From positions 124,001 to 188,000 of the forward strand of contig NZ_RCFQ01000002.1 of NCBI RefSeq assembly GCF_003665155.1: a DNA stretch of 64,000 nt, given 5' to 3'. This stretch comes from Mariprofundus sp. EBB-1. GTDB lineage: Bacteria > Pseudomonadota > Zetaproteobacteria > Mariprofundales > Mariprofundaceae. Below, piece after piece: positions 1 to 64,000 of the stretch (the stretch's first letter is position 1; the number at the start of each line of letters is the position of its first letter). The position numbers and the translations under genes are program-made. The notes below the pieces were generated by a model. It worked only from the letters and a program-made list of their open reading frames with translations. It did no database searches and had not been told where the DNA came from.

Positions 1-482
1 TTGGTTATGAAGCCAATGGTGGTTTTCTTACGGCTACCGATATTGCATTGAATGGCCGTATTTTGCCTGCTTTGCCTACCCGTGATGCAGTCATTGTGCC
101 ATTAGCCATTTTGATGTTGGCACAGGAGTATAATCTTACTATTTCAGCACTGCTGGAGACATTGCCACAGCGTTTTACCTATAGTGATCGTTTGAAAGAA
201 TTTCCAACTGCGTTGAGTCAATCGCGATTGAGTGCCCTCAATACCGGTGATACAGCACGTGATATTGCTGCGGCAGAAGCGTTGTTGGGTGCAGCTTTTG
301 GTTCGGTCGTGGCTATTGATAATACAGATGGTGTGCGTGTTACGTTTGAAAGTGCAGAAGTTGCTCATTTGCGTCCATCCGGAAATGCACCTGAACTGCG
401 TTGTTACAATGAGGCTGCCAGTGATGCACGTGCTGTTGAAATGAATAGAATCTGTATGGATATCCTGGAAAGTTGGCGGTAA
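1..482 (+). CDS. phosphomannomutase/phosphoglucomutase, C-terminal part (cut by window start)
   Basis: C-terminal ~160 residues of an alpha-D-phosphohexomutase, which interconverts hexose 1- and 6-phosphates. The frame is open from base 3 and begins with GYEANGGF, the sugar-contacting GEXSG/GYEANGG-type loop of domain 3 in phosphomannomutases. It ends with a domain-4 signature, LRPSGNAPELR, whose R-P-S-G-N(T)-E/A-P-x-x-R pattern binds the substrate phosphate. The start lies outside the window, so the TTG at 48 should not be taken as the start. The gene converges on the metal-transport pair. Family call is firm; the substrate (mannose, glucose or glucosamine) cannot be decided from this part. 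Confidence 0.85.
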   Translation, partial: GYEANGGFLTATDIALNGRILPALPTRDAVIVPLAILMLAQEYNLTISALLETLPQRFTYSDRLKEFPTALSQSRLSALNTGDTARDIAAAEALLGAAFGSVVAIDNTDGVRVTFESAEVAHLRPSGNAPELRCYNEAASDARAVEMNRICMDILESWR

Positions 483-492
483 CGACTTAACA

Positions 493-527
493 AGGATCGA
501 CTTCTGATCCTCATATTAATAATGAGG
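493..527. terminator. two overlapping small hairpins between convergent genes
   Basis: AGGATC (493-498) pairs with GATCCT (506-511), and CCTCAT (509-514) pairs with ATGAGG (522-527). The arms share the CCT at 509-511, so the two hairpins exclude each other. There is no T tract, so termination of either convergent gene here is only a guess. Confidence 0.3.
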
Positions 528-578
528 GCGAATTGTCCTGCTAGGTGATCGTTTTTGTCGATGCATATTTTGTGGTAT

Positions 579-1373
579 CTATAGCAGTTCAGTTTCTTCT
601 TGTTTCTTATCTTCTGTTTGCTCTTCTTCAGTTTCTTCTTGTTTGTTGAAATGAATGATTATACCGATAATGGTGGAAATAAGCCCCAGTGTTAATACGA
701 CGGTTGCAGACGGTGGCAGGTCGAGAAAATGGGCTGTGAGTGTGCCGACTACACTGGCAAGGGCTGCCAGGGCAGTAGCTTGCCATATCGGGCCGTTGTG
801 ACCATTGCGCCATACGGATAGGGCGGGCATGACCAGGTAAGCGAATACGAGCAATACACCGATAGCATGAATGGCTGGCACGATGATCAGGCTTAATCCG
901 GCAGAGAAACGTAAACGACCATGATAGGTGTTGCTGTGTGGTGTTAAAGCCAGAGCCAATCCAACGGCTGAAAATGCTACGAGTATTCCAATACCTTCCC
1001 AGTTTACGCCTAGAATACTGCCGAACATCAGCTCCATCAATTGCCCTTCACCATACGGTAGCAGGGATAGTAGAACCATGCCAAGAGAGGCTGCAAAGGC
1101 ATACACTGCACCCATGACAGCCTCTTTGGGTAAGATGGTATCTTCATCCATGGTTGCCATCAGCGCTACGGCAATAGCAGTGGTGATGATGGCGATGAAT
1201 ATGCCAGGCATATGCAGAGCCATGCCGAGCGCATAACCTGTTGCTGCAACCTGCGCCAGAGCCAAATCAACAAATACAATACGTCGTTCCAGTACCCTCT
1301 GCCCCAATACGGGTAGGCTGATAGCAATCACCAGCGTGGCTATTAATACTGTTAATAAAATCATTGGCTCCAC
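579..1373 (-). CDS. metal ABC transporter permease (ZnuB/MntB family, ABC-3)
   Basis: Integral inner-membrane permease of the ABC-3 family, which moves zinc or manganese delivered by a periplasmic binding protein. The 264 residues form about seven or eight hydrophobic segments, with a typical family stretch (FVDLALAQVAATGYALG) near the N-terminus and an unusual Gln/Glu/Lys-rich cytoplasmic tail (about the last 24 residues, containing QEETEEEQTEDKKQEETE). Its start overlaps the end of the upstream binding-protein gene by 13 nt, so the two are probably translationally coupled. No ATPase gene adjoins: the next gene downstream is the convergent phosphomannomutase. The metal is unknown. Confidence 0.85.
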   Translation of the reverse strand: MEPMILLTVLIATLVIAISLPVLGQRVLERRIVFVDLALAQVAATGYALGMALHMPGIFIAIITTAIAVALMATMDEDTILPKEAVMGAVYAFAASLGMVLLSLLPYGEGQLMELMFGSILGVNWEGIGILVAFSAVGLALALTPHSNTYHGRLRFSAGLSLIIVPAIHAIGVLLVFAYLVMPALSVWRNGHNGPIWQATALAALASVVGTLTAHFLDLPPSATVVLTLGLISTIIGIIIHFNKQEETEEEQTEDKKQEETELL

Positions 1374-2281
1374 CTCGCGATACGTTCAATCATTCTATCA
1401 AACATACCGATATATCCTTTTGCCCCGAATCCTGCGACCGAATCGGGTAATACCATCAGACGAATACCTGCGGCATCGGCTATGCGTTGGGCAATCGCTT
1501 TGCTATTGTATGGTTCAACCCAGATGAGTTTCACCTTCTTTTGACGAATAATATCGACCAGGTTATCCAGGTGGCGTGTGGATGGTTCGATGCCTGATTT
1601 AGGTTCAACGAACCCAGCTAGTTCAATATTCATGGATTTCATGAAATACACATAGGTGCTGTGGTAGGTAATGATGGCGCCGGTGTGCAGATCCATATAA
1701 TCACGCCAGCGCGGTAATGCGCCTCGAATAGCCGTGACAAATGCGTCAACTCTTTGTTGATATCGCTCAGCATTGACCGGATCTATCTCACTCATACGAA
1801 TAGCCAGTGCTAATGCCACTTTGATGCCAAGCTCCGGATCAAGCCACCAGTAAGGGTTTGTATCTGAAGACCATTGCTCCATGGTGTCGCTGGTCATACC
1901 GCGTGGTACACCAATGGCTTCAATGGCATCATCGCCGCTGAAATAGCCTTGCATGCCAGGTGTTACCTTTGGGTTTTTAGACAGATGGATCAGGGTACTC
2001 AACCAGGATGATTCAAGACCAAAACCTACAGAGAAAAGTAAATCTGCTCTTGAGAGATTACGAATATGACTGGGGCGAATGAAGAATATGTTGGGGTTTT
2101 GCCCTACCAACACTAATGATTGTACTTCTACATCAATACCACCGATAGCCTCAGCAATTTGTGCCAGTGCTGGCATGGTGGCAATAATAACCGGCTTACT
2201 ACCTGCGTGGGCAGAGGGTGTGATGCACATCCATATGATGAATGCAGCGACTAACCCTGTTGTAGATTGTTTACTACGCAT
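1361..2281 (-). CDS. ZnuA-like periplasmic metal-binding protein with altered ligand positions
   Basis: A 306-residue cluster A-I (ZnuA/TroA type) solute-binding protein that would hand metal to the permease encoded just downstream. The start at 2281 gives a normal signal peptide (MRSKQSTTGLV...SAHA); longer frames upstream run into the divergent cbbQ leader. Family landmarks are clear: GQNPN at 60-64, LSRADLLFSVGFGLE at 76-90, NPYWWLDP at 142-149, TYHSTYVYF at 205-213 and LPDS at 278-281. Two of the usual His ligands are replaced: Asn64 in the DPH motif and Tyr144 in the NPHxWLDP motif. His207 and Asp280 remain. It may bind metal differently, bind another ligand, or be losing function. Confidence 0.8.
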   Translation of the reverse strand: MRSKQSTTGLVAAFIIWMCITPSAHAGSKPVIIATMPALAQIAEAIGGIDVEVQSLVLVGQNPNIFFIRPSHIRNLSRADLLFSVGFGLESSWLSTLIHLSKNPKVTPGMQGYFSGDDAIEAIGVPRGMTSDTMEQWSSDTNPYWWLDPELGIKVALALAIRMSEIDPVNAERYQQRVDAFVTAIRGALPRWRDYMDLHTGAIITYHSTYVYFMKSMNIELAGFVEPKSGIEPSTRHLDNLVDIIRQKKVKLIWVEPYNSKAIAQRIADAAGIRLMVLPDSVAGFGAKGYIGMFDRMIERIARWSQ

Positions 2282-2459
2282 GTGAAACCACCAATGAAGT
2301 TGTATGAAGAGTAATAAAGAAGTTGTTAGCAGATTCAATGCCAATTTATATAAAATGTTAAATACATCAGTAAATTTGATGATAGCCATAATTATTATAA
2401 TCATGATTTTTTCTGCGCTGGGGTTAGACTGAGTCCCAACAATTTCAGGAGGCGAAACG

Positions 2460-3266
2460 ATGACCACCGATAATGAGCAGTACAACATTAAACAAGAGCC
2501 ATTCTATCAGGCTCAGAACGAAGAGATCGAGCTATATGAGGCTGCTTATGCGGCCCGTTTGCCGGTGATGGTGAAAGGCCCGACGGGCTGTGGTAAATCA
2601 CGTTTTGTTGAATATATGGCATGGAAGCTGGATAAGCCATTGATCACTGTGGCCTGTAATGAAGACATGACTGCATCTGATCTGGTTGGTCGTTATCTGC
2701 TTGATGCCAATGGCACGCGTTGGCTTGATGGGCCGTTGACTACTGCTGCACGCATTGGTGCTATTTGTTACCTTGATGAGATCGTGGAAGCGCGTCAGGA
2801 CACGACTGTTGTAATCCATCCGTTGACCGATCATCGTCGCACGCTGCCGTTGGATAAAAAAGGTGAGTTGGTTGAAGCGCACCCTGATTTCCAGCTGGTG
2901 ATCTCTTATAACCCGGGTTATCAGACCTTGATGAAAGATCTGAAACAATCGACCAAACAGCGTTTTGCAGCGTTTGAATTTGATTATCCAACTGCGGCAG
3001 TGGAAACAGACATTGTGGCCAAAGAAACCGGTATTGATGCTGAATTGGCGGCTAAACTGGTTCAGATTGGTGGAACAGCCCGTAACCTAAAAGGACATGG
3101 TCTGGATGAAGGTATTTCTACCCGTCTACTTACTTATGCAGCGACCTTGATAAAAGGTGGTATTAACGCGCGTTCTGCCTGCCGTATGGCACTGGTTCGC
3201 CCAATTACAGATGATGCTGATATCCGTGATACCTTGGATCATGCGATTGATGCCACATTTGGCTGA
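2460..3266 (+). CDS. cbbQ: CbbQ, MoxR-family AAA+ ATPase of the Rubisco activase
   Basis: AAA+ ATPase of the MoxR/NorQ/CbbQ group. With CbbO it forms the CbbQO Rubisco activase, a CbbQ hexamer with one CbbO that strips inhibitory sugar phosphates from Rubisco. The 268 residues hold a Walker A motif GPTGCGKS at 40-47, Walker B YLDE at 104-107 and a typical ISYNPGYQ stretch. It has a strong AGGAGG ribosome site about 7 nt before the ATG and is followed by cbbO. A NorQ-type role cannot be excluded from this gene alone, but the partner's sequence and the lack of nor genes favour CbbQ. No Rubisco gene lies in the window. Confidence 0.85.
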   Translation: MTTDNEQYNIKQEPFYQAQNEEIELYEAAYAARLPVMVKGPTGCGKSRFVEYMAWKLDKPLITVACNEDMTASDLVGRYLLDANGTRWLDGPLTTAARIGAICYLDEIVEARQDTTVVIHPLTDHRRTLPLDKKGELVEAHPDFQLVISYNPGYQTLMKDLKQSTKQRFAAFEFDYPTAAVETDIVAKETGIDAELAAKLVQIGGTARNLKGHGLDEGISTRLLTYAATLIKGGINARSACRMALVRPITDDADIRDTLDHAIDATFG

Positions 3267-3395
3267 TCGTATTGTGCGTCCGTACATGGGCGCGATGATG
3301 ACTTTTTACAAAGTGGTCAGTATTGAATACGTGTTACAGTGATCTGTTGAGGTTTAACTAAACAATGTGGAGTAAGAACTCCAGGGTGGTCAATC

Positions 3396-5657
3396 ATGGG
3401 TGAATCGTTAAGAGCCATGGATGTAAAAGTCTATTGGCAGCGCTTGAACTGTAATTTTGCTCAAGCCGATAAAATTTTTGATGAGTGCATGGTCGAGGCG
3501 AAAGCACTGCTTTCCAAGCAGGGACTGGTCAGTTATATCGAAAATGCACGTTTTCTTGGCAAGATGGGCCGTGGCCCTGAACCGTTGCTGGTATATTTGG
3601 AAGAAGCGCCTTTGGTGGCGGGACAGGTGGGTGAAGAGGTTCTGGAAGATCTGCGTGAATTTGCGCATTACATGTCCACGCATACAAATTTCAAAGCGAT
3701 GGTGCCTTTTTTGCAAACCAGTGGTGCAGTCGCTAAGCGTTTGAAAAATTATACCTCATTTAAACGGTATATAGAGATTCTGCGTGAAATGATGGATCAA
3801 ACGTCTGTATCTGTGCAGGGGCATCACACCACCTTCCCCAGCCCTGGTTTGCCGGATATGCTGAAACAATCACCCATACTATTACGTGAATTGTCACTGG
3901 AAGGATATAAGAACTGGGTCGATTACGGTGTGAAATATTATAGTACGCATCCGGGACGTCAGGTCGATTTTTTCTCCCTGCAATCTGCCGATTCACATGC
4001 GGTGATGCAGCGTGAGCGTCATGGAACACTGTTGGTAGACAGCGAGCGTAAGCTTGATGCTTTTCTACGCGGCCTTTGGCAGGACTCGGACTATCTGGTG
4101 CCGTACTCGCTCATCTTTGATGAGTTGCGTAAACCCATGCCGTACTACGATGATCATGGTATCCGGTTGCCGGATGTCTATGATGATGATCGTGGTGTTT
4201 CCGGTATCGATCGTTATCGAGCCACGCTGGCGCATATGGCGGCGCATCGGCGCTGGAGCCAAAAGATGGTTGTTGATAACTGGAGTCCGTTTCAGCGTAT
4301 TGGTGTTGAGACCTTTGAGGATGCCCGCGTCGATTATCTGGCGTGTAAACGTTTTCCGGGTCTGAAAAAAACATTAATAGCACTGCATCCTGAACCCAAA
4401 CAGGAAGATCTGGCAGTAGAAGGGATGTCGTTAATTCCACTGCGTCTGGCTATTGCTTCCAGAGGCATGCTTGATCCCGATTACAAGATCGAAGATGCCG
4501 ATATTCGTGAGTTTGTTCAGCGCTTTTATGATGCGATGAAAGATGGTGAATCCAGTAGCAGAGATGTGGCGATGATTGCGCTCTCTTTTATTGCCCGCAC
4601 CCGCAGACAGACCGATGCGTTGCCAGACACATATTTTGAGAACACTGAAGTAGATTATCGGGATGATAATCGTCATCTGTGGATCTATATTGAACAGGGT
4701 GATGATGAAGAGACGACCTTTGAACATTTGGATAAACGTCAGACCGAGGATGAACATGAAGGTCTTCCACCACGCCATTATCACGAGTGGGATTATAACG
4801 CGCAACATTATCGTCCGGATTGGGTCAGCGTGTATGAAGCGCTGCAACCGCGAGGCAATGCGGCTGTTATTGACAACCTGCTTGCCAAAAACAGTGCGAC
4901 AGCCAAACGTCTGAAAGCGATTCTGGATATGCTTAAACCACAGGATCGCGTGCGCGTGCGCTATCAGGAAGATGGTTCGGAGCTGGATCTGGATGTGGCT
5001 ATTCGCTCGTTGATTGATTTCAAGGGCGGGGCAGCACCTGACCCTCGCGTGAATATGTCGCATAAAACGGATGGCCGTAATGTGGCTGTTTCACTGGTGT
5101 TGGATCTATCACAATCGTTGAGCGAAAAAGCAGCCGGTAGTAATCAGACCATTTTGGAACTCTCTCAAGAGGCCGTATCACTATTGGCTTGGACGATTGA
5201 TCAGGTTGGGGACAAATTCGCAATCTCAGGCTTTAATTCCAATACGCGCCACGATGTGCGTTTTTATCATATCAAGGGGTATTCTGAAGAGTGGGGCGAA
5301 GATTCGAAATCACGTCTGGCTTCTATGGAACCAAGTTATTCTACCCGAATGGGTGCTGCTATGCGCCATGCGGCGCATTATCTCAAAGCCCAGCAAGCGG
5401 ATAAGAAGCTCATGTTGATTCTTACCGATGGTGAGCCTGCTGATATTGATGTGGATGATGATCAGTTGTTGATTCAGGATGCGCGTCAGGCGGTTAAAGA
5501 ACTGGATCAGGATGGTGTATATACGTATTGCATCAACCTTGACCCTAAAGCGGATGAATACGTGGCGGATATTTTTGGTAGTCAATATAGCATTATTGAT
5601 CATGTCGATCGTTTACCGGAAAAATTGCCTGAGGTGTTTATTTCGCTAACCAAGTAA
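3396..5657 (+). CDS. cbbO: CbbO, von Willebrand A-domain subunit of the Rubisco activase
   Basis: A 753-residue NorD/CbbO-family protein, the Rubisco-binding adaptor of the CbbQO activase. The long N-terminal region is helical and family-specific. A C-terminal VWA domain carries the MIDAS residues: DLSQS (DxSxS, about residue 569), the Thr of YSTRMGAA and the Asp of ILTDGEPAD. Two acidic stretches (around DDNRHL and EQGDDEETTFEHLDKRQTEDEHEG) resemble the acidic linker of NorD/CbbO proteins. It lies 129 nt after cbbQ on the same strand and is followed by a terminator. An internal ATG at 3417 is an alternative start, because the ribosome site for 3396 is weak. Confidence 0.85.
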   Translation: MGESLRAMDVKVYWQRLNCNFAQADKIFDECMVEAKALLSKQGLVSYIENARFLGKMGRGPEPLLVYLEEAPLVAGQVGEEVLEDLREFAHYMSTHTNFKAMVPFLQTSGAVAKRLKNYTSFKRYIEILREMMDQTSVSVQGHHTTFPSPGLPDMLKQSPILLRELSLEGYKNWVDYGVKYYSTHPGRQVDFFSLQSADSHAVMQRERHGTLLVDSERKLDAFLRGLWQDSDYLVPYSLIFDELRKPMPYYDDHGIRLPDVYDDDRGVSGIDRYRATLAHMAAHRRWSQKMVVDNWSPFQRIGVETFEDARVDYLACKRFPGLKKTLIALHPEPKQEDLAVEGMSLIPLRLAIASRGMLDPDYKIEDADIREFVQRFYDAMKDGESSSRDVAMIALSFIARTRRQTDALPDTYFENTEVDYRDDNRHLWIYIEQGDDEETTFEHLDKRQTEDEHEGLPPRHYHEWDYNAQHYRPDWVSVYEALQPRGNAAVIDNLLAKNSATAKRLKAILDMLKPQDRVRVRYQEDGSELDLDVAIRSLIDFKGGAAPDPRVNMSHKTDGRNVAVSLVLDLSQSLSEKAAGSNQTILELSQEAVSLLAWTIDQVGDKFAISGFNSNTRHDVRFYHIKGYSEEWGEDSKSRLASMEPSYSTRMGAAMRHAAHYLKAQQADKKLMLILTDGEPADIDVDDDQLLIQDARQAVKELDQDGVYTYCINLDPKADEYVADIFGSQYSIIDHVDRLPEKLPEVFISLTK

Positions 5658-5690
5658 CAAGTAGCTGATTAATGATTCAGTCGCATATAA

Positions 5691-5720
5691 TGCCGCCCTG
5701 TAATGGGGCGGTATTTTTTT
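5691..5720 (+). terminator. rho-independent terminator after cbbO
   Basis: A GCCGCCC arm, a short loop and GGGCGGT (one G-T pair), followed by a run of seven T. It lies 34 nt after the cbbO stop and separates cbbQO from the flagellar operon. Confidence 0.85.
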
Positions 5721-5863
5721 GCCGTATCCATCACACAGGGCACGTTGGCCGGCGGAAAGAATGTCCTCTTAAAAGCGGAAAAAAATTCCCCGAGGAACAT
5801 TATTCCTGAGCATGTAGTCTTGTAAGTGATTGAAATAAAAGCATAAAACATAGAGGTGTTCAC

Positions 5864-5879
5864 TGGCCGCTATCTTGCA
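5864..5879 (+). promoter_or_regulatory. sigma-54 (-24/-12) promoter for the flagellar operon
   Basis: The bases TGGCCGCTATCTTGCA have GG at -24 and GC at -12 exactly 12 nt apart, as in the consensus TGGCAC-N5-TTGCA. It lies 39 nt before the flgF start, in the gap after the cbbO terminator. Sigma-54 control of middle flagellar operons is established in several proteobacterial groups; the match here is direct, its use is inferred. Confidence 0.75.
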
Positions 5880-5917
5880 TTAGTACAAGCAGGCAAGCAG
5901 TAGTTCAGGAGTACATT

Positions 5918-6658
5918 ATGCAATTAGGTTATTTAATGGCCGGTGTCGCAGGCGACATGGCACAGCAGAAGCTGGATACCATCAGTAACAATCTCGCCAA
6001 TGTGAATACGGCCGGATATATGGAAGATCGCACCTCTTTTGCATCGCAGTTTTCTAATGCGATGGGACGTGTAGGAGATCCAGAACAAACATCCGCCGCC
6101 TTTTTATCCATGAATAAACAATATGTGAGCACACAAGCTGGCTCTGTACATCATACCGGTTCTGATTTCGACTTTGCCATCAATGGCAATGCCTATTTTC
6201 GTGTCCAACTGGCGGATGGTTCAGTGGCGTTAAGTAGGGCTGGCAATTTTAAAATGGATGCCGACGGCAATCTGCTTACGCAAGGTAATCTGGCTGTGTT
6301 GGATAAATCAGATTCGCCGATTACGTTGCCTGTTGGCGCGATGAGTGCGACTAAAGACGGCACTATTTATGTGAATGGCAACGCTACTGCGGAATTAGGA
6401 TTGTCCATGCTGCGTGATGAACGCCTTATCACAAAGGGTGAAGGTGTGATTATCAAAACAGATAAGGAAAATATGATTGAAGCCGATAAAACGGTATCGA
6501 TACATCATGGTTCATTAGAAAATTCTAACGTGAATGCTGTGTTATCGATGGTAAGTATGATCGACACCATGCGAAATTATCAATCCACGATGAAAATTGT
6601 AGAACAATATAATCAACAGGCCGGCCTGCTTAACGACAGAGTCGGTGTGGTTCAGTAG
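5918..6658 (+). CDS. flgF: FlgF, flagellar proximal rod protein
   Basis: A 246-residue FlgF-type rod protein of the flagellar basal body, exported by the flagellar type III system. The N-terminal flagellar rod motif (TISNNLANVNTAGYMEDR) and a C-terminal helix (residues ~210-235, ending in MRNYQSTMKIVEQYN) form the coiled-coil ends shared by all axial proteins. FlgG follows after 9 nt. It is the first gene of the operon and sits directly behind the sigma-54 promoter; flgB, flgC, flgD and flgE are not here, so the operon is split from the rest of the rod and hook genes. Confidence 0.9.
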   Translation: MQLGYLMAGVAGDMAQQKLDTISNNLANVNTAGYMEDRTSFASQFSNAMGRVGDPEQTSAAFLSMNKQYVSTQAGSVHHTGSDFDFAINGNAYFRVQLADGSVALSRAGNFKMDADGNLLTQGNLAVLDKSDSPITLPVGAMSATKDGTIYVNGNATAELGLSMLRDERLITKGEGVIIKTDKENMIEADKTVSIHHGSLENSNVNAVLSMVSMIDTMRNYQSTMKIVEQYNQQAGLLNDRVGVVQ

Positions 6659-6667
6659 GAGTTTATT

Positions 6668-7456
6668 ATGATGCGAGCATTATGGACGGCGGCAACAGGC
6701 ATGTCGGCACAGAGTCTCAATGTGGATGTGATATCCAATAATATTTCAAATGTGAATACAACTGGTTTTAAGCGTGGACGGGCTAACTTTCAGGATCTGA
6801 TGTATCAACAGATCAAATCGCCGGGTTCCGAGGCAAGTTCTGCCGGTACGCAGCTACCAACAGGTATTCAGGTTGGGTTGGGTGTGAGAGCGGCCAGTGT
6901 CGATAGTATTTTCACAGAGGGTAGTTTTCAGCAAACCAACAATCCATTGGATCTCACCATTCAGGGGCGTGGTTTTTTTCAGATTCAATTGCCCAATGGT
7001 GATACCGCCTATACACGTGATGGGAAATTCAGTGTGGATTCAACCGGTCAGATTGTGACTCAGAATGGCGATCTGGTGCAGCCGGGTATTACCGTGCCGG
7101 CGGATGCCCAGGCAGTACAGATTTCACAGGATGGCACAGTCTCTGCAGTGCAGGCTGGAGGTGTTCAGTCTGTATTGGGGCAAGTTCAGATTGCCGACTT
7201 TATCAATCCAGCCGGGCTTACCCATTTGGGTTCAAATCTTTTTCAACCCAGTAATTCATCCGGTGAAGCGGTAATCGGTAACCCGGCTGAAAATGGTCTT
7301 GGTTCGATTGGTCAGGGTATGTTGGAGATGTCCAATGTTAGTATGGTTGAAGAGATGGTGAATTTGATTGCAGGTCAACGTGCGTATGAAATGAATTCCA
7401 AGGCGATTCAGGCAGCTGATGAAATGCTGCAGACCGCCAACAGCATCAGGAGGTAA
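6668..7456 (+). CDS. flgG: FlgG, flagellar distal rod protein
   Basis: A 262-residue distal rod protein, close to the usual length. The N-terminus MMRALWTAATGMSAQSLNVD and the VISNNISNVNTTGFKRGR motif are characteristic, as is the end VNLIAGQRAYEMNSKAIQAADEMLQ. It forms the drive-shaft segment that passes through the P- and L-rings. The stop codon lies within the ribosome binding site of flgA (AGGAGG-TAA), so the two genes are closely coupled. Confidence 0.95.
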   Translation: MMRALWTAATGMSAQSLNVDVISNNISNVNTTGFKRGRANFQDLMYQQIKSPGSEASSAGTQLPTGIQVGLGVRAASVDSIFTEGSFQQTNNPLDLTIQGRGFFQIQLPNGDTAYTRDGKFSVDSTGQIVTQNGDLVQPGITVPADAQAVQISQDGTVSAVQAGGVQSVLGQVQIADFINPAGLTHLGSNLFQPSNSSGEAVIGNPAENGLGSIGQGMLEMSNVSMVEEMVNLIAGQRAYEMNSKAIQAADEMLQTANSIRR

Positions 7457-7458
7457 GC

Positions 7459-8196
7459 GTGATTCGCCACCTGCCATTGTTGGAAGGGGTGTGTGAGAAC
7501 ACATCCAAGCGCTTGCTGATGCTGGTCGTCGCTATGTTGCTACCTGTTCTGAGCTTGCCTGCTTTTGCATTAGCAGCATCGGATTCAGTCATGCAGCAGT
7601 CGCTTGTATCCTTCTTTAACAATGGTGTGGTGGTGCGCGGCGCTTCTGCTGAGTTGATTCGTGTTGAACGCTGGCCTGTGACGAGCGGTGCTATTCGCTG
7701 GTCATTGCCCCTATCGTTGCGTGGCCATCCTAAACGCTTCTCATTGGTTGCCGAGCAGGGCGGTAAACGTTGGTATGTACCTGTTCGTGTACATTGGTGG
7801 GCCATGGCAGTTGTTATGGTGAAAGATATTCCGGCACGTAGCTTGCTCACACAGTCTATGTTAAAGAGAACGCGTACCGATATAGCTGGCCATAGTGGTC
7901 ATTTGGTTCGTCAAAATAATGACGCGGTTGGCATGCGTTTGACTCGTCGGATGTATAAAGGTGATCTGTTGCTCAGTAATCATATGAAACGTCCTCCGTT
8001 GATTCAGCGTGGAGAGCTGGTGACAATGATTGTTGAATTTGGTGGTTTACATGTGCGTACACAGGGTAAAGCGATGCGTTCAGCCCAACAGGGGCAACGT
8101 TTATTGGTGAAAAATTTACGCAGCCAGCAAGTAGTACAAACCATCGTTGAAAGCGCCGGTGCTGTGCGTGTGCTGTTCCAGGGAGCTGAAGGATGA
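7459..8196 (+). CDS. flgA: FlgA, P-ring assembly chaperone
   Basis: A 245-residue periplasmic chaperone for FlgI P-ring assembly, with a C-terminal SAF domain (IPARSLLTQSMLKRTRTDIAGHSG...GMRLTRRMYKGDLLLSNHMKRPPLIQRGELV). A hydrophobic segment around residues 17-35 ends in AFALAA and acts as a signal peptide. The start is GTG at 7459, chosen because AGGAGG lies 4-9 nt upstream. The gene overlaps flgH by 4 nt (ATGA). Confidence 0.88.
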   Translation: MIRHLPLLEGVCENTSKRLLMLVVAMLLPVLSLPAFALAASDSVMQQSLVSFFNNGVVVRGASAELIRVERWPVTSGAIRWSLPLSLRGHPKRFSLVAEQGGKRWYVPVRVHWWAMAVVMVKDIPARSLLTQSMLKRTRTDIAGHSGHLVRQNNDAVGMRLTRRMYKGDLLLSNHMKRPPLIQRGELVTMIVEFGGLHVRTQGKAMRSAQQGQRLLVKNLRSQQVVQTIVESAGAVRVLFQGAEG

Positions 8197-8888
8197 ATGC
8201 TTTAATGATGGCCATTTTATTGACAGTCAGCATGTTTCTAGTATCTGGTTGCATGCCGCGTGTTGATAGCAAGGCCAATGCACAACAAAAACAGGAAGTG
8301 GATCAGGCTTTGAGTACACCGACCCCTGATACCAGTCAAAGCGGCTCATTGTGGGGCAATGGCGGAGCTGGTTTTTTATCCGACTCAAAAGCTGCCCAAG
8401 TAGGGGACCTGGTAACGATTGTAGTCTCGGAAAATGCCAAAGCGACACGGTCTCTAGCCAGTAAACAGAGTAAAACCTCTGACCGCAAAACGGGTTTGAG
8501 CGCCAATATTACCTATGGTGCAGCGCTAGCCAATAAAGATGTGAGTCCTGCTGGTGATATAGGCATGAGCAACAGTAAAACATTTGACGGTTCCGGTTCC
8601 ACCAATAACTCGGATACCTTAACAGCCAGTGTTACTTCGGTTGTGATGCATGTCTATCCCAACGGTAATATGCGGGTGGTTGGTAAGCGTCTGTTGAATG
8701 TTAATCATGAGCCACAGGAGATCACGTTTTCTGGTGTGATACGTCCAACCGATATTGCCGCAGATAATACTATTCCATCGTCAAAAGTGGCTCAGGCACG
8801 CATCAGTTATGGTAGCACAGGTGCTTTGGCAAATGTGACCCATGAAGGCTGGTTATCGAAAACACTGGATCAAGTATGGCCATTTTAA
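8193..8888 (+). CDS. flgH: FlgH, flagellar L-ring lipoprotein
   Basis: A 231-residue L-ring protein of the outer membrane. The signal sequence ends in a lipobox, VSGC, with the lipidated Cys at residue 20. The central GSLWGNGGAGFLSDSKAAQVGDLVTIVVSE stretch and the C-terminal ISYGSTGALANVTHEGWLSKTLDQVWPF are FlgH hallmarks (the latter a typical GxGxxxxxxxxGWLxRFFxxxxPF ending). It overlaps flgA upstream and flgI downstream (13 nt). Confidence 0.93.
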   Translation: MNALMMAILLTVSMFLVSGCMPRVDSKANAQQKQEVDQALSTPTPDTSQSGSLWGNGGAGFLSDSKAAQVGDLVTIVVSENAKATRSLASKQSKTSDRKTGLSANITYGAALANKDVSPAGDIGMSNSKTFDGSGSTNNSDTLTASVTSVVMHVYPNGNMRVVGKRLLNVNHEPQEITFSGVIRPTDIAADNTIPSSKVAQARISYGSTGALANVTHEGWLSKTLDQVWPF

Positions 8889-9991
8889 CCTACCTTCCCC
8901 GACTAAGCCTCGCTGTATTGGCAATAGCGCTGCTATTACCGATGCAGACCCAAGCTGAACGCATCAAAGACCTGGCTAGTATTGAAGGCGTGCGTGGTAA
9001 TGCCCTGATCGGTTACGGCCTGATCGTTGGCCTCAATGGTACCGGGGATTCAGGAACCTCATCGCCCTTTACTATCAACAGTATTACAGCTCTGTTAGAA
9101 CGCCTGGGTGTGAATGTGCGTGCTGATATTACCAAAATGAAACCAAAAAATATTGCGGCAGTCATGGTGACAACAGAACTGCCTGCATTTGCACGCCCCG
9201 GCCAGCAACTGGATGTTACTGTCTCCAGTATTGGGGATGCCAAGAGCTTGCGAGGCGGCACATTGTTGGTAACACCTTTGCTTGGTGGTGATGGTCGTCC
9301 ATACGCGGTTGCTCAGGGTGGCTTGTCCATTGGTGGTTTTTCAGTTGAAGGAAAAGGAGCCAGCACGACCAAAGGGCATCCTACGGCAGGTACTATTCCG
9401 AATGGTGCGCGTGTTGAAAAAGCAGCTCCTCGCGGGTTAACTGCTGAGCAGGATCATATTACATTGAGTTTGCGTCGTCCTGATTTTACTACGGCCAGAA
9501 ATATGCAGCGTGCGATCAATGCCAAATTGGGTAAAGGCATGGCCAGAGCCACGGATTCAGGCACGATTAAAGTGTGGAACCCAAGCAGTAATACGATTGA
9601 TCTGATTGCTGATATCGAACAGATCGATGTCGCTATAGATCATCAGGCCATCGTGATTGTTGATGAACGTACCGGCACTATCGTCATGGGGCAGGATGTG
9701 CGCATTGATACGGTTGCTGTGGCGCATGGTAATATTACTGTCAGCGTGACAGAGACCCCCGAAGTATCACAACCGGGTGCTTTTGCCGGTGGACAGACCA
9801 CAACGGTGGATCGTACTGCTGTGGATGTGACTGAAAGTGAAGCTAAATTGGTAGTGTTACCTAAACAGGTCTCTTTATCCGAACTTGTGAGTGCATTGAA
9901 TGCGGTGGGTGCCAGCCCAAGTGATTTAATAGCGGTACTGCAGGCGATCAAAGCAGCCGGTGCATTGCATGCCGATTTGAGGACGATGTAA
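8876..9991 (+). CDS. flgI: FlgI, flagellar P-ring protein
   Basis: A 371-residue P-ring protein with a cleavable signal peptide (MAILTYLP...QTQA, cut before ERIKDLASIEG). Family motifs include RIKDLASIEGVRGN, GYGLIVGLNGTGD and VEKAAPRG; the C-terminus LVSALNAVGASPSDLIAVLQAIKAAGALHADL is nearly standard. It assembles around the rod in the peptidoglycan layer with help from FlgA. It overlaps flgH by 13 nt and flgJ by 1 nt. Confidence 0.95.
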   Translation: MAILTYLPRLSLAVLAIALLLPMQTQAERIKDLASIEGVRGNALIGYGLIVGLNGTGDSGTSSPFTINSITALLERLGVNVRADITKMKPKNIAAVMVTTELPAFARPGQQLDVTVSSIGDAKSLRGGTLLVTPLLGGDGRPYAVAQGGLSIGGFSVEGKGASTTKGHPTAGTIPNGARVEKAAPRGLTAEQDHITLSLRRPDFTTARNMQRAINAKLGKGMARATDSGTIKVWNPSSNTIDLIADIEQIDVAIDHQAIVIVDERTGTIVMGQDVRIDTVAVAHGNITVSVTETPEVSQPGAFAGGQTTTVDRTAVDVTESEAKLVVLPKQVSLSELVSALNAVGASPSDLIAVLQAIKAAGALHADLRTM

Positions 9992-10503
9992 TGGCAGATC
10001 TGGTCGAATTCGTTATCGATGGCATCTTGAAGCGGGAGCAGATGCAACAGCATGTGAAGACGCAGCAATCAGCCAATGTTCGCACGCATTCGCCAACAGC
10101 TACCAATAAAAACAGTTTTCATCGTGTGCTTGCATCACAAACAACGGTGCCGGTAAAAGAAAAAGATGAAGGGCTGTGGAAAGTCAGCAAGCAGCTTGAA
10201 GCGGTTTTTGTGCAGCAGATGATGACTGAAATGCGTAAGAGTGTAGGAAAGTCTGATTTTATGCCCAGTGGGTATGCTGAGAATGTACATGCTTCAATGA
10301 TGGATGATGCCATTGCTCAGGCCAGTGCAAAGCGTGGTGACTTTGGTATCGCTGAAAGTATTTATCGCCAGCTTGAAGGTGCCCAGCATGCGCGCACTTC
10401 TAAGCAGGGAAATCATGCAATGATTCAAGAAATTTCCAAAACCACCGATAAATTAGAGATGAGTCGTGGTTTGGCCATGGAGGTAAACAGAGATGCGCAT
10501 TAA
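9991..10503 (+). CDS. flgJ: FlgJ-type rod-binding protein without muramidase domain
   Basis: A 170-residue protein matching only the N-terminal rod-capping domain of FlgJ: LWKVSKQLEAVFVQQMMTEMRKSV and GYAENVHASMMDDAIAQASAKRGDFGIAESIYRQL. The C-terminal glucosaminidase (GH73) domain of enterobacterial FlgJ is absent, so another hydrolase must open the peptidoglycan. Single-domain FlgJ is common outside Beta- and Gammaproteobacteria. The start overlaps the flgI stop (TAATG) and the end overlaps flgM. Confidence 0.85.
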   Translation: MADLVEFVIDGILKREQMQQHVKTQQSANVRTHSPTATNKNSFHRVLASQTTVPVKEKDEGLWKVSKQLEAVFVQQMMTEMRKSVGKSDFMPSGYAENVHASMMDDAIAQASAKRGDFGIAESIYRQLEGAQHARTSKQGNHAMIQEISKTTDKLEMSRGLAMEVNRDAH

Positions 10504-10780
10504 TAGTACATCAGGATCTTCTGGAATTAAGCGTTCCGGCAGTGCCTCAAAAGGTAAGGGCAAAGGCAAGGCGTCGGGTTCAGGTGGAGATTCTGTTAAA
10601 GTTACAGATGCAGCCAGTTTGCGTGAAAAAGCCATGACCATGCTTGGTGAAATGTCAGATGTACGGATGGAGCGTATTGAAGAAATTCGAGGCGCTCTGG
10701 AAGAGGGAAGCTTTAAATCGGACAGCCATAAAGTGGCCGCGCAGATCGTCAGCAATGCGTTGGCGGAGCGGTCATGGTAG
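10493..10780 (+). CDS. flgM: FlgM, anti-sigma-28 factor
   Basis: A 95-residue FlgM-like protein. The first ~40 residues are disordered, Ser/Gly/Lys-rich and low in complexity. The C-terminal half (VRMERIEEIRGALEEGSFKSDSHKVAAQIVSNAL) is the sigma-28-binding segment. FlgM holds sigma-28 inactive until hook completion allows its export. It overlaps flgJ by 11 nt and flgN by 7 nt, the usual flgM-flgN arrangement. Confidence 0.88.
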   Translation: MRINSTSGSSGIKRSGSASKGKGKGKASGSGGDSVKVTDAASLREKAMTMLGEMSDVRMERIEEIRGALEEGSFKSDSHKVAAQIVSNALAERSW

Positions 10781-11268
10781 GTCATAATATCTCTAGCCCA
10801 AAGCGTTCTCATAAGATCATCGCATTGCCAGCTAACGCATTAGAAGAGCTACATAGTGTGCTGGAGAAAATGAATGTGTGTGCGCTTGAATTGGAAAAAA
10901 TTGCGCAAGCTGAATATGAAGCTATTCGTCATCTTGATGCGGATCAAATCATGCAGTTGACGGATGAACGTATTATTGCTCACCAGTGCCTTGGCCAGTT
11001 GGAGCAGCAGTGTCGTCAATTGCTGGATTCATATGATGTTTCCAGAGAGCTGTCATTATCGGTCGTGATTGATATGTATGCAGGCACTAAAGCGGCAGCG
11101 TTTCAGTCCTTACGCCGTAATTTGTATGAGCGTATGATCAAGGTGGATCAGAGTAATCAGGAAAATAAGTTACGCTTACATGCTGCATATAATGTGACGT
11201 CAAATATTTTGCAGGGCTTGGGTCTGAGTCAACCTGAGCACACCTATAATCGCAGGACGCCCGGGTAA
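10774..11268 (+). CDS. flgN: FlgN, export chaperone for FlgK/FlgL
   Basis: A 164-residue, mainly helical protein in the FlgN position and with FlgN character: an amphipathic N-terminal helix (ALEELHSVLEKMNVCALELEKIAQAEYEAIRHLDADQIMQLTDER) and a C-terminal segment ending in YNVTSNILQGLGLSQPEHTYNRRTPG, which carries the usual NxxxLxGLG... Y pattern. It would protect the hook-filament junction proteins FlgK and FlgL, whose genes come next, before export. Sequence similarity in this family is low, so position counts for much of the call. Confidence 0.82.
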   Translation: MVGHNISSPKRSHKIIALPANALEELHSVLEKMNVCALELEKIAQAEYEAIRHLDADQIMQLTDERIIAHQCLGQLEQQCRQLLDSYDVSRELSLSVVIDMYAGTKAAAFQSLRRNLYERMIKVDQSNQENKLRLHAAYNVTSNILQGLGLSQPEHTYNRRTPG

Positions 11269-11272
11269 TACC

Positions 11273-13003
11273 ATGATTTTCGATAGCCTGAATATCGCTG
11301 CCAGCAGCTTGAAAGCACAACAGAAGTCTATGGATGTGGTGTCGCATAATATCTCTAATGTTAATACTCCCGGGTATTCGAGGCAGTCTGCAAACCTGGT
11401 TACGGCAACACCGGAAAAAATTGGTGCGACCACACTTGGTCGTGGCGTGAATGTGAATAGTGTCCAGCGTAAGATTGATCCCATCATCAATCAGGCACAG
11501 CTTAATAATGGCACGCAATTATCGTATTGGACAACCATGAACACAGGCCTTAATGCGGTTGAAAATGTCTTTGGCAGTTTGCAAAGTACAGGTCTTGCCT
11601 CATCGTTGGACGATTTCTTTTTGTCATGGAAACAACTGGCAAATAATCCTCAGGATAATGGACAACGGGTGAATGTCAGGGCGAAAAGTAATGCATTAGT
11701 CAGCAATATAACCAATATGCATACGCAATTGGTAGGTGTGCAGGCCACTACCGATAGCAATATTGATCAGTCGATTGCCAATATTAATCAGGCACTGACA
11801 AATATTGCTTCGTTGACTTCGCAAATTAGAAGGCAGGAATCAACATCTCAGGGCGGTATCAACCTGGCGAATGATCAACGTGATCAGCGGGATCAGGCTG
11901 TGCGTGATTTGGCAGCATTGCTGCCTGTGCAAAGCGTTACCACCGGTGACGGTTCTTTTATGATACAAACCCTGAATGGAGATCTGTTAACGCAAGATGG
12001 TGTCGCGCGCCAATTGGCAAGGGGAGGTGCAGTTGCTGGTGGCTTTTCCAGTATCGTGATTGCAGGTACTTCTACGCCTGTTCTGGGCACGACTCAGGGT
12101 GGAGAAATCGGCGGCTTGCTGGATTTGCGAGATAACCAATTGGGGAACTATATCACCCAGATTGACAGTATAGCAGCCAATTTAATTTTTTCGGTTAACC
12201 AAATACATGCCAATAGTAGTAATGCTGTGAAACATACTGCTCTGTCATCAGGACAGTCCAGTCAGGCAATCATTGCCTTGGATGATGCCAGTCAGACAGC
12301 TCCGTTTGCTGCAAAAGTACAAACTGGCAGTTTTAATATTCATGTGTTTGATGCGGCAGGTGCACCTGTGGTGCCAGGTGGTATTGCGATTCCGATTACA
12401 GCTGGTGCAACGACGATGAATCAGGTGGCAACAACGCTTAATGCAGTGGCTGGTATTAATGCAACGGTTGATGCTGATGGTCGGTTGTCGATCAATGCCG
12501 CAGCCGGACAGAGTTTTGCTCTGTCTGATGATACCAGTAATTTTTTAGCAGCGTATGAAATAAACAATTTTTTTACGGGTGGCGATGGCGCATCGTTGAG
12601 TGTATCTGCGGCTATTCAGGCTAATGCTAGTGCCATCAATACAGGGCGAATAGATCCAACCACCTCTATTGTTCAATCCGGAGATAACAGCAGTGCGTTG
12701 GCTATTCTCGCATTGCAGGATACGCCTTTGAGTGTGGATGCCACCACATCATCGAGTCTGCATAATCGAACCACTGCATTATCTGTTCAATATGGCTCTG
12801 ATGTTACCATTTCCAAGCAGCAAAAAGAGTATCGCACCGTTGAAGCAAGCTCTTTGGAAAGTCAGCGCTTAGCAATCTCCGGCGTTAATATTGATGAAGA
12901 ACTAATATCTATGATTAAATTTCAGCGCGCTTATGAGGCATCAGCAAAAATTATCACGACCACCAATCAGATGCTTGATTCATTGCTTGGCTTAATTCGA
13001 TGA
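11273..13003 (+). CDS. flgK: FlgK, hook-filament junction protein 1
   Basis: A 576-residue hook-associated protein. The N-terminus (IFDSLNIAASSLKAQQKSMDVVSHNISNVNTPGYSRQ) and C-terminus (SGVNIDEELISMIKFQRAYEASAKIITTTNQMLDSLLGLIR) are the paired helices of axial proteins; the middle is a variable, Thr/Ser/Ala-rich region exposed at the junction. The start lies 4 nt after flgN. FlgL follows 37 nt later, as expected. Confidence 0.95.
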   Translation: MIFDSLNIAASSLKAQQKSMDVVSHNISNVNTPGYSRQSANLVTATPEKIGATTLGRGVNVNSVQRKIDPIINQAQLNNGTQLSYWTTMNTGLNAVENVFGSLQSTGLASSLDDFFLSWKQLANNPQDNGQRVNVRAKSNALVSNITNMHTQLVGVQATTDSNIDQSIANINQALTNIASLTSQIRRQESTSQGGINLANDQRDQRDQAVRDLAALLPVQSVTTGDGSFMIQTLNGDLLTQDGVARQLARGGAVAGGFSSIVIAGTSTPVLGTTQGGEIGGLLDLRDNQLGNYITQIDSIAANLIFSVNQIHANSSNAVKHTALSSGQSSQAIIALDDASQTAPFAAKVQTGSFNIHVFDAAGAPVVPGGIAIPITAGATTMNQVATTLNAVAGINATVDADGRLSINAAAGQSFALSDDTSNFLAAYEINNFFTGGDGASLSVSAAIQANASAINTGRIDPTTSIVQSGDNSSALAILALQDTPLSVDATTSSSLHNRTTALSVQYGSDVTISKQQKEYRTVEASSLESQRLAISGVNIDEELISMIKFQRAYEASAKIITTTNQMLDSLLGLIR

Positions 13004-13040
13004 GATCGGTTTTTGATATGAACAGGGCAGGAGTGAACGC

Positions 13041-14234
13041 ATGAGAATATCGACTAGTATGTTATATAATAGTTTGCTCACAGGTATTAGTAAACAGCAG
13101 AATATTCAGAATGACGGTAATGCTAAAATTGCCTCTGGCACACGTTTTCAAACGCCAGCGCAGGCTGGTTTGGATTATAAATTATCGCTGGATTTACGTC
13201 ATAGTCAGTTGGCTAGCCAGAGTAGTATTGATGCTATTTCTACTGTTGAATCACGATTAAGCATGAGCCAGACAATGCTCAATGATATGAGTAATATCAT
13301 GCAACGCGTCCAGACTTTAGCGACGCAACAAGCTTCTGCTCAGATCGGTACTGCAGAACGACAGGCGGCGCTTGCTGAAGTGGGACATTTGAAGAATCAA
13401 CTGTTGGCAGATGCAAATCAGCAATGGCAAGGAGATTCCCTGTTTGCTGGAACAGCAACTGACAAAGCAGCCTTTGTCTCGAATCCGTTCAATGCAGGCA
13501 CAGCGACGTATACGCCTGCTACTCCGGTCACCAACACATCCATCAGTAATGTGACACTTGCTTCCAATGCTAATGCTATCAATGACAGCTATACCATCAC
13601 ACTTGATGCCGCAGGTACCAGTATTGCCAGCATCTCCAACGCTGCAGGCACCAATATGATTGGTACCCCTGCAGCACTGGTAACAGGTGCTAATAGCGTG
13701 TTATTGAGCAATGGTAGTCAGTTAAGCCTGACCTATAATGGCATACCGGACACGGTGAATGCGGGTGCCGGTACGCTTAGTGTCAGTGGTTCAACTGTTG
13801 CAGGGAGTATCAGTTATAGTGGTAGTAATCAGGACCGTATCGTTTCAGTCAGCGCAAATCAGCAGGTTGTAAGTAATGTTCGAGGTGATCAACCGGGCTT
13901 CAGTGCAGCATTCACAGCTATGCAAGAATTCACGGTAGCTCTGACGAATAATAATCTGGCCGGTATTCAGTCATCGTTGGGGTCTTTGAATGCAGCAGGG
14001 AACGGTATGATTGATTTAACTGCTGATGTCGGAGCAAGACTCAAGTCGGTGCAGATTTCTAAAAATTCCTATCAAGATATGAAATTGAATCTGGACCAAC
14101 GACTCAATACGCATGAAGCAGTGGATATTCCAGCTGTGGTCGCTGAACTGCAACAATCGAGTATTGCTTTGCAGGCCGCTTATAGCCAGGTAGCTCAGAT
14201 AAAATCACTCAGTTTAATTAACTTCCTCGGATAG
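13041..14234 (+). CDS. flgL: FlgL, hook-filament junction protein 3
   Basis: A 397-residue flagellin-like junction protein. The N-terminus (MRISTSMLYNSLLTGISKQQNIQND...KIASGTRFQTPA) and C-terminus (LQQSSIALQAAYSQVAQIKSLSLINFL) match the flagellin-fold ends of FlgL. The central ~120 residues (TATYTPATPVTNTS...GSISYSG) are Thr/Ser/Ala-rich and look like an inserted surface domain, longer than in enterobacterial FlgL. A ribosome site (GCAGGAG) lies just upstream. Confidence 0.92.
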   Translation: MRISTSMLYNSLLTGISKQQNIQNDGNAKIASGTRFQTPAQAGLDYKLSLDLRHSQLASQSSIDAISTVESRLSMSQTMLNDMSNIMQRVQTLATQQASAQIGTAERQAALAEVGHLKNQLLADANQQWQGDSLFAGTATDKAAFVSNPFNAGTATYTPATPVTNTSISNVTLASNANAINDSYTITLDAAGTSIASISNAAGTNMIGTPAALVTGANSVLLSNGSQLSLTYNGIPDTVNAGAGTLSVSGSTVAGSISYSGSNQDRIVSVSANQQVVSNVRGDQPGFSAAFTAMQEFTVALTNNNLAGIQSSLGSLNAAGNGMIDLTADVGARLKSVQISKNSYQDMKLNLDQRLNTHEAVDIPAVVAELQQSSIALQAAYSQVAQIKSLSLINFLG

Positions 14235-14250
14235 GAGGAAAATGCATTAG

Positions 14251-14523
14251 ATGTTAGTTTTACGCAGAAAAATTGGTCAGGCTATTCAAATCAATGATGA
14301 TATCCGAATTGTGATACAGGATATTCAAAATGAGCATATTGTGCGCATTGGCATTGAAGCACCTTCAGACATTCCAGTTCACCGCATGGAAATATACAAT
14401 CTTATCCAGGAAGAGAATAAAGCTGCCGGAGGCGCAGCAGCTTTAACATGGTTACAAGGAGCGGCCCGATATGATGGCTCAAGTGATGACAGTTCCAATG
14501 ATGGAGACAATAACGATGAGTAA
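14251..14523 (+). CDS. csrA: CsrA carbon storage regulator with acidic C-terminal extension
   Basis: An RNA-binding post-transcriptional regulator. Residues 1-55 are a standard CsrA (MLVLRRKIGQAIQINDDIRI..., then PSDIPVHRMEIY with the RNA-contacting Arg45). At 90 residues it is 20-30 longer than usual; the extra tail ends in a Ser/Asp/Asn-rich acidic stretch (SSDDSSNDGDNNDE, 77-90). It is preceded by GGAGG at 14235-14239 and overlaps fliW by 8 nt. CsrA often represses flagellin translation and is antagonised by FliW, which agrees with the gene order. Confidence 0.93.
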   Translation: MLVLRRKIGQAIQINDDIRIVIQDIQNEHIVRIGIEAPSDIPVHRMEIYNLIQEENKAAGGAAALTWLQGAARYDGSSDDSSNDGDNNDE

Positions 14524-14929
14524 AATAGATATTGATTACTCAGAAGCCTTTCATTTTCCTCAGGGCTTGGCTGGTTTTAGTGACGCTAGAAAGTATGGTT
14601 TCATTTATGAGGGGGAGGGTGACATCATTTGTATTCAGTCTATGGATCAGCCTGAAGCCGCTTTTTTGATTACGCCATGGAATGAGGAGCGCCTTGGATC
14701 CGTTCCTTCATTGTCACCTGATTCGCAAAGCTGCATAGGTGCCGATAGTGATAGCCCTATTATGTGGATGCTGGTGCTCAACCCTTTTGCAGATAAACAA
14801 TGGGTAACAGCTAATCTGAAAGCACCCATTGCATTGAACATAGAAGCACGGCTTGGCCTGCAATGTATTCGTCAGGAGCCTGATCTGGATATTCGATACC
14901 AGTGGATGCCACAACCACAACCGGAATAA
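14516..14929 (+). CDS. fliW: FliW, CsrA antagonist and flagellar assembly factor
   Basis: A 137-residue FliW. The hallmarks are FHFPQGLAGF near the N-terminus, a Met/Ile-rich core (DIICIQSMDQPEAAFLITPW) and VLNPFADKQWVTANLKAPIALNIEARLGLQCI, close to the typical TVNLxAPIVIN region. In bacteria with this pair FliW binds CsrA and flagellin, linking flagellin level to its translation. The ATG at 14516 is preferred over the in-frame ATG at 14471, as it lies behind GGAGA and begins the conserved domain. The end of the flagellar operon. Confidence 0.9.
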   Translation: MSKIDIDYSEAFHFPQGLAGFSDARKYGFIYEGEGDIICIQSMDQPEAAFLITPWNEERLGSVPSLSPDSQSCIGADSDSPIMWMLVLNPFADKQWVTANLKAPIALNIEARLGLQCIRQEPDLDIRYQWMPQPQPE

Positions 14930-15219
14930 GCTGAGTGGCGTTTAAAGGCATGATAAATAGAGGATTGAAGTGTGAGCTGATTGATTTCACGTTAGAGCGG
15001 TTTAGCAACCTCTATTGTATAAAAGTAGTCAATAATAACTGATCAAAATGGTTGTTATGCGGCACGCATGCAGCCATAAAGATCCCATAAACACCCCTTT
15101 TCATGACCTCTTTAGAGGAGTAAGATTTCATTGTATTCGGCGATTCTCTTTCTATACCTCCAATACATAACAATGATGCGCATGCTTATGCGTTCAAATA
15201 CTTTTGAGGATTTAACAAC

Positions 15220-17979
15220 ATGACTAAGCAGGCAACTACATACGTTTACTCTTTCACCGAAGGAGATGGCAAGAACAGACAGCTTCTGGGTGGTAAAGGT
15301 GCCAACCTGTGTGAGATGACGCAGATAGGTTTGAATGTGCCGCCTGGTTATACCATTACAACGGAGGCATGTCTTAGTTACCTGGAGAATGATAGTACCT
15401 ATCCGGATGGTCTGATGCAGGAAGTGAAAGAACAGATGGTCGCGCTTGAAAATGTGACAGGTAAAGGTTTTGGCGATGCGCATAACCCCTTGCTGGTGTC
15501 GGTCCGGTCCGGTTCAGCCATGTCGATGCCGGGTATGATGGATACTATTCTCAATCTGGGTATGAACAGCGATACCTTGCAGGGTGAGATTGAGCAGACA
15601 GGAGATGAGCGTTTTGCTTATGACGCATATCGCCGTTTTATTCAGCTGTTTGGAAAAGTAGCTCTTGGTATTGAAGATGAGTATTTTGACGAACCCTTTG
15701 AAGCGATTAAAAAACGTGAAGGTGTGAAAGAAGATGTTGGCCTCTCCACTGACAATCTGAAAGAGATTGCGACCCTGTTTCTTGAAATTGTACATGCTCA
15801 GACAGGCCGTTCTTTCCCGGAAGATCCATATGAACAGCTGGACTTGGCCATTAAAGCCGTGCTTGGCTCGTGGTCTGGTAAACGTGCGGTCGATTATCGA
15901 CGTGAATTTAATATCACCCCTGATCAGGCCAATGGTACTGCTGTAAATATCTGTACGATGGTCTTTGGCAACCGCGGTGATGATTGTGCTACGGGTGTGG
16001 CATTCACCCGTAACCCGGGCACCGGCGAAAATATGTTTTACGGTGAATATCTGGTCAACGCTCAGGGTGAAGATGTGGTAGCAGGCATTCGTACACCCAA
16101 ACCCATTGCCCAGATGGCTGATGAGATGCCGGATCTCTACCGTCAGCTTGAAGAACTGCGCAGCAAACTTGAAAAGCATTATTCAGAAATTCAGGATTTT
16201 GAATTCACAATTGAGAAAGGTATTCTATATTGCCTGCAAACGCGCAATGGAAAGATGAATACGCAGGCCATGGTTCGCACCTCGGTTGAACTGGTGGCAG
16301 AAGGCCTGATCAGCGAAGAAGAGGCGCTCATGCGTATTGCTCCTGAATCATTGGAACAGATGCTATTTCCTCGTCTTGATCCTGATGCCGATGCCACACC
16401 TCTGGCTGCAGGCTTGCCTGCAAGTCCGGGCGCTGCATGTGGTCATGTGGTGTTTGATGCGGATCGTGCAGTGGCGCAAAAAAACAATAATGACAGGCCG
16501 CTTATTTTGTTGCGTGAAGAGACCAAACCTGAAGATATACATGGTTTTTTTGTATCCGAAGCGATCTTAACCTCCCGTGGTGGTAAAACCAGTCATGCTG
16601 CTGTTGTTGCGCGTGGCATGGGCAAACCTTGTGTGGCGGGAGCCGATGGCATTGAAGTAGATGTGATGGCCCGCCGCGCACATATCGGTGATGTTGTCAT
16701 TAAAGAGGGTGATGTTATTACTCTGGATGGTACTACTGGCAATGTGTATTTGGGCGTTGTTGATACTGTTGAAGCGGAGTTCTCAGAAGAGCTCAAAACC
16801 TTACTGTCATGGGCTGATGAACGTGCGCGTTTAAAAGTGATGGCCAATGCCGATGTGCCTGAAGATGCTGAACGGGCGCTTAAATATGGTGCTATGGGGA
16901 TCGGGCTGTGTCGTACAGAGCGGATGTTTAATGCGGCAGAGCGCCTGCCAATCGTGCTTGAGATGATTGTTGCGGATACCCTTGAGCAGCGTCAGTCTGC
17001 ACTGGACAGATTGCTTCCTATCCAACGTCAGGACTTTATCGAACTGTTCACAACCATGTCACCAAATGCTGTAACAGTGCGTCTGCTTGATCCGCCTATT
17101 CATGAATTTCTGCCATCAGAAAACCAGTTGATTGATGATCTTGTACAGCTCAAACATTTGAAAGATACCATGCGTGGCTCAGAAGTGCTTTCAGCCACCT
17201 TAAGCCTGCTCTCTGCGCAGAATGGTGTGCTTAAACCCATTCAGCAGTTGGCTGACTCTTCGCTGGTTGATGAGGCTATCGAGAAGAAGGAAGCCATTCT
17301 TAAAAAAGTGCGTGCGCTGTTCGAAGTCAATCCAATGCTGGGTCATCGTGGTGTGCGTCTGGGTATTACCTTTCCAGAAATCTACGCCATGCAAATTCGC
17401 GCGGTACTTGAAGCAGCCTGCGAATGTCAGAAAAAGGGCATTGAAGTGCATCCTGAGATTATGATTCCACAGGTTTGTACTGCTGAAGAACTCAGAAATA
17501 TTAAAGTGCACGTTGAAAAGATTAGAAAAGAAGTGCAACAAGCACAGGGCATGGATCCAAGCTTCAAGTTCGGCACCATGATGGAAGTCGTACGTGCATG
17601 TCTGCGTGCAGAACAGCTGGCTACCGAAGCCGAATTTTTCAGTTTTGGTACCAACGATCTGACTCAGGCAACATTCTCGTTCTCACGCGAGGATGCGGAA
17701 AACAAATTTCTGCCGATGTATAGTGAAGTAGGCATCTTGCAGAACAATCCGTTCGAAGTGCTGGATGCGAATGGTGTCGGTAAATTAATGGAGCTGGCCG
17801 TGAATTGGGGGCGTAGTGTTAAACCGGGCATGAAGATCGGTATTTGTGGAGAGCATGGAGGCCATCCAGCTTCTATCAGCTTCTGTCACAAGATTGGCCT
17901 GAGCTATGTATCATGTTCAGGTCCACGCGTACCTATCGCGCGTCTGGCAGCGGCACAAGCAGCACTGCTGGATTCCTGA
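15220..17979 (+). CDS. ppdK: pyruvate phosphate dikinase
   Basis: Interconverts pyruvate, ATP and phosphate with phosphoenolpyruvate, AMP and pyrophosphate; in an autotroph it may supply PEP or run glycolytically. The 919 residues have the usual order: an N-terminal nucleotide-binding domain starting YVYSFTEGDGKNRQLLGGKGANLCEM, the phosphohistidine domain with GGKTSHAAVVARGMGKPCV (swivelling His near residue 459) and a C-terminal PEP/pyruvate TIM barrel (SFGTNDLTQ, GICGEHGGHP with the catalytic Cys near 874). A possible -35/-10 pair lies at 15131-15158 (TTGTAT, 16 nt, TATACC). A terminator follows. It stands alone as a single-gene unit. Confidence 0.96.
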   Translation: MTKQATTYVYSFTEGDGKNRQLLGGKGANLCEMTQIGLNVPPGYTITTEACLSYLENDSTYPDGLMQEVKEQMVALENVTGKGFGDAHNPLLVSVRSGSAMSMPGMMDTILNLGMNSDTLQGEIEQTGDERFAYDAYRRFIQLFGKVALGIEDEYFDEPFEAIKKREGVKEDVGLSTDNLKEIATLFLEIVHAQTGRSFPEDPYEQLDLAIKAVLGSWSGKRAVDYRREFNITPDQANGTAVNICTMVFGNRGDDCATGVAFTRNPGTGENMFYGEYLVNAQGEDVVAGIRTPKPIAQMADEMPDLYRQLEELRSKLEKHYSEIQDFEFTIEKGILYCLQTRNGKMNTQAMVRTSVELVAEGLISEEEALMRIAPESLEQMLFPRLDPDADATPLAAGLPASPGAACGHVVFDADRAVAQKNNNDRPLILLREETKPEDIHGFFVSEAILTSRGGKTSHAAVVARGMGKPCVAGADGIEVDVMARRAHIGDVVIKEGDVITLDGTTGNVYLGVVDTVEAEFSEELKTLLSWADERARLKVMANADVPEDAERALKYGAMGIGLCRTERMFNAAERLPIVLEMIVADTLEQRQSALDRLLPIQRQDFIELFTTMSPNAVTVRLLDPPIHEFLPSENQLIDDLVQLKHLKDTMRGSEVLSATLSLLSAQNGVLKPIQQLADSSLVDEAIEKKEAILKKVRALFEVNPMLGHRGVRLGITFPEIYAMQIRAVLEAACECQKKGIEVHPEIMIPQVCTAEELRNIKVHVEKIRKEVQQAQGMDPSFKFGTMMEVVRACLRAEQLATEAEFFSFGTNDLTQATFSFSREDAENKFLPMYSEVGILQNNPFEVLDANGVGKLMELAVNWGRSVKPGMKIGICGEHGGHPASISFCHKIGLSYVSCSGPRVPIARLAAAQAALLDS

Positions 17980-18001
17980 TCAGCAAAAAAGAAGTGGATT
18001 G

Positions 18002-18031
18002 AAAAAGGGCAGCGCTTCGCTGCCTTTTTTT
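18002..18031 (+). terminator. rho-independent terminator after ppdK
   Basis: GGCAGCG and CGCTGCC arms with a 3-nt CTT loop, flanked by an A run upstream and seven T downstream, 23 nt after the ppdK stop. Confidence 0.9.
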
Positions 18032-18164
18032 GTGGGCTGAATGTAAAAGGCTTTCTCAATGCGTTAAAAGAAAATGGGGCGTGAATTCGATACATTTCGA
18101 AAGTCCGGGAATACTGCTTTGGCATACTAGGAATAGGGAACTGTGATGTGATCGATAAGCTAGC

Positions 18165-18315
18165 CACGAATACACACGAATTTCCACGAATTACAAGATA
18201 TCATCGCTATGACAAACATCAGCTGGCAGGTAAATAGCAAAGCCTGAAAGAGTGTAGTGAGCCATGACTTAACAAATTACACTGATTTTTTTCGTGATTG
18301 TCGTGTTGATTCGTT
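18165..18315. repeat. intergenic element bounded by periodic CACGAA / TTCGTG motifs
   Basis: CACGAAT occurs three times at exact 10-nt steps (18165, 18175, 18185). On the far side the inverted form TCGTG/TCGTT occurs at 18292, 18301 and 18311. The two arms are imperfect reverse complements about 100 nt apart. The rest of the 448-nt gap between ppdK and the radical-SAM gene shows no gene. Sequences of this style are scattered in many bacterial genomes as uncharacterised intergenic repeats; whether it is repeated in this genome cannot be seen here. Confidence 0.5.
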
Positions 18316-18427
18316 CCCAAGGGAGCCCTCTAGTTTAGCTATTCACCTTCTGGCTGGATACTTTTATGATTGAGTAACATCGAACAGTTACCATATGTTG
18401 ATGTTTCCTGATCACCCGTGATGAACT

Positions 18428-19498
18428 TTAAATGCTGACAGGTATGCGGCGAGCACCAAAAGCACCATGAAATGGACCAAAGCGGCCAGCTATTGAAGTG
18501 CCACAGACGATGCAACAACCATCATCTGACACGCGGTGCTCCAATATTTCATACCAGTCGCGTTCTATTATTCTGGTCTTACACGTTGGGCATAGTGTTG
18601 TAGCACCTATGCGATCATGTACGTTACCTGTATAGACATAATGCAGGCCTGATTTTTTACCGATGCGGCGGGCACGGCGCAATGTGGATAGTGGCGTAGG
18701 CTGCACATCCACCATTTTCCAATCGGGATGAAATGCAGTGAAGTGCAGCGGTACATCAGTGCCAAGATTTGTCGCAATCCAGTCACACATGGCGTTGAGT
18801 TCTTCGTCACTGTCATTTTGATCAGGAATTAACAGGGTGGTGATCTCAAACCACACATCAGTTTCATGTTTTAAATATGCCAATGTATCCAGTACGGGGC
18901 CTAACTCGCCCGCACACAGCTTACGATAGAAATCATTGGAAAAGCCCTTTAGATCAATATTGGCAGCATCAATGTGTGAAAAAAATGCTTTCCGCGCTGC
19001 AGGTTTGATATAGCCGGCAGTCACAGCGACTGTTTTAATACCCTGTTCATGACAGGCGCGCGCGGTATCAATGGCATATTCAAGAAAAATTACCGGATCG
19101 TTGTAGGTGAAGGCAACACTCTGACAAGCATGGTCAACGGCAGCTTTGGCAATCGCTTCAGGTTCGGCCTGATTGCATAAACGATCAAGCGTTCGGGCTT
19201 TGGAAATATCCCAGTTCTGACAAAACTTACAGGCCAAATTGCATCCGGCCGTGCCAAATGAGAGCACGCTTGAGCCAGGGTAAAAATGATTCAGTGGTTT
19301 TTTCTCAATAGGATCAATGCAGAAACCGGATGAGCGGCCATAGGTGGTGAGCACAATTTGATCACCTTTGCGTTTGCGCACAAAACATAATCCCTGCTGA
19401 CCATCATGCAGTTTGCAATCACGCGGACAGATATCACACTGGATGCGTCCATCTTCAAGTGTGTGCCAGAAACGACCCGGAAAGTGTGCGTCGGCCAC
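18428..19498 (-). CDS. amrS: AmmeMemoRadiSam system radical SAM enzyme (PflA-like)
   Basis: A 356-residue radical SAM protein with the cluster motif CNLACKFC (CxxxCxxC) inside SFGTAGCNLACKFCQNW. The N-terminal CDICPRDCKLHDGQQGLCFVRKRK region is the extra Cys-rich domain of this subgroup, and two C-terminal Cys pairs (CPTC, CIVC) look like a further zinc site. It is the last gene of a three-gene set with AMMECR1 and MEMO proteins, the named AmmeMemoRadiSam system. The 2-nt gap to the AMMECR1 gene indicates one transcript. The substrate and product are not known. Confidence 0.92.
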   Translation of the reverse strand: MADAHFPGRFWHTLEDGRIQCDICPRDCKLHDGQQGLCFVRKRKGDQIVLTTYGRSSGFCIDPIEKKPLNHFYPGSSVLSFGTAGCNLACKFCQNWDISKARTLDRLCNQAEPEAIAKAAVDHACQSVAFTYNDPVIFLEYAIDTARACHEQGIKTVAVTAGYIKPAARKAFFSHIDAANIDLKGFSNDFYRKLCAGELGPVLDTLAYLKHETDVWFEITTLLIPDQNDSDEELNAMCDWIATNLGTDVPLHFTAFHPDWKMVDVQPTPLSTLRRARRIGKKSGLHYVYTGNVHDRIGATTLCPTCKTRIIERDWYEILEHRVSDDGCCIVCGTSIAGRFGPFHGAFGARRIPVSI

Positions 19499-19500
19499 GA

Positions 19501-20097
19501 TCAGTCTCCGGAGCCACTGTGTTCATTCTTGTGTTCATTATTGTGCTCATGGAATTTATTCACCTGATAAATATGCAGTTGCATATCGGGGTGCCAGAAA
19601 TCGGGGCTGAGTCCGGCCTTCTGTTTCAGGTGAGTAAGAAATTGTCGGGGGTCAGGTAGTTGATCCCACACTTGCGGTAAAAATGTGGCTTTATGGGCTC
19701 TAAATTGCAGTACCACGCCATCCATCTCCGGCCTTATATTGGCGATTGCGCTATGCTCATCTCGGGCATTAACGCATTGCATCTCAGAAAGTACCGACAC
19801 CTCTATCCGGATAGAGTCATATTCACTTTTGCTTAAGGGAGTAAAGCGCGGGTCATGAATAGCCGCTGCTACAGCATTAGAGCATACATCATCGATGAGC
19901 GGGCGGTATGCTTCCAAGCTGCCAATACAGCCGCGTAGCTGTCCATGCTTGGTGAGTGTAACAAAGCTTGCTGCATCTTTTGCCAGCCAAGCATGATCAT
20001 CCGGGCTGATGCCGGTGTGTGGTATCTCCAGTTTGGTGGCAATGGCATGACGTGCCAGTGCTATCAATACCGGGCCGCGAAAAGATGATTCAGGCAT
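19501..20097 (-). CDS. amrA: AMMECR1-domain protein (AmmeMemoRadiSam protein A)
   Basis: A 198-residue AMMECR1-domain protein. The signature GQLRGCIGSLEAYRPLIDDVCSNAVAAAIHDPRF contains the invariant LRGCIG, and SEYDSIRIEVSVLSEMQ and LPQVWDQLPDPRQFLTHLKQKAGL are typical. The C-terminal tail is rich in His, Asn, Glu and Lys (KFHEHNNEHKNEHSGSGD). The start at 20097 is chosen because it begins just before the conserved SFRGPVLIALARHAI segment and overlaps the MEMO gene by 8 nt; 20109 and 20169 are also possible. Biochemical function is unknown. Confidence 0.88.
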   Translation of the reverse strand: MPESSFRGPVLIALARHAIATKLEIPHTGISPDDHAWLAKDAASFVTLTKHGQLRGCIGSLEAYRPLIDDVCSNAVAAAIHDPRFTPLSKSEYDSIRIEVSVLSEMQCVNARDEHSAIANIRPEMDGVVLQFRAHKATFLPQVWDQLPDPRQFLTHLKQKAGLSPDFWHPDMQLHIYQVNKFHEHNNEHKNEHSGSGD

Positions 20098-20899
20098 GAT
20101 CTTGCACATCGTCAAAAAATGCGATGGAAGCGTAACCAACAACCCGTTCTTTATCGCCAGCGGTATCACCGGAATTTCTGTAATCCAGCAGTTGTGCTTT
20201 CAAATGATGTTTGTTGGCAACGTTCAACAAAGCATTGATCCCTGTGGCTCCACATGCCTGTTCATGGTTTAAGCTGGCTTGCTGCCGTAAAATCATATCA
20301 ATGCTTAGCTCATCGATTGTATTCGCTTCTTGATAGCTGTGAAAATGTGATAGATCAGAGCTGATGACAAAGAGTGTTGCATCATCATACCAGAATGATT
20401 CGATAAGCTGTGCCACCACATCGGCTTCTACGCTGCCGATACAGATCGGCAACAGAGTAAACTGATCAAGCACTGTCTGCAGAAAAGGCAGTTGCACTTC
20501 CAGTGAGTGCTCCTGTGCATGCGCAGCTGCATTGATTTGCACATCAGCGTGTATGAGAGCTTTTTGCATGCGTTTATGATCAACCTTCACCAGTCCAAAA
20601 GGGGTTTCAAAAGCATCACAATCGGGCACGGCCATGCCACGAAATGCGATGCGGTGAGAGGGGCCTAATAATATGATATGTTGAATATGTGCAGGTATCA
20701 TGCTGGCAAATGCGAAGGCTGCAGTCTGGCCGGAATAAATAAAACCGGCATGCGGCACTATAACAGCTTTGAGACTCTGAGTTGGTGCAGGTAATAATGC
20801 AGGCCTTGCCTTATTCAGGGCATGGATTATCAATGCCTCCAGATCATTTTCAGAGCCGGGGTAAAATAGATCAGCAACAGCAGCAGCACGAATGTCCAT
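20090..20899 (-). CDS. amrB: MEMO-family protein (AmmeMemoRadiSam protein B)
   Basis: A 269-residue MEMO-like protein related in fold to extradiol dioxygenases. It has VPHAGFIYSGQTAAFAFASM, LLGPSHRIAFRGMAVPDCDAFETPFG and SSDLSHFHSYQEAN, so the conserved His residues (PHAG, PSH, LSHF) that form the putative active site are present. It is the first gene of the three-gene AmmeMemoRadiSam operon and overlaps the AMMECR1 gene. The human relative MEMO1 is a signalling adaptor; the bacterial role is unknown. Confidence 0.9.
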   Translation of the reverse strand: MDIRAAAVADLFYPGSENDLEALIIHALNKARPALLPAPTQSLKAVIVPHAGFIYSGQTAAFAFASMIPAHIQHIILLGPSHRIAFRGMAVPDCDAFETPFGLVKVDHKRMQKALIHADVQINAAAHAQEHSLEVQLPFLQTVLDQFTLLPICIGSVEADVVAQLIESFWYDDATLFVISSDLSHFHSYQEANTIDELSIDMILRQQASLNHEQACGATGINALLNVANKHHLKAQLLDYRNSGDTAGDKERVVGYASIAFFDDVQDHA

Positions 20900-21074
20900 A
20901 GTCGGACTCCTTTACATTCTGAAACATGATAAAACTTCGGCATAGATCTGTGAAGTGTGAGACTGTTTCAGGGCGGACTGTCTGTTTTTAGTACGGTTGC
21001 TAGTATTCTTGTTGCAAGAGGTGATTGAGAAAGTCATATTGGCTTGGTGGAGATGTGAAGTGCTGGAGGAGGGC

Positions 21075-21689
21075 ATGCTGCAAAGAATGAAACTCAGAGG
21101 GTTAGGTGGCTTGGGTGTTCTGGTGGCGATTCTGTTCTGGATCGTTGAAGCATTGTTGCATGTTTTTGTGTTTGGTGGAGAAAGTTTTCTGAAGAATCTC
21201 TTTTTTTCCGACCCCAATGAAAACTGGATGCGTCTGTTAATTTCGGTCACCGTGGTTGCCTTTGGATTTTATGCTCAGGCAGCTGTAGATCAGCAGCAGC
21301 AATTACTGGAGAGAATTCGTAAGAAAGGTACACGACTACAGAAAGTGGTAGATGGGTGCTACGATGCTTATGTAAGCATGGATCAAGAAGGTAAAATTAT
21401 CGATTGGAATCGTAGTGCGGAACTACTGTTTGGCTGGCCCAGGCAGAAGGTGATTGGCGAGTCGATGGAAATCATTATACCGGAGCGTTTTAGAGAAGCT
21501 CATCGTAAAGGTCTGGCCCGTTATCAAGCAACAAATATAGGATCGTTTTTATACAAACCTGTATATACACAGGCACTGCATCGTGATGGGTTTGAGTTTC
21601 CCATTGAAATTGTTGTAACACCCTTGAATACCAATGGGCCTCAAGAGTATTTTGCTTTTATTCGTGAAAACTTTCCAGCAGATAAATGA
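21075..21689 (+). CDS. membrane-anchored PAS-domain protein without output domain
   Basis: A 204-residue protein with two transmembrane helices (about residues 9-34 and 52-72) separated by a short loop, a brief coiled coil (QQQQLLERIRKKGTRLQKVV) and one PAS domain (DGCYDAYVSMDQEGKIIDWNRSAELLFGWPRQKVIGESMEIIIPERFREAH...). The N-terminal layout resembles membrane sensor kinases, but the protein stops after the PAS domain, with no kinase, GGDEF or EAL part. The start at 21075 is chosen for the GGAGG 5-9 nt upstream. It lies divergently from the AmmeMemoRadiSam operon. Ligand and partner are unknown. Confidence 0.8.
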   Translation: MLQRMKLRGLGGLGVLVAILFWIVEALLHVFVFGGESFLKNLFFSDPNENWMRLLISVTVVAFGFYAQAAVDQQQQLLERIRKKGTRLQKVVDGCYDAYVSMDQEGKIIDWNRSAELLFGWPRQKVIGESMEIIIPERFREAHRKGLARYQATNIGSFLYKPVYTQALHRDGFEFPIEIVVTPLNTNGPQEYFAFIRENFPADK

Positions 21690-21783
21690 TGCCAGCAGCG
21701 TTCCCTTCTTTGGCTTGCCAAGCCTGAAACAGATTCCACACTGCTGTTCTTTACACACTGAGCCTGCTCAGTAAGCTGTAGTG

Positions 21784-23163
21784 ATGGAAAAGTCGCCTAA
21801 ACCATCAGTCAAATTTAAATTCAGCCAAATGCTGGCTATGGATGTAGCTGATATTGCTAGTCTTCCGGCTCTGTATAGGCATGGTGTTCATCTGTTACGT
21901 TTCTTTTTCAGAGTCATCATTCGTTTTATTACAGATCAGTGTATTCAGCGTGCGTCGGCCCTGGCGTATGCTTCCTTGTTGGCCATTGTGCCGTTGGTAG
22001 TGCTTGGTTTCTCGGTGTTTACCAGCTTTCAGGTATTTGAAACGATGTCAGGTAGTGTGAGTGAGGCACTATTAAAGTATCTGTTGCCCACCAGTCAGCA
22101 GGTTGTGCAGGATTATCTGGGAACCGTGGCTGAAGAGACAACCACCCTTTCTGTCTTTGGTATTATCGGTCTGTTATTTGTTGCCACAGCCCTACTGAAT
22201 ACAATTGAAGAAGCATTTAATGATATTTGGCGTATCACGCGAGCACGTGCCTGGCTCTCCAAATTTGTCGTGTTCTGGGCGACAATAACTTTGGCTCCGA
22301 TACTTATTGGCGCTTCGATTACGATTACATCCTACTTCACAGCACTGCCGGTGTTGAAGGAGGTGGCAGAAGGTGCATCCTATATCTCCGAGGCGCCTTT
22401 TCTGGTGCCATGGTTGATGTCCTCCATGGCTATGGCATGCCTGTATTATGTGTTGCCTAACACCAGCGTACCGTTTCGTTATGCCGCAGTAGGTGGTTTG
22501 ATCGCGGGTGCGTTGTTTGAATGGACCAAGATAGGCTTTGCCTTTTATGTGACTGAAATTGCCGATTACGAGCGCCTGTATGGAGCGCTATCGACACTGC
22601 CGGTGTTCCTGCTTTGGATATATCTGGTTTGGGTGATTGTATTGCTCGGTTCTGAAATTGCATTTTGTCTGCAGCATCCGGAGCAGTCGCATCGGCAACA
22701 CAGTAGTTTCCAGAAACCGGGGGTGAGGCAGTTCTTTTCACATCTTGTGCTGTTACGGGCAGTACAGGCTCAGCGTGATGGTGAGATGCTGAGCATGGGC
22801 GACCTTATTGAAGAGACTGATGTGCCCAATAATATTTTGCAGGAGTGGCTGGATCAGTTGTGTGCAAGTGGATTGTTACGAACGACGATATCGAATCATG
22901 AAGAGGCCGGCTGGTTGCCCGGCTTTGATGTCGATAAAATGAGTTTACAAGATATTTTTCAGTATCTTAATGATAGTCCGATGGATGTGCCGGAAGCGTG
23001 GGCTGACAGTTCTCTGGGTCGACAATTAACCGGTATTTATTTCCGCCTCGAACGAGAACGCTCAGCACTTCTAAGCCATATGAATTTACGTGAATTTATG
23101 AAACGCCAGCATGAAAAAGATGATGCGCTGGATGATGTATTAAAAGGATATAACGATAAATGA
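21784..23163 (+). CDS. YihY/BrkB-family inner-membrane protein
   Basis: A 459-residue member of the YihY (UPF0761, earlier and wrongly called ribonuclease BN) family. About six transmembrane helices lie in residues ~30-300, with the family stretches QRASALAYASLLAIVPLVVLGFSVF and TLPVFLLWIYLVWVIVLLGSEIAF. The C-terminal ~150 residues resemble a winged-helix domain (MLSMGDLIEETDVPNNILQEWLDQLCASGLL). It overlaps the downstream peptidase gene by 4 nt. A GTG at 21781 directly before the ATG is an alternative start. The physiological role of the family is uncertain. Confidence 0.85.
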   Translation: MEKSPKPSVKFKFSQMLAMDVADIASLPALYRHGVHLLRFFFRVIIRFITDQCIQRASALAYASLLAIVPLVVLGFSVFTSFQVFETMSGSVSEALLKYLLPTSQQVVQDYLGTVAEETTTLSVFGIIGLLFVATALLNTIEEAFNDIWRITRARAWLSKFVVFWATITLAPILIGASITITSYFTALPVLKEVAEGASYISEAPFLVPWLMSSMAMACLYYVLPNTSVPFRYAAVGGLIAGALFEWTKIGFAFYVTEIADYERLYGALSTLPVFLLWIYLVWVIVLLGSEIAFCLQHPEQSHRQHSSFQKPGVRQFFSHLVLLRAVQAQRDGEMLSMGDLIEETDVPNNILQEWLDQLCASGLLRTTISNHEEAGWLPGFDVDKMSLQDIFQYLNDSPMDVPEAWADSSLGRQLTGIYFRLERERSALLSHMNLREFMKRQHEKDDALDDVLKGYNDK

Positions 23164-24296
23164 AACAGTTAGATGGTACACGACTAATTATTGCCGACTC
23201 AGAACATAATGCCGATATGCTGTATGCCAGTGGTATGTTTGTACCTGATGCATTTATTGCCATTGAAATGGAAGGGCAATGGCATGGGCTATTTTCACCA
23301 TTGGAGGTGGATCGGGCAAAAAAAGATTCAAAGCTACATGAAGCGCACCTTGATACGCCCTGGCGACAACAGGCTGAGGCGGATCATCGCTCTGGTTTGG
23401 CTGCTGTTGCAGCTGCTTTTTTACAGCACCGTGATATCACACAGGTGATGGTGCCGGGTGATTTTCCACTCGCTTATGCTGAAAAATTGCGTAGCTGGGG
23501 TTTTAAGGTCGATGCTGTTGAAGGCGCTTTTTTCCCGGGCAGGGCAGTGAAATCTGAATATGAACTGCGCTGCTTGGCACAATCCGAACGCTTAACACGC
23601 CAATCCATGCAACAGGCTGAGGCATATTTGGCGCAATGTGGTGTAGGTGATGATGGTATTCTACGTGCTCCTGATACGGCTAAAAAAGTAAAATCAGCAG
23701 ATGTGCGACGTGTGATTGAAACCTTTTTGATTGGCCGTGGTGCGATGCCAGCCCATACCATTGTGGCATGTGGAAAAGAGGGGGCTGACCCCCATAATAT
23801 TGGCCACGGTTTTATCCGTGCACACCAGACGATTATTATTGATATTTTTCCAAGGATGCTGGCGACAGGTTACTGGGGTGATATGACCAGGAGCTATGTT
23901 AAAGGCAAAGCCAGCCCTGAAATAAAACGGCTGTATCAGACAGTACGCGAAGGCCAGGATATTGGTTTGTCGATGGTGGCTTCTGGTGTAGATGGAACCG
24001 TGATTCATCAGCGGATTACGGATCATTTTGATACGCAGGGATACCCTACAAAAATGGTGCGTGGCAAGCAGACAGGTTTTTTTCATGGTACGGGCCACGG
24101 CGTTGGCCTGCAGATTCATGAAGCACCAGGCATATCCGTGCGCAGTAATATACTTCAAGCCAATCAAGTGGTGACAGTAGAACCGGGCCTCTATTATCCA
24201 GGTCTCGGTGGTATTCGTCTGGAAGATATGGTTATCGTACGTGATGGTGGTTGCGATAATTTAACCAAATACAAACGTAAACTCGAAATTGCTTAG
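23160..24296 (+). CDS. M24-family metallopeptidase (Xaa-Pro peptidase type)
   Basis: A 378-residue pita-bread-fold peptidase. The C-terminal catalytic domain shows the five metal ligands: Asp in IIIDIFPR, Asp in WGDMTRSY, His in GTGHGVGLQIHE, Glu in TVEPGLYYPGLGG and Glu in RLEDMVIV. The N-terminal creatinase-like domain (SEHNADMLYASGMFVPDAFIAIE) fits Xaa-Pro aminopeptidases and dipeptidases. It is translationally coupled to the YihY gene (ATGA overlap). The exact substrate is not predictable. Confidence 0.85.
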   Translation: MKQLDGTRLIIADSEHNADMLYASGMFVPDAFIAIEMEGQWHGLFSPLEVDRAKKDSKLHEAHLDTPWRQQAEADHRSGLAAVAAAFLQHRDITQVMVPGDFPLAYAEKLRSWGFKVDAVEGAFFPGRAVKSEYELRCLAQSERLTRQSMQQAEAYLAQCGVGDDGILRAPDTAKKVKSADVRRVIETFLIGRGAMPAHTIVACGKEGADPHNIGHGFIRAHQTIIIDIFPRMLATGYWGDMTRSYVKGKASPEIKRLYQTVREGQDIGLSMVASGVDGTVIHQRITDHFDTQGYPTKMVRGKQTGFFHGTGHGVGLQIHEAPGISVRSNILQANQVVTVEPGLYYPGLGGIRLEDMVIVRDGGCDNLTKYKRKLEIA

Positions 24297-24311
24297 AAGA
24301 TCGGATAAACC

Positions 24312-24647
24312 TTATAGTCTTTCTCTTTCCATATGCCCTATGCCCCAATTTTGAAGCGCTAACAGAACCGGCTCCAGGGTTTTGCCGTAGTCAGTCATGG
24401 AGTACTCCACCTTCGGAGGCACTTCAGCATAGACTTTTCTTATGATCAGCTCGTCTGCTTCAAGTTCACGCAGTTGTTTGGTCAGCATACGTTGGGTAAT
24501 ACCCGGCATCACTCTCTTGAGCGCATTAAAGCGCAATGTTTCATGTTGCAGGTGGTAAAGGATAATGCTTTTCCATTTGCCGCCAATCACTTCCAGAGCC
24601 GCTTCCACAGGGCATCCTTCATTACAGTCATAACGTTCGTGAGCCAT
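24312..24647 (-). CDS. HxlR-family transcriptional regulator
   Basis: A 111-residue winged-helix regulator of the HxlR group: CPVEAALEVIGGKWKSIILYHL, LRFNALKRVMPGITQRMLTKQLRELEADELI and VPPKVEYSMTDYGKTLEPVL are all family-typical. Cys9 and Cys13 lie in the position of the redox-sensing cysteines known in related regulators (YodB, QorR). The second ATG (24647) is preferred because AGGAGG abuts the first one. It is divergent from a quinone oxidoreductase-like gene, which it probably controls. Confidence 0.88.
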   Translation of the reverse strand: MAHERYDCNEGCPVEAALEVIGGKWKSIILYHLQHETLRFNALKRVMPGITQRMLTKQLRELEADELIIRKVYAEVPPKVEYSMTDYGKTLEPVLLALQNWGIGHMERERL

Positions 24648-24671
24648 CGTCATCCTCCTTGTTCATCACAA

Positions 24672-24691
24672 TAGTATATAAAATGATACTA
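24672..24691. promoter_or_regulatory. inverted repeat, likely HxlR operator
   Basis: TAGTAT at 24672-24677 and ATACTA at 24686-24691 form a perfect 6-bp inverted repeat with an 8-nt spacer, 25 nt upstream of the regulator start and between the divergent genes. AT-rich palindromes of this form (e.g. around AGTA/TACT half-sites) are usual for this family. Binding is inferred. Confidence 0.6.
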
Positions 24692-24805
24692 CATAACAAA
24701 AATGTGCGTACTTATATTAAATATCCGTAGTGCACATCATTGCGGCATCCGACAGTAAAATCAAACCCGGTCGTTATGTATTACAAAGAACACGGAGGAG
24801 AAGAA

Positions 24806-25792
24806 ATGAAAGCAATGATGATTAATGCCTATGGTGAAGATGCGGTTTTTGAAGCGGTAGAGGTGAATAAACCCGAAGTGAAGGCCGGTCATGTGCTGGT
24901 AAAGATTGCCGCTTCAAGTGTAAATATGGTGGACACGATGATTCGAAAAATGGGCAAGGATCTGCCCTTATCACCAGATACGCCGGCCATTTTGGGTATG
25001 GACTTTGCCGGTACGGTAAAAGAAGTGGGTGACGATGTTACAGCATACGCGGTTGGTGATGAGGTCTATGGTTGTGCAGGCGGACTGGCAGATCTGCCCG
25101 GCACATTGGCTGAATACATTGTGGCTGATAGTAATCTGATTGGGCGAAAGCCTGTGAATTTAACCATGCGGGAAGCCGCAGCACTGCCGTTGGTTGCTAT
25201 AACAGCCTATGAAGGCCTGACTCGGGCAGGTATTAAACAAGGACAAAAGGTATTGGTACACGGCGGCTCCGGTGGTGTAGGTCATATAGCGTTGCAACTG
25301 GCAAAAGACTTTGGTGCCGAGGTCTATTCAACCGGCGGCGGTGATCAACAGATGGCTCTGATCGAACAGCTTGGAGCAACAGCCATCAATTATAAAACAG
25401 AAAGCGTGGAAAATTATGTTGCCGCCCATACCAATGGTGCAGGCTTTGATCTGGTGTTTGATTCTGTTGGTGGCGCCAACATCATCAATTCGTTTGAGGC
25501 AGCTGCTTTGAATGGTCAAGTCGCTACCACCGTTTCGTTGTGTGAACTGGATTTGTCGTTGGCGCACTTTAAGGGGCTCTCTCTGCATGTGGTCTTTATG
25601 CTGATTCCCATGTTGCATCACTATAAGCGCGAACAGCATGCAGAGATCTTACGTAACTTGACCCGGATTATTGAGTCAGGCGGACTCAAGCCAGTACTGG
25701 ATGATCATCACTTTAGGCTTGAACAGGCAGGACAAGCGCACGCCCGACTGGAGAGCGGACAAGCAATGGGCAAGGTAGTGATTGAGAACTGA
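24806..25792 (+). CDS. zinc-independent MDR-family oxidoreductase (quinone oxidoreductase-like)
   Basis: A 328-residue medium-chain reductase: N-terminal GroES-like domain (MKAMMINAYGEDAVFEAVEV...) and a nucleotide-binding Rossmann domain (KVLVHGGSGGVGHIALQLAKDFGAEVYST). The zinc-binding Cys residues of alcohol dehydrogenases are absent, as in QOR-type NAD(P)H:quinone or enone reductases. The start is set by GGAGG (24795-24799) 6 nt before ATG; the longer frame from 24740 has no ribosome site. Divergent from the HxlR regulator, the typical quinone/electrophile-sensing arrangement. It ends 18 nt before a strong hairpin. Confidence 0.85.
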   Translation: MKAMMINAYGEDAVFEAVEVNKPEVKAGHVLVKIAASSVNMVDTMIRKMGKDLPLSPDTPAILGMDFAGTVKEVGDDVTAYAVGDEVYGCAGGLADLPGTLAEYIVADSNLIGRKPVNLTMREAAALPLVAITAYEGLTRAGIKQGQKVLVHGGSGGVGHIALQLAKDFGAEVYSTGGGDQQMALIEQLGATAINYKTESVENYVAAHTNGAGFDLVFDSVGGANIINSFEAAALNGQVATTVSLCELDLSLAHFKGLSLHVVFMLIPMLHHYKREQHAEILRNLTRIIESGGLKPVLDDHHFRLEQAGQAHARLESGQAMGKVVIEN

Positions 25793-25810
25793 GCATTACC
25801 GATTTAGGCG

Positions 25811-25838
25811 AACACCGGGAATGATCCCGGTGTTTCTC
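25811..25838. terminator. hairpin terminator between convergent units
   Basis: A perfect 10-bp stem: AACACCGGGA pairs with TCCCGGTGTT around an ATGA loop. The T run is interrupted (TTTCT). Probably ends the oxidoreductase transcript. Confidence 0.6.
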
Positions 25839-25959
25839 CCTTCGGCAGTAGCATTTCTTGGTGGTCTCGATCGATTACCGGTCTGTGGTTGATGTGACAC
25901 CGGACTTTGCTGAACAGAAGGTAGTCTGACTGCTAAAGGGGCGCTGATGCCTCAGAGTA

Positions 25960-26643
25960 TCATTTAACAATTACGCTCTTTAGTACTGCCTTTGCCACCT
26001 GTTCTGATGAGGCCGGGTTCTGGCCTGTGATCAGGTTGCCGTCCGTAATCGCGTAGGAATGCCAGTCATCTACCTTGGAGTAGTTTGCCCCTTTTGCTTT
26101 TAACGCGTCTTCGAGCAGGAATGGAACAATCGTAGAAAGTTGCACGGCCTCTTCTTCACTGTTGCTGAAACCTGTTACAGACTTGCCTTTGATAAGAGGG
26201 GAACCATCCGGGTTTTTGGTGTGGATCAGTGCTGCGGATGAATGACAAACGGTAGCCACCACTTTGCCAGCTCCATACATGGACTCAATCAAGGCGACCG
26301 AGTTGCGATCTTCTACCAGATCCCATAGTGGCCCATGCCCACCAGGATAAAACAACGCATCGAAAGCATCGGAAGACACATCTGATAATTTCACTGTATG
26401 CGCCAGTGCGGTCTGCGCAGCATCGTCGTCCATGAAGCGTTTGGTTGCATCGGTCTGGAAATCCGGTTCATCACTTTTCGGGTCCAGCGGCGGCTGGCCA
26501 CCATTGGGGGAGGCGAGTGTGATATCCGCTCCGGCATCCTTGAACACATAGTAGGGTGCAGCAAACTCCTCTAGCCAGAATCCTGTTTTCTGTCCTGTAT
26601 CTCCTAGTTTATCGTGGGATGTGAGTAGCATAAGAATTTTCAT
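25960..26643 (-). CDS. DJ-1/PfpI-family protein (Hsp31/glyoxalase III-like)
   Basis: A 227-residue class I glutamine-amidotransferase-fold protein. The nucleophile elbow is VVATVCHSSAALIHT (Cys133, His134), with Glu25 or Glu26 in FWLEEFAAPYY as the acid, and the stretches LASPNGGQPPLDPKS and FYPGGHGPLWDL match the Hsp31/HchA side of the family. Members convert methylglyoxal to lactate or act as holding chaperones. It is the last of three genes transcribed towards it (YqhD-like, CurA-like, this), which suits detoxification of reactive aldehydes. Confidence 0.85.
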   Translation of the reverse strand: MKILMLLTSHDKLGDTGQKTGFWLEEFAAPYYVFKDAGADITLASPNGGQPPLDPKSDEPDFQTDATKRFMDDDAAQTALAHTVKLSDVSSDAFDALFYPGGHGPLWDLVEDRNSVALIESMYGAGKVVATVCHSSAALIHTKNPDGSPLIKGKSVTGFSNSEEEAVQLSTIVPFLLEDALKAKGANYSKVDDWHSYAITDGNLITGQNPASSEQVAKAVLKSVIVK

Positions 26644-26702
26644 GTTGGATCTCCTTGTGGGTGTTGATGGCTCATTTGAGCTTAAATATCAGGTCGAGGT
26701 AA

Positions 26703-27737
26703 TCAGTCGTTCGAAACGCGCACGATCAGTTTGCCGAAGTTCTTGCCTTCAAGCAGTCCGATGAATGCGTCGGGTGCGTTTTCCAGGCCGTCAACGATGT
26801 CTTCACGGACGCTAATCTTGCCCTCGCCCAGCCATTGTCCCATGGCGCTGGCAAATTCCGGATAGCGGTGGCCGTAGTCGTCAAACACAATAAAACCCTG
26901 CATCCGGATGCGTTTGACCAGCAGGGTGCGCATCAGTAGTGGCGTGCGATCCGGCTCCTTCGGTAATCGGGTGGCATTATAGCCGGAGATCAGACCGCAA
27001 ACAGGCACGCGGGCTGAGCTGTTCAGCAAGGGCAGTACGGCATCAAATACCTTGCCGCCGACATTTTCAAAATAGACATCGATGCCATCGGGGCAGGCTG
27101 TGGATAACAGTGTAGAAAGTTCAGGGTTATGGTGATCAATGCAGGCATTGAAACCGAGATCATCGACGGCGGACGTGCATTTCTTTTCACCGCCGGCAAT
27201 GCCAACCACGCGGCACCCTTTGAGTTTTGCAATCTGGCCCACCAGTGAGCCCACCGCTCCTGTTGCTGCGGCAACCACAACGGTTTCACCCGCCTTGGGG
27301 TTGCCGATGTCGAGCAGACCCATGTAGGCGGTGAGGCCGGGCATTCCCAGCACGCCGAGGGCGTAGGAGGGAGGCGCAATCGTTGGATCGAGTTTGGTCA
27401 GAGCGGTGCCATCTGAAACGGCATAGTCCTGCCAACCGCTATAGGACAGCACCCAGTCACCAGCTGCAAAGCCGTCGTGTTGACTGGCCTGAACCCGGCA
27501 GACAGTGGCACCCACCATGGTGTCACTGATGGCCAGTGGGGCGGCATAGCTTGCCGCATCACTCATACGACCGCGCATGTATGGATCGAGCGATAAAAAT
27601 ACCGTACGCAAGAGCAGTTGCCCAGCTCCGATTTCAGGGACGCTTGTGGTGGCCAAATGAAAATTGGCAGCCGTTGGCGCACCGGCAGGGCGGGAGGCCA
27701 GCTGGATTTGGCGGTTGATGGTGGTGGTTTGAGTCAT
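26703..27737 (-). CDS. NADP-dependent enone reductase (CurA/prostaglandin reductase type)
   Basis: A 344-residue MDR-family oxidoreductase of the leukotriene B4 dehydrogenase/CurA subgroup: TVFLSLDPYMRGRMSD near the N-terminus, VVAAATGAVGSLVGQIAKLKGCRVVGIAGG in the Rossmann fold and VDVYFENVGG-like IDVYFENVGGKVFDAV. Such enzymes reduce alpha,beta-unsaturated carbonyls with NADPH and lack catalytic zinc. It lies between the YqhD-like and DJ-1 genes with gaps of 42 and 59 nt. Confidence 0.88.
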   Translation of the reverse strand: MTQTTTINRQIQLASRPAGAPTAANFHLATTSVPEIGAGQLLLRTVFLSLDPYMRGRMSDAASYAAPLAISDTMVGATVCRVQASQHDGFAAGDWVLSYSGWQDYAVSDGTALTKLDPTIAPPSYALGVLGMPGLTAYMGLLDIGNPKAGETVVVAAATGAVGSLVGQIAKLKGCRVVGIAGGEKKCTSAVDDLGFNACIDHHNPELSTLLSTACPDGIDVYFENVGGKVFDAVLPLLNSSARVPVCGLISGYNATRLPKEPDRTPLLMRTLLVKRIRMQGFIVFDDYGHRYPEFASAMGQWLGEGKISVREDIVDGLENAPDAFIGLLEGKNFGKLIVRVSND

Positions 27738-27779
27738 AGAACTTCTCCTGATTTGTGGTGAAGGATTTTGAATTGGTTC

Positions 27780-28937
27780 TTAAATCGCGGTAGTCAGAAT
27801 GCGGCGGCTTACTTCGGGGGTGACATCACCATGTTCACCGAGTTGTGTCATGCCATGCGCTTCTAGTTGTTTGATGACCAGGTCAATCGCCTCGTTACCC
27901 AAATCGTAGTCACTCAGGCGGGTGGGTGTTCCCATGCGCTCGAAGAAATCACGGGTAGCTTCAATGGTGGCGGTAATGCGCGCATCCTCGCTGCCGCTGT
28001 TAATGCCCCATACACGCTGGCCGTATTGCAGTAGTTTATCATGCTTCTGATTGCGTTGTTCGTGTAACAGCGCCGGCAATACAATGGCCAGCGTACGGGC
28101 GTGATCTATATTGTAGGCCGCAGTCAGTTCGTGGCCGATCATGTGCGTAGCCCAGTCGTGTGGCACCCCGGCACCAATGAGTCCATTCAGTGCCAATGTT
28201 GCAGTCCACATCAAGTTGGCTCGGGCATCTGCATCTTCCGGCGTTGCCAGAGCTTTCGGGCCGATCTCCACCAGGGTTTGCAACAGTCCTTCAGCAAAGC
28301 GATCCTGAACCATGCCTCCAACCGGATAGGTCAAATATTGCTCGGTAATATGCACGAACGCATCAATCACACCATTGGCGATTTGTCGTGTAGGCAGCGT
28401 ATAGGTCTTGGCCGGATCAAGGATCGAGAATTGCGGAAACACATGGGTATTCATAAACGCCAGCTTGGTATGGGTTTCCCGGCGTGTGACCACCGAACCA
28501 CAATTCATTTCTGAACCGGTTGCCGGCAGCGTTAGTACCGTACCGAAGGGCAGGGCGCTATCAATGTTGCGCCCATGATTGAGCAGGATATTCCATGCAT
28601 CACCGGAAAAATTAACAGCGGCTGCGACGAATTTTGTACCGTCAATGACCGAGCCGCCACCGACGGCAAGCAGATAATCCAGTTTTTCCGTGCGAATGTA
28701 TTCGACGGCCTGCATCAGTGTCTCGTAGCTTGGGTTCGGTTCAATGCCACCGAACTCCTGCATAAATCTGGAACCAAGTGCTGATCTGACTTCATCCAGC
28801 GTACCGTTCTTTCTGGCGCTGTTGCCACCGTAAAGAATCAGCACCCTTGCATCCGATGGCACAAGCTCGGCCAAGCGGCCAATGGTTTCGTTGCCGAAAA
28901 TAATTTTCGTTGGATTATGGAACTCAAAGTTTTGCAT
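27780..28937 (-). CDS. iron-containing alcohol dehydrogenase (YqhD-type aldehyde reductase)
   Basis: A 385-residue group III alcohol dehydrogenase. It begins MQNFEFHNPTKIIFGNETIGRLAELVPSDARVLILYGGNSARKNG, has the nucleotide-binding VGGGSVIDGTKFVAAA and the metal ligands in VIDAFVHITEQYL, PHDWATHMIGHELTA and IDHARTLAIV, all close to E. coli YqhD. YqhD reduces short-chain and lipid-derived aldehydes with NADPH. The start at 28937 has AAGGA upstream and matches the family N-terminus, whereas a longer frame adds 38 unrelated residues. First structural gene after the NemR-like regulator. Confidence 0.9.
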   Translation of the reverse strand: MQNFEFHNPTKIIFGNETIGRLAELVPSDARVLILYGGNSARKNGTLDEVRSALGSRFMQEFGGIEPNPSYETLMQAVEYIRTEKLDYLLAVGGGSVIDGTKFVAAAVNFSGDAWNILLNHGRNIDSALPFGTVLTLPATGSEMNCGSVVTRRETHTKLAFMNTHVFPQFSILDPAKTYTLPTRQIANGVIDAFVHITEQYLTYPVGGMVQDRFAEGLLQTLVEIGPKALATPEDADARANLMWTATLALNGLIGAGVPHDWATHMIGHELTAAYNIDHARTLAIVLPALLHEQRNQKHDKLLQYGQRVWGINSGSEDARITATIEATRDFFERMGTPTRLSDYDLGNEAIDLVIKQLEAHGMTQLGEHGDVTPEVSRRILTTAI

Positions 28938-29144
28938 TTTTCCATCCTTATTTGTTTTTTTGTGTACTCTGTTCAACCCTATCGCGTGCCGGGAGCCCCG
29001 GTGCTTGCTTCCGTGGTCAAACGCTTTTCGGTCTGTTTTGCTAGATGACAATCAAAGGCAAAAAACCACGGAACAGACAGAATACATGGAAGCAAAACCC
29101 ACGGTCAGGAACCTGAAAATTCCACTTAGGGTTATTCAGGTGAT
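28938..29144. other. inverted-repeat-rich gap between NemR-like and YqhD-like genes
   Basis: Besides a hairpin (GCCGGG/CCCGGT, about 28988-29002), TTCCGTGG at 29009-29016 is repeated inverted as CCACGGAA at 29066-29073, and TTGCTTCC at 29005-29012 as GGAAGCAA at 29088-29095. The copies overlap, so alternative pairings are possible. No gene is evident. It may hold the promoter and operator of the dehydrogenase operon. Confidence 0.4.
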
Positions 29145-29729
29145 TTATGTCAGTATTTTCAGGGTGACAGCCATGGCAGATTCGAGGGCGCTACGGTCAC
29201 GGCGGATCTTGGTTAAAGCAGTTGCCCCAAGCCAGAGGTTGTAAAGCACCAGCGCGGAGTCTGTAGCATTAATGGATTCGGATAGTGAACCATCCGCCTG
29301 AGCAGTGATGATGCTCTCGGCGATCATGTCAACAATCCGACTGGTGCCATGCTCAAGGCTGATACGCATAGACTCAGACAGATCAGAAACTTCGCCACCG
29401 AGTTTTACAACCAGACACTTTCCATCCGTACCATCAGTAGATTGGCTATCCAACCACCGTTGCCAGTAGTTGATCAGTCGGTCACGACCATTCCCATCAC
29501 TTTTTATTAGAATTTTTGACAGTTGTTGATGATATTGGGTGAAATAACTGTCCAGTAATGCCTCGCCAAAGCCTTCTTTGGATTTGAAATAGTGGTAAAA
29601 AGAACCCTTGGGTACACCTGCAGCGGACAGGATCTCATTCAGTCCGACAGCTGAAAAACCCTTGCCAAGAATAATCGGCTTGGCGGTATCAAGAATGTGC
29701 TGGCGTACGTCAGTATGTTCATCACTCAT
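29145..29729 (-). CDS. NemR-like TetR-family regulator with a single cysteine
   Basis: A 194-residue TetR regulator closely following E. coli NemR: HILDTAKPIILGKGFSAVGLNEILSAAGVPKGSFYHYFKSKEGFGEALL is the DNA-binding part. Cys105 (KCLVVKLGGEVSDLSE) aligns with NemR Cys106 and Lys174 (LWLGATALTKI) with Lys175, the pair proposed to sense bleach and electrophiles. Cys105 is the only cysteine in the protein; E. coli NemR has several. Upstream of three aldehyde/enone-detoxifying genes, so it is probably their repressor, relieved by reactive electrophiles. Confidence 0.88.
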   Translation of the reverse strand: MSDEHTDVRQHILDTAKPIILGKGFSAVGLNEILSAAGVPKGSFYHYFKSKEGFGEALLDSYFTQYHQQLSKILIKSDGNGRDRLINYWQRWLDSQSTDGTDGKCLVVKLGGEVSDLSESMRISLEHGTSRIVDMIAESIITAQADGSLSESINATDSALVLYNLWLGATALTKIRRDRSALESAMAVTLKILT

Positions 29730-29749
29730 GGCGAGATAGTAGCTACAAT

Positions 29750-29764
29750 TAGACCAGTCGTCTA
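29750..29764. promoter_or_regulatory. palindrome upstream of the NemR-like gene
   Basis: TAGAC (29750-29754) and GTCTA (29760-29764) form an inverted repeat with a 5-nt spacer, 20 nt upstream of the regulator start. The half-site TAGACC resembles the NemR-box half-site as recalled for E. coli, so autoregulation is likely. Inferred, not shown. Confidence 0.5.
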
Positions 29765-29895
29765 TAGAGGCGTTTTGATCATCTATCAGTATTGCTAGTG
29801 TAGGTCAGTACATAGTAGATAAGTGGAACGGTTGATTTGAATGATATATTGCAAGGGGATACTCCAAAGGAGATAGCTTAAATGTGTGGGCTTTA

Positions 29896-30468
29896 CTATT
29901 TGAACCACCATGCCACTGCAGCTAAAATAAACAGTAGATAGACCATAAAAATAATGCTCACACCACGCTTGAGCGCCACACTTTGGCTGCTACGCAACAG
30001 ATAAACACTGCCGATAATCACTACTGAAATTTCAAGAGAGCCAAGCCACAGGCCAAAATATTCGGGATTCCAATATGACAGCGGACTGATGAAACGATAA
30101 TCAGAAAACGGAAAGAGATGTTGGTGTGCATCATTATGATGAAAGGGGAAATCAAACAAGGAGTGGCAGAACATACTGGCAAAAAATATTGACCATGCAG
30201 AGAGCCGTGCACGCCATGCGACAAAACAGGCCAATGCCAGTAATGGGAAAGAATGAAAGGCATTAAACCACATCTGCCATGCTGGCTGATGATATAGGTC
30301 GCTCCAAATCACACGCTCAGCCATGCCCTGATATTTTTCCCATAGATAAAATACCAGCATCGGTGCATCGGCAATCAGTGCTCCTGCAATAATCGCCAGA
30401 GCATGTTTTTCTCGATGTTTTTTACCCATCAGCAACAGATTGATGATGGCATGGGCTGGCGTATTCAT
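29896..30468 (-). CDS. membrane protein of the DUF457 (metal-dependent hydrolase-like) type
   Basis: A 190-residue protein with about four transmembrane helices. It begins MNTPAHAIINLLLMGKKHREKHALAIIAGALIADAPML, with the Met-Asn-Thr-Pro-x-His start and Ala/Asp-Pro motif of membrane-bound YdjM/DUF457-type proteins. The central CHSLFDFPFHHNDAHQHLFPFSDYRFISPLSYWNPEYFG is rich in His and Asp that could bind metal. The start at 30468 is chosen for that conserved N-terminus. No enzyme activity is established for close relatives known to me. Confidence 0.65.
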   Translation of the reverse strand: MNTPAHAIINLLLMGKKHREKHALAIIAGALIADAPMLVFYLWEKYQGMAERVIWSDLYHQPAWQMWFNAFHSFPLLALACFVAWRARLSAWSIFFASMFCHSLFDFPFHHNDAHQHLFPFSDYRFISPLSYWNPEYFGLWLGSLEISVVIIGSVYLLRSSQSVALKRGVSIIFMVYLLFILAAVAWWFK

Positions 30469-30875
30469 TGTTTTAAACCTTACAACACTTGATGTTGTCC
30501 ATCGCAAAATGTATCTGTTTTACTATATTTATATTGGCGGAAATAGCTATCGGCTATAAAAATCCATGCATAAGAATATGGCTTGATGCAATCAGCTGTA
30601 AAGACTCGTTGTTCGCCACTGTCAGTTGAAACGTAGATTAACGGTACCTGTCAATGACTAATACATTCGGATATATGCGTACTTCATTGCTTGGATCGTA
30701 ACTCTAAAGATGGTTCGTGAATTCAACATGCAAGATGCAACTCGAATTACCGGCTGTATCCCTCGAACACCTTTGAATAATCACTATTTTACAGTCTCAT
30801 CAAAAGAGGACTATAATACCCGAGCATTATAGTCAGATATAATGACACGCAACTGCGGGTACAAGGAGATTCACA
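30469..30875. other. intergenic region, no gene seen
   Basis: About 400 nt between the divergent membrane protein and the secreted repeat protein. The only distinct structure is the palindrome near its right end, listed separately; no coding frame, tRNA or terminator was recognised. Confidence 0.5.
30809..30834. promoter_or_regulatory. 9-bp palindrome upstream of the secreted repeat protein
   Basis: GACTATAAT (30809-30817) and ATTATAGTC (30826-30834) form a perfect inverted repeat with an 8-nt spacer, 42 nt before the gene. Each arm includes TATAAT-like bases, so it could overlap the -10 element and act as an operator; a hairpin in RNA is also possible. Confidence 0.55.
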
Positions 30876-31250
30876 ATGAAAACGATGTTGGTAACAATTT
30901 TGAGCGCTTTACTGTTTATGTCGGCACCAATGGTCGCGTCTGCTCATGGCGCCCTGTCCGAAATAGCTACGATCATCATGCATTTGAATCATTATCCGAC
31001 TACGGACGATAAAAAGGTACTGGCAGAGATCGCTGCTGACCCGCAGTCCACTGCTGGAGACAAGATCATCGCCGAAGCGCTGATGCGCATGCAGCACCAA
31101 GTTAAAGGAGCGGATGCGGATGCATTGCAAAAGCTGGCTGGCAATGATGCCACTCCGGCGGCTGAGAAGGAGCTTGCCACGATCATGCTCGGCATTGCTC
31201 ACCATCCGTCGAGTGCGGATGTAGCACAATTGAAAGCCATCGCCGAATAG
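30876..31250 (+). CDS. small secreted protein of three 35-residue repeats
   Basis: A 124-residue protein of unknown function. Residues 1-23 are a signal peptide ending in ASA. The mature part has three repeats with exact 35-residue spacing: His39, His74 and His109 fall in equivalent places, each followed 14 residues later by Ala of a (E/K)(I/L)A or AIA motif (A53, A88, A123), and preceded by an (I/L)A(T/E)xxM helix. The repeats look helix-loop-helix. A good ribosome site (AAGGAG) lies upstream. It is probably periplasmic; the repeated His residues might bind metal, but that is only a guess. Confidence 0.75.
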   Translation: MKTMLVTILSALLFMSAPMVASAHGALSEIATIIMHLNHYPTTDDKKVLAEIAADPQSTAGDKIIAEALMRMQHQVKGADADALQKLAGNDATPAAEKELATIMLGIAHHPSSADVAQLKAIAE

Positions 31251-31266
31251 GTTCACTTGTCAGGGA

Positions 31267-31549
31267 ATGCTCGGCCCGCATTCAGAAGAAAGGCTCATGC
31301 CATTAGGGGGTATATTCATTGCATCCTGCAAGAAATTAGCTCGCAAAAGAAAAATTGTGATTTTATTGCATGTTGATGCAGAAGGGAGACCTTCAAGAAT
31401 GCCGGGGATGATATCAGTTGGAATTTGAAGTTGATGCGGATGCAGTGTCAGTGCGCAATATGGACAGTGGTGAGCTTCTACCTGCCACGCGGTTGTATTG
31501 GTTTGCCAGGAGTACATTTCCCCCCGAGACAGCATTATCCGGAGATTGA
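31267..31549 (+). pseudogene. frameshifted remnant of a coding gene
   Basis: Two protein-like stretches in different frames follow one another. The first (31267 to about 31400, same frame as bases 31297-31299) includes KIVILLHVDAEGRPSRMP. The second (31421-31549, shifted) reads EFEVDADAVSVRNMDSGELL then PATRLYWFARSTFPPETAL and a stop. The ending recalls the WFAW...FHPxT end of one DUF3179 subgroup, but this is weak. A one-base shift near 31400-31420 would explain it. It lies between the secreted repeat protein and the convergent glgB. Confidence 0.35.
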
Positions 31550-31579
31550 AAGTATCACAAAACTTCCAATCTCCGGATA
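31536..31579. repeat. long hairpin near the glgB end
   Basis: TATCCGGAGATTGAAAGT (31536-31553) pairs with ACTTCCAATCTCCGGATA (31562-31579), 18 bp with one mismatch and an 8-nt loop. It has no T tract on either side. It overlaps the end of the decayed frame and lies 25 nt beyond the glgB stop, so it may stabilise or end the glgB transcript. Confidence 0.65.
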
Positions 31580-31603
31580 TACTGTCCGTTATTTAGTGAG
31601 GTA

Positions 31604-33805
31604 TTAGCTGTTTTTACCTTCAGAACGCAAAATCACACAGGATAATGGTGGCAGGGTTATTTCTACGGAATAGGACTGATCCATCCATGCTTTATCTTCA
31701 GTATCTACGCCACCGGCGTTACCGATATTTGAACCACCATAGGTTTCTGCATCACTATTCATGATTTCTTTATAATGCCCTGCAGCAGGCACACCCAGAC
31801 GATAATTATGACGTGGTACTGGTGTTAAGTTCAGTGCGACAATGACAGGGCCACCGTTTTTATCACGACGGATGAAGCTCAAAATGGACTGTTCAGCATC
31901 GTTGCAGTCAAGCCATTGGAAACCAGACGGGTCAAAATCTACTTCGTGTAGGGCAGGCACATCTTTGTAGAGATGATTCATGTCGCGCATCATCAGTTGC
32001 AGACCACGGTGCGGCATGAAGTTGGATTGATCCCATGGCAGGGAAGCATCAAAATCCCATTCCGGCCACTGGCCGAATTCCAGACCGTTGAATTGCAGTT
32101 TTTTACCCGGATGGGCGTACATGAATGCATAAAGTAAACGCAGGTTGGCAAACTTCTGCCAGTCATCGCCAGGCATTTTTTGCGGCATGGAGCCTTTACC
32201 ATGCACTACTTCATCATGCGAAAATGGCAGGATGAAATTCTCGGTAAAGGCATAAACCATGGAGAAGGTCAGCGCATGGTGATGGTAGGAGCGGTGAATA
32301 GGATCTTCTTCAAAATAGGAGAGCGTATCGTTCATCCAGCCCATATTCCATTTCATGGTAAAGCCCAAACCACCCAGATAAGTCGGGCGGGAAACCATAG
32401 GCCATGAGGTAGATTCTTCGGCCATGGTAACAGCACCCGGGAAGCGTTCATGCACCAGACAGTTGAACTGTTTTAAGAATTCCACCGCTTCAAGGTTTTC
32501 GCGACCGCCATATTTATTGGGAACCCATTCATCGGCTTCGCGGGAATAATCCAAATACAGCATTGAAGCCACTGCATCGACCCGTAAACCATCAATATGA
32601 TATTCATCAAGCCAGAACAGGGCTGAGGCGATAAGGAAGTTGCGTACTTCATTGCGGCCGAAGTTGAAGATATATGTGCCCCAGTCTTTGTGTTCACCCA
32701 GGCGTGGATCCTCGTGTTCATACAATGGTGTACCATCAAAACGTGCTAAACCATGTGCATCTTTAGGGAAATGAGCCGGCACCCAATCGAGAAATACACC
32801 GATGCCTTTGAGATGACAGTAATCGACAAAATAACGGAAATCATCGGGTGTACCAAAACGACTGGTCGGGGCAAAATAACCAACTGTCTGATAGCCCCAT
32901 GAACCATCAAACGGATGTTCGGTGACTGGCATCAATTCGATGTGGGTGTAACCCATCCATGCACAATAATCGACCAACTGATGCGCCAATTCACGGTAAT
33001 CGAGGAATTTTTCTCCATCATCGCCTGCGCGTCGCCACGAACCGGGATGTACTTCATAAATACTCATCGGTTTGTCGGCAGCCTGATTGACCGGACGATT
33101 GGCTATCCAATCGGCATCACTCCATTCAAATGCTTTGCAGTTGTGTACCACACTGGCGGTGGCAGGGCGCAATTCCATCTGCTGGGCGTACGGGTCGGTT
33201 TTTTCAAATACATCACCGTTTTGAGCGCGGATTTCAAATTTGTAGGTTTCGCCTTCACACAGGCCGGGAATGAAAATTTCCCAAATACCGGTTGAACCGC
33301 GAACACGCATCTGATGTTCACAACCGTTCCAGTGGTTAAAATTACCGATCACTGAAACACGCGATGCTGCCGGTGCCCAGACCGCAAAACCAACGCCGGA
33401 TACACCTTCATGCTGGCGCACATGTGCACCCATGATACGGTATTTTTCAAAATGATTGCCTTCTCCAATCAGATGCAAATCCATTTCACCAAGGAATGGA
33501 CCAAAGCGATAGGCGTCATCTTTTTCCCAGCGATGGCCTTCAGCGTTTTCGATGCGCAAACGGTATGGCTTTTCAAAATCACCACCTTTCCAGTGCTTTT
33601 CGAATACATCTGTGCCTTCAATACGGGTCATGGCTTGCGCTCTACCACCTTCTGGTAGTAACCACATTTTTTCAGCCTGAGCTTTCATGGTGCGGATGAT
33701 GACACCACCTTCGGGATGCTCATGTACGCCCAGCCAGGCAAATGGATCATGGCTGCGTGCTTCAATAATAGCCCATGCTTCAGGTGATAAAATAAGTTTT
33801 TCCAT
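31604..33805 (-). CDS. glgB: 1,4-alpha-glucan branching enzyme
   Basis: Forms alpha-1,6 branches in glycogen (GH13). The 733 residues have an N-terminal carbohydrate-binding part ([33 protein letters not shown]), a CBM48 domain ([23 protein letters not shown]) and the catalytic barrel: [18 protein letters not shown] (nucleophile Asp), [10 protein letters not shown] (acid Glu) and [13 protein letters not shown] (third acid). The length is normal for the enterobacterial-type enzyme. It lies 58 nt downstream of pgm on the same strand. Confidence 0.96.
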
Positions 33806-33863
33806 GTGTTCCTCGCTTAAAAACTATTGAAAAGGTGTTCTGATTTCATTGCATGCATTGTGA

Positions 33864-35543
<1,680 letters not shown>

Positions 35544-35625
35544 TTATAACCAGATGGCGAACAGCATCGTATGATGGTAGTGTGCGCTTCGGAAATATGT
35601 TGATATAAAAACATGGGGGAAGGTA

Positions 35626-36885
35626 ATGCCACAGATGGAGCGAAACATTAGTACACTGACAGCCAATACCGTTGCACTGGTTCTGGCTGGAGGGAGAGGC
35701 TCTCGCCTTAAACAACTGACGGATTGGCGTGCTAAACCCGCTGTGCCGTTTGGTGGTAAGTTTAGAATTATTGATTTCCCTATGTCTAACTGTATCAATT
35801 CGGGTATTCGCCGTATTTCGGTAATTACTCAGTATAAGTCGCATTCTTTGCAGCGTCATCTTCAGCGCGGCTGGTCGTTCATGTCAGGGCAATTTGGTGA
35901 GTTTGTTGAAGTGTTGCCAGCTCAGCAGCGTATGGGTGAAGGCTGGTATGCGGGTACCGCCGATGCAGTGTATCAAAACTTGGATATTATCCGTCATTAT
36001 GATCCTGAATATGTGATTGTTCTGGCAGGGGATCATATTTACAAAATGGATTATGGTAAAATGATTGCTGCACATGTGGCTAAGGGTGCAGACATTACCG
36101 TTGGGTGTATTCCTGTTCCCTTGGAAGAGGCCAAAGCCTTTGGCGTGATGGCTATTGATGATGAGTCACGCATTGTCGAGTTTGCTGAAAAACCGGACAG
36201 TCCTAAATCCATGCCCGGTGACGAAGCACAATCATTGGCTTCAATGGGTATTTATGTCTTCTCTGCCCAGTATTTGCGCGAGCGTCTGGTTGAAGATGCT
36301 AGTAATGGAACATCAACGCATGATTTTGGACACGATTTGATTCCGCATGCCATTGAGCATGACAACGCTTTTGCATTCCCCTTCCTGGATGCCAATACCA
36401 GCGCTTCAGGTTACTGGAAAGATGTCGGAACCATTGACTCTTACTGGGATGCCAATATCAATTTAGCCGAGATCAATCCGGATTTGAATCTGTATGATGA
36501 AAACTGGCCGATCTGGACCAATCAGGATCAACTGCCGCCTGCAAAATTTGCTTTTGATACTGACGATAGACGTGGCATGGCTGTAGATTCCTTAGTCTCC
36601 GGCGGTTGTTTGATCACCGGTGCGGTTGTGCGTCATTCGGTACTGTTTTCAAATGTGCGTGTGCACTCCTATTCGGTTGTCGAAGATTCAGTGGTGTTGC
36701 CGGATGTTACGGTCAACCAGAACTGCCGACTCAAACGTTGTGTGATTGATAAAGGCACCATTATTCCAGAGGGCACCGTGATTGGTGAAGACCTGGAAGA
36801 AGATGCCAAGCGCTTTAATGTGTCTGAAGGCGGTGTTGTATTGGTTACACCTGAAATGTTTGGTCAAAAGTTACACGAACTATAG
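35626..36885 (+). CDS. glgC: glucose-1-phosphate adenylyltransferase (ADP-glucose pyrophosphorylase)
   Basis: Makes ADP-glucose, the committed glycogen precursor. The 419 residues contain the nucleotide-binding motif [34 protein letters not shown], the GTADAVYQN and ILAGDH-like [15 protein letters not shown] motifs, the substrate-binding VEFAEKP, and a C-terminal left-handed beta-helix ([36 protein letters not shown]). Divergent from pgm and ended by a strong terminator. Confidence 0.97.
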
Positions 36886-36908
36886 TCGATTTTTAACATA
36901 TTTTTCAT

Positions 36909-36942
36909 CTTAGGGCTGTTTTATACAGCCCTAAGTTTTTTT
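36909..36942 (+). terminator. rho-independent terminator after glgC
   Basis: CTTAGGGCTGT and ACAGCCCTAAG, an 11-bp perfect stem with a TTTAT loop, followed by seven T. Confidence 0.93.
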
Positions 36943-36979
36943 ATACGATGCGCTGCATCAAAACCAGCGAGGAGCTACA

Positions 36980-38677
36980 ATGAGTAAACCACTGTCCGTT
37001 ATTTTTTATTGGCATATGCATCAGCCGTTTTATCGCGAAGCTGATACAGGCCGTTATCACCTGCCATGGGTCTACCTGCATGCTATGAAAGATTATACCG
37101 ATATGGCTGAGATTTTATCTCAGATACCTGATGCAAAGGCTGTAATTAACTATGTACCTTCTCTGGTGGCTCAGATTGAAGATTATGCAGAACATCTGCG
37201 TGACTATCTCAATGGTACACAACATGATTTGAATGATCCGTTATTGGCTGCTTTGGCGCATAAGCCGGGTCAATTACAGCAGCAAGATCATGCATATCTG
37301 TTGGAATCATGCTTTCGTTTAAACCATGAGCGAAACCTGCATCGTTATCCGGACTTTTCACGTTTGTGGAATATGGCTGAACATGCCAAGAGCCATGATG
37401 CAGTAGAGTATCTGGGTGAAAGTTTTTATTCGGATCTGGTGACCTGGTATCATCTGGCATGGCTGGGTGAAACAGTACGTCAGCGTAACTTTGTGGCGCG
37501 GCGTTTGATTGAAAAGGGTACAGGCTTCACCTATCAGGATCGCCGTGATCTGTTGACCCTGATTGCATCGTTGTTGGCGGAAATTCCTTCCATGCACAGG
37601 GATCTGGTTGCATCGGGTCAGGTGGAATTGACGACTACACCCTATGCGCACCCGATTATTCCATTGATGCTGGATTTCAATACAGCGCTTGAGACAGTAC
37701 CTGATGCTATAATTCCAGCCGAGCAATATCCGGGCGGGCGTGAACGCGCTCAGGATCATATTGATCTGGCCCGTTCCCATCATGCAGAGCGATTTGGTAG
37801 TGTGCCAGCCGGTTGCTGGCCGGCTGAAGGGGCAGTATCGAAAGATACGCTAGCTATGTTGGGTGAATCCGGTTTCCAGTGGTGTGCTACAGGTGAATCA
37901 GTCTTGCATCACTCCATGAAATTCAATATTCGTGAACAGCAGGGTAACCGTGATCTGTACCATCCATGGCTGGTGGGTGACGGTGATCAGGAAATCACCT
38001 GTTTCTTCCGTGATGACCGCTTATCAGATCTGCTTGGTTTTGAATATTCTCGCTGGGATTGTCAGGACGCGATCAATAACTTCATGCATGAGTTAGCCGG
38101 TATTCATCACCGCACCAAGGGCATGGAGGCACCTGTTGTCTCTATTATTATGGATGGTGAAAATGCATGGGAACATTACCATGAAAATGCACTGCCATTT
38201 TTAACGCAACTGTACCAATCCATTATAGATCATGAAGATTATAATCTTACTACCTTTAGCGACTATCTGGCGGCAAGTCCGGCAACTGACAAACTGGATA
38301 AGTTGACCTCTGGTTCCTGGGTGTATGGCAACCTCTCCACCTGGATTGGTGATCGTGCTAAAACACGTGCATGGGAGCTGTTGATTGATGCCAAAAAGGC
38401 CTTTGATGCGCATGCTGATGCATTGAACGCTGAGCAAAAGGCTGATGCGACCGAGCAGTTGCGTATTTGTGAAGGTTCTGACTGGTGCTGGTGGTTCGGT
38501 GATTATAATCCGGGCGCTGCTGTACGTGATTTCGATCAGCTCTACCGTCGTCATTTGAAAAAGTTGTATCAATTGCTGGGATGTATTGCACCAGCCTCAT
38601 TGGATGAAGATATTTCTCGTGGTGGTGGCGATGCTGAAGGTGGCGGAACCATGCGTCGTGGCGGAGCTGATTCCTAA
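36980..38677 (+). CDS. GH57-family glycoside hydrolase (alpha-amylase/glucanotransferase-like)
   Basis: A 565-residue GH57 enzyme. It starts with VIFYWHMHQPFYREADTGRYHLPWVYLHAMKDY (GH57 motif 1, HMHQP) and has GCWPAEGAVSKDTL (motif 3 with the nucleophile Glu) and IIMDGENAWEHY (motif 4 with the acid Asp). GH57 members cleave or transfer alpha-1,4-glucan; specificity (amylase, amylopullulanase or glucanotransferase) cannot be fixed here. The Gly-rich tail GGGDAEGGGTMRRGGADS is unusual. Placed among glycogen genes. Confidence 0.88.
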   Translation: MSKPLSVIFYWHMHQPFYREADTGRYHLPWVYLHAMKDYTDMAEILSQIPDAKAVINYVPSLVAQIEDYAEHLRDYLNGTQHDLNDPLLAALAHKPGQLQQQDHAYLLESCFRLNHERNLHRYPDFSRLWNMAEHAKSHDAVEYLGESFYSDLVTWYHLAWLGETVRQRNFVARRLIEKGTGFTYQDRRDLLTLIASLLAEIPSMHRDLVASGQVELTTTPYAHPIIPLMLDFNTALETVPDAIIPAEQYPGGRERAQDHIDLARSHHAERFGSVPAGCWPAEGAVSKDTLAMLGESGFQWCATGESVLHHSMKFNIREQQGNRDLYHPWLVGDGDQEITCFFRDDRLSDLLGFEYSRWDCQDAINNFMHELAGIHHRTKGMEAPVVSIIMDGENAWEHYHENALPFLTQLYQSIIDHEDYNLTTFSDYLAASPATDKLDKLTSGSWVYGNLSTWIGDRAKTRAWELLIDAKKAFDAHADALNAEQKADATEQLRICEGSDWCWWFGDYNPGAAVRDFDQLYRRHLKKLYQLLGCIAPASLDEDISRGGGDAEGGGTMRRGGADS

Positions 38678-38747
38678 ATCAATATTTCCTTAAGGAGATG
38701 CTGAATCATTCAGCTTAGCTTAAAAACAATAAGCTTGGAAAATTAAA

Positions 38748-38784
38748 CGAAAAAAGGCGATGCATCTTGCATCGCCTTTTTTCG
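38748..38784. terminator. bidirectional terminator
   Basis: CGAAAAAAGGCGATGCA and TGCATCGCCTTTTTTCG form a perfect 17-bp stem around TCT. The A and T runs inside the stem let it work for both the GH57 gene and the convergent YjdM-type gene. Confidence 0.92.
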
Positions 38785-38805
38785 TTGTTCTATAAGTGCT
38801 ACATA

Positions 38806-39153
38806 TTATGAGGCTTTTTTGACAAACTCCGACTTGAGTCCCATCTGGCCGATGCCCGGTATTTTACAATCAATATTGTGATCACTATCGACCAAACGAA
38901 TATTCTTAACCTTAGTACCAACCTTTGCCACTGAAGATGAGCCTTTGATTTTCAGATCCTTGATCACTGTAACGGTATCACCGTCGGCTAGTTGGGTGCC
39001 GTTTGCATCACGTACAATAAACCCACTAGCTTCCTCAGCTTCACCTGTATCCGTTGCTGTCCATTCGTGAGCGCATTCAGGGCAGACAAACATACCGCGA
39101 TCTTCGTAAGTATATTCGGAATTACATTTTGGACAATTGGGTAGTGTGGACAT
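38806..39153 (-). CDS. YjdM/PhnA-family zinc-ribbon protein
   Basis: A 115-residue protein of the YjdM (PhnA-type, formerly 'alkylphosphonate utilisation operon protein') family. An N-terminal zinc ribbon (CPKC...CPEC, residues 7-36) precedes a beta-rich domain ([64 protein letters not shown]), which is highly conserved in the family. No phosphonate genes are near, and the role of the family is unclear. Confidence 0.9.
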
Positions 39154-39350
39154 GGATCACCTCGATAGACTAACTGTCACCTTTATAGATGAAGGGTCAG
39201 TAAAATAGGTGCGTAGTGTCGAATGAATAGGGTTCAATTGCAAATACTAACTGTTGTGATGGCAATAGATGTGTTGGCGATGAAATTAAATAGCTGTTAT
39301 TGTCTTGCTTCCTAATTATACCAAATAAAATATTAAATTTTGGATGACAA

Positions 39351-40826
39351 ATGAGTGCATGGATTGATCGCCGCAAATCAGCAGTTTTGTTACATATTAC
39401 TTCGCTTCCCGGTCCTTTTCATAAAGGCGTGCTGGGTCAAGAAGCACACGATTTTATCAATGATTTAGCTGGTGGAGGATATGGTGTTTGGCAGTTTTTG
39501 CCATTAGGCCCAACGCATGGTCATGGTTCGCCGTATGAATCCCTCTCTACTTTTGCTGGCAATGCAGAGATGCTTGATCTGCGTGATTGTGTTGCACAAG
39601 GCTGGTTGGACGGGGCATTGTTGGGTGGTGAAATGTCAGCCAAACAGCATAAAGAGCTGCGTGATAAGGCTGGCCAGATGTTTTGGTCGGAAGTGGAAAA
39701 TAATCCGGTGCTAAAAGAGCGTGTGAATACCTTTCAAACGACACAAGCTTATTGGTTAAATGATTATGCACTATTTGCTGCGCTGAAAGTAGCCTTGAAT
39801 GATCTTGCATGGTGGCAGTGGCCTGGTGCTCTACGTGATAGAGAGCCGGAAGCTTTGCAGGCTGCTTGTGAAGAACATGCGGAACTGATTCAACAGATTG
39901 TGTTTGAACAGTTTCTTTTTGATACGCAATGGCATGCACTGAAAGCGCACGCTGAATCTCGTGGTATTCAGATGTTTGGTGATTTGCCGATTTATGTGGC
40001 GCATGATTCATCAGACGTATGGGCTGGGCGTGAATTTTTCACGTTGAATAAGAAGGGGCTATGTCTGGATGTGGCGGGTGTGCCACCGGACTATTTTTCT
40101 GAAACAGGTCAGCGATGGGGTAATCCGCTATACCGTTGGGATAAGATGCAGGCTGATGGTTTTTCCTGGTGGGTGCGACGAGTGTCTCGCCAGCTGGAGT
40201 TGATGCATATGCTGCGTATCGATCACTTTCGCGCTCTGGAAGCCTTCTGGGCAATTCCGGGTGACAGTAAGGATGGTGTTGTTGGAGAGTGGCGTCCGGC
40301 ACCTGGTGAAGCAATGTTACAAACATTGCAGCAGGAGCTTGGTGAGCTGCCTTTGATTGCAGAAGACCTTGGCATTATCACGGATGAAGTGACGGCCCTT
40401 CGAGAAGCCTTTGGTTTACCGGGAATGAAAATTTTACAGTTTGCCTTTGGTGGTGATGCAGATAATCCATATCTACCGGGCAACTTTGGTGAAGATGCTG
40501 TTGTCTATACAGGTACGCATGATAACGATACTACCATGGGCTGGTTTGAGTCATCCGAACAGCATGTGCGCGATCATGCCTTGAAGATACTCGACGCCAA
40601 GGCTGAAGATATGCCATGGGCATTGATTGAGTCGGCACTGGCTTCTCCAGCTGAGCTTGCTGTGATTCCGATGCAGGATTTGTTGGCGTTGGGCACAGAA
40701 GCGAAATTCAACACGCCCGGGACACTGGCAAATAACTGGTCATGGCGTTTGTCATCGCTGCCGGATTCAGATGCAGTATGCTGGACGCGTTCGGCTCTCC
40801 TGAATAAGGAAACGCAACGCACGTAG
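39351..40826 (+). CDS. malQ: 4-alpha-glucanotransferase (amylomaltase)
   Basis: A 491-residue GH77 enzyme that disproportionates alpha-1,4-glucans. It begins RKSAVLLHITSLPGPFHKGVLG, and shows GDLPIYVAHDSSDVW, LRIDHFRALEAFWAIP (nucleophile Asp), LIAEDLGIITDEV (acid Glu) and YTGTHDNDTTMGW (third acid). Within the glycogen region, but separate from its neighbours. Together with GH57 it would process short glucans. Confidence 0.95.
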   Translation: MSAWIDRRKSAVLLHITSLPGPFHKGVLGQEAHDFINDLAGGGYGVWQFLPLGPTHGHGSPYESLSTFAGNAEMLDLRDCVAQGWLDGALLGGEMSAKQHKELRDKAGQMFWSEVENNPVLKERVNTFQTTQAYWLNDYALFAALKVALNDLAWWQWPGALRDREPEALQAACEEHAELIQQIVFEQFLFDTQWHALKAHAESRGIQMFGDLPIYVAHDSSDVWAGREFFTLNKKGLCLDVAGVPPDYFSETGQRWGNPLYRWDKMQADGFSWWVRRVSRQLELMHMLRIDHFRALEAFWAIPGDSKDGVVGEWRPAPGEAMLQTLQQELGELPLIAEDLGIITDEVTALREAFGLPGMKILQFAFGGDADNPYLPGNFGEDAVVYTGTHDNDTTMGWFESSEQHVRDHALKILDAKAEDMPWALIESALASPAELAVIPMQDLLALGTEAKFNTPGTLANNWSWRLSSLPDSDAVCWTRSALLNKETQRT

Positions 40827-40853
40827 TAAAGCGCGTGGCAGGTAGCAGAGAGA

Positions 40854-41117
40854 TTAGTTGTTACTGACTTCAACAAAGCTTTCGCATTGTCTGTGGATGG
40901 TTGCGAATAGAGCTTGAGTGGAGGCCAGCTTCTCGATGCGATTGATCGTGGCACTGGATACATCGGTATAGGTTTCCATGAACGTGGTTTTATCCTTCTC
41001 TTTGCGGATGAATAATTTGCCGCGTACATCGGCCTGTTCTTCTACCTTCTCAAGCCAGTCTAACAGGGCGGGTTCCTGATTCTCATTGGCGTGATACCAG
41101 ATAAATGCATCAGGCAT
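40854..41117 (-). CDS. small DUF4936-like protein
   Basis: An 87-residue protein beginning MPDAFIWYHANENQEPALLDWLEKVEEQADVRGKLFIRKEK and with DKTTFMETYTDVSSATINRIEKL, a pattern resembling DUF4936 of Betaproteobacteria (a small YYV-type alpha/beta fold with FMEVYE motif). It overlaps ygfZ by 8 nt on the same strand, so it is probably co-transcribed, and ygfZ neighbours of this kind are known to me in proteobacteria. Function unknown. Confidence 0.7.
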   Translation of the reverse strand: MPDAFIWYHANENQEPALLDWLEKVEEQADVRGKLFIRKEKDKTTFMETYTDVSSATINRIEKLASTQALFATIHRQCESFVEVSNN

Positions 41118-42060
41118 GACATGCCTCCAAAATGGTGATGTTTGTGTTGTTCTCTAAGGTGAGCTTGGTATCAGATGCTATAGCTTCAATAGGTAGTAGT
41201 GCAATGCCAAAACAGATGCCGTTGTCATCCATCGCGGCAGATTTTAGTTCGCCGATATTGGCACTGCTGCGAATAGGGCAGGGTAGCTCTACGGGCTTGG
41301 CATCAAGCTGTACACGATAGAGTTTCTTTTTAATGCCGCCGCGCCAATGCATGCGACTGGTTACTTCCTGCCCAACATAACAGCCTTTTTTGAAATCCAC
41401 CCCGTCAAACTCAACCAGGTTGGCGTTGAGGGGATGCAGACGTTCATCCCATTCCATGCCAAATTGAGGGAAGCCATGCTGAATACGCAGTGCTTCCAGT
41501 TCGTCCGTTGTAGTCTGATGGTGACTGCTTTTATCAATCGCTGTTGTTGCAGTGATGGCCCAATATGCGTTGGGGCTGTGCTGCATTGCTATGGCAAAGC
41601 TATCTTCACCCGCCTTGCTGGATTGAGATAGCCAGTTTGTATCGGGCGCTGTAAGGCCGAAATTTTTCAGGCCATCTGCAGCATGAGTGCCATACACGGC
41701 AGCAACGGCAAGGCTATCTACAACACCTATGCGTAGCTGGTGACCAAGTGCAAATTGACGTAATCGTGCAACGGTTTCTACAGCGTGTGATGTAGGTGTG
41801 AGTAGAATCAATTCATCATGGTGTCCTGAGAGAATATAGACTACCGAGACCGCTTTGCCTTGTGGTGATAACAGCGCACTATGGATGGCTTGTCGGGCAC
41901 CCAGTTTGTCCATGTCCTGGGTGATCTGGCCTTGCAGATATTCACGTATAGTAGGGCCTGAGGCCTTGAGTACGGACCAGTAGCTATCTTTGAATATGAT
42001 ATATGATTGTTTTATACGCTCTGCTGTTGCTTTGGAAATGGTCGGAATATGATTGTTCAT
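41110..42060 (-). CDS. ygfZ: YgfZ, tetrahydrofolate-dependent Fe-S cluster assembly factor
   Basis: A 316-residue GcvT-like protein with the YgfZ motif KGCYVGQEVTSRMHW, in which the Cys is the conserved one. It assists repair or assembly of certain Fe-S enzymes in a folate-dependent way. The ATG at 42060 overlaps the alr stop by 1 nt (...TAATG arrangement) and starts the domain; a longer frame into alr is unlikely. It is flanked by alr and the DUF4936-like gene. Confidence 0.88.
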   Translation of the reverse strand: MNNHIPTISKATAERIKQSYIIFKDSYWSVLKASGPTIREYLQGQITQDMDKLGARQAIHSALLSPQGKAVSVVYILSGHHDELILLTPTSHAVETVARLRQFALGHQLRIGVVDSLAVAAVYGTHAADGLKNFGLTAPDTNWLSQSSKAGEDSFAIAMQHSPNAYWAITATTAIDKSSHHQTTTDELEALRIQHGFPQFGMEWDERLHPLNANLVEFDGVDFKKGCYVGQEVTSRMHWRGGIKKKLYRVQLDAKPVELPCPIRSSANIGELKSAAMDDNGICFGIALLPIEAIASDTKLTLENNTNITILEACHA

Positions 42061-43181
42061 TAAATACCGTTTACGCGTTGAACACGCGCTCCTACGCCTG
42101 TGAATAGTGTGTAACTGATTGTATCCAGCTGTGATGCTATAGCACTGGCCGGGTGTTGTTCTCCCCAAAATTCTACAAGATCACCTAATGCAGCATCCAT
42201 ATGCGTGACATCAACCATGCTATAATCCATACAGATGCGACCAATGATGGGGCAGCTTATGCCGTTGATAGAGACTGAACCAATTCCCGACAAACCGCGT
42301 GGTACGCCATCGGCATACCCGAGCGAAACGGTGGCTAATCGCATGGCTTTGGGGGCAATGAATGTTGCTCCATAGGAGATTGCTGCACCGGCCGGGATAT
42401 CACGCAGTTGCATGATACTGCCGAGCAAGGTCATCACAGGCTTCAGTCCCAGCGTGTTTCCTGCTACGGGTTCAATGCCATAGAGTGCAATACCCGGGCG
42501 TACGACATCCATGTGGTGTTCGGGCATTGAGATCATGCCGGCACTGTTAAGCAAAGAGCGGGGTAACTCTGGTGCAATCGTTTCACAGCATTGTATGAAC
42601 GTTTCAAGTTGAAGTTGATTCATTGGATGCTCAGGTTCATCGGCACAGGCTAAGTGTGACATCAGACCACAGATGCTGATGCCTGCTTCTCTGCATTGTA
42701 ATATCAAAGCTGCCGGGTCAATCGCACCGAGGCGATGCATGCCTGAATCTATTTTGATCCACACATGGCCATGAAAATCAGCGGCTTGAAGCCAGCAGAT
42801 GTGTTGAGGTTCCGTGATGACCGGGCTTAAGTTAGCCCGGCATGCCAGGCTAGCATCATGCTGGCTAAAAAGGCCGGAAAGCGGTGTGATATCAGCGTGA
42901 TGTGTCGATGATTGCATCGTCAGGTGTTGACGTAATGCTAATCCTTCTTGTGCATCGGTTACTCCAAAGTGTGTGCAGCCTGCAAGGTGTAAGCTTGTGG
43001 CAATGCTTTCCATACCATGACCATAGGCGTTGGCTTTCACTACAGCCATGATATCAGTAGAGCCGGCCTGTATGTTGAGCAGGGTATAATTGTGCAATAG
43101 ATGGCCATGATTGATTTGTGCGATAGCACTTCGACTGCTGATCACAGGGGCTGTTGAAGAGGCTCCTTCGGTAGGGCTCAT
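42060..43181 (-). CDS. alr: alanine racemase
   Basis: Makes D-alanine for peptidoglycan. The 373 residues show the PLP lysine in MAVVKANAYGHG (Lys49), the second catalytic Tyr in ATVSLGYADGVPRG, and ISYGATFIAPKAM; GRICMDYSMVDVTH is a further family motif. First gene of an apparent alr-ygfZ-DUF4936 operon. Confidence 0.96.
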   Translation of the reverse strand: MSPTEGASSTAPVISSRSAIAQINHGHLLHNYTLLNIQAGSTDIMAVVKANAYGHGMESIATSLHLAGCTHFGVTDAQEGLALRQHLTMQSSTHHADITPLSGLFSQHDASLACRANLSPVITEPQHICWLQAADFHGHVWIKIDSGMHRLGAIDPAALILQCREAGISICGLMSHLACADEPEHPMNQLQLETFIQCCETIAPELPRSLLNSAGMISMPEHHMDVVRPGIALYGIEPVAGNTLGLKPVMTLLGSIMQLRDIPAGAAISYGATFIAPKAMRLATVSLGYADGVPRGLSGIGSVSINGISCPIIGRICMDYSMVDVTHMDAALGDLVEFWGEQHPASAIASQLDTISYTLFTGVGARVQRVNGI

Positions 43182-43214
43182 ATCAAGCTTAATCGGTGTT
43201 GAAATAAAATGATA

Positions 43215-43355
43215 TTATACTCCACTTTTGTGTCGATATTTTGACGCCAGGTTGACCAGTCTGTTGAAGATCAGGTTAAAACGCTGTGAAGGCTGAACGA
43301 ATTTAATCAGTGCTTCAAGCTGTATGCCTGCATAGAGATGATTGATATCCAGCAT
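43215..43355 (-). CDS. possible small protein upstream of alr
   Basis: A 46-residue frame, starting MLDINHLYAGIQLEALIKFV and ending NLASKYRHKSGV, lies 33 nt upstream of alr on the same strand. An in-frame stop (TAA) lies 27 nt before the ATG. It reads like protein (amphipathic, no rare-codon clusters) but has only a weak ribosome site (ACAGG). The rest of the 300-nt gap upstream of the FimV-like gene shows no gene. It could be a real small gene, a remnant, or chance. Confidence 0.3.
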   Translation of the reverse strand: MLDINHLYAGIQLEALIKFVQPSQRFNLIFNRLVNLASKYRHKSGV

Positions 43356-43482
43356 GTAGGCCTGTGGTGTGTATTGGTATTAAATTTGCTTATTGTCTGA
43401 GTGTGCGTTGTTACTGTAGTAGATAAGCATGGGGGTGCAGGGAAAATGGAAATATCATGTTGAATGATTTCGTGGGTCAGAA

Positions 43483-45222
43483 ATGAATGCTATGCATGCT
43501 TTAATGATGCCTTTGTCGGGCGTTAAGAGTCGCTTGTTTATTGTATTGCTGACTATTTTTCTGATCACACCGGCGCACGTTGAAGCGTTGGGTTTTGGTG
43601 CTCTTTCGCTGTCCAGCCATTTGAACCAAGCTTTGAAAGCTGATATTCCCATGCTGCTTAATGATGCCGATGATATGAAAGCGGTACGTGTGAAGTTGGC
43701 AACGCCGAAAGAATATGAACAACTTGGTCTCCAATGGCATCCTGATTTGTCGCGTATTCGGGTATTGATTCAGAATAGGTCATCAAACCACCCGATAGTG
43801 CAATTGCGTTCTACAGGTTTGATAGATGCACCGATGTTATCGATTGCTCTCAAAGCCAATAAATCAGGGCGTGGTACATACTTTAAACATTATAAGTTGA
43901 TGCTGGACCCGGTCGAAAGAGCACAGGGTAGTGCGCAGAGTAGTCCATCGCCGCTGTTACCTCTTGAGGTGTTATCACTGAAAAAGAGCCAATCCTCCCC
44001 CGGTATGGAGGCAGACTGGGCTCGTACATGGCGTTATGGGCCTGTACAGACGGGCGATTCCCTGAGTGAAATCGCTTATCGTTTGCGTATTGATAAACGC
44101 TTCAGCAATAAACAGGTGATGCTCTCTCTGTATGAAAAAAACAGGGCTGCATTCGTAGATGGAAACATTAATCGTTTAATTAAGGGGGCTTGGCTGGAAG
44201 TACCACGAGCAGACGTGGTTGAACAATATGGTGGAAGCAAATCAATGCAGAAGATTTCCAAGCTGATGCAAGGGACACATTCAGCTACAAAATCGCGGGT
44301 AAAAACCAGTGCCCAAACTGATTCTGCAGCTGTGAAAGCTGCTGCTCCTGTTGATCATGGCTTACGTTATAGTGGAAAAATCGCATTAAATGATCCCTCA
44401 ACTGTGCATGCTCTCAATGCGGTGTCGGAGTTAAGGTCGGATATGGGGCAACAGTTTGAGAGTCTTCATAAGGTGATGATGAATGGTAAACTGCAAATGA
44501 CGTCACTGGATGAAACGATATCTACACTGAGTTTATCTATGCAGGGTGTTAAAACTGACATTCATCGCATGCAAAAAGATATCGAAATGATCAAGACCCG
44601 TACTCAGGCATTATCGGCTCAAGAGTCATCATGGTTGAACTGGCAGTTTATCTTGATTGTTGTTCTGTTAGTGGCCTTGATTTGCATGCTTCTGATGTTG
44701 ATGATGCAACGGAAAACAAGTCCGGATAAATCAGCGGCTTATGAATCGCCTAAACGCACTGGCGAGCAGGATCATGGGGTAGATAGTGATCATCGTCGTC
44801 AAGTCGTGGCGATGAAGGATCGACAGCATGCCAGGCCAGATACTGCTGCTAAAGGAAGCACTATCGATAGCGATGATGAAGGAAAACATGCTGACCCGAA
44901 AGCGGACTCTCTATCTGACGACGTAACAGGTTTACTCAATCAGATAGAGGAAGAGCTGGGCCAATGCCATTATGAAAAAGCCGAACAGCTTCTGACTAAG
45001 GTGGATAGCCAAAGCCCTGATTCTCTCAAAGCATCGGCATTAAAAGCGCAATTGTATCATGAGACAGCCCGTTTTGATGAAAGGAATGCCTTGATCAATC
45101 AGCTCAGTGAACGCTCTGATGAGGCACGCTGGGAACGTTTTTGTTATTTTCTACCGACGCATGTCTGGAATGCGTGTTTTGGTGATTCGCTATCATCAGA
45201 TGACACGCAGCAATCGGCTTAG
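43483..45222 (+). CDS. FimV/HubP-like protein with LysM domain
   Basis: A 579-residue protein with FimV architecture: signal sequence, FimV N-terminal domain (LGFGALSLSSHLNQALKADIPM...), LysM peptidoglycan-binding segment (about 184-243, QTGDSLSEIAYRLR), coiled coil (~310-375), one transmembrane helix (~386-408) and a cytoplasmic acidic region ending in a FimV-type TPR-like C-terminus (EELGQCHYEKAEQLL...). FimV/HubP proteins organise cell poles, type IV pili and flagella. Directly upstream of a PilB-type ATPase, 40 nt apart. Several ATGs near the start leave the exact N-terminus open. Confidence 0.8.
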   Translation: MNAMHALMMPLSGVKSRLFIVLLTIFLITPAHVEALGFGALSLSSHLNQALKADIPMLLNDADDMKAVRVKLATPKEYEQLGLQWHPDLSRIRVLIQNRSSNHPIVQLRSTGLIDAPMLSIALKANKSGRGTYFKHYKLMLDPVERAQGSAQSSPSPLLPLEVLSLKKSQSSPGMEADWARTWRYGPVQTGDSLSEIAYRLRIDKRFSNKQVMLSLYEKNRAAFVDGNINRLIKGAWLEVPRADVVEQYGGSKSMQKISKLMQGTHSATKSRVKTSAQTDSAAVKAAAPVDHGLRYSGKIALNDPSTVHALNAVSELRSDMGQQFESLHKVMMNGKLQMTSLDETISTLSLSMQGVKTDIHRMQKDIEMIKTRTQALSAQESSWLNWQFILIVVLLVALICMLLMLMMQRKTSPDKSAAYESPKRTGEQDHGVDSDHRRQVVAMKDRQHARPDTAAKGSTIDSDDEGKHADPKADSLSDDVTGLLNQIEEELGQCHYEKAEQLLTKVDSQSPDSLKASALKAQLYHETARFDERNALINQLSERSDEARWERFCYFLPTHVWNACFGDSLSSDDTQQSA

Positions 45223-45262
45223 GTATTGACGGTGAAATATTGATGGTTGTGAGGTAAAGAAC

Positions 45263-47692
45263 ATGGTGCAAGCATCAGTTCGTAAAGTGAATCGGCATCA
45301 GGATGTCACCATAAATCTCATGAATGGAGAGATGCTTGAAGGGCATATGCTCGGTTTCTCACCGATCATGAATACATTGCATTTTTTTGATAAGGCTCAA
45401 GCTGAGGAAGGTGGCTCCCGAAAACTGGATATCGAAGATATTGTCTATATCGGGCTGCATCATGCAGATGATGTGGCTGTAGAACATTCAAATAAATCAC
45501 AGCATCTGGATGCGTTGAAAATAATCACAGTTAATCTTGATAGTTTTGAAATCTATGCATCTCCTGCCATGTCCAATACCCCCGGTTTTTTTGCCGTTGG
45601 CAGAGACGATAGCTTTCCGTATGAACGTATGTTTTTTTATCATCATGGCATCCGTTATCAGGAAAAACCGGAACGCCTTGGTGATCTACTGATTGATCAG
45701 CACAGCATCAATTCTCAAGAGTTACAAAATGCTCTGGAAGCACAGTCGCAAAGCATGCCTTCATTGGGTGATGTGTTGAAAGGTCTGGGAAAGGTGGAGG
45801 ATCGTGATGTAGATCATGCCCTGACCTTACAGAACCAGCAGCGCATGAAGTTGGGTGATCTGCTTGTTGATCAGGAGTTGGTGACAGCGGGTGATGTGCA
45901 GGAGGCCTTGGATCATCAGTCGGCCAATCCGGAGGTAAAGCAGCTTGGTCATATTCTGATCGAGAAAGGGAAAATTCAGGATAAACATATCGATAAGGCA
46001 CTGGCCATTCAGAGCCGGAAAAAAATGCGTTTGGGTGAAATTCTGGTGGAGGCCGGGTTAATTACTGAAGATGATGTGAAGTTTGCCCTGGATGAGCAAA
46101 AAGTACGTGGCATGCGTATTGGTGAAGTATTACTCAGCTCGCAGGTGATTACCGAAGATGAACTGCTAACGGCATTGGCGAAGAAGTTTCGTTTGCCCAC
46201 AGTTGACCTGGACACCTATGAAGTCAATCCGGTGGCGGGTACTGAAATAGGCCGGGATGTGGTTGAGAAATATCAGATCATGCCGATTAATACCGATGCA
46301 CACTCATTGACCATTGCGCTGGCAGATCCGATGGGGTTGGAAGCGTATGATCAAATAACCTTTAAGACTGGTAAAAAAGTGCATGAAGTGATGGTGAAAT
46401 CGTCACAACTAAAGAGTGCTATAGCCGGATTGCTTGCAGAAGATTTGGCGGATGAAGAGTTGTCGTGTGAGTTCCTGCAAGGCGAGGATGTCGATTCGGA
46501 TGAGCCGATGAATGAGCTGGAGATCACCCAGTCTGCTGAGGATGCTCCTATTGTGCGTTTGGTGAATCGTATTATTCGCAATGGTATTAGAAAAAAAGCA
46601 TCCGATATCCATATTTTACCACAGGCCAAGAAAATTATTCTGGCATATCGACTCAATGGGCAACTGTTGTCAGATAGTGCGCTGGATAAGGGCTTATGCA
46701 AACAGATTTCCGCCAGAATCAAGATTCTATGTGGTATGGATATAGCCGAGCAGCGCATGCCACAGGATGGTCGTTTGCAGTTGCGCGATGGCAAGCATAA
46801 ATATGAATTTCGTGTTTCTTGTATCCCTAACACCTTTGGTGAATCACTGGTGCTGCGTGTATTAAATAAAGAGATGGCTGTTGAGTTGGATGTGCTTGGC
46901 TTACGTGAAAAGGATATGCATCAGCTCTCGATTATGGCGCGCAAACCGTATGGTTTAGTGCTGGTAACAGGCCCGACCGGTTCCGGTAAATCAACCACGC
47001 TGTTTGCATTGCTAAAATCAATTTCACATCTGCCTGCCCACATTTTAACCATTGAAGATCCGGTTGAATCAGAAATCGATGATGCCAATCAGATTCAGGT
47101 GAACAGCAAGATCGGCATGACCTTTGCCCGTATTCTGCGCAATGTACTCAGACACGATCCTGATATTATTATGATTGGTGAAATGCGTGATCCTGAAACG
47201 GCAGAAATAGGCATTGAAGCAGCGCTTACCGGCCATCTGATGTTTTCCACCCTGCATACCAACTCTGCTGTTGATACCATTATTCGTTTGAATGATCTGG
47301 GTATTCCGAACTATCTCATCGCTCCTGCATTGCTTGGTGTTATTAGCCAGAACTTGCTCAAAAAACTCTGTATGGAGTGTCGGGCTGAGCTGGACAGAGA
47401 TGATCCTGCCTTTACCATGATAACCGATCTCGGTTTGGATAAACCTGACCATTTGTATAAGGCTGTAGGCTGTGAGCATTGCAATCAAACCGGTTATGCT
47501 GGACGGGTGATGTCTTATGAGTTTCTTGTCGTCAATGAGAAGGTAAGGCAGGCCATTCACGATGGTGTGAAAGGGCAGGAGATGCAGCGCATTGCCTCAG
47601 AGAATGGTATGCTGCCTAAATCACAGTCGGCACTGAAGTTGGCCGCTGATGGCGTCATTGATTATAACGACTTTATCTATTCAGTGATTTAA
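45263..47692 (+). CDS. PilB/GspE-family ATPase with six tandem MshEN-like motifs
   Basis: An 809-residue type II/IV secretion ATPase. The N-terminal ~60 residues form a small beta-rich domain. Then six repeats of about 29-31 residues (starting at 139, 168, 197, 228, 257, 286), each LGxxL...I/V...L/V..AL..Q-like, match the 24+5 pattern of the c-di-GMP-binding MshEN motif. The ATPase core has Walker A GPTGSGKST (~570), GEMRD (Walker B), and Cys pairs CMEC and CEHC for zinc. It should power a pilus or secretion system and may be gated by c-di-GMP. No pilin genes adjoin. Confidence 0.88.
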   Translation: MVQASVRKVNRHQDVTINLMNGEMLEGHMLGFSPIMNTLHFFDKAQAEEGGSRKLDIEDIVYIGLHHADDVAVEHSNKSQHLDALKIITVNLDSFEIYASPAMSNTPGFFAVGRDDSFPYERMFFYHHGIRYQEKPERLGDLLIDQHSINSQELQNALEAQSQSMPSLGDVLKGLGKVEDRDVDHALTLQNQQRMKLGDLLVDQELVTAGDVQEALDHQSANPEVKQLGHILIEKGKIQDKHIDKALAIQSRKKMRLGEILVEAGLITEDDVKFALDEQKVRGMRIGEVLLSSQVITEDELLTALAKKFRLPTVDLDTYEVNPVAGTEIGRDVVEKYQIMPINTDAHSLTIALADPMGLEAYDQITFKTGKKVHEVMVKSSQLKSAIAGLLAEDLADEELSCEFLQGEDVDSDEPMNELEITQSAEDAPIVRLVNRIIRNGIRKKASDIHILPQAKKIILAYRLNGQLLSDSALDKGLCKQISARIKILCGMDIAEQRMPQDGRLQLRDGKHKYEFRVSCIPNTFGESLVLRVLNKEMAVELDVLGLREKDMHQLSIMARKPYGLVLVTGPTGSGKSTTLFALLKSISHLPAHILTIEDPVESEIDDANQIQVNSKIGMTFARILRNVLRHDPDIIMIGEMRDPETAEIGIEAALTGHLMFSTLHTNSAVDTIIRLNDLGIPNYLIAPALLGVISQNLLKKLCMECRAELDRDDPAFTMITDLGLDKPDHLYKAVGCEHCNQTGYAGRVMSYEFLVVNEKVRQAIHDGVKGQEMQRIASENGMLPKSQSALKLAADGVIDYNDFIYSVI

Positions 47693-47768
47693 CCAGCAAG
47701 GCGCGGCGATTCTCTGGCATACCTTGCGCAATGACATATAGGGCATTGCATTAAAGTATTAAAAGCAT

Positions 47769-47968
47769 TTACCGCGAAGTACGCAAAGTAAACCCTTATA
47801 TTTTAATGTGTTGGGTTTTACCTGTATAAACCACTCTATAGCGATTTGATGCAGATCTCTATTTTTTACAAGAGTAGTCTTTGACTTACTTTGCGAAACT
47901 TTGAGGCAAGGTGAATCGAGTTTGCGAGAGAGAAGGTGCCCTGGGGTAACTCTGCGGTGAAAATAGTG
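47769..47968. repeat. intergenic element with CGCAAAG-type motifs
   Basis: CGCAAAGTAA (47782-47791) recurs inverted as TTACTTTGCG (47886-47895). The left arm repeats with a 9-nt step (CGCGAAGTA, CGCAAAGTA), and ACTCTGCGGTGA lies at 47949-47960. It resembles a family of degenerate intergenic repeats (accgcagag..., cgcaaag...) common in many genomes. The 357-nt gap between the ATPase and the PAP2 gene holds no gene. Confidence 0.5.
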
Positions 47969-48049
47969 GGTAACGATAGTGACGCTAGGGTTTTTCTAAT
48001 GCGATGACCCTGTCTTGGTATAGCGATGTCGTAGCATCCGTTTAGATTG

Positions 48050-48763
48050 ATGAGTAGTGTCCCGAGCATGCAAACAGCCACTGATTCCTATTTCCTATTC
48101 CGCTTGATCAATGATGCGCATTCACCAGTCGGTGATATGTTTTTTGGTGTGGTGAGTGGTTTGGGTGATGGGCTGGTGATCGCACTGCTCTGTTCGCTGG
48201 TGATGTTATTTCATCTGCGGTTGGGCATTGCATCCATGCTGGCATTTATTGTTTCAGGTCTGTTTGCACAGTTATTGAAGCGTATCTTTGATATGCCACG
48301 GCCGCCTGCAATCTTAGATAATGTGCATGTGCTGGGACATAGTTTGACCAGTCACAGCTTCCCATCCGGTCACTCCACTTCCGATGGTGTTATGGTGTTG
48401 CTGGCCTTTCTGATCTGGTCGCGATTTGATTTGAGAAGTTGGGCTATTGCGGCGTTGTTTGTACTGGCAGCGATTGGTCGCATTTATGGGGGCGTACATT
48501 TCCCTATTGATGTGGCAGTAGGGTTAACGCTTGGTATGGCTACCATGTGGTTGTTCTGGCGTTGGTCGAAATGCTGGCCGATAGAGAGCTGGCAGGCGTC
48601 TCAATGGAGCTGGAAAACCCCGGGTTTTATTGTTGCCGTACAGGCTGCTGTGTTGGGGTTGGGTTATCATATGCAACCCTCGACGGCACAACCGTTGGCA
48701 CTTATTATGCCGGTGGCAGCATTGCTTGTTCTGATGCATGTATGGAAGGGCAAACTTGGCTAA
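48050..48763 (+). CDS. PAP2-family membrane phosphatase
   Basis: A 237-residue protein of about six transmembrane helices with the three PAP2 motifs: KRIFDMPRPP, SFPSGHSTSD and RIYGGVHFPIDVAVG (catalytic His residues in the second and third). Members dephosphorylate lipids such as undecaprenyl pyrophosphate or phosphatidylglycerol phosphate. TTG at 48047 and ATG at 48068 are other possible starts; none has a strong ribosome site. Its end overlaps holC. Confidence 0.88.
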   Translation: MSSVPSMQTATDSYFLFRLINDAHSPVGDMFFGVVSGLGDGLVIALLCSLVMLFHLRLGIASMLAFIVSGLFAQLLKRIFDMPRPPAILDNVHVLGHSLTSHSFPSGHSTSDGVMVLLAFLIWSRFDLRSWAIAALFVLAAIGRIYGGVHFPIDVAVGLTLGMATMWLFWRWSKCWPIESWQASQWSWKTPGFIVAVQAAVLGLGYHMQPSTAQPLALIMPVAALLVLMHVWKGKLG

Positions 48764-49202
48764 AGACAATGAAGTAAAAGTACATTTTGAACTGCTGGAG
48801 ATGCCTGATCGGATTGAGGGTATTTGTAAATTATTGCTCAGGCGTGCGCGCCTGACTCCGCATCTGTTGATTCTCTGCCCGGATGATGCTTTTGCAGCGC
48901 AACTGGATGAACGATTGTGGACGATACATCCTGAATCGTTTCTTGCCCACGCTATTGCCTCTGATGATGTGCAATCAAATAGCCAACAGCCGATTCTATT
49001 ATCAACAACCATTCATCGTGATAACCAACCGGCGGTGTTGGTGAACGGTGGTTTGGAAGTGCCGCCGGATGTGTCTGGTTTTACACATCTTGTAGATTTT
49101 GTGGATGGCTGGGATGAACAGTTGAAACAGGCTTCACGAGAACGCTTTCGTACCTATAGGCAGATGGGTTTGGAGCCTACTTATTTGGGTAAAGGAGGCT
49201 GA
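48756..49202 (+). CDS. holC: DNA polymerase III chi subunit (HolC)
   Basis: A 148-residue HolC: VHFELLEMPDRIEGICKLLLRRARLTPHLLILCPDDAFAAQLDERLWTIHPESFLAHAIA and a C-terminal FVDGWDEQLKQASRERFRTYRQMGL, as in chi subunits, which link the clamp loader to SSB. The TTG at 48756 is taken as the start because GGAAGG lies 5-10 nt upstream and chi proteins begin here; the ATG at 48738 would lie inside the PAP2 gene. It overlaps that gene by 8 nt. Confidence 0.85.
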   Translation: MAKDNEVKVHFELLEMPDRIEGICKLLLRRARLTPHLLILCPDDAFAAQLDERLWTIHPESFLAHAIASDDVQSNSQQPILLSTTIHRDNQPAVLVNGGLEVPPDVSGFTHLVDFVDGWDEQLKQASRERFRTYRQMGLEPTYLGKGG

Positions 49203-49203
49203 T

Positions 49204-49623
49204 ATGAGTGATGAGCGCAGAGCGTTTATTCGTCATCCTGTGGATGTGCCCATTCATGTGTTTTTACAATCGGATAAGGAACTGAAATACCTATCCATGT
49301 CTGACGTTGGAGAAGGAGGGGTGGCCTTTCAGACCAATGTTGCATTTGAAGATGGCACGATCTTAATGATCAATGTGCCAAATGTTCAGCCTCCTTTTGA
49401 AGCGGCCTGTGTGGTTTGTTGGCGACAGGTGAAAGGTGAGGGTTTTGAAATTGGTGTGAAATTTCTTGATGAGGATAGTCGCTTTCGCGCTCGAATGGTG
49501 GAGCAGGTGTGCCATATTGAAGGTTATCGTCAAAAGGCTCTTAAAGAGGGGCGCAATCTGTCTGCAGAAGAGTCTGCTTGTGAATGGATAAGCCAATATG
49601 CCGCCGACTTTGACGGACATTGA
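49204..49623 (+). CDS. PilZ-domain c-di-GMP receptor
   Basis: A 139-residue single PilZ-domain protein. RAFIR at 6-10 is the RxxxR motif, and SMSDVGEGG (31-39) corresponds to the D/NxSxxG motif with Ser in the first position, so binding could be altered. Next comes ACVVCWRQVKGEGFEIGVKFL, the usual strand order. It follows holC by one base, so the two are probably one transcript. The c-di-GMP-linked process is unknown; the MshEN ATPase gene is 1.5 kb upstream. Confidence 0.82.
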   Translation: MSDERRAFIRHPVDVPIHVFLQSDKELKYLSMSDVGEGGVAFQTNVAFEDGTILMINVPNVQPPFEAACVVCWRQVKGEGFEIGVKFLDEDSRFRARMVEQVCHIEGYRQKALKEGRNLSAEESACEWISQYAADFDGH

Positions 49624-49745
49624 AGTTACGGTTCATTGTGGCGATCAGGGCGTGCTGCTTTTTTAATTGAATAACGCATGTCGGATGCCATTGTGAGCTT
49701 CCCGCAAATGTACGATAAACCAAGCTTTTGGGGAGTTGAGAAACA

Positions 49746-50426
49746 ATGAATCATTTTAGCGCCAATACATTTTCTTTTTTGCAGGAGCTGGCGGATAATA
49801 ATAGCCGTGACTGGTTTGCTGATCATAAACAAACGTATGAGGATGCTGTAAGATCACCTGCTTTGGCATTCATTGAGGCCGTTGGTCAACAATTGCCCGC
49901 GTTTGCTCCGCACTTTAGAGCTGACAGTCGCAAGATGGGCGGCTCACTTATGCGTGTGCATCGCGACACCCGTTTTGGCAAAGACAAAACACCGTACAAA
50001 ACCAATATTGGTATTCAGTTTCGTCATGAAGTGGGCAAGGATGTGCATGCACCTGGTTTCTATGTCCATATCAGCAGCGCCTCATGTTTTGTTGGGGTGG
50101 GCATCTGGCATCCGCCATCGGACTCGCTGGCATTGATTCGTCAATCCATCATTGATCGTCCACAGGCATGGTATGATGCGCGTGATGAAGCACAGTTCAG
50201 CCGCTGGTTTGCACTGGCAGGGGAAAGTCTCAAAACTGCTCCGCGCGGATTTCCTAAGGATCATGCCATGATTGAGGATCTCCGGCGTAAGGATTTTATC
50301 GCCATCAGTGATATAGCTCCGGCCTTGATTGAGCAGGAAGACTTTGCAGATATTGTCTGCGACTATTTTAAAGCAGGCCTGCCCATGATGCAATTCCTCT
50401 GCAAGGCGATGCGATTACCCTGTTGA
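49746..50426 (+). CDS. DUF2461-family protein (TIGR02453)
   Basis: A 226-residue protein of the DUF2461 family: FSANTFSFLQELADNNSRDWFADHKQTYEDAVRSP, MRVHRDTRFGKDKTPYKTNIGIQFRHE and FYVHISSASCFVGVGIWHP are the conserved blocks. No biochemical function is known. It lies on the holC-pilZ strand but 122 nt further on, with no terminator seen between. Confidence 0.88.
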   Translation: MNHFSANTFSFLQELADNNSRDWFADHKQTYEDAVRSPALAFIEAVGQQLPAFAPHFRADSRKMGGSLMRVHRDTRFGKDKTPYKTNIGIQFRHEVGKDVHAPGFYVHISSASCFVGVGIWHPPSDSLALIRQSIIDRPQAWYDARDEAQFSRWFALAGESLKTAPRGFPKDHAMIEDLRRKDFIAISDIAPALIEQEDFADIVCDYFKAGLPMMQFLCKAMRLPC

Positions 50427-50583
50427 GATGATCTTCTATCTGTGTTTTGCTCTTTTAGACTGGATGTTTTAGGCAATGTGCAAAGTAGAATTATCACTGG
50501 TTGCCCGAGCAGTGGCGAGACGTAGCATGCGCTGATACATTTTTGATAGATTGATAGACTTAGAAATTTCGAGGAAGCACTTT

Positions 50584-53301
50584 ATGAGCCAGCAAGAGCT
50601 AGCTAAAACATATGATCCGCAGGCGGTTGAACCTGCCATTAATGACCAGTGGCTGAATTCGGATGCGTTTCGCCCGAAGGCGAACAAGTCGGGATCAAAC
50701 AGTCCAAAGGCGAATGGCCTGCAAACAGACAGTCCAAAAACTGCTGCCGGAGATAAAAAAGATGATGCATACTGTATCGTTATTCCGCCACCAAATGTGA
50801 CCGGAAGCCTGCATATGGGCCATGCGTTTACCTTTACTATTCAGGATTCATTGATTCGCTGGCAGCGTTTGAAGGGTAAATCTACCCTTTGGCAGCCGGG
50901 CACGGATCATGCCGGTATTGCCACCCAGATGGTGGTTGAACGCATGTTGGATAAAGAGGGCGTACACCGTCGCGACCTGGGTCGTGAACGTTTCCTCGAT
51001 CGTGTGTGGGAGTGGAAAGAAGAGTCCGGCGGCACCATCGTGAATCAGCTGAAACAGCTCGGTGCATCATGCGACTGGTCGCGTGAACGTTTTACGCTTG
51101 ATGAAGGTCTGTCACGTTCGGTGAAAGAAGTGTTTGTGCGTCTGTATGAAGAAGGGCTGATCTACCGTGGTAAGCGTCTGGTCAACTGGGATCCGGTTCT
51201 GGAAACCGCTGTTTCTGATCTGGAAGTACAGCATGAAGAGGAGAAGGGCCATTTCTGGCATATGTGTTATCCGCATGCAGATGATCCTTCCAAACATGTG
51301 ATTGTAGCGACTACGCGTCCTGAAACGATGTTTGGTGATGCGGCTGTTGCGGTGCATCCGGATGATGAACGCTATAAAGAGCTGGTCGGTAAAGAATTGA
51401 TTCTACCCTTAACCGGGCGCACGATTCCTGTGATTGCCGATAGCTATGTCGATCCTGAATTTGGTACGGGTTGTGTGAAAATCACACCGGCACACGATTT
51501 TAACGATTATGATGTTGGTAAACGCCATGATCTGCCCTTGATCAATATTCTGACACCACAAGCGCATATGCTTGATGATGAGATGGTGCCAGAAAAATAC
51601 CGTGGCATGGACAGATTTGAAGCACGTGAACATGTGGTGGCTGATCTGGATGCAGAAGGGCTGTTGCACAAGATCGAAGAGCATACGCACCAGATTGGTC
51701 GTGGTGATCGATCTCACGCTGTACTGGAACCGTATCTGACCGATCAATGGTATGTGGATATCAAACCATTGGCTGAACCTGCCATTAAAGCGGTGGAAGA
51801 TGGTGAGATTCGTTTTGTGCCGCAGTATTGGGAAAAGACCTATTTTGAATGGATGCGCAATATTCAGGATTGGTGTATTTCACGCCAGCTGTGGTGGGGT
51901 CATCGTATTCCTGCCTGGTATTGTAGCGATTGCGATCATATCAGTGTGAGCCGTGCAACACCTGACTGTTGCCAGGGTTGTGGCTCCAACAATATCAAAC
52001 AGGATGAGGATGTACTTGATACATGGTTCTCATCCGGTTTGTGGCCATTTTCCACGCTGGGCTGGCCGGATGAAACGCCTGAGATGGATCAGTTTTACCC
52101 CACCAATGTACTGGTGACCGGATTTGATATTATCTTCTTCTGGGTGGCCCGCATGATTATGATGGGTATGAAATTCACCGGCAAAGTACCATTCAAGGAT
52201 ATCTATATTCATGCCTTGATTCGTGATGCTGAAGGCCAGAAAATGTCCAAATCCAAGGGTAATGTGATTGATCCGTTGGAGATGACCGGCAAATATGGTG
52301 CAGATGCATTGCGCTTTACGTTGGCGCATATGGCCACACCGGGTCGTGATGTAAAACTGGATGAAGAACGCATTGTGTCGAACCGTAATTTCATGAATAA
52401 AATCTGGAATGCGGCACGCTTTGTGTTCATGAACCGTGAAGATGCAGCACCTGATATTTCTATTCGCCCGGAACTGGATGTGAATCGCTGGATTCTGGCG
52501 GAACTGGACAGCACCGCTGCTGAAGTGGACAAGGCCCTGGTGGAATATCGCTTCAATGAAGCAGCTTCGGCCCTGTATAACTTTATCTGGGGTACCTATT
52601 GCGATTGGTACGTCGAAGCAGCCAAGGTGTCTCTGTATGGCGATGATGACGCTGCCAAAACGGAAACACGCATTGTCATGCTGACTGCTCTTGAAGGCTG
52701 GTTGAAGCTATTGCATCCGATCTGCCCGTACATCACTGAAACATTGTGGCAGGAGTTGCATGGTGCTGATGCGCGTCTGGTGACAGCGACCTGGCATGAT
52801 CCGCGTGAAGATCACGATGCCGGTGCTGTTCGTCGTATTCGCAAAGTGATTGATGTGGTGTCGGCAATTCGTTCGATTCGTGGTGAAATGAATGTGAATC
52901 CGGGTAAACGTATTGAAGCTGAAATCGCTTGTGCTGCCGCAATGCGTTCTGATCTGGATGGGCATGAAAAATTGATGAAAAGTCTGGCGCGTCTGGAATC
53001 CATTAACTGGCTCGATGCAGCTGCAGAAGTGGAAGGTGCTGCTGTAGCGCCATTGCCTGATGCAACGGTCTATCTGCCGCTGGCGGGTTTGGTCAATATC
53101 GAAGAAGAGGTGGCACGATTAGAGAAAAACATCGCTAAACTCGATAAAGATATTGCTATGCGCGAAGGTAAATTGGGCAATGCACGATTCTGTGATAATG
53201 CTCCTGCAGACGTGGTTGCCAAAGTGAAGGAAGAGCTCGAAGAGTTGAAAGCCAAGCATACTGAAATGAATGCTGGTCTGGAAAGTCTGAACAAGCTTTA
53301 A
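50584..53301 (+). CDS. valS: valyl-tRNA synthetase
   Basis: A 905-residue class I synthetase: PPPNVTGSLHMGHAF (HIGH-type, residues 68-82), KMSKSKGNVIDP, and DEERIVSNRNFMNKIWNAARF. The editing domain and the C-terminal coiled coil (VNIEEEVARLEKNIAKLDKDIA...) are present. The start at 50584 follows GAGGAAGC and opens the family N-terminus (YDPQAVEPAINDQW). Residues 30-59, before the HIGH block, form three 10-residue repeats rich in Pro, Lys and Ala that are longer than the usual linker. Terminator at its end. Confidence 0.95.
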   Translation: MSQQELAKTYDPQAVEPAINDQWLNSDAFRPKANKSGSNSPKANGLQTDSPKTAAGDKKDDAYCIVIPPPNVTGSLHMGHAFTFTIQDSLIRWQRLKGKSTLWQPGTDHAGIATQMVVERMLDKEGVHRRDLGRERFLDRVWEWKEESGGTIVNQLKQLGASCDWSRERFTLDEGLSRSVKEVFVRLYEEGLIYRGKRLVNWDPVLETAVSDLEVQHEEEKGHFWHMCYPHADDPSKHVIVATTRPETMFGDAAVAVHPDDERYKELVGKELILPLTGRTIPVIADSYVDPEFGTGCVKITPAHDFNDYDVGKRHDLPLINILTPQAHMLDDEMVPEKYRGMDRFEAREHVVADLDAEGLLHKIEEHTHQIGRGDRSHAVLEPYLTDQWYVDIKPLAEPAIKAVEDGEIRFVPQYWEKTYFEWMRNIQDWCISRQLWWGHRIPAWYCSDCDHISVSRATPDCCQGCGSNNIKQDEDVLDTWFSSGLWPFSTLGWPDETPEMDQFYPTNVLVTGFDIIFFWVARMIMMGMKFTGKVPFKDIYIHALIRDAEGQKMSKSKGNVIDPLEMTGKYGADALRFTLAHMATPGRDVKLDEERIVSNRNFMNKIWNAARFVFMNREDAAPDISIRPELDVNRWILAELDSTAAEVDKALVEYRFNEAASALYNFIWGTYCDWYVEAAKVSLYGDDDAAKTETRIVMLTALEGWLKLLHPICPYITETLWQELHGADARLVTATWHDPREDHDAGAVRRIRKVIDVVSAIRSIRGEMNVNPGKRIEAEIACAAAMRSDLDGHEKLMKSLARLESINWLDAAAEVEGAAVAPLPDATVYLPLAGLVNIEEEVARLEKNIAKLDKDIAMREGKLGNARFCDNAPADVVAKVKEELEELKAKHTEMNAGLESLNKL
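50671..50760 (+). repeat. three 30-nt coding repeats in the valS N-terminal linker
   Basis: RPKANKSGSN, SPKANGLQTD and SPKTAAGDKK are consecutive 10-residue units encoded by 30-nt units sharing (A/C)GNCC(C/A)AA(A/G)(G/A)C. Copies are degenerate, the third most. It inserts about 18 residues more than the E. coli linker has. Confidence 0.7.
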
Positions 53302-53322
53302 ATCGATACACGCTTGCTAATA

Positions 53323-53356
53323 AAAAGAGAGGTGGCTTTGGCCGCCTCTTTTTTTT
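53323..53356 (+). terminator. rho-independent terminator after valS
   Basis: GAGGTGGC and GCCGCCTC arms (one G-T pair) around TTTG, with A run before and eight T after, 22 nt after the valS stop. Confidence 0.9.
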
Positions 53357-53733
53357 GTTATGGATAATAGTGGCATCCGGTTAGTTGGAAAGGAGGGGGG
53401 GGAGTTTAACCGGATGCGAGTGTATGACTTGTGGTCGTTGTATGCTGAAGAGATTTACAAGCGATCTGTTATCATGATGGGAAGAGTAATGGATGCGAGC
53501 AAATCACCGTCACTATGGTTGCCAGACAGTGATAGTGCTGCCATGCAATGCAATCAATGGCACGTTTGCGATGGCAAGGCCAAGTCCGGGACCTTGGCTG
53601 AGGCTGTGACGAATTGACACACATGCCTTGCGTGAATCGCTGGCTCACGTTGACAAATTCGGATTATAAGCTATTTAATCATACACAGAATAGAAATCTA
53701 TTCAGTCTTATAAAGATAGACTTCGGAGGAAGT
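53357..53733. other. intergenic region before the outer-membrane protein, no clear gene
   Basis: About 380 nt between the valS terminator and the OMP gene. An open frame of 85 codons from 53360 includes a low-complexity G run (GGAGGGGGGGGAG) and has no recognisable protein features, so it is not called. No other structure was recognised. Confidence 0.5.
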
Positions 53734-54330
53734 ATGAAAAGAGTATTTATTGCTACGGCAATGATGGTGGTAGGCAGCGCCACCGTTCAGGCACAGGATT
53801 TCACACCATATGCGGGTGTGGGTCTTGGTGTCTTTGGTCTTGAGGCGAAGGACTCAAGTGTCAATTTTAACCAAAAGAACACCGTATTCGGCGGTTATGC
53901 CAAATTTGGTGTCGATGCCAATGACTATATCGGCGCAGAGTTGCGTGTTGGTACAACTAGCAAGGGTGACCAATCGTATCCCGCAGGTGCCATTTTTGCT
54001 GGTTCAGTAGCTGGTACAATAGATCAGAAAGCTGACTATTTCTTTTCTTATTTGGCTAAGTTGCAGTATCCTGTATCTCAGGATTTTCGTGCTTATGCCA
54101 TGCTAGGTGCTACGACGGCAAAGCATAAAGTAATAATGCCACCTGCTCTCGGTACGAGCGGATCGAACACAAAAACGGGTTTTAGCTATGGCGTTGGTGG
54201 TGATTTCACTATTAACGATCAGCTCTCTGTGGGTGGCGAATGGATGCAGTATTGGAGCAATGTGACTGTAGATGTAAACCAAAAAGTTAAGATATGGGGT
54301 GCAGTTGGTACGCTAACGATGCACTTCTAA
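53734..54330 (+). CDS. outer-membrane beta-barrel protein (opacity/OmpA-like porin fold)
   Basis: A 198-residue protein with a signal peptide (MKRVFIATAMMVVGSATVQA|QDF) and alternating aromatic beta strands typical of small eight-stranded barrels: FTPYAGVGLGVFGLEAK..., NTVFGGYAKFGVDANDYIGAELRVG, ending in GTLTMHF with the C-terminal Phe recognised by the Bam machinery. The start at 53734 is set by GGAGGAAG (53724-53731). No known symbol can be given. A terminator follows. Confidence 0.8.
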   Translation: MKRVFIATAMMVVGSATVQAQDFTPYAGVGLGVFGLEAKDSSVNFNQKNTVFGGYAKFGVDANDYIGAELRVGTTSKGDQSYPAGAIFAGSVAGTIDQKADYFFSYLAKLQYPVSQDFRAYAMLGATTAKHKVIMPPALGTSGSNTKTGFSYGVGGDFTINDQLSVGGEWMQYWSNVTVDVNQKVKIWGAVGTLTMHF

Positions 54331-54358
54331 GTCTGATAAACGTACAATAGTTTTACCG

Positions 54359-54387
54359 AGAGGGGGCGAATGCCCCCTCTTTTTTTA
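54359..54387. terminator. terminator between the OMP gene and the sensor kinase
   Basis: GAGAGGGGGC and GCCCCCTCT arms around a GAAT loop, then seven T. It serves the OMP gene; the kinase stop codon (54385-54387) lies inside its T run. Confidence 0.88.
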
Positions 54388-55767
54388 GCAAGAAAAAGGC
54401 AATTCTATCTCGATTTGCAGACCGCCTTCCGGATGATTGGTGGCATGAATAGTGCCGTGTTGCAGGGCGATAGCCCGACTGGCGATGGCCAGCCCCAGAC
54501 CATAGCCGCTGCTGTTTGTTTGCTTATCGCGCTCTCTGGCATCGGATACCCGGAAAAAGGGTTCGAATAGTTGGGGTAGGGCAGTTTCAGGCACACCCGG
54601 ACCGTGATCCCGTATGAGAATAGTGGCGGATTGACTGCTGACGTGCATGGCAATATCGACACTGTTTTCTGTATAGCGAATGGCATTGCGGATGACGTTA
54701 TCGAAAGCGCGGGCAATCCATAGATGATCGGCCTGAATGGAACATGCCTGGCCTTTGTCCCAGTTGACCTCTTTACCAGCCGTTCGGGCTTCAAAGCAGG
54801 CATCTGCGATGATCTCATCAAGCACCTCATCGAGTTGTAGGGCTTCCACCTCAAGATTAACGCCGCCCTGCTCAAAGCGGGCCAGCGTTAACACTTCTCC
54901 GATTAACTGATTGATTCTATCGGCTTCCAGTCCAATGCGATCCAACTCTGCATCGGCTTTGCCTCCGGCTTCATTGCGTGCCAATTCCAGCGCAACCTCG
55001 AGTCGGGCAAGTGGGGAGCGCAGCTCATGTGAAATATCGCGCAATAGCTGTTTATGGCTATTGATCAGGGCATCGAGGCGATCTGCCATCTGATTGATGG
55101 TAAGGGCCAGATCCCCCAGTTCATCGTTGCGCTTGGTAACCGATGCTTCCACCCGGGCATTGAGCTCTCCGTGCCCCAATTGTTCGCTGGTGGTTTGCAG
55201 ACTACGAATCGGTCTGGTCAGCATGCGGGTAAGCAACATACTTACAGCGGTGATGGTGAATAGCGCAATGAGCAACTGTATTAGTTTCATATTGCTACCG
55301 GTTTGTCGCATCTCATCGGGTGAGAGCATGGTGCTGGCTACCCAGACATAGTTACCGTTGTTACCTTGCAGTGGCAGGGCAAGGGCAAGTCTCGGTGGTT
55401 CAATCAGGGTGATCTGATGGTGGGTGGTTTGAGCCTGATCAATCAGCACAGTCAGATGTTCGGGCAAGGGGCGCGGTGGGCGGCGGCCTGAGCGGGTAAA
55501 CACACGTATATCTACGCCATCACTATTGATCAGAGCGCCAAAGCCATGTCGGCTGCGCATATCATGGCGCAGCCAGCGCTGGTAGCTGGCAGCTCCCTCC
55601 GCTTCAAACAGGCTGACCGCGGTTTCTCCCATACTGCTTATTTGTGTCAATCGGGACTCAATCAGTTGATTTTCACCACGCCACTTTTCCCCCAGCCAGT
55701 TGGAGATGGCTGCGGTAATAAGCAGTGTGCATAACAGTAGTAGAAATACTTTCCAGAACAGGCGCAT
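54385..55767 (-). CDS. CpxA-like sensor histidine kinase
   Basis: A 460-residue kinase with two transmembrane helices around a ~140-residue periplasmic domain, a HAMP domain (TRPIRSLQTTSEQLGHGELNARV), DHp with DISHELRSPLARLEVALELAR (phosphorylated His) and an HATPase domain (NVIRNAIRY, DHGPGVPE, GYGLGLAIASRA). This core is closest to CpxA/EnvZ-type kinases. It follows the response regulator gene by 22 nt and lies beside a divergent Spy/CpxP-like gene, which supports an envelope-stress role. Confidence 0.88.
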   Translation of the reverse strand: MRLFWKVFLLLLCTLLITAAISNWLGEKWRGENQLIESRLTQISSMGETAVSLFEAEGAASYQRWLRHDMRSRHGFGALINSDGVDIRVFTRSGRRPPRPLPEHLTVLIDQAQTTHHQITLIEPPRLALALPLQGNNGNYVWVASTMLSPDEMRQTGSNMKLIQLLIALFTITAVSMLLTRMLTRPIRSLQTTSEQLGHGELNARVEASVTKRNDELGDLALTINQMADRLDALINSHKQLLRDISHELRSPLARLEVALELARNEAGGKADAELDRIGLEADRINQLIGEVLTLARFEQGGVNLEVEALQLDEVLDEIIADACFEARTAGKEVNWDKGQACSIQADHLWIARAFDNVIRNAIRYTENSVDIAMHVSSQSATILIRDHGPGVPETALPQLFEPFFRVSDARERDKQTNSSGYGLGLAIASRAIALQHGTIHATNHPEGGLQIEIELPFSC

Positions 55768-55789
55768 CAGGTTTTCCTATGCGGTTGCA

Positions 55790-56479
55790 TCATGTCGGGA
55801 TAAATAACCAGCCGACACCACGTACGGTTTTAATGCGCGGCTCCTGATTATTGGTAGAGGCAAGTTTTTTACGCAAATGACCTATATGCACATCAAGTGT
55901 GCGGTCGAATGGGCCAAACCGTTTGGCCAGCGCGTTTTCGCTTAATTGCTGTTTGCTGACTACGGTACCCGCATGTTGCATCAGCTCGGCAAGAATATTG
56001 TATTCTGTAGCGGTCAGTTCGATGACCTTGTCATGTTCAAGAATCAGGCGTGATTCCGGTTGCCACTCAAGGCTTCCAAACAGGCGTTGGAGCTTGTTGT
56101 TCTGTTGCTGTTCCTGTTGCGGGCCACTACGCCGCAGCACGGCTCTGATGCGGGCGGCCAGCTCTCTGGGATTGCACGGTTTAGGGATATAATCATCGGC
56201 TCCCAATTCAAGACCCAGGATGCGATCCATATCTTCACCACGGGCGGTTAACATGATCACCGGCACATTCGAGCTCTGGCGCAGCTCACGTAAGAGATCC
56301 ATGCCGGATTTTTTTGGCATCATGATATCCACCACGGCCAATTCAATATTACCCAGCATCAATCTCTCCAGACCTGCTTCGCCATCATGCGCGCAAGCCA
56401 CGTCGAAACCTTCTGAGCTCAGAAACCGGCTCATTAGATCGCATAGTTCTCGATCATCATCCACCAGCAGTATGGTCAT
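55790..56479 (-). CDS. CpxR-like OmpR-family response regulator
   Basis: A 229-residue regulator: receiver domain (TILLVDDDRELCDLMSRFLSSEGF, with phospho-acceptor Asp in LAVVDIMMPKKSG and Lys in DDYIPKPCNPREL) and a winged-helix DNA-binding domain (LTATEYNILAELMQHAGTVVSKQQLSENALAKRFGPFDRTLDVHIGHLRKKL). Close to CpxR in both parts. Upstream, between it and the divergent Spy-like gene, lies a perfect CpxR box. Confidence 0.9.
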   Translation of the reverse strand: MTILLVDDDRELCDLMSRFLSSEGFDVACAHDGEAGLERLMLGNIELAVVDIMMPKKSGMDLLRELRQSSNVPVIMLTARGEDMDRILGLELGADDYIPKPCNPRELAARIRAVLRRSGPQQEQQQNNKLQRLFGSLEWQPESRLILEHDKVIELTATEYNILAELMQHAGTVVSKQQLSENALAKRFGPFDRTLDVHIGHLRKKLASTNNQEPRIKTVRGVGWLFIPT

Positions 56480-56551
56480 GATAGTAGGGTTATTGATAGA
56501 TCATCTGTCATAACGCTATGATGCCATGAAAAGAGCAGGCGGGAAGCCTGT

Positions 56552-56566
56552 TTTACACATCTTTAC
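56552..56566 (-). promoter_or_regulatory. CpxR box
   Basis: TTTAC-ACATC-TTTAC on the + strand, that is GTAAA-N5-GTAAA on the - strand, a perfect match to the E. coli CpxR consensus. It lies in the 216-nt gap between the divergent cpxR-like and Spy/CpxP-like genes, so it may control both. The match is seen; control is inferred. Confidence 0.75.
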
Positions 56567-56695
56567 ATTTCATTGCACAATATTTGCTATAAGCATGATC
56601 TCTATTGCGAAAAAGGATGGAGTATTCGGTATCTGTTCAGCAGGCAGATCAGATTGGTTGATGAATAGAAATGAATGCAAGCAAAGGAGTGAAGC

Positions 56696-57211
56696 ATGAA
56701 ACGAATGAATAAGGGTATGACAAATAACAGAGGAGCCATTGTATTTGCCTTGGCGGCCATGCTGATGATGTCATCGGCCAACATGGCGAATGCATATCCA
56801 GACGGCCCACCGGATGGTGATCGTCACGGGCAGCGTATGGCTGAACAGCTGAACTTAAGTGATCAACAGCGGCAACAGGTGAAACAGATTCGCAGTGAGA
56901 ACCGTGAATCGGGCAAGAGTATTCATGAGGCCATGCGCCAGAATCGTGATGCCATGCATGCGCTAAATCCGGGTTCCAGAGATTATCGTGCAGAAGTTGC
57001 CAAACTGGCCGATGAAAAAGCGGAACTGGTGAAACAGATGGAGATGCACCGCGGTGAATCGCGCGCTCAGGTTTACGCTATCCTGACACCCGAACAGCGT
57101 GAAAAGGAAGCTACATTGAGATCAAATTTTCGTAAGGGTGGCAAAGAAAAAGGCAAGTGGGGTGGTCGCGACGGACGCCGTGGCCCTGATGATCGCCGTT
57201 GCAATAAATAA
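56696..57211 (+). CDS. Spy/CpxP-like periplasmic protein (LTXXQ family)
   Basis: A 171-residue periplasmic protein. Hydrophobic signal segment at about 15-38, ending in ANA. The mature part contains two LTxxQ-type motifs (LNLSDQQRQQVKQIR and LTPEQREKE) separated by a long helix of charged residues, the layout of Spy and CpxP. The tail is very basic and Gly-rich (GGKEKGKWGGRDGRRG...). Divergent from the CpxR/CpxA-like pair; CpxP inhibits CpxA in E. coli, so the three probably form a feedback circuit. Confidence 0.88.
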   Translation: MKRMNKGMTNNRGAIVFALAAMLMMSSANMANAYPDGPPDGDRHGQRMAEQLNLSDQQRQQVKQIRSENRESGKSIHEAMRQNRDAMHALNPGSRDYRAEVAKLADEKAELVKQMEMHRGESRAQVYAILTPEQREKEATLRSNFRKGGKEKGKWGGRDGRRGPDDRRCNK

Positions 57212-57230
57212 GGCATAGCGCTGTGTAAAG

Positions 57231-57262
57231 AAAACGTCCTGCATCACGCAGGGCGTTTTTTT
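57231..57262 (+). terminator. rho-independent terminator after the Spy-like gene
   Basis: AAACGTCCTGC and GCAGGGCGTTT arms (one T-G pair) around ATCAC, followed by T's. Confidence 0.88.
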
Positions 57263-57287
57263 GTTCGACACAGGTTATGCTTCGCAC

Positions 57288-59204
57288 ATGCCAGTAATGA
57301 CCTTAAACCACATTGATAAAGCCTTTGGACCACAGGTGCTCCTGGATGGGGTCTGCCTGAGTGTGGGGCGTGGTGTGCGCATCGGCTTGATTGGTCGAAA
57401 TGGTGAGGGTAAATCCACCCTGTTGAAGATTATGTCGGGCGAAGTGGAGTCTGATGCCGGTCAAGTAACACTGCGTAGCGGCATTACGGTTGCTTATCTG
57501 CCGCAAGCGCCACACTTTGATGCCGGTCAGTCGGTATTTCATGTGGTGGCTGAAGGCTTGGGCACTGTGGCTCAGACATTGGAAGATTATCATAAGGCAT
57601 TGCATGCATTGGAGCATGATAGTTCAGAGAGGGCGTTGAAGAGGATTGATACGCTTCAGGAAGAACTGGAACGCACCGGTGCCTGGCAATTTCATAATCG
57701 CATTGAAACTGCGATCACCAAATTGAATCTGGATCCGGATCGTGATGTGGGTGAACTCTCCGGTGGCTGGTTGCGCCGCGTGGCTGTGGCGCGTGCCGTG
57801 GTGGCAGCACCCGATGTGTTGTTGCTCGATGAGCCTACCAACCATCTCGATATTGAATCCATTGAATGGCTAGAGGATTTTGTCGCGGCATTTCCGGGTT
57901 CGGTTATCTTTATTACCCATGATCGCTATTTCCTCGATGCTGTAGCTGAAGAGATTATTGAACTTGATCGCGGGCATTTGACCCATTTTCCATATTCCTA
58001 TGCTGAATATCTGGAGAAGAAGGCAGAGATGCTGGCGGTGGAAGAGAGTCAGCATCGCAAATTTGATCAAATGTTGGCCGGTGAAGAGCGCTGGATCAGG
58101 CAGGGTATTCCAGCGCGACGGACGCGCAATGAAGGGCGTGTGCGTGGCTTAGAAGAGCTGCGCAGACAGCGTGCTGGCCGACGTTTGCGTAGTGATGATG
58201 TGGAGCTGCGTGTTTCATCCGGGGTTAAAGTCGGAAAAATGTTGATCGAAACAGTTGAGCTCTCTCACAGCTTTGGTGATACGGTGATTTGTAAATCGTT
58301 CAGCCATAAAATCATGTCCGGTGACCGTGTCGGTTTTGTGGGTGCCAATGGTATTGGTAAAACCACCTTGTTGAAGATGATGCTCGGTGAGATGGATGGT
58401 GATGGTGGACGTGTACGCCACGGCGTACGCCTTGCGCCGGCCTTTCTTACCCAGATGCGGGAGCTGGATAGTAAACTGAAACTGAAAGAGGTCTTGCTGC
58501 CGCAGGGTGGTCATTATGTGCATATCGGTGGCCATGAACCGCGCCATATTGTCTCTTATATGCAGGACTTTCTGTTTGATAAAGAGCGTCTGAATACACC
58601 TGTTGCCGCACTTTCCGGTGGTGAGCGGGGGCGTTTGATGTTGGCCAAGCTGTTGCTGGAGCCGGCCAATCTGCTGGTGCTGGATGAACCGACCAATGAT
58701 CTGGATATCGGAACGCTAACAGTGCTGGAGCAGGCGCTGGCCAAGTATGACGGCACGGTGATTGTGGTCAGTCATGATCGCGCCTTTATGGATCGGGTGG
58801 CATCGCGTGTATTGGCCTTTGAAGGTGATGGTCAGATTATCCCGATAGAAGGCGGATATTCTGATTACCTGGCATGGAAAACTCGGAGACTGGAAGAGCA
58901 GGCGCTGGAACAGGAGACCGAAAAACCGAAAAAGGTGGCGGTCGCAACAGCCAGGGTTGAAAAGAAGCTGACAAAATTGACGTATAAAGAGCAATCTGAG
59001 CTGGATGCATTACCTGCTCAGATTGAAGCGATGGAAGCAGAAAAAACCGACATCGAAGCACGTTTCTGCCAAGCGGATTATTTCACTGCCAACCCCGAAG
59101 CTTTTCAGGCCGATCAAACCCGATTAAGTGATATCGAAACCAAACTCGAAACAGCATACGAACGCTGGCAAGAGATCGAAGCCAAACAAGAAGCCCTGGC
59201 CTGA
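57288..59204 (+). CDS. uup: Uup-type ABC-F ATPase
   Basis: A 638-residue ABC-F protein: two ATP-binding cassettes with Walker A GRNGEGKST and GANGIGKTT, ABC signatures LSGGWLRR and LSGGERGR, Walker B VLLLDEPTNHLDI and LVLDEPTNDLDI, the interdomain linker and a C-terminal coiled coil (LTYKEQSELDALPAQIEAMEAEKTDIEARF). The coiled coil marks the Uup branch, linked to ribosome or DNA-repair functions rather than transport. The ATG at 57288 (alternative 57297) opens the domain; no strong ribosome site is seen. Confidence 0.9.
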   Translation: MPVMTLNHIDKAFGPQVLLDGVCLSVGRGVRIGLIGRNGEGKSTLLKIMSGEVESDAGQVTLRSGITVAYLPQAPHFDAGQSVFHVVAEGLGTVAQTLEDYHKALHALEHDSSERALKRIDTLQEELERTGAWQFHNRIETAITKLNLDPDRDVGELSGGWLRRVAVARAVVAAPDVLLLDEPTNHLDIESIEWLEDFVAAFPGSVIFITHDRYFLDAVAEEIIELDRGHLTHFPYSYAEYLEKKAEMLAVEESQHRKFDQMLAGEERWIRQGIPARRTRNEGRVRGLEELRRQRAGRRLRSDDVELRVSSGVKVGKMLIETVELSHSFGDTVICKSFSHKIMSGDRVGFVGANGIGKTTLLKMMLGEMDGDGGRVRHGVRLAPAFLTQMRELDSKLKLKEVLLPQGGHYVHIGGHEPRHIVSYMQDFLFDKERLNTPVAALSGGERGRLMLAKLLLEPANLLVLDEPTNDLDIGTLTVLEQALAKYDGTVIVVSHDRAFMDRVASRVLAFEGDGQIIPIEGGYSDYLAWKTRRLEEQALEQETEKPKKVAVATARVEKKLTKLTYKEQSELDALPAQIEAMEAEKTDIEARFCQADYFTANPEAFQADQTRLSDIETKLETAYERWQEIEAKQEALA

Positions 59205-59215
59205 ACCCTTATGGA

Positions 59216-60149
59216 GCCAGGTCTATCATTGATGCATTTTTCTCGGTGAATTCACCCTCTGTTTCCGTACAATTCTTCCCACTGTCGTAAAGTGAATATT
59301 AAAATAAAGCCCGATCTGGCTATAGCTGTAAGCTCCTGTTTGATATGCTGCCACGATAGCGTCGTCCCGCCCTTCATATAGCTCCGCTATTTCTGAAAGT
59401 GATTTGGCGGGAGGCAATTGCTGAACTTTTGGAATATTGCTGTCATAACTTGATCCTGATGCCTTGTGATGCGCATCTAATACGAAATCATCATGGCCAA
59501 GGTATATTTGTTGGCGTAACTCAGACCAGATACTTTTTTTACTCACGCCTTCAGCTACAAACGCTGCATACAGCTGCTGAGGGGGTGTGTTTTGCTCAGA
59601 GAAATAACTTAACACTGGCTCGGGCGTTAACAGGGAAGGTGTTGGATCTAACCCCGCCACCGCCCTGTAACTACTCCACTGCCATTGAGAAGCTTCGCTT
59701 ACCATGCCAGCACGTACAGGGTTCAATACCACATAACGTGATAGCTCCAGCAGATACGCATCAGCATCGACAAGAATTGCCTTATATCTTCCTTGAAACA
59801 GGTGTCCAACCCGATCATGCCTTCGATTGCTGGTTTGGGTGTAAATACCGTTAAGTTGGCGCATTCCCTTACTTAGATTTGCATGCGGTGTTTCAATGAT
59901 CAGGTGATAGTGATTGCTCATCAGACAGTAGCCGTAACAGATCCAACCCTTGTCGATGATAGTATTGCTTAAAATACGAAGGAAAATTTGACGGTCTTCA
60001 TCATCAACAAAAATATCGTTTTTGTGATTGCCTCTTGAGGTCACATGATAAAGTGCGCCCTCATATTCGATTCTCAAAGGTCTGACCATGAATATATGTT
60101 ATTCCATTTCACCAGATGCATCAATAAAGCTATAAAAAATAGACCTGGC
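59216..60149 (-). mobile_element. RAYT element with inverted ends
   Basis: The RAYT gene is framed by matching sequences. ATAGACCTGGC occurs at 60139-60149 and inverted as GCCAGGTCTAT at 59216-59226; ATGCATCAAT occurs at 60116-60125 and inverted as ATTGATGCAT at 59228-59237. On the left the two blocks are nearly adjacent; on the right they are 13 nt apart. The left block includes the last codons of the transposase. It looks like a ~930-bp unit ending in inverted copies of its own terminus. Confidence 0.65.
59226..60089 (-). CDS. REP-associated tyrosine transposase (RAYT, Y1-family)
   Basis: A 287-residue Y1 (HUH) transposase of the RAYT group: MVRPLRIEYEGALYHVTSRGN at the N-terminus, the HUH-type HYH in CLMSNHYHLIIETP (60-62), the catalytic Tyr83 in QLNGIYTQTSNRRH, RVGHLFQGRYKAILVD and YVVLNPVRAGMV. 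A C-terminal helix-turn-helix (QIGLYFNIHFTTVGRIVRKQ) is a subgroup addition. RAYTs act on REP hairpins and are usually single-copy genes. Inverted flanks agree with this. Confidence 0.92.
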   Translation of the reverse strand: MVRPLRIEYEGALYHVTSRGNHKNDIFVDDEDRQIFLRILSNTIIDKGWICYGYCLMSNHYHLIIETPHANLSKGMRQLNGIYTQTSNRRHDRVGHLFQGRYKAILVDADAYLLELSRYVVLNPVRAGMVSEASQWQWSSYRAVAGLDPTPSLLTPEPVLSYFSEQNTPPQQLYAAFVAEGVSKKSIWSELRQQIYLGHDDFVLDAHHKASGSSYDSNIPKVQQLPPAKSLSEIAELYEGRDDAIVAAYQTGAYSYSQIGLYFNIHFTTVGRIVRKQRVNSPRKMHQ

Positions 60150-60226
60150 CCTGATGGAAATAATGGTAGCGGTCTTGCTTGTCTATGCTTATATTCTGTT
60201 GATATGGTCTACCAGAGAGGGGGGGA

Positions 60227-63200
60227 ATGAATTTAACGATTGCTGATATTTTAACGCGACAGGTGTTAACGGTAGTGCCGGAGACTACGCTGGCTGCGGC
60301 AGCACTGTTGATGACGGAAAAACGTATCTCCTGTCTGGTGGCGGTTACCGATGGTAAACCTGTTGGTGTTTTGACGGAAGCCGATCTTGTGCGTGTCGGC
60401 CATCTTAGAATTGATGCGGAACATACCGCGATCAGTGATTTTCTTTCTCAGCCTGTTATTTCTATTGCTACCAACCAGAGTATCTATGCAGCGTTTGATT
60501 TTCTGCTGGAACATCATGTGCGTCATCTGGTAGTGGTAAGGCCGGATGGCAGACTTGAAGGGCTGCTAACCTTTACCGATATTCTTAAAGCGGCTGAATT
60601 TGATGATTTTCTGCCTGTGAAATCGATCAGTAGTGTGATGAGTCGCAATGTGAAAACCATGCAGGCAGAGGATAGTTTGCATGAAGCCATGGCGACGCTG
60701 AGTGATTTGCATATCTCCTGTGTGGTGATCGCTGAACAGGGTAAGGCTATCGGCATATTTACCGAGCGTGATGCTGCCCGTCTGGTGGCTGCGGATCGGG
60801 ATCTGGATAATTTATGTCTGGCTGATGTTATGACCACGCCATTGATTACCATGGCTGCTGACGATTCGCTGCTTGATGCCTCTATTCTGATGCGTGAGAA
60901 GGGGTTCAGGCGGCTGGTGATTGTGGATGAAGCAGCGCATCCGAAGGGCGTTATTACCCAGTTTGATGTGATTCGCGGTCTTGAAGGGGATACGATTCGC
61001 CATTTCAAACAACTGCATGCCAAAACCGAAGAACGGCTGAATGAGAGCAGTAGGCTGTTAGCTGAAAAATCGGAATTGGAACGTATTGTGGATGCTTCTA
61101 GTGCTGTCCTGTATCGATGTGAATGGATTGGTGAGCAGTTTGTAGGCACCTATGTCAGTCCCTCAGTAACTTCTTTGCTTGGTTATGATCGACAGGAGTG
61201 TCTGCAACCCGGTTGGTGGTCGGATCATTTGCATCCGGATGATCGCTACAAGATAGAACAAAATATGCCGCGGCTGTTTGAAACGGGTGAGGTTGAGCAT
61301 GTCTATCGTTTTGCCGGTAAAACAGGCGAGTACCGTTGGATTCGTGATCATCTGCGTTTGAGAAAGGGTGTTGATAACAGGCCGGATGAGCTGATCGGAT
61401 CCTGGCTGGATATCACCGATAGTCGCAAGATAGAACAGCGCGTATTTGAGTCCGAAGAGATGTATCGCTCACTGGTTGAGCAGAGTTTCGATGGCATCGT
61501 GATTCTTGATGCTGAAGGTTCGATGTTATTTGCCAACGATGCCAGTGCAAAGGCTTGGGGCGGTACGGTGGAAGAGCTCTCCGATCAAGCATTCCTTGAT
61601 GTGATTCACCCGGATGAGAAGGCGCGCATGCAGCTCTATTTCAAACAGCGCATGGATGGTGCTGTTCAGCAAGAAGTGTATGAAACACGTATGGTTCGAA
61701 AAAATGGCGATACGCTATGGGTGGAGCTGAGTGGTCGCCTGATTACCTGGCAGAAGCAGCCTGCCAACTTGCTGACGCTGCGCGATATTAGCGAAAGAAA
61801 ACTGGCTGAAATGGAAGAGGAAAACAGGCTATTACTTAATAGCGCTTCAGCCGATGCGATGTCTGCGTTTATTGCCGATAAGCCGTTGCAGCAAGTCTTT
61901 GATCCTTTGCTGAAGTTGTTACTGGATGCTACGCAAAGCGCGTACGGTTTTATCGGTGAGATGTTGCACAGCGATGCGGGTGCTCCCTATCTGAAAACCT
62001 TTGCGGTGACTGATATTGCATGGAATGATGAAACACGCTCGTTTTATGACGAAAATGTGGCGAAAGGGCTGGAATTTCATAATCTTGATACGCTATTCGG
62101 GGCCGTGCTGAGCGGTGAGGAAATAGTCGTTAGTAATGATCCGGCCAATGATGCTCGGGCTGGTGGAATTCCCAAAGGGCATCCGCCATTGCAGGCGTTT
62201 CTCGGTTTGCCTGTCAAAGTAGGTAGCAAGATGCTTGGTATGATAGGTCTTGCCAATCACCCTGAAGGTTATGACCAGGCGATGATCGATCGGCTGGCGC
62301 CGTTGCTTGATGTGATTGCCAATATAATTGTGTCCATGCGTAGTAAGAGAGCGCATCAACAGGCAGAGAAAGCATTGCAAGATAGTGAGAGTCGTTTGCT
62401 GGCTTCACAGGCGATTTCACAAACCGGCACATGGGATTGGAATCCGCAATCCGGTGATTTGATCTGGTCGGATGAAACCTATCGGATACATGGCTATGAA
62501 CCCGGGCAGGTAAAACCGAGCTACGAGCTGTTTCTGGAGCATCTGCATCCGGATGACCGGCCGATGCTCGCTGCTGCTGTGGAAGCAGCATTGAACGATG
62601 AACAGTTCTACAGCCTTGATTGCCGTCTGCAATCGGTGGATGGGAAAGAGAAGATCTGCCATGCACAGGGAGGGGTAGAGTTCGATCAGGATGGCCAGCC
62701 GCTGCGCATGCTGGGTGTGTTCCAGGATGTAACTGAGCGCAAGCAGGTTGAGCTTTCATTGGATAAGAGTCTGCAACGCATGGACTTTCTACTGAAATCA
62801 ACGCCGGTAGTAATTTACAGCTGTCAGCCAGAACCACCATTTGCAGCATCGTTTGTCAGCCTGAATGTTGTTGATCAGTTGGGGTATGATGCAGCACAGT
62901 TTACACAGCAGCCGGATTTCTGGGCGAACCATATTCACCCTGATGACAGAGAACAGGTGATTGCGGAGATGCCTCGCTTGTTTGAAAACGGTGTGCATGC
63001 GCATGAATACCGCTTTCAGCATAAGGACGGATCATGGCGCTGGATGTCCGACGAATTACGTCTGACCTACAACGATGCAGGAGAGCCAACTGAAATCGTG
63101 GGCTACTGGATCGATATTACCGCGCGCAAACAGGCTGAGAAGGCCATCTCTATCAGCGAAAAGAAATTCCGCTCTCTGTTTGAAGAATCGCGTGACATGA

Positions 63201-64000
63201 TGCACATGGCAGGACCTGATGGTCGGATTATTGATGTCAATCAAGCTGAATTGGATACGCTGGGATATTCATACGAAGAGATGATAGGCAAGCCGTTGGA
63301 AGAGCTGGTCTGCCCGGAATATCATGAGATTACGATGCCGAAGTTTAGTGCCTTGATGCAGGGGCAGAGTGTGCCTGTGTATGAAAGTGCTATGCACGCC
63401 AAAGACGGGACATGTGTCCATGTTGAAGTGAGCGCAGTCCCCCAGCTTGATGAGCATGGGGATGTGACCGCCTCACGTGCGATTATCCGCGATATTTCTG
63501 CACGCAAACTGGCGGAGAAGCAGATTCAAGACCTGTATCAACAATATGAATCAGTCACCGGCTCGATTGCCGATGTGCTCTATTATATTGATTGCAATCT
63601 CAAACTGGTTTGGTGGAACAGGCATCTGGAAACTATTACCGGCTTAGCACCGCAAGACTTGCAAGGAAGAAATGCCGATACATTTTTTGCAGAAGCTGAC
63701 TTGCCCAAGCTTAAACAGGCGATTGAACGCACATTCAGTGAGGGTGAGGCTGAAGATGAATTGTTTTTTAATACTATCCATGGGGCGGTTCTGCATCATT
63801 TCAAAGGCTCGCTGCTGAAAGATGGTCAGGGTAATGTCTTGGGTATCACCGGCGTTGGCCGTGATATGACTGCAATCAAGCAGGGTGAGGCACAACTTAA
63901 GCGGCGTGAACAACAGCTCTCGGTGCTGGCCGAAGCCGGACGGGTGATCAATGAACAGCTCGGTGAGATAGAAATCGGCCGCAGCCTGGCAACACTGGCA
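60227..64000 (+). CDS. very large CBS-PAS-GAF sensor protein (C-terminus beyond window)
   Basis: The frame is open from 60227 (after a GAGAGG-GGGG site) through the last base, 1258 codons so far. Order: two CBS pairs (residues ~7-250), a short coiled coil, PAS/PAC (~285-405), PAS (~411-525), GAF (~548-704), PAS (~719-845), PAS (~848-968), PAS (~971-1098), PAS (~1104-1221) and a second GAF beginning at ~1231. The first and fourth PAS are similar (SPSVTSLLGYD...HPDD and SLNVVDQLGYD...HPDD), suggesting duplication. The output domain (kinase or GGDEF/EAL) is not in the window. CBS pairs could sense adenine nucleotides. Confidence 0.85.
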   Translation, partial: MNLTIADILTRQVLTVVPETTLAAAALLMTEKRISCLVAVTDGKPVGVLTEADLVRVGHLRIDAEHTAISDFLSQPVISIATNQSIYAAFDFLLEHHVRHLVVVRPDGRLEGLLTFTDILKAAEFDDFLPVKSISSVMSRNVKTMQAEDSLHEAMATLSDLHISCVVIAEQGKAIGIFTERDAARLVAADRDLDNLCLADVMTTPLITMAADDSLLDASILMREKGFRRLVIVDEAAHPKGVITQFDVIRGLEGDTIRHFKQLHAKTEERLNESSRLLAEKSELERIVDASSAVLYRCEWIGEQFVGTYVSPSVTSLLGYDRQECLQPGWWSDHLHPDDRYKIEQNMPRLFETGEVEHVYRFAGKTGEYRWIRDHLRLRKGVDNRPDELIGSWLDITDSRKIEQRVFESEEMYRSLVEQSFDGIVILDAEGSMLFANDASAKAWGGTVEELSDQAFLDVIHPDEKARMQLYFKQRMDGAVQQEVYETRMVRKNGDTLWVELSGRLITWQKQPANLLTLRDISERKLAEMEEENRLLLNSASADAMSAFIADKPLQQVFDPLLKLLLDATQSAYGFIGEMLHSDAGAPYLKTFAVTDIAWNDETRSFYDENVAKGLEFHNLDTLFGAVLSGEEIVVSNDPANDARAGGIPKGHPPLQAFLGLPVKVGSKMLGMIGLANHPEGYDQAMIDRLAPLLDVIANIIVSMRSKRAHQQAEKALQDSESRLLASQAISQTGTWDWNPQSGDLIWSDETYRIHGYEPGQVKPSYELFLEHLHPDDRPMLAAAVEAALNDEQFYSLDCRLQSVDGKEKICHAQGGVEFDQDGQPLRMLGVFQDVTERKQVELSLDKSLQRMDFLLKSTPVVIYSCQPEPPFAASFVSLNVVDQLGYDAAQFTQQPDFWANHIHPDDREQVIAEMPRLFENGVHAHEYRFQHKDGSWRWMSDELRLTYNDAGEPTEIVGYWIDITARKQAEKAISISEKKFRSLFEESRDMMHMAGPDGRIIDVNQAELDTLGYSYEEMIGKPLEELVCPEYHEITMPKFSALMQGQSVPVYESAMHAKDGTCVHVEVSAVPQLDEHGDVTASRAIIRDISARKLAEKQIQDLYQQYESVTGSIADVLYYIDCNLKLVWWNRHLETITGLAPQDLQGRNADTFFAEADLPKLKQAIERTFSEGEAEDELFFNTIHGAVLHHFKGSLLKDGQGNVLGITGVGRDMTAIKQGEAQLKRREQQLSVLAEAGRVINEQLGEIEIGRSLATLA

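Follow-up and report, generated by a model that had tools for sequence, protein, structure and literature searches.

A Y1 transposase gene enclosed by two-block inverted repeats

What kind of element is a single transposase gene whose own 3' end recurs, inverted, beyond its start, and how might its enzyme act on such ends? We asked this of a locus close to one end of a 64,000-nt stretch of DNA (the window, by which we mean the whole stretch analysed). The features discussed below are the following, with positions counted within the window; TIR stands for terminal inverted repeat and HTH for helix-turn-helix.

59,226-60,089, minus strand: TIRYT/RAYT-type Y1 HUH transposase of 287 aa (open reading frame; PF01797, E = 4.8e-12)
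59,250-59,369, minus strand: C-terminal HTH-like domain, residues about 241-280 (AlphaFold2 helices and HTH_SB)
59,216-59,237, minus strand: downstream TIR in compact form, ATGCATCAAT-G-ATAGACCTGGC, holding the codons Met-His-Gln-stop (sequence)
60,116-60,149, plus strand: upstream TIR in expanded form, ATGCATCAAT, 13 nt, ATAGACCTGGC (sequence)
60,126-60,138, plus strand: AT-rich spacer where the two blocks meet, exceeding that of the compact form by 12 nt (comparison with a sister species)
60,145-60,146, no strand assigned: predicted cleavage point in the upstream TIR, CC^TGGCCC (GGGCCA^GG in gene orientation), from duplication breakpoints of relatives
59,219-59,220, no strand assigned: predicted cleavage point in the downstream TIR, GGAGCCA^GG on the plus strand, from duplication breakpoints of relatives

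Both tips run slightly further than the blocks themselves, that of the downstream TIR to about 59,213 (plus strand GGAGCCAGG) and that of the upstream TIR to 60,151 (TGGCCC). As described in the initial annotation, the two blocks occur in order and inverted at both ends, spaced by 1 nt at one end and by 13 nt at the other, which can be read directly from the sequence. Its observation that the same bases serve as coding sequence and as terminal repeat is equally correct: the compact copy, on the left, spans the codons ATG CAT CAA TGA, which specify the three final residues and end the reading frame. The tips (GGGCCAG and GGAGCCAG in the window, GGGGCCAG in the sister's copy) are near GGGGWSAS, not exact matches to it, and the window element itself carries no duplication of its tip.

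The protein contains a HuH motif (N59-H60-Y61-H62) and a presumed catalytic tyrosine, Tyr119, within Y-VVL-NP; across 43 sequences, H60, H62, Y119 and N123 are nearly invariant and P124 is invariant. Its AlphaFold2 model has a mean pLDDT of 89 and contains C-terminal helices at residues 241-250, 256-262 and 267-280, a region where HTH_SB is matched with an E-value of 0.0017, a match that falls short of the curated Pfam cut-off. The closest PDB structure to the model is TnpAREP (4er8, E = 2.3e-7), with ISDra2 and IS608 next, and 4er8 was also the sole match (E = 0.0022) in a sequence-profile search with the window protein against solved structures.

Elements of this kind have been described. 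In the passages of Di Nocera et al. 2013 at hand, TIRtrons (their genes being TIRYTs) are Y1 genes with flanking inverted repeats unrelated to REPs; some of these TIRs share GGGGWSAS, some overlap the gene (3'ov), and for some TIRYT repeats single, dimeric or grouped copies are found in the genome (PMC3733652). According to excerpts of Quentin et al. 2018, 20 of 26 TIRYTs fall in TnpAY1 subclass 2.1, whose members have C-terminal HTH-like domains and near whose genes REP-like sequences were not found (PMC6006769). With TIRtrons as so described, the window element shares a Y1 HUH gene, long non-REP inverted repeats, an overlap between repeat and gene and the presence of further copies of the repeat in the genome. 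Its tip (GGGCCAG) comes close to GGGGWSAS but departs from it, and it further differs in that one of its two-block repeats is compact and the other expanded. With subclass 2.1, as far as the excerpts go, it shares the NHYH-type HuH and Y-x3-NP of its Y1 HUH domain, a long protein with a C-terminal HTH-like extension, and TIRs free of REP-like hairpins. The window element is a TIRtron (TIRYT; subclass 2.1), and an ordinary member of that class; the part worth pursuing is the duplications found at the repeat tips of its relatives and the cut site that they predict.

Repeats lying over the stop codon are a family trait

Relatives were collected from a genus search, in which 17 of 23 genomes gave a match at E <= 1e-20, and from two phylum samples that overlap each other (29 of 299 genomes at 1e-35 and 63 of 396 at 1e-25). 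This yielded 114 RAYT records, 95 of which were retained as full length (at least 200 aa, with flanks). The threshold for calling a TIR was lowered from 28 to 26 so that the window element, which scores 27, passes. At this threshold an inverted repeat joins both ends in 68 of the 95 loci, and the ends are thus conserved in related loci, a point on which the initial annotation had made its reading depend; the other 27 loci have no TIR at threshold 26. When a score of at least 28 is asked for, 67/95 own pairs qualify, compared with 10/95 for direct repeats and 126/2816 for mismatched pairs. Overlap between the downstream TIR and the stop codon is seen in 50 of the 68 elements, and 26 of these 50 use the TGA of the tip itself as their stop (TGACCC in 24 and TGACAC in 2). 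Taken together, these counts make the repeat-over-stop arrangement a family trait, a compact packing that is general and not peculiar to the window copy.

The same arrangement is found in plasmid elements of Legionella adelaidensis and Sporomusa termitida (Bacillota). Matches at E <= 1e-20 were obtained in 10 of 72,556 plasmid records; five plasmid loci were analysed, of which three have an inverted repeat scoring at least 28 and three (L313, L315 and L316) a duplication that takes in the repeat tip, and a sixth record that was inspected has no annotated gene at the match site. A set of 50,697 phage records gave one partial match covering 44% of the query. No relative was found in viral contigs and no PHROGs family was matched.

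Breakpoints of duplications near the repeat tip cluster at one position

The end windows of the 95 loci were searched for exact tandem repeats with a run of at least 11 and a period of 7-80, using a test first set on 56 loci that are all within the 95. Such repeats are present in 26/95 upstream and 23/95 downstream end windows, that is in 49 of 190 windows and 40 of 95 loci. End windows of other genes gave 2/48 upstream and 5/75 downstream (7/123), three of these seven hits holding a TIR-like core and one resembling a CRISPR array; windows inside transposase ORFs gave 2/426; and distal flanks, used as controls at the 56-locus stage, gave 19/660, eight of them from one CRISPR-like array. Of the 49 windows, 30, from 25 of the 95 loci, have the whole tip core inside the duplicated stretch. 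Among the other 19 are many in which the duplicated stretch abuts the tip or stops within it, and a few (such as L138, L172 and L194) in which it lies at a distance. One upstream flank (L142, G075:C13) contains a CRISPR-like array with repeats of ~37 nt and a period of 71-74, beside the TIRYT gene.

Breakpoints were scored for 109 of the 114 records, using the tip nearest the breakpoint and allowing variant tips. Among 44 exact duplications, 24 were set aside because of microhomology, arrays or the lack of a tip within 20 nt, leaving 20 near-tip junctions with zero microhomology. Eight of them fall at GGGGTCA^ or its equivalent, where about 1 is expected (the tip is GGGGTCA in six, AGGGTCA in one and GGTGCCA in one), four fall at GG^GGTCA, and the remaining eight are spread across six other offsets. 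For one given position of 21, the binomial probability that 8 of 20 share a breakpoint is 2e-6, before correction for the choice of that position. Twelve of those set aside lie near the tip with 1-3 nt of microhomology, and three of these fit GGGGTCA^ (L049, L128 and L189) while three fit GG^GGTCA (L174, L181 and L199).

Two loci, L315 on plasmid pSM-2 of Skermanella mucosa and L316 on plasmid pSR-1 of S. rosea, are orthologous, with proteins 92% identical. Their duplications differ, units of 17 and 28 nt being found at one and a single unit of 15 nt at the other, and such events therefore recur at one locus after the split of the species. No downstream TIR was found within 120 nt of the stop at these two loci, where the TIRYT gene adjoins a MazEF-type toxin-antitoxin pair. 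Different flank duplications were also seen, by eye, at each of two near-identical copies in another relative, G383, described below. We infer that the tip duplications may be repair scars left by recurrent cutting of the tip by the enzyme.

Another conceivable origin for these duplications is that the polymerase slips, in the ordinary way, on DNA that is G-rich or structured, the transposase playing no part. Some of them do lie in repetitive arrays (L128 and L132) or away from the tip. Moreover, passages of Di Nocera et al. note that REP clusters are also reiterated together with flanking DNA, and tip duplication therefore has a precedent in REPs (PMC3733652). However, 20 exact near-tip duplications with zero microhomology, eight of them at one and the same breakpoint, argue against slippage, which we regard as rather unlikely to account for them.

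Repair scars of cutting at the tip are the reading that we prefer. TIRtrons were named in 2013, and among open-access papers only two use the name TIRYT; the passages of these two at hand give no cleavage site or recognition rule. In particular, the available passages of Di Nocera et al. 2013 contain neither a cut site nor a count of tip duplications (PMC3733652). No account of tip duplications at RAYT or TIRYT ends was found in open-access titles and abstract openings, and an open-access text search combining GGGGTCAGG or CCTGACCCC with transposase returned, among the matches listed, articles that were all unrelated by title. Measured against the literature in that form, the duplication counts and the predicted cut position go beyond the published picture.

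A model for Y1 action on ends without hairpins

The reading that best accounts for the locus in our view, with a probability of roughly 0.78, is that it is a TIRtron in which the transposase recognises and nicks the TIRs that enclose it. A self-contained gene for a Y1 (HUH, single-strand) transposase is bounded by TIRs of about 25 nt, each consisting of an outer tip (GGGGTCA-G being the commonest form in the relatives, GGGCCA-GG that in the window) and an inner, lineage-specific block (TCTAT..ATTGATGCAT in the window), and the downstream TIR sits over the stop codon. The C-terminal HTH is proposed as the reader of the inner block because the repeat lacks a hairpin such as guides other Y1 enzymes, while nicking at the tip, at GGGGTCA^G, would fall to the HUH domain. 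Paired nicks, or their repair, would now and then mobilise the element as a whole and would frequently give rise to tandemly duplicated host flank and tip. The anatomy of the element, its family, mobility in a relative and the clustering of duplication breakpoints are established; the enzyme that cuts, the strand that it cuts and the role of the HTH are what we infer.

We further propose, tentatively and at somewhat short of even odds, that TIRYT enzymes repeatedly cut one strand of their own ends at GGGGTCA^G (CC^TGACCCC on the complementary strand, in which the TGA is often the stop of the gene), the HTH taking the place of the hairpin, that repair then stamps tandem copies of flank plus tip beside the element, and that the family has switched between hairpin (short proteins) and HTH (long proteins). 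If this is true, the tip duplications would be a genomic footprint of enzyme activity in vivo that can be read from sequence alone. The footprint analysis yields a specific predicted cut position, together with a proposal for how Y1 enzymes might act on hairpin-less ends.

Mobility in relatives and age of the window copy

In G383, two copies of 508 nt are 99.8% identical and have different flanks. Their identity begins at GGGTCAGG and ends at CCTGACCCC, bar a few similar bases, and is coextensive with the TIRs; their open frames are of about 153 aa and the copies are therefore shortened forms. G141, from the same family as the window's genome, has two copies of 897 nt that are 99.2% identical, one of which (L145) lacks part of the 5' TIR. 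The G383 pair shows that TIR-bounded units move in this relative. The initial annotation had taken the ends to imply that the element moved as a unit, and this is borne out for G383 but not for the window copy. No exact pre-insertion site for the G383 copies was found in the material covered (10 of 12 loci plus parts of two G383 loci), and the flanks of the G383 and G141 copies are rearranged or diverged.

Six TIRYT-related matches occur in the G383 genome (L174 and L183-L187, G383:C1), and, when sister genomes are compared, two near-identical copies appear to have exchanged their flanks, which suggests a rearrangement between the copies. Large tandem duplications are found at two other loci, L136 (282 nt at 97%) and L129 (617 nt at 92%). 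They start a short way outside the upstream TIR and stop within the gene, so that an additional, truncated copy of the gene lies upstream.

The window copy has a counterpart in a sister species of the same genus (G019), where the gene (92% identical in amino acids) has the neighbours that it has in the window; by eye, we take these to encode an ABC-F-like ATPase and a CBS-domain protein. The sister's homologue, in a separate assembly, has both repeats and the AT-rich junction spacer. The sister also has a repeat at one of the sites where the window's genome carries a solo repeat (C45) and a degenerate repeat at another (C63). Since the neighbours are the same and repeats are present at both sites, the element and the C45 and C63 solo repeats most likely predate the split from the sister. 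The sister's C45 repeat contains a 9-nt AT-rich insert at the block junction that the C45 copy in the window's genome does not have; the spacings of 1 and 13 nt at the two ends of the window element likewise reflect an insert at this junction, AT-rich and 12 nt long. The CBS-domain neighbour has 25 homologue matches in 16 of 23 genomes. In the 12 loci inspected among them (L100-L111), no empty site for the window copy was found, and the second neighbour adjoins the CBS gene only in the window's genome and the sister, both of which bear the element.

These data bear on the alternative that the repeats are immobile regulatory sites and that the protein is a domesticated HUH protein, vertically inherited and engaged in autoregulation or another cellular job. 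The closest homologue of the window copy being at the same place in the sister, two solo TIRs being matched at the same sites, and the scarcity of phage and plasmid matches reported above are all in its favour. Against it stand the copies in G383 and in G141, which are nearly identical although they occupy separate sites and which in G383 are coextensive with the TIRs, and the duplication of host DNA with the tips. We consider it improbable, and retain the interpretation of the locus as an element whose ends are substrates of its enzyme.

Hairpins in short relatives and HTH domains in long ones

Among proteins of 265-340 aa, 43 of 48 formed the set to which our Pfam counts refer, and HTH_23 was detected in 22 of these 43 at E <= 0.05; no HTH family was detected at the same threshold in the 32 short proteins scanned. 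Hairpins were assessed in upstream TIRs only, 66 of 68 having a recognisable core. For proteins of at least 265 aa, the mean stem is 3.1 bp vs 3.0 in shuffled sequences and a stem of at least 6 bp is found in 1/35, whereas for shorter relatives the mean is 4.8 vs 3.3 and 13/31 reach 6 bp, with the core often in the hairpin loop. This contrast, noticed post hoc, has a Fisher p of 1e-4 with kinship ignored. The sampled shorter relatives, which were not sorted into the published subclasses, thus differ from subclass 2.1, as the excerpts describe it, in often having hairpin TIRs whose loop contains GTCAG or GACGC. Short TIRYTs of this type include L065, L154, L202, L203 and L224 among others, an example being AAAAGGG-GTCAGAG-CCCTTTT. 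For the upstream repeat of the window element, the best stem enclosing the core has 2 bp (null mean 3.3).

The inner block of the TIR tracks the protein with a rho of 0.53-0.54 (38 rows, with doubtful tips at L044 and L190; nine loci without a tip by pattern were left out). Catalytic domain and HTH are followed equally closely (partial rho 0.20 and 0.18), so that a role of the HTH is not singled out by this test. Co-evolution specific to HTH and inner block could not be told apart from co-inheritance of the whole protein.

The absence of hairpins also bears on the possibility that the repeats are degenerate REPs and the element a REPtron. TnpAREP/REPtron systems of E. coli and S. maltophilia, in the portions of the source at hand, have in common with the window element the HUH Y1 fold (4er8) and flanking inverted recognition sequences (PMC8266576). 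TnpAREP is the closest solved structure, REP_Tyr_transpos is the sole NCBIfam match of the window protein, and short solo copies of the repeat exist. But that match scores 76.4, under the cut-off of 80, and the window repeats have no GTAG tag and no hairpin (the latter assessed at the upstream TIR). The same portions describe GTAG-tagged hairpins with cleavage at CT or CA beside the hairpin (PMC8266576), in contrast to the linear repeats and added HTH of the window element, and its genome has three solo copies compared with the usual >100 REPs given in the available part of another report (PMC2817692). We regard this possibility as highly improbable, and the assignment as a REPtron was rejected on account of the missing GTAG-tagged flanking hairpins and the sub-threshold NCBIfam score.

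IS200/IS605 elements (IS608, ISDra2) have the same Y1 HUH fold and, to our knowledge, are without terminal inverted repeats; their hairpins are subterminal, unlike the linear TIRs found here. In the excerpts of Quentin et al., their transposase has about 150 aa and a Y[IV]ENQ motif (PMC6006769). With 287 aa, Y-x3-NP and no hairpin in the upstream TIR, the window element was not assigned to this group. The likeness that the initial annotation had seen to REP or IS200-type recognition sequences is therefore right in that the ends belong to a Y1-transposase element, and wrong in its specifics, the ends being neither REPs nor IS200-type hairpin ends.

Copies of the repeat elsewhere in the genome

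Within the window, each block is found at the two ends of the element only. The genome to which it belongs (2.88 Mb, 63 contigs) contains three further compact solo copies, at C45, C63 and C1, those at C63 and C1 being one base each away from the window form; at none of the three is there a transposase gene between a repeat pair. Reversed-pattern controls for the compact motif gave 0 matches in this genome. ATAGACCTGGC alone occurs 4 times in the 2.88 Mb and its reversed control once. The motif is therefore present elsewhere, where the initial annotation had named its absence from the rest of the genome as what would speak against its reading. That the pair is a product of chance or assembly can be dismissed: its alignment score is modest taken alone (27 when the 150 nt upstream are aligned locally with the reverse-complemented 3' end, a value reached by 4 of 3000 dinucleotide-shuffled pairs), but the sister's separate assembly with both repeats and the three solo copies contradict it.

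The solo TIRs at G000:C45 (L003) and G000:C63 (L004) are intergenic, and the sister species has repeats at both positions. Going by gene names assigned by eye, one of them presumably adjoins a pterin-carbinolamine-dehydratase-like gene and the other lies a short way 5' of a tgt-like gene. The window's genome also encodes a second full-length TIRYT (L029, G000:C56:14027-14581), of 311 aa and 45% identical, which comes with a TIR of its own (GGGGCCAGGCTTTGG) and whose 3' tip is duplicated. Finally, the genome contains a RAYT relic (L006, G000:C32:15237-15284 plus flank) that matches the first 19 codons; its tip, CCTGACCCC, is followed by an exact tandem duplication of 16 nt, the breakpoint of which is compatible with GGGGTCA^.
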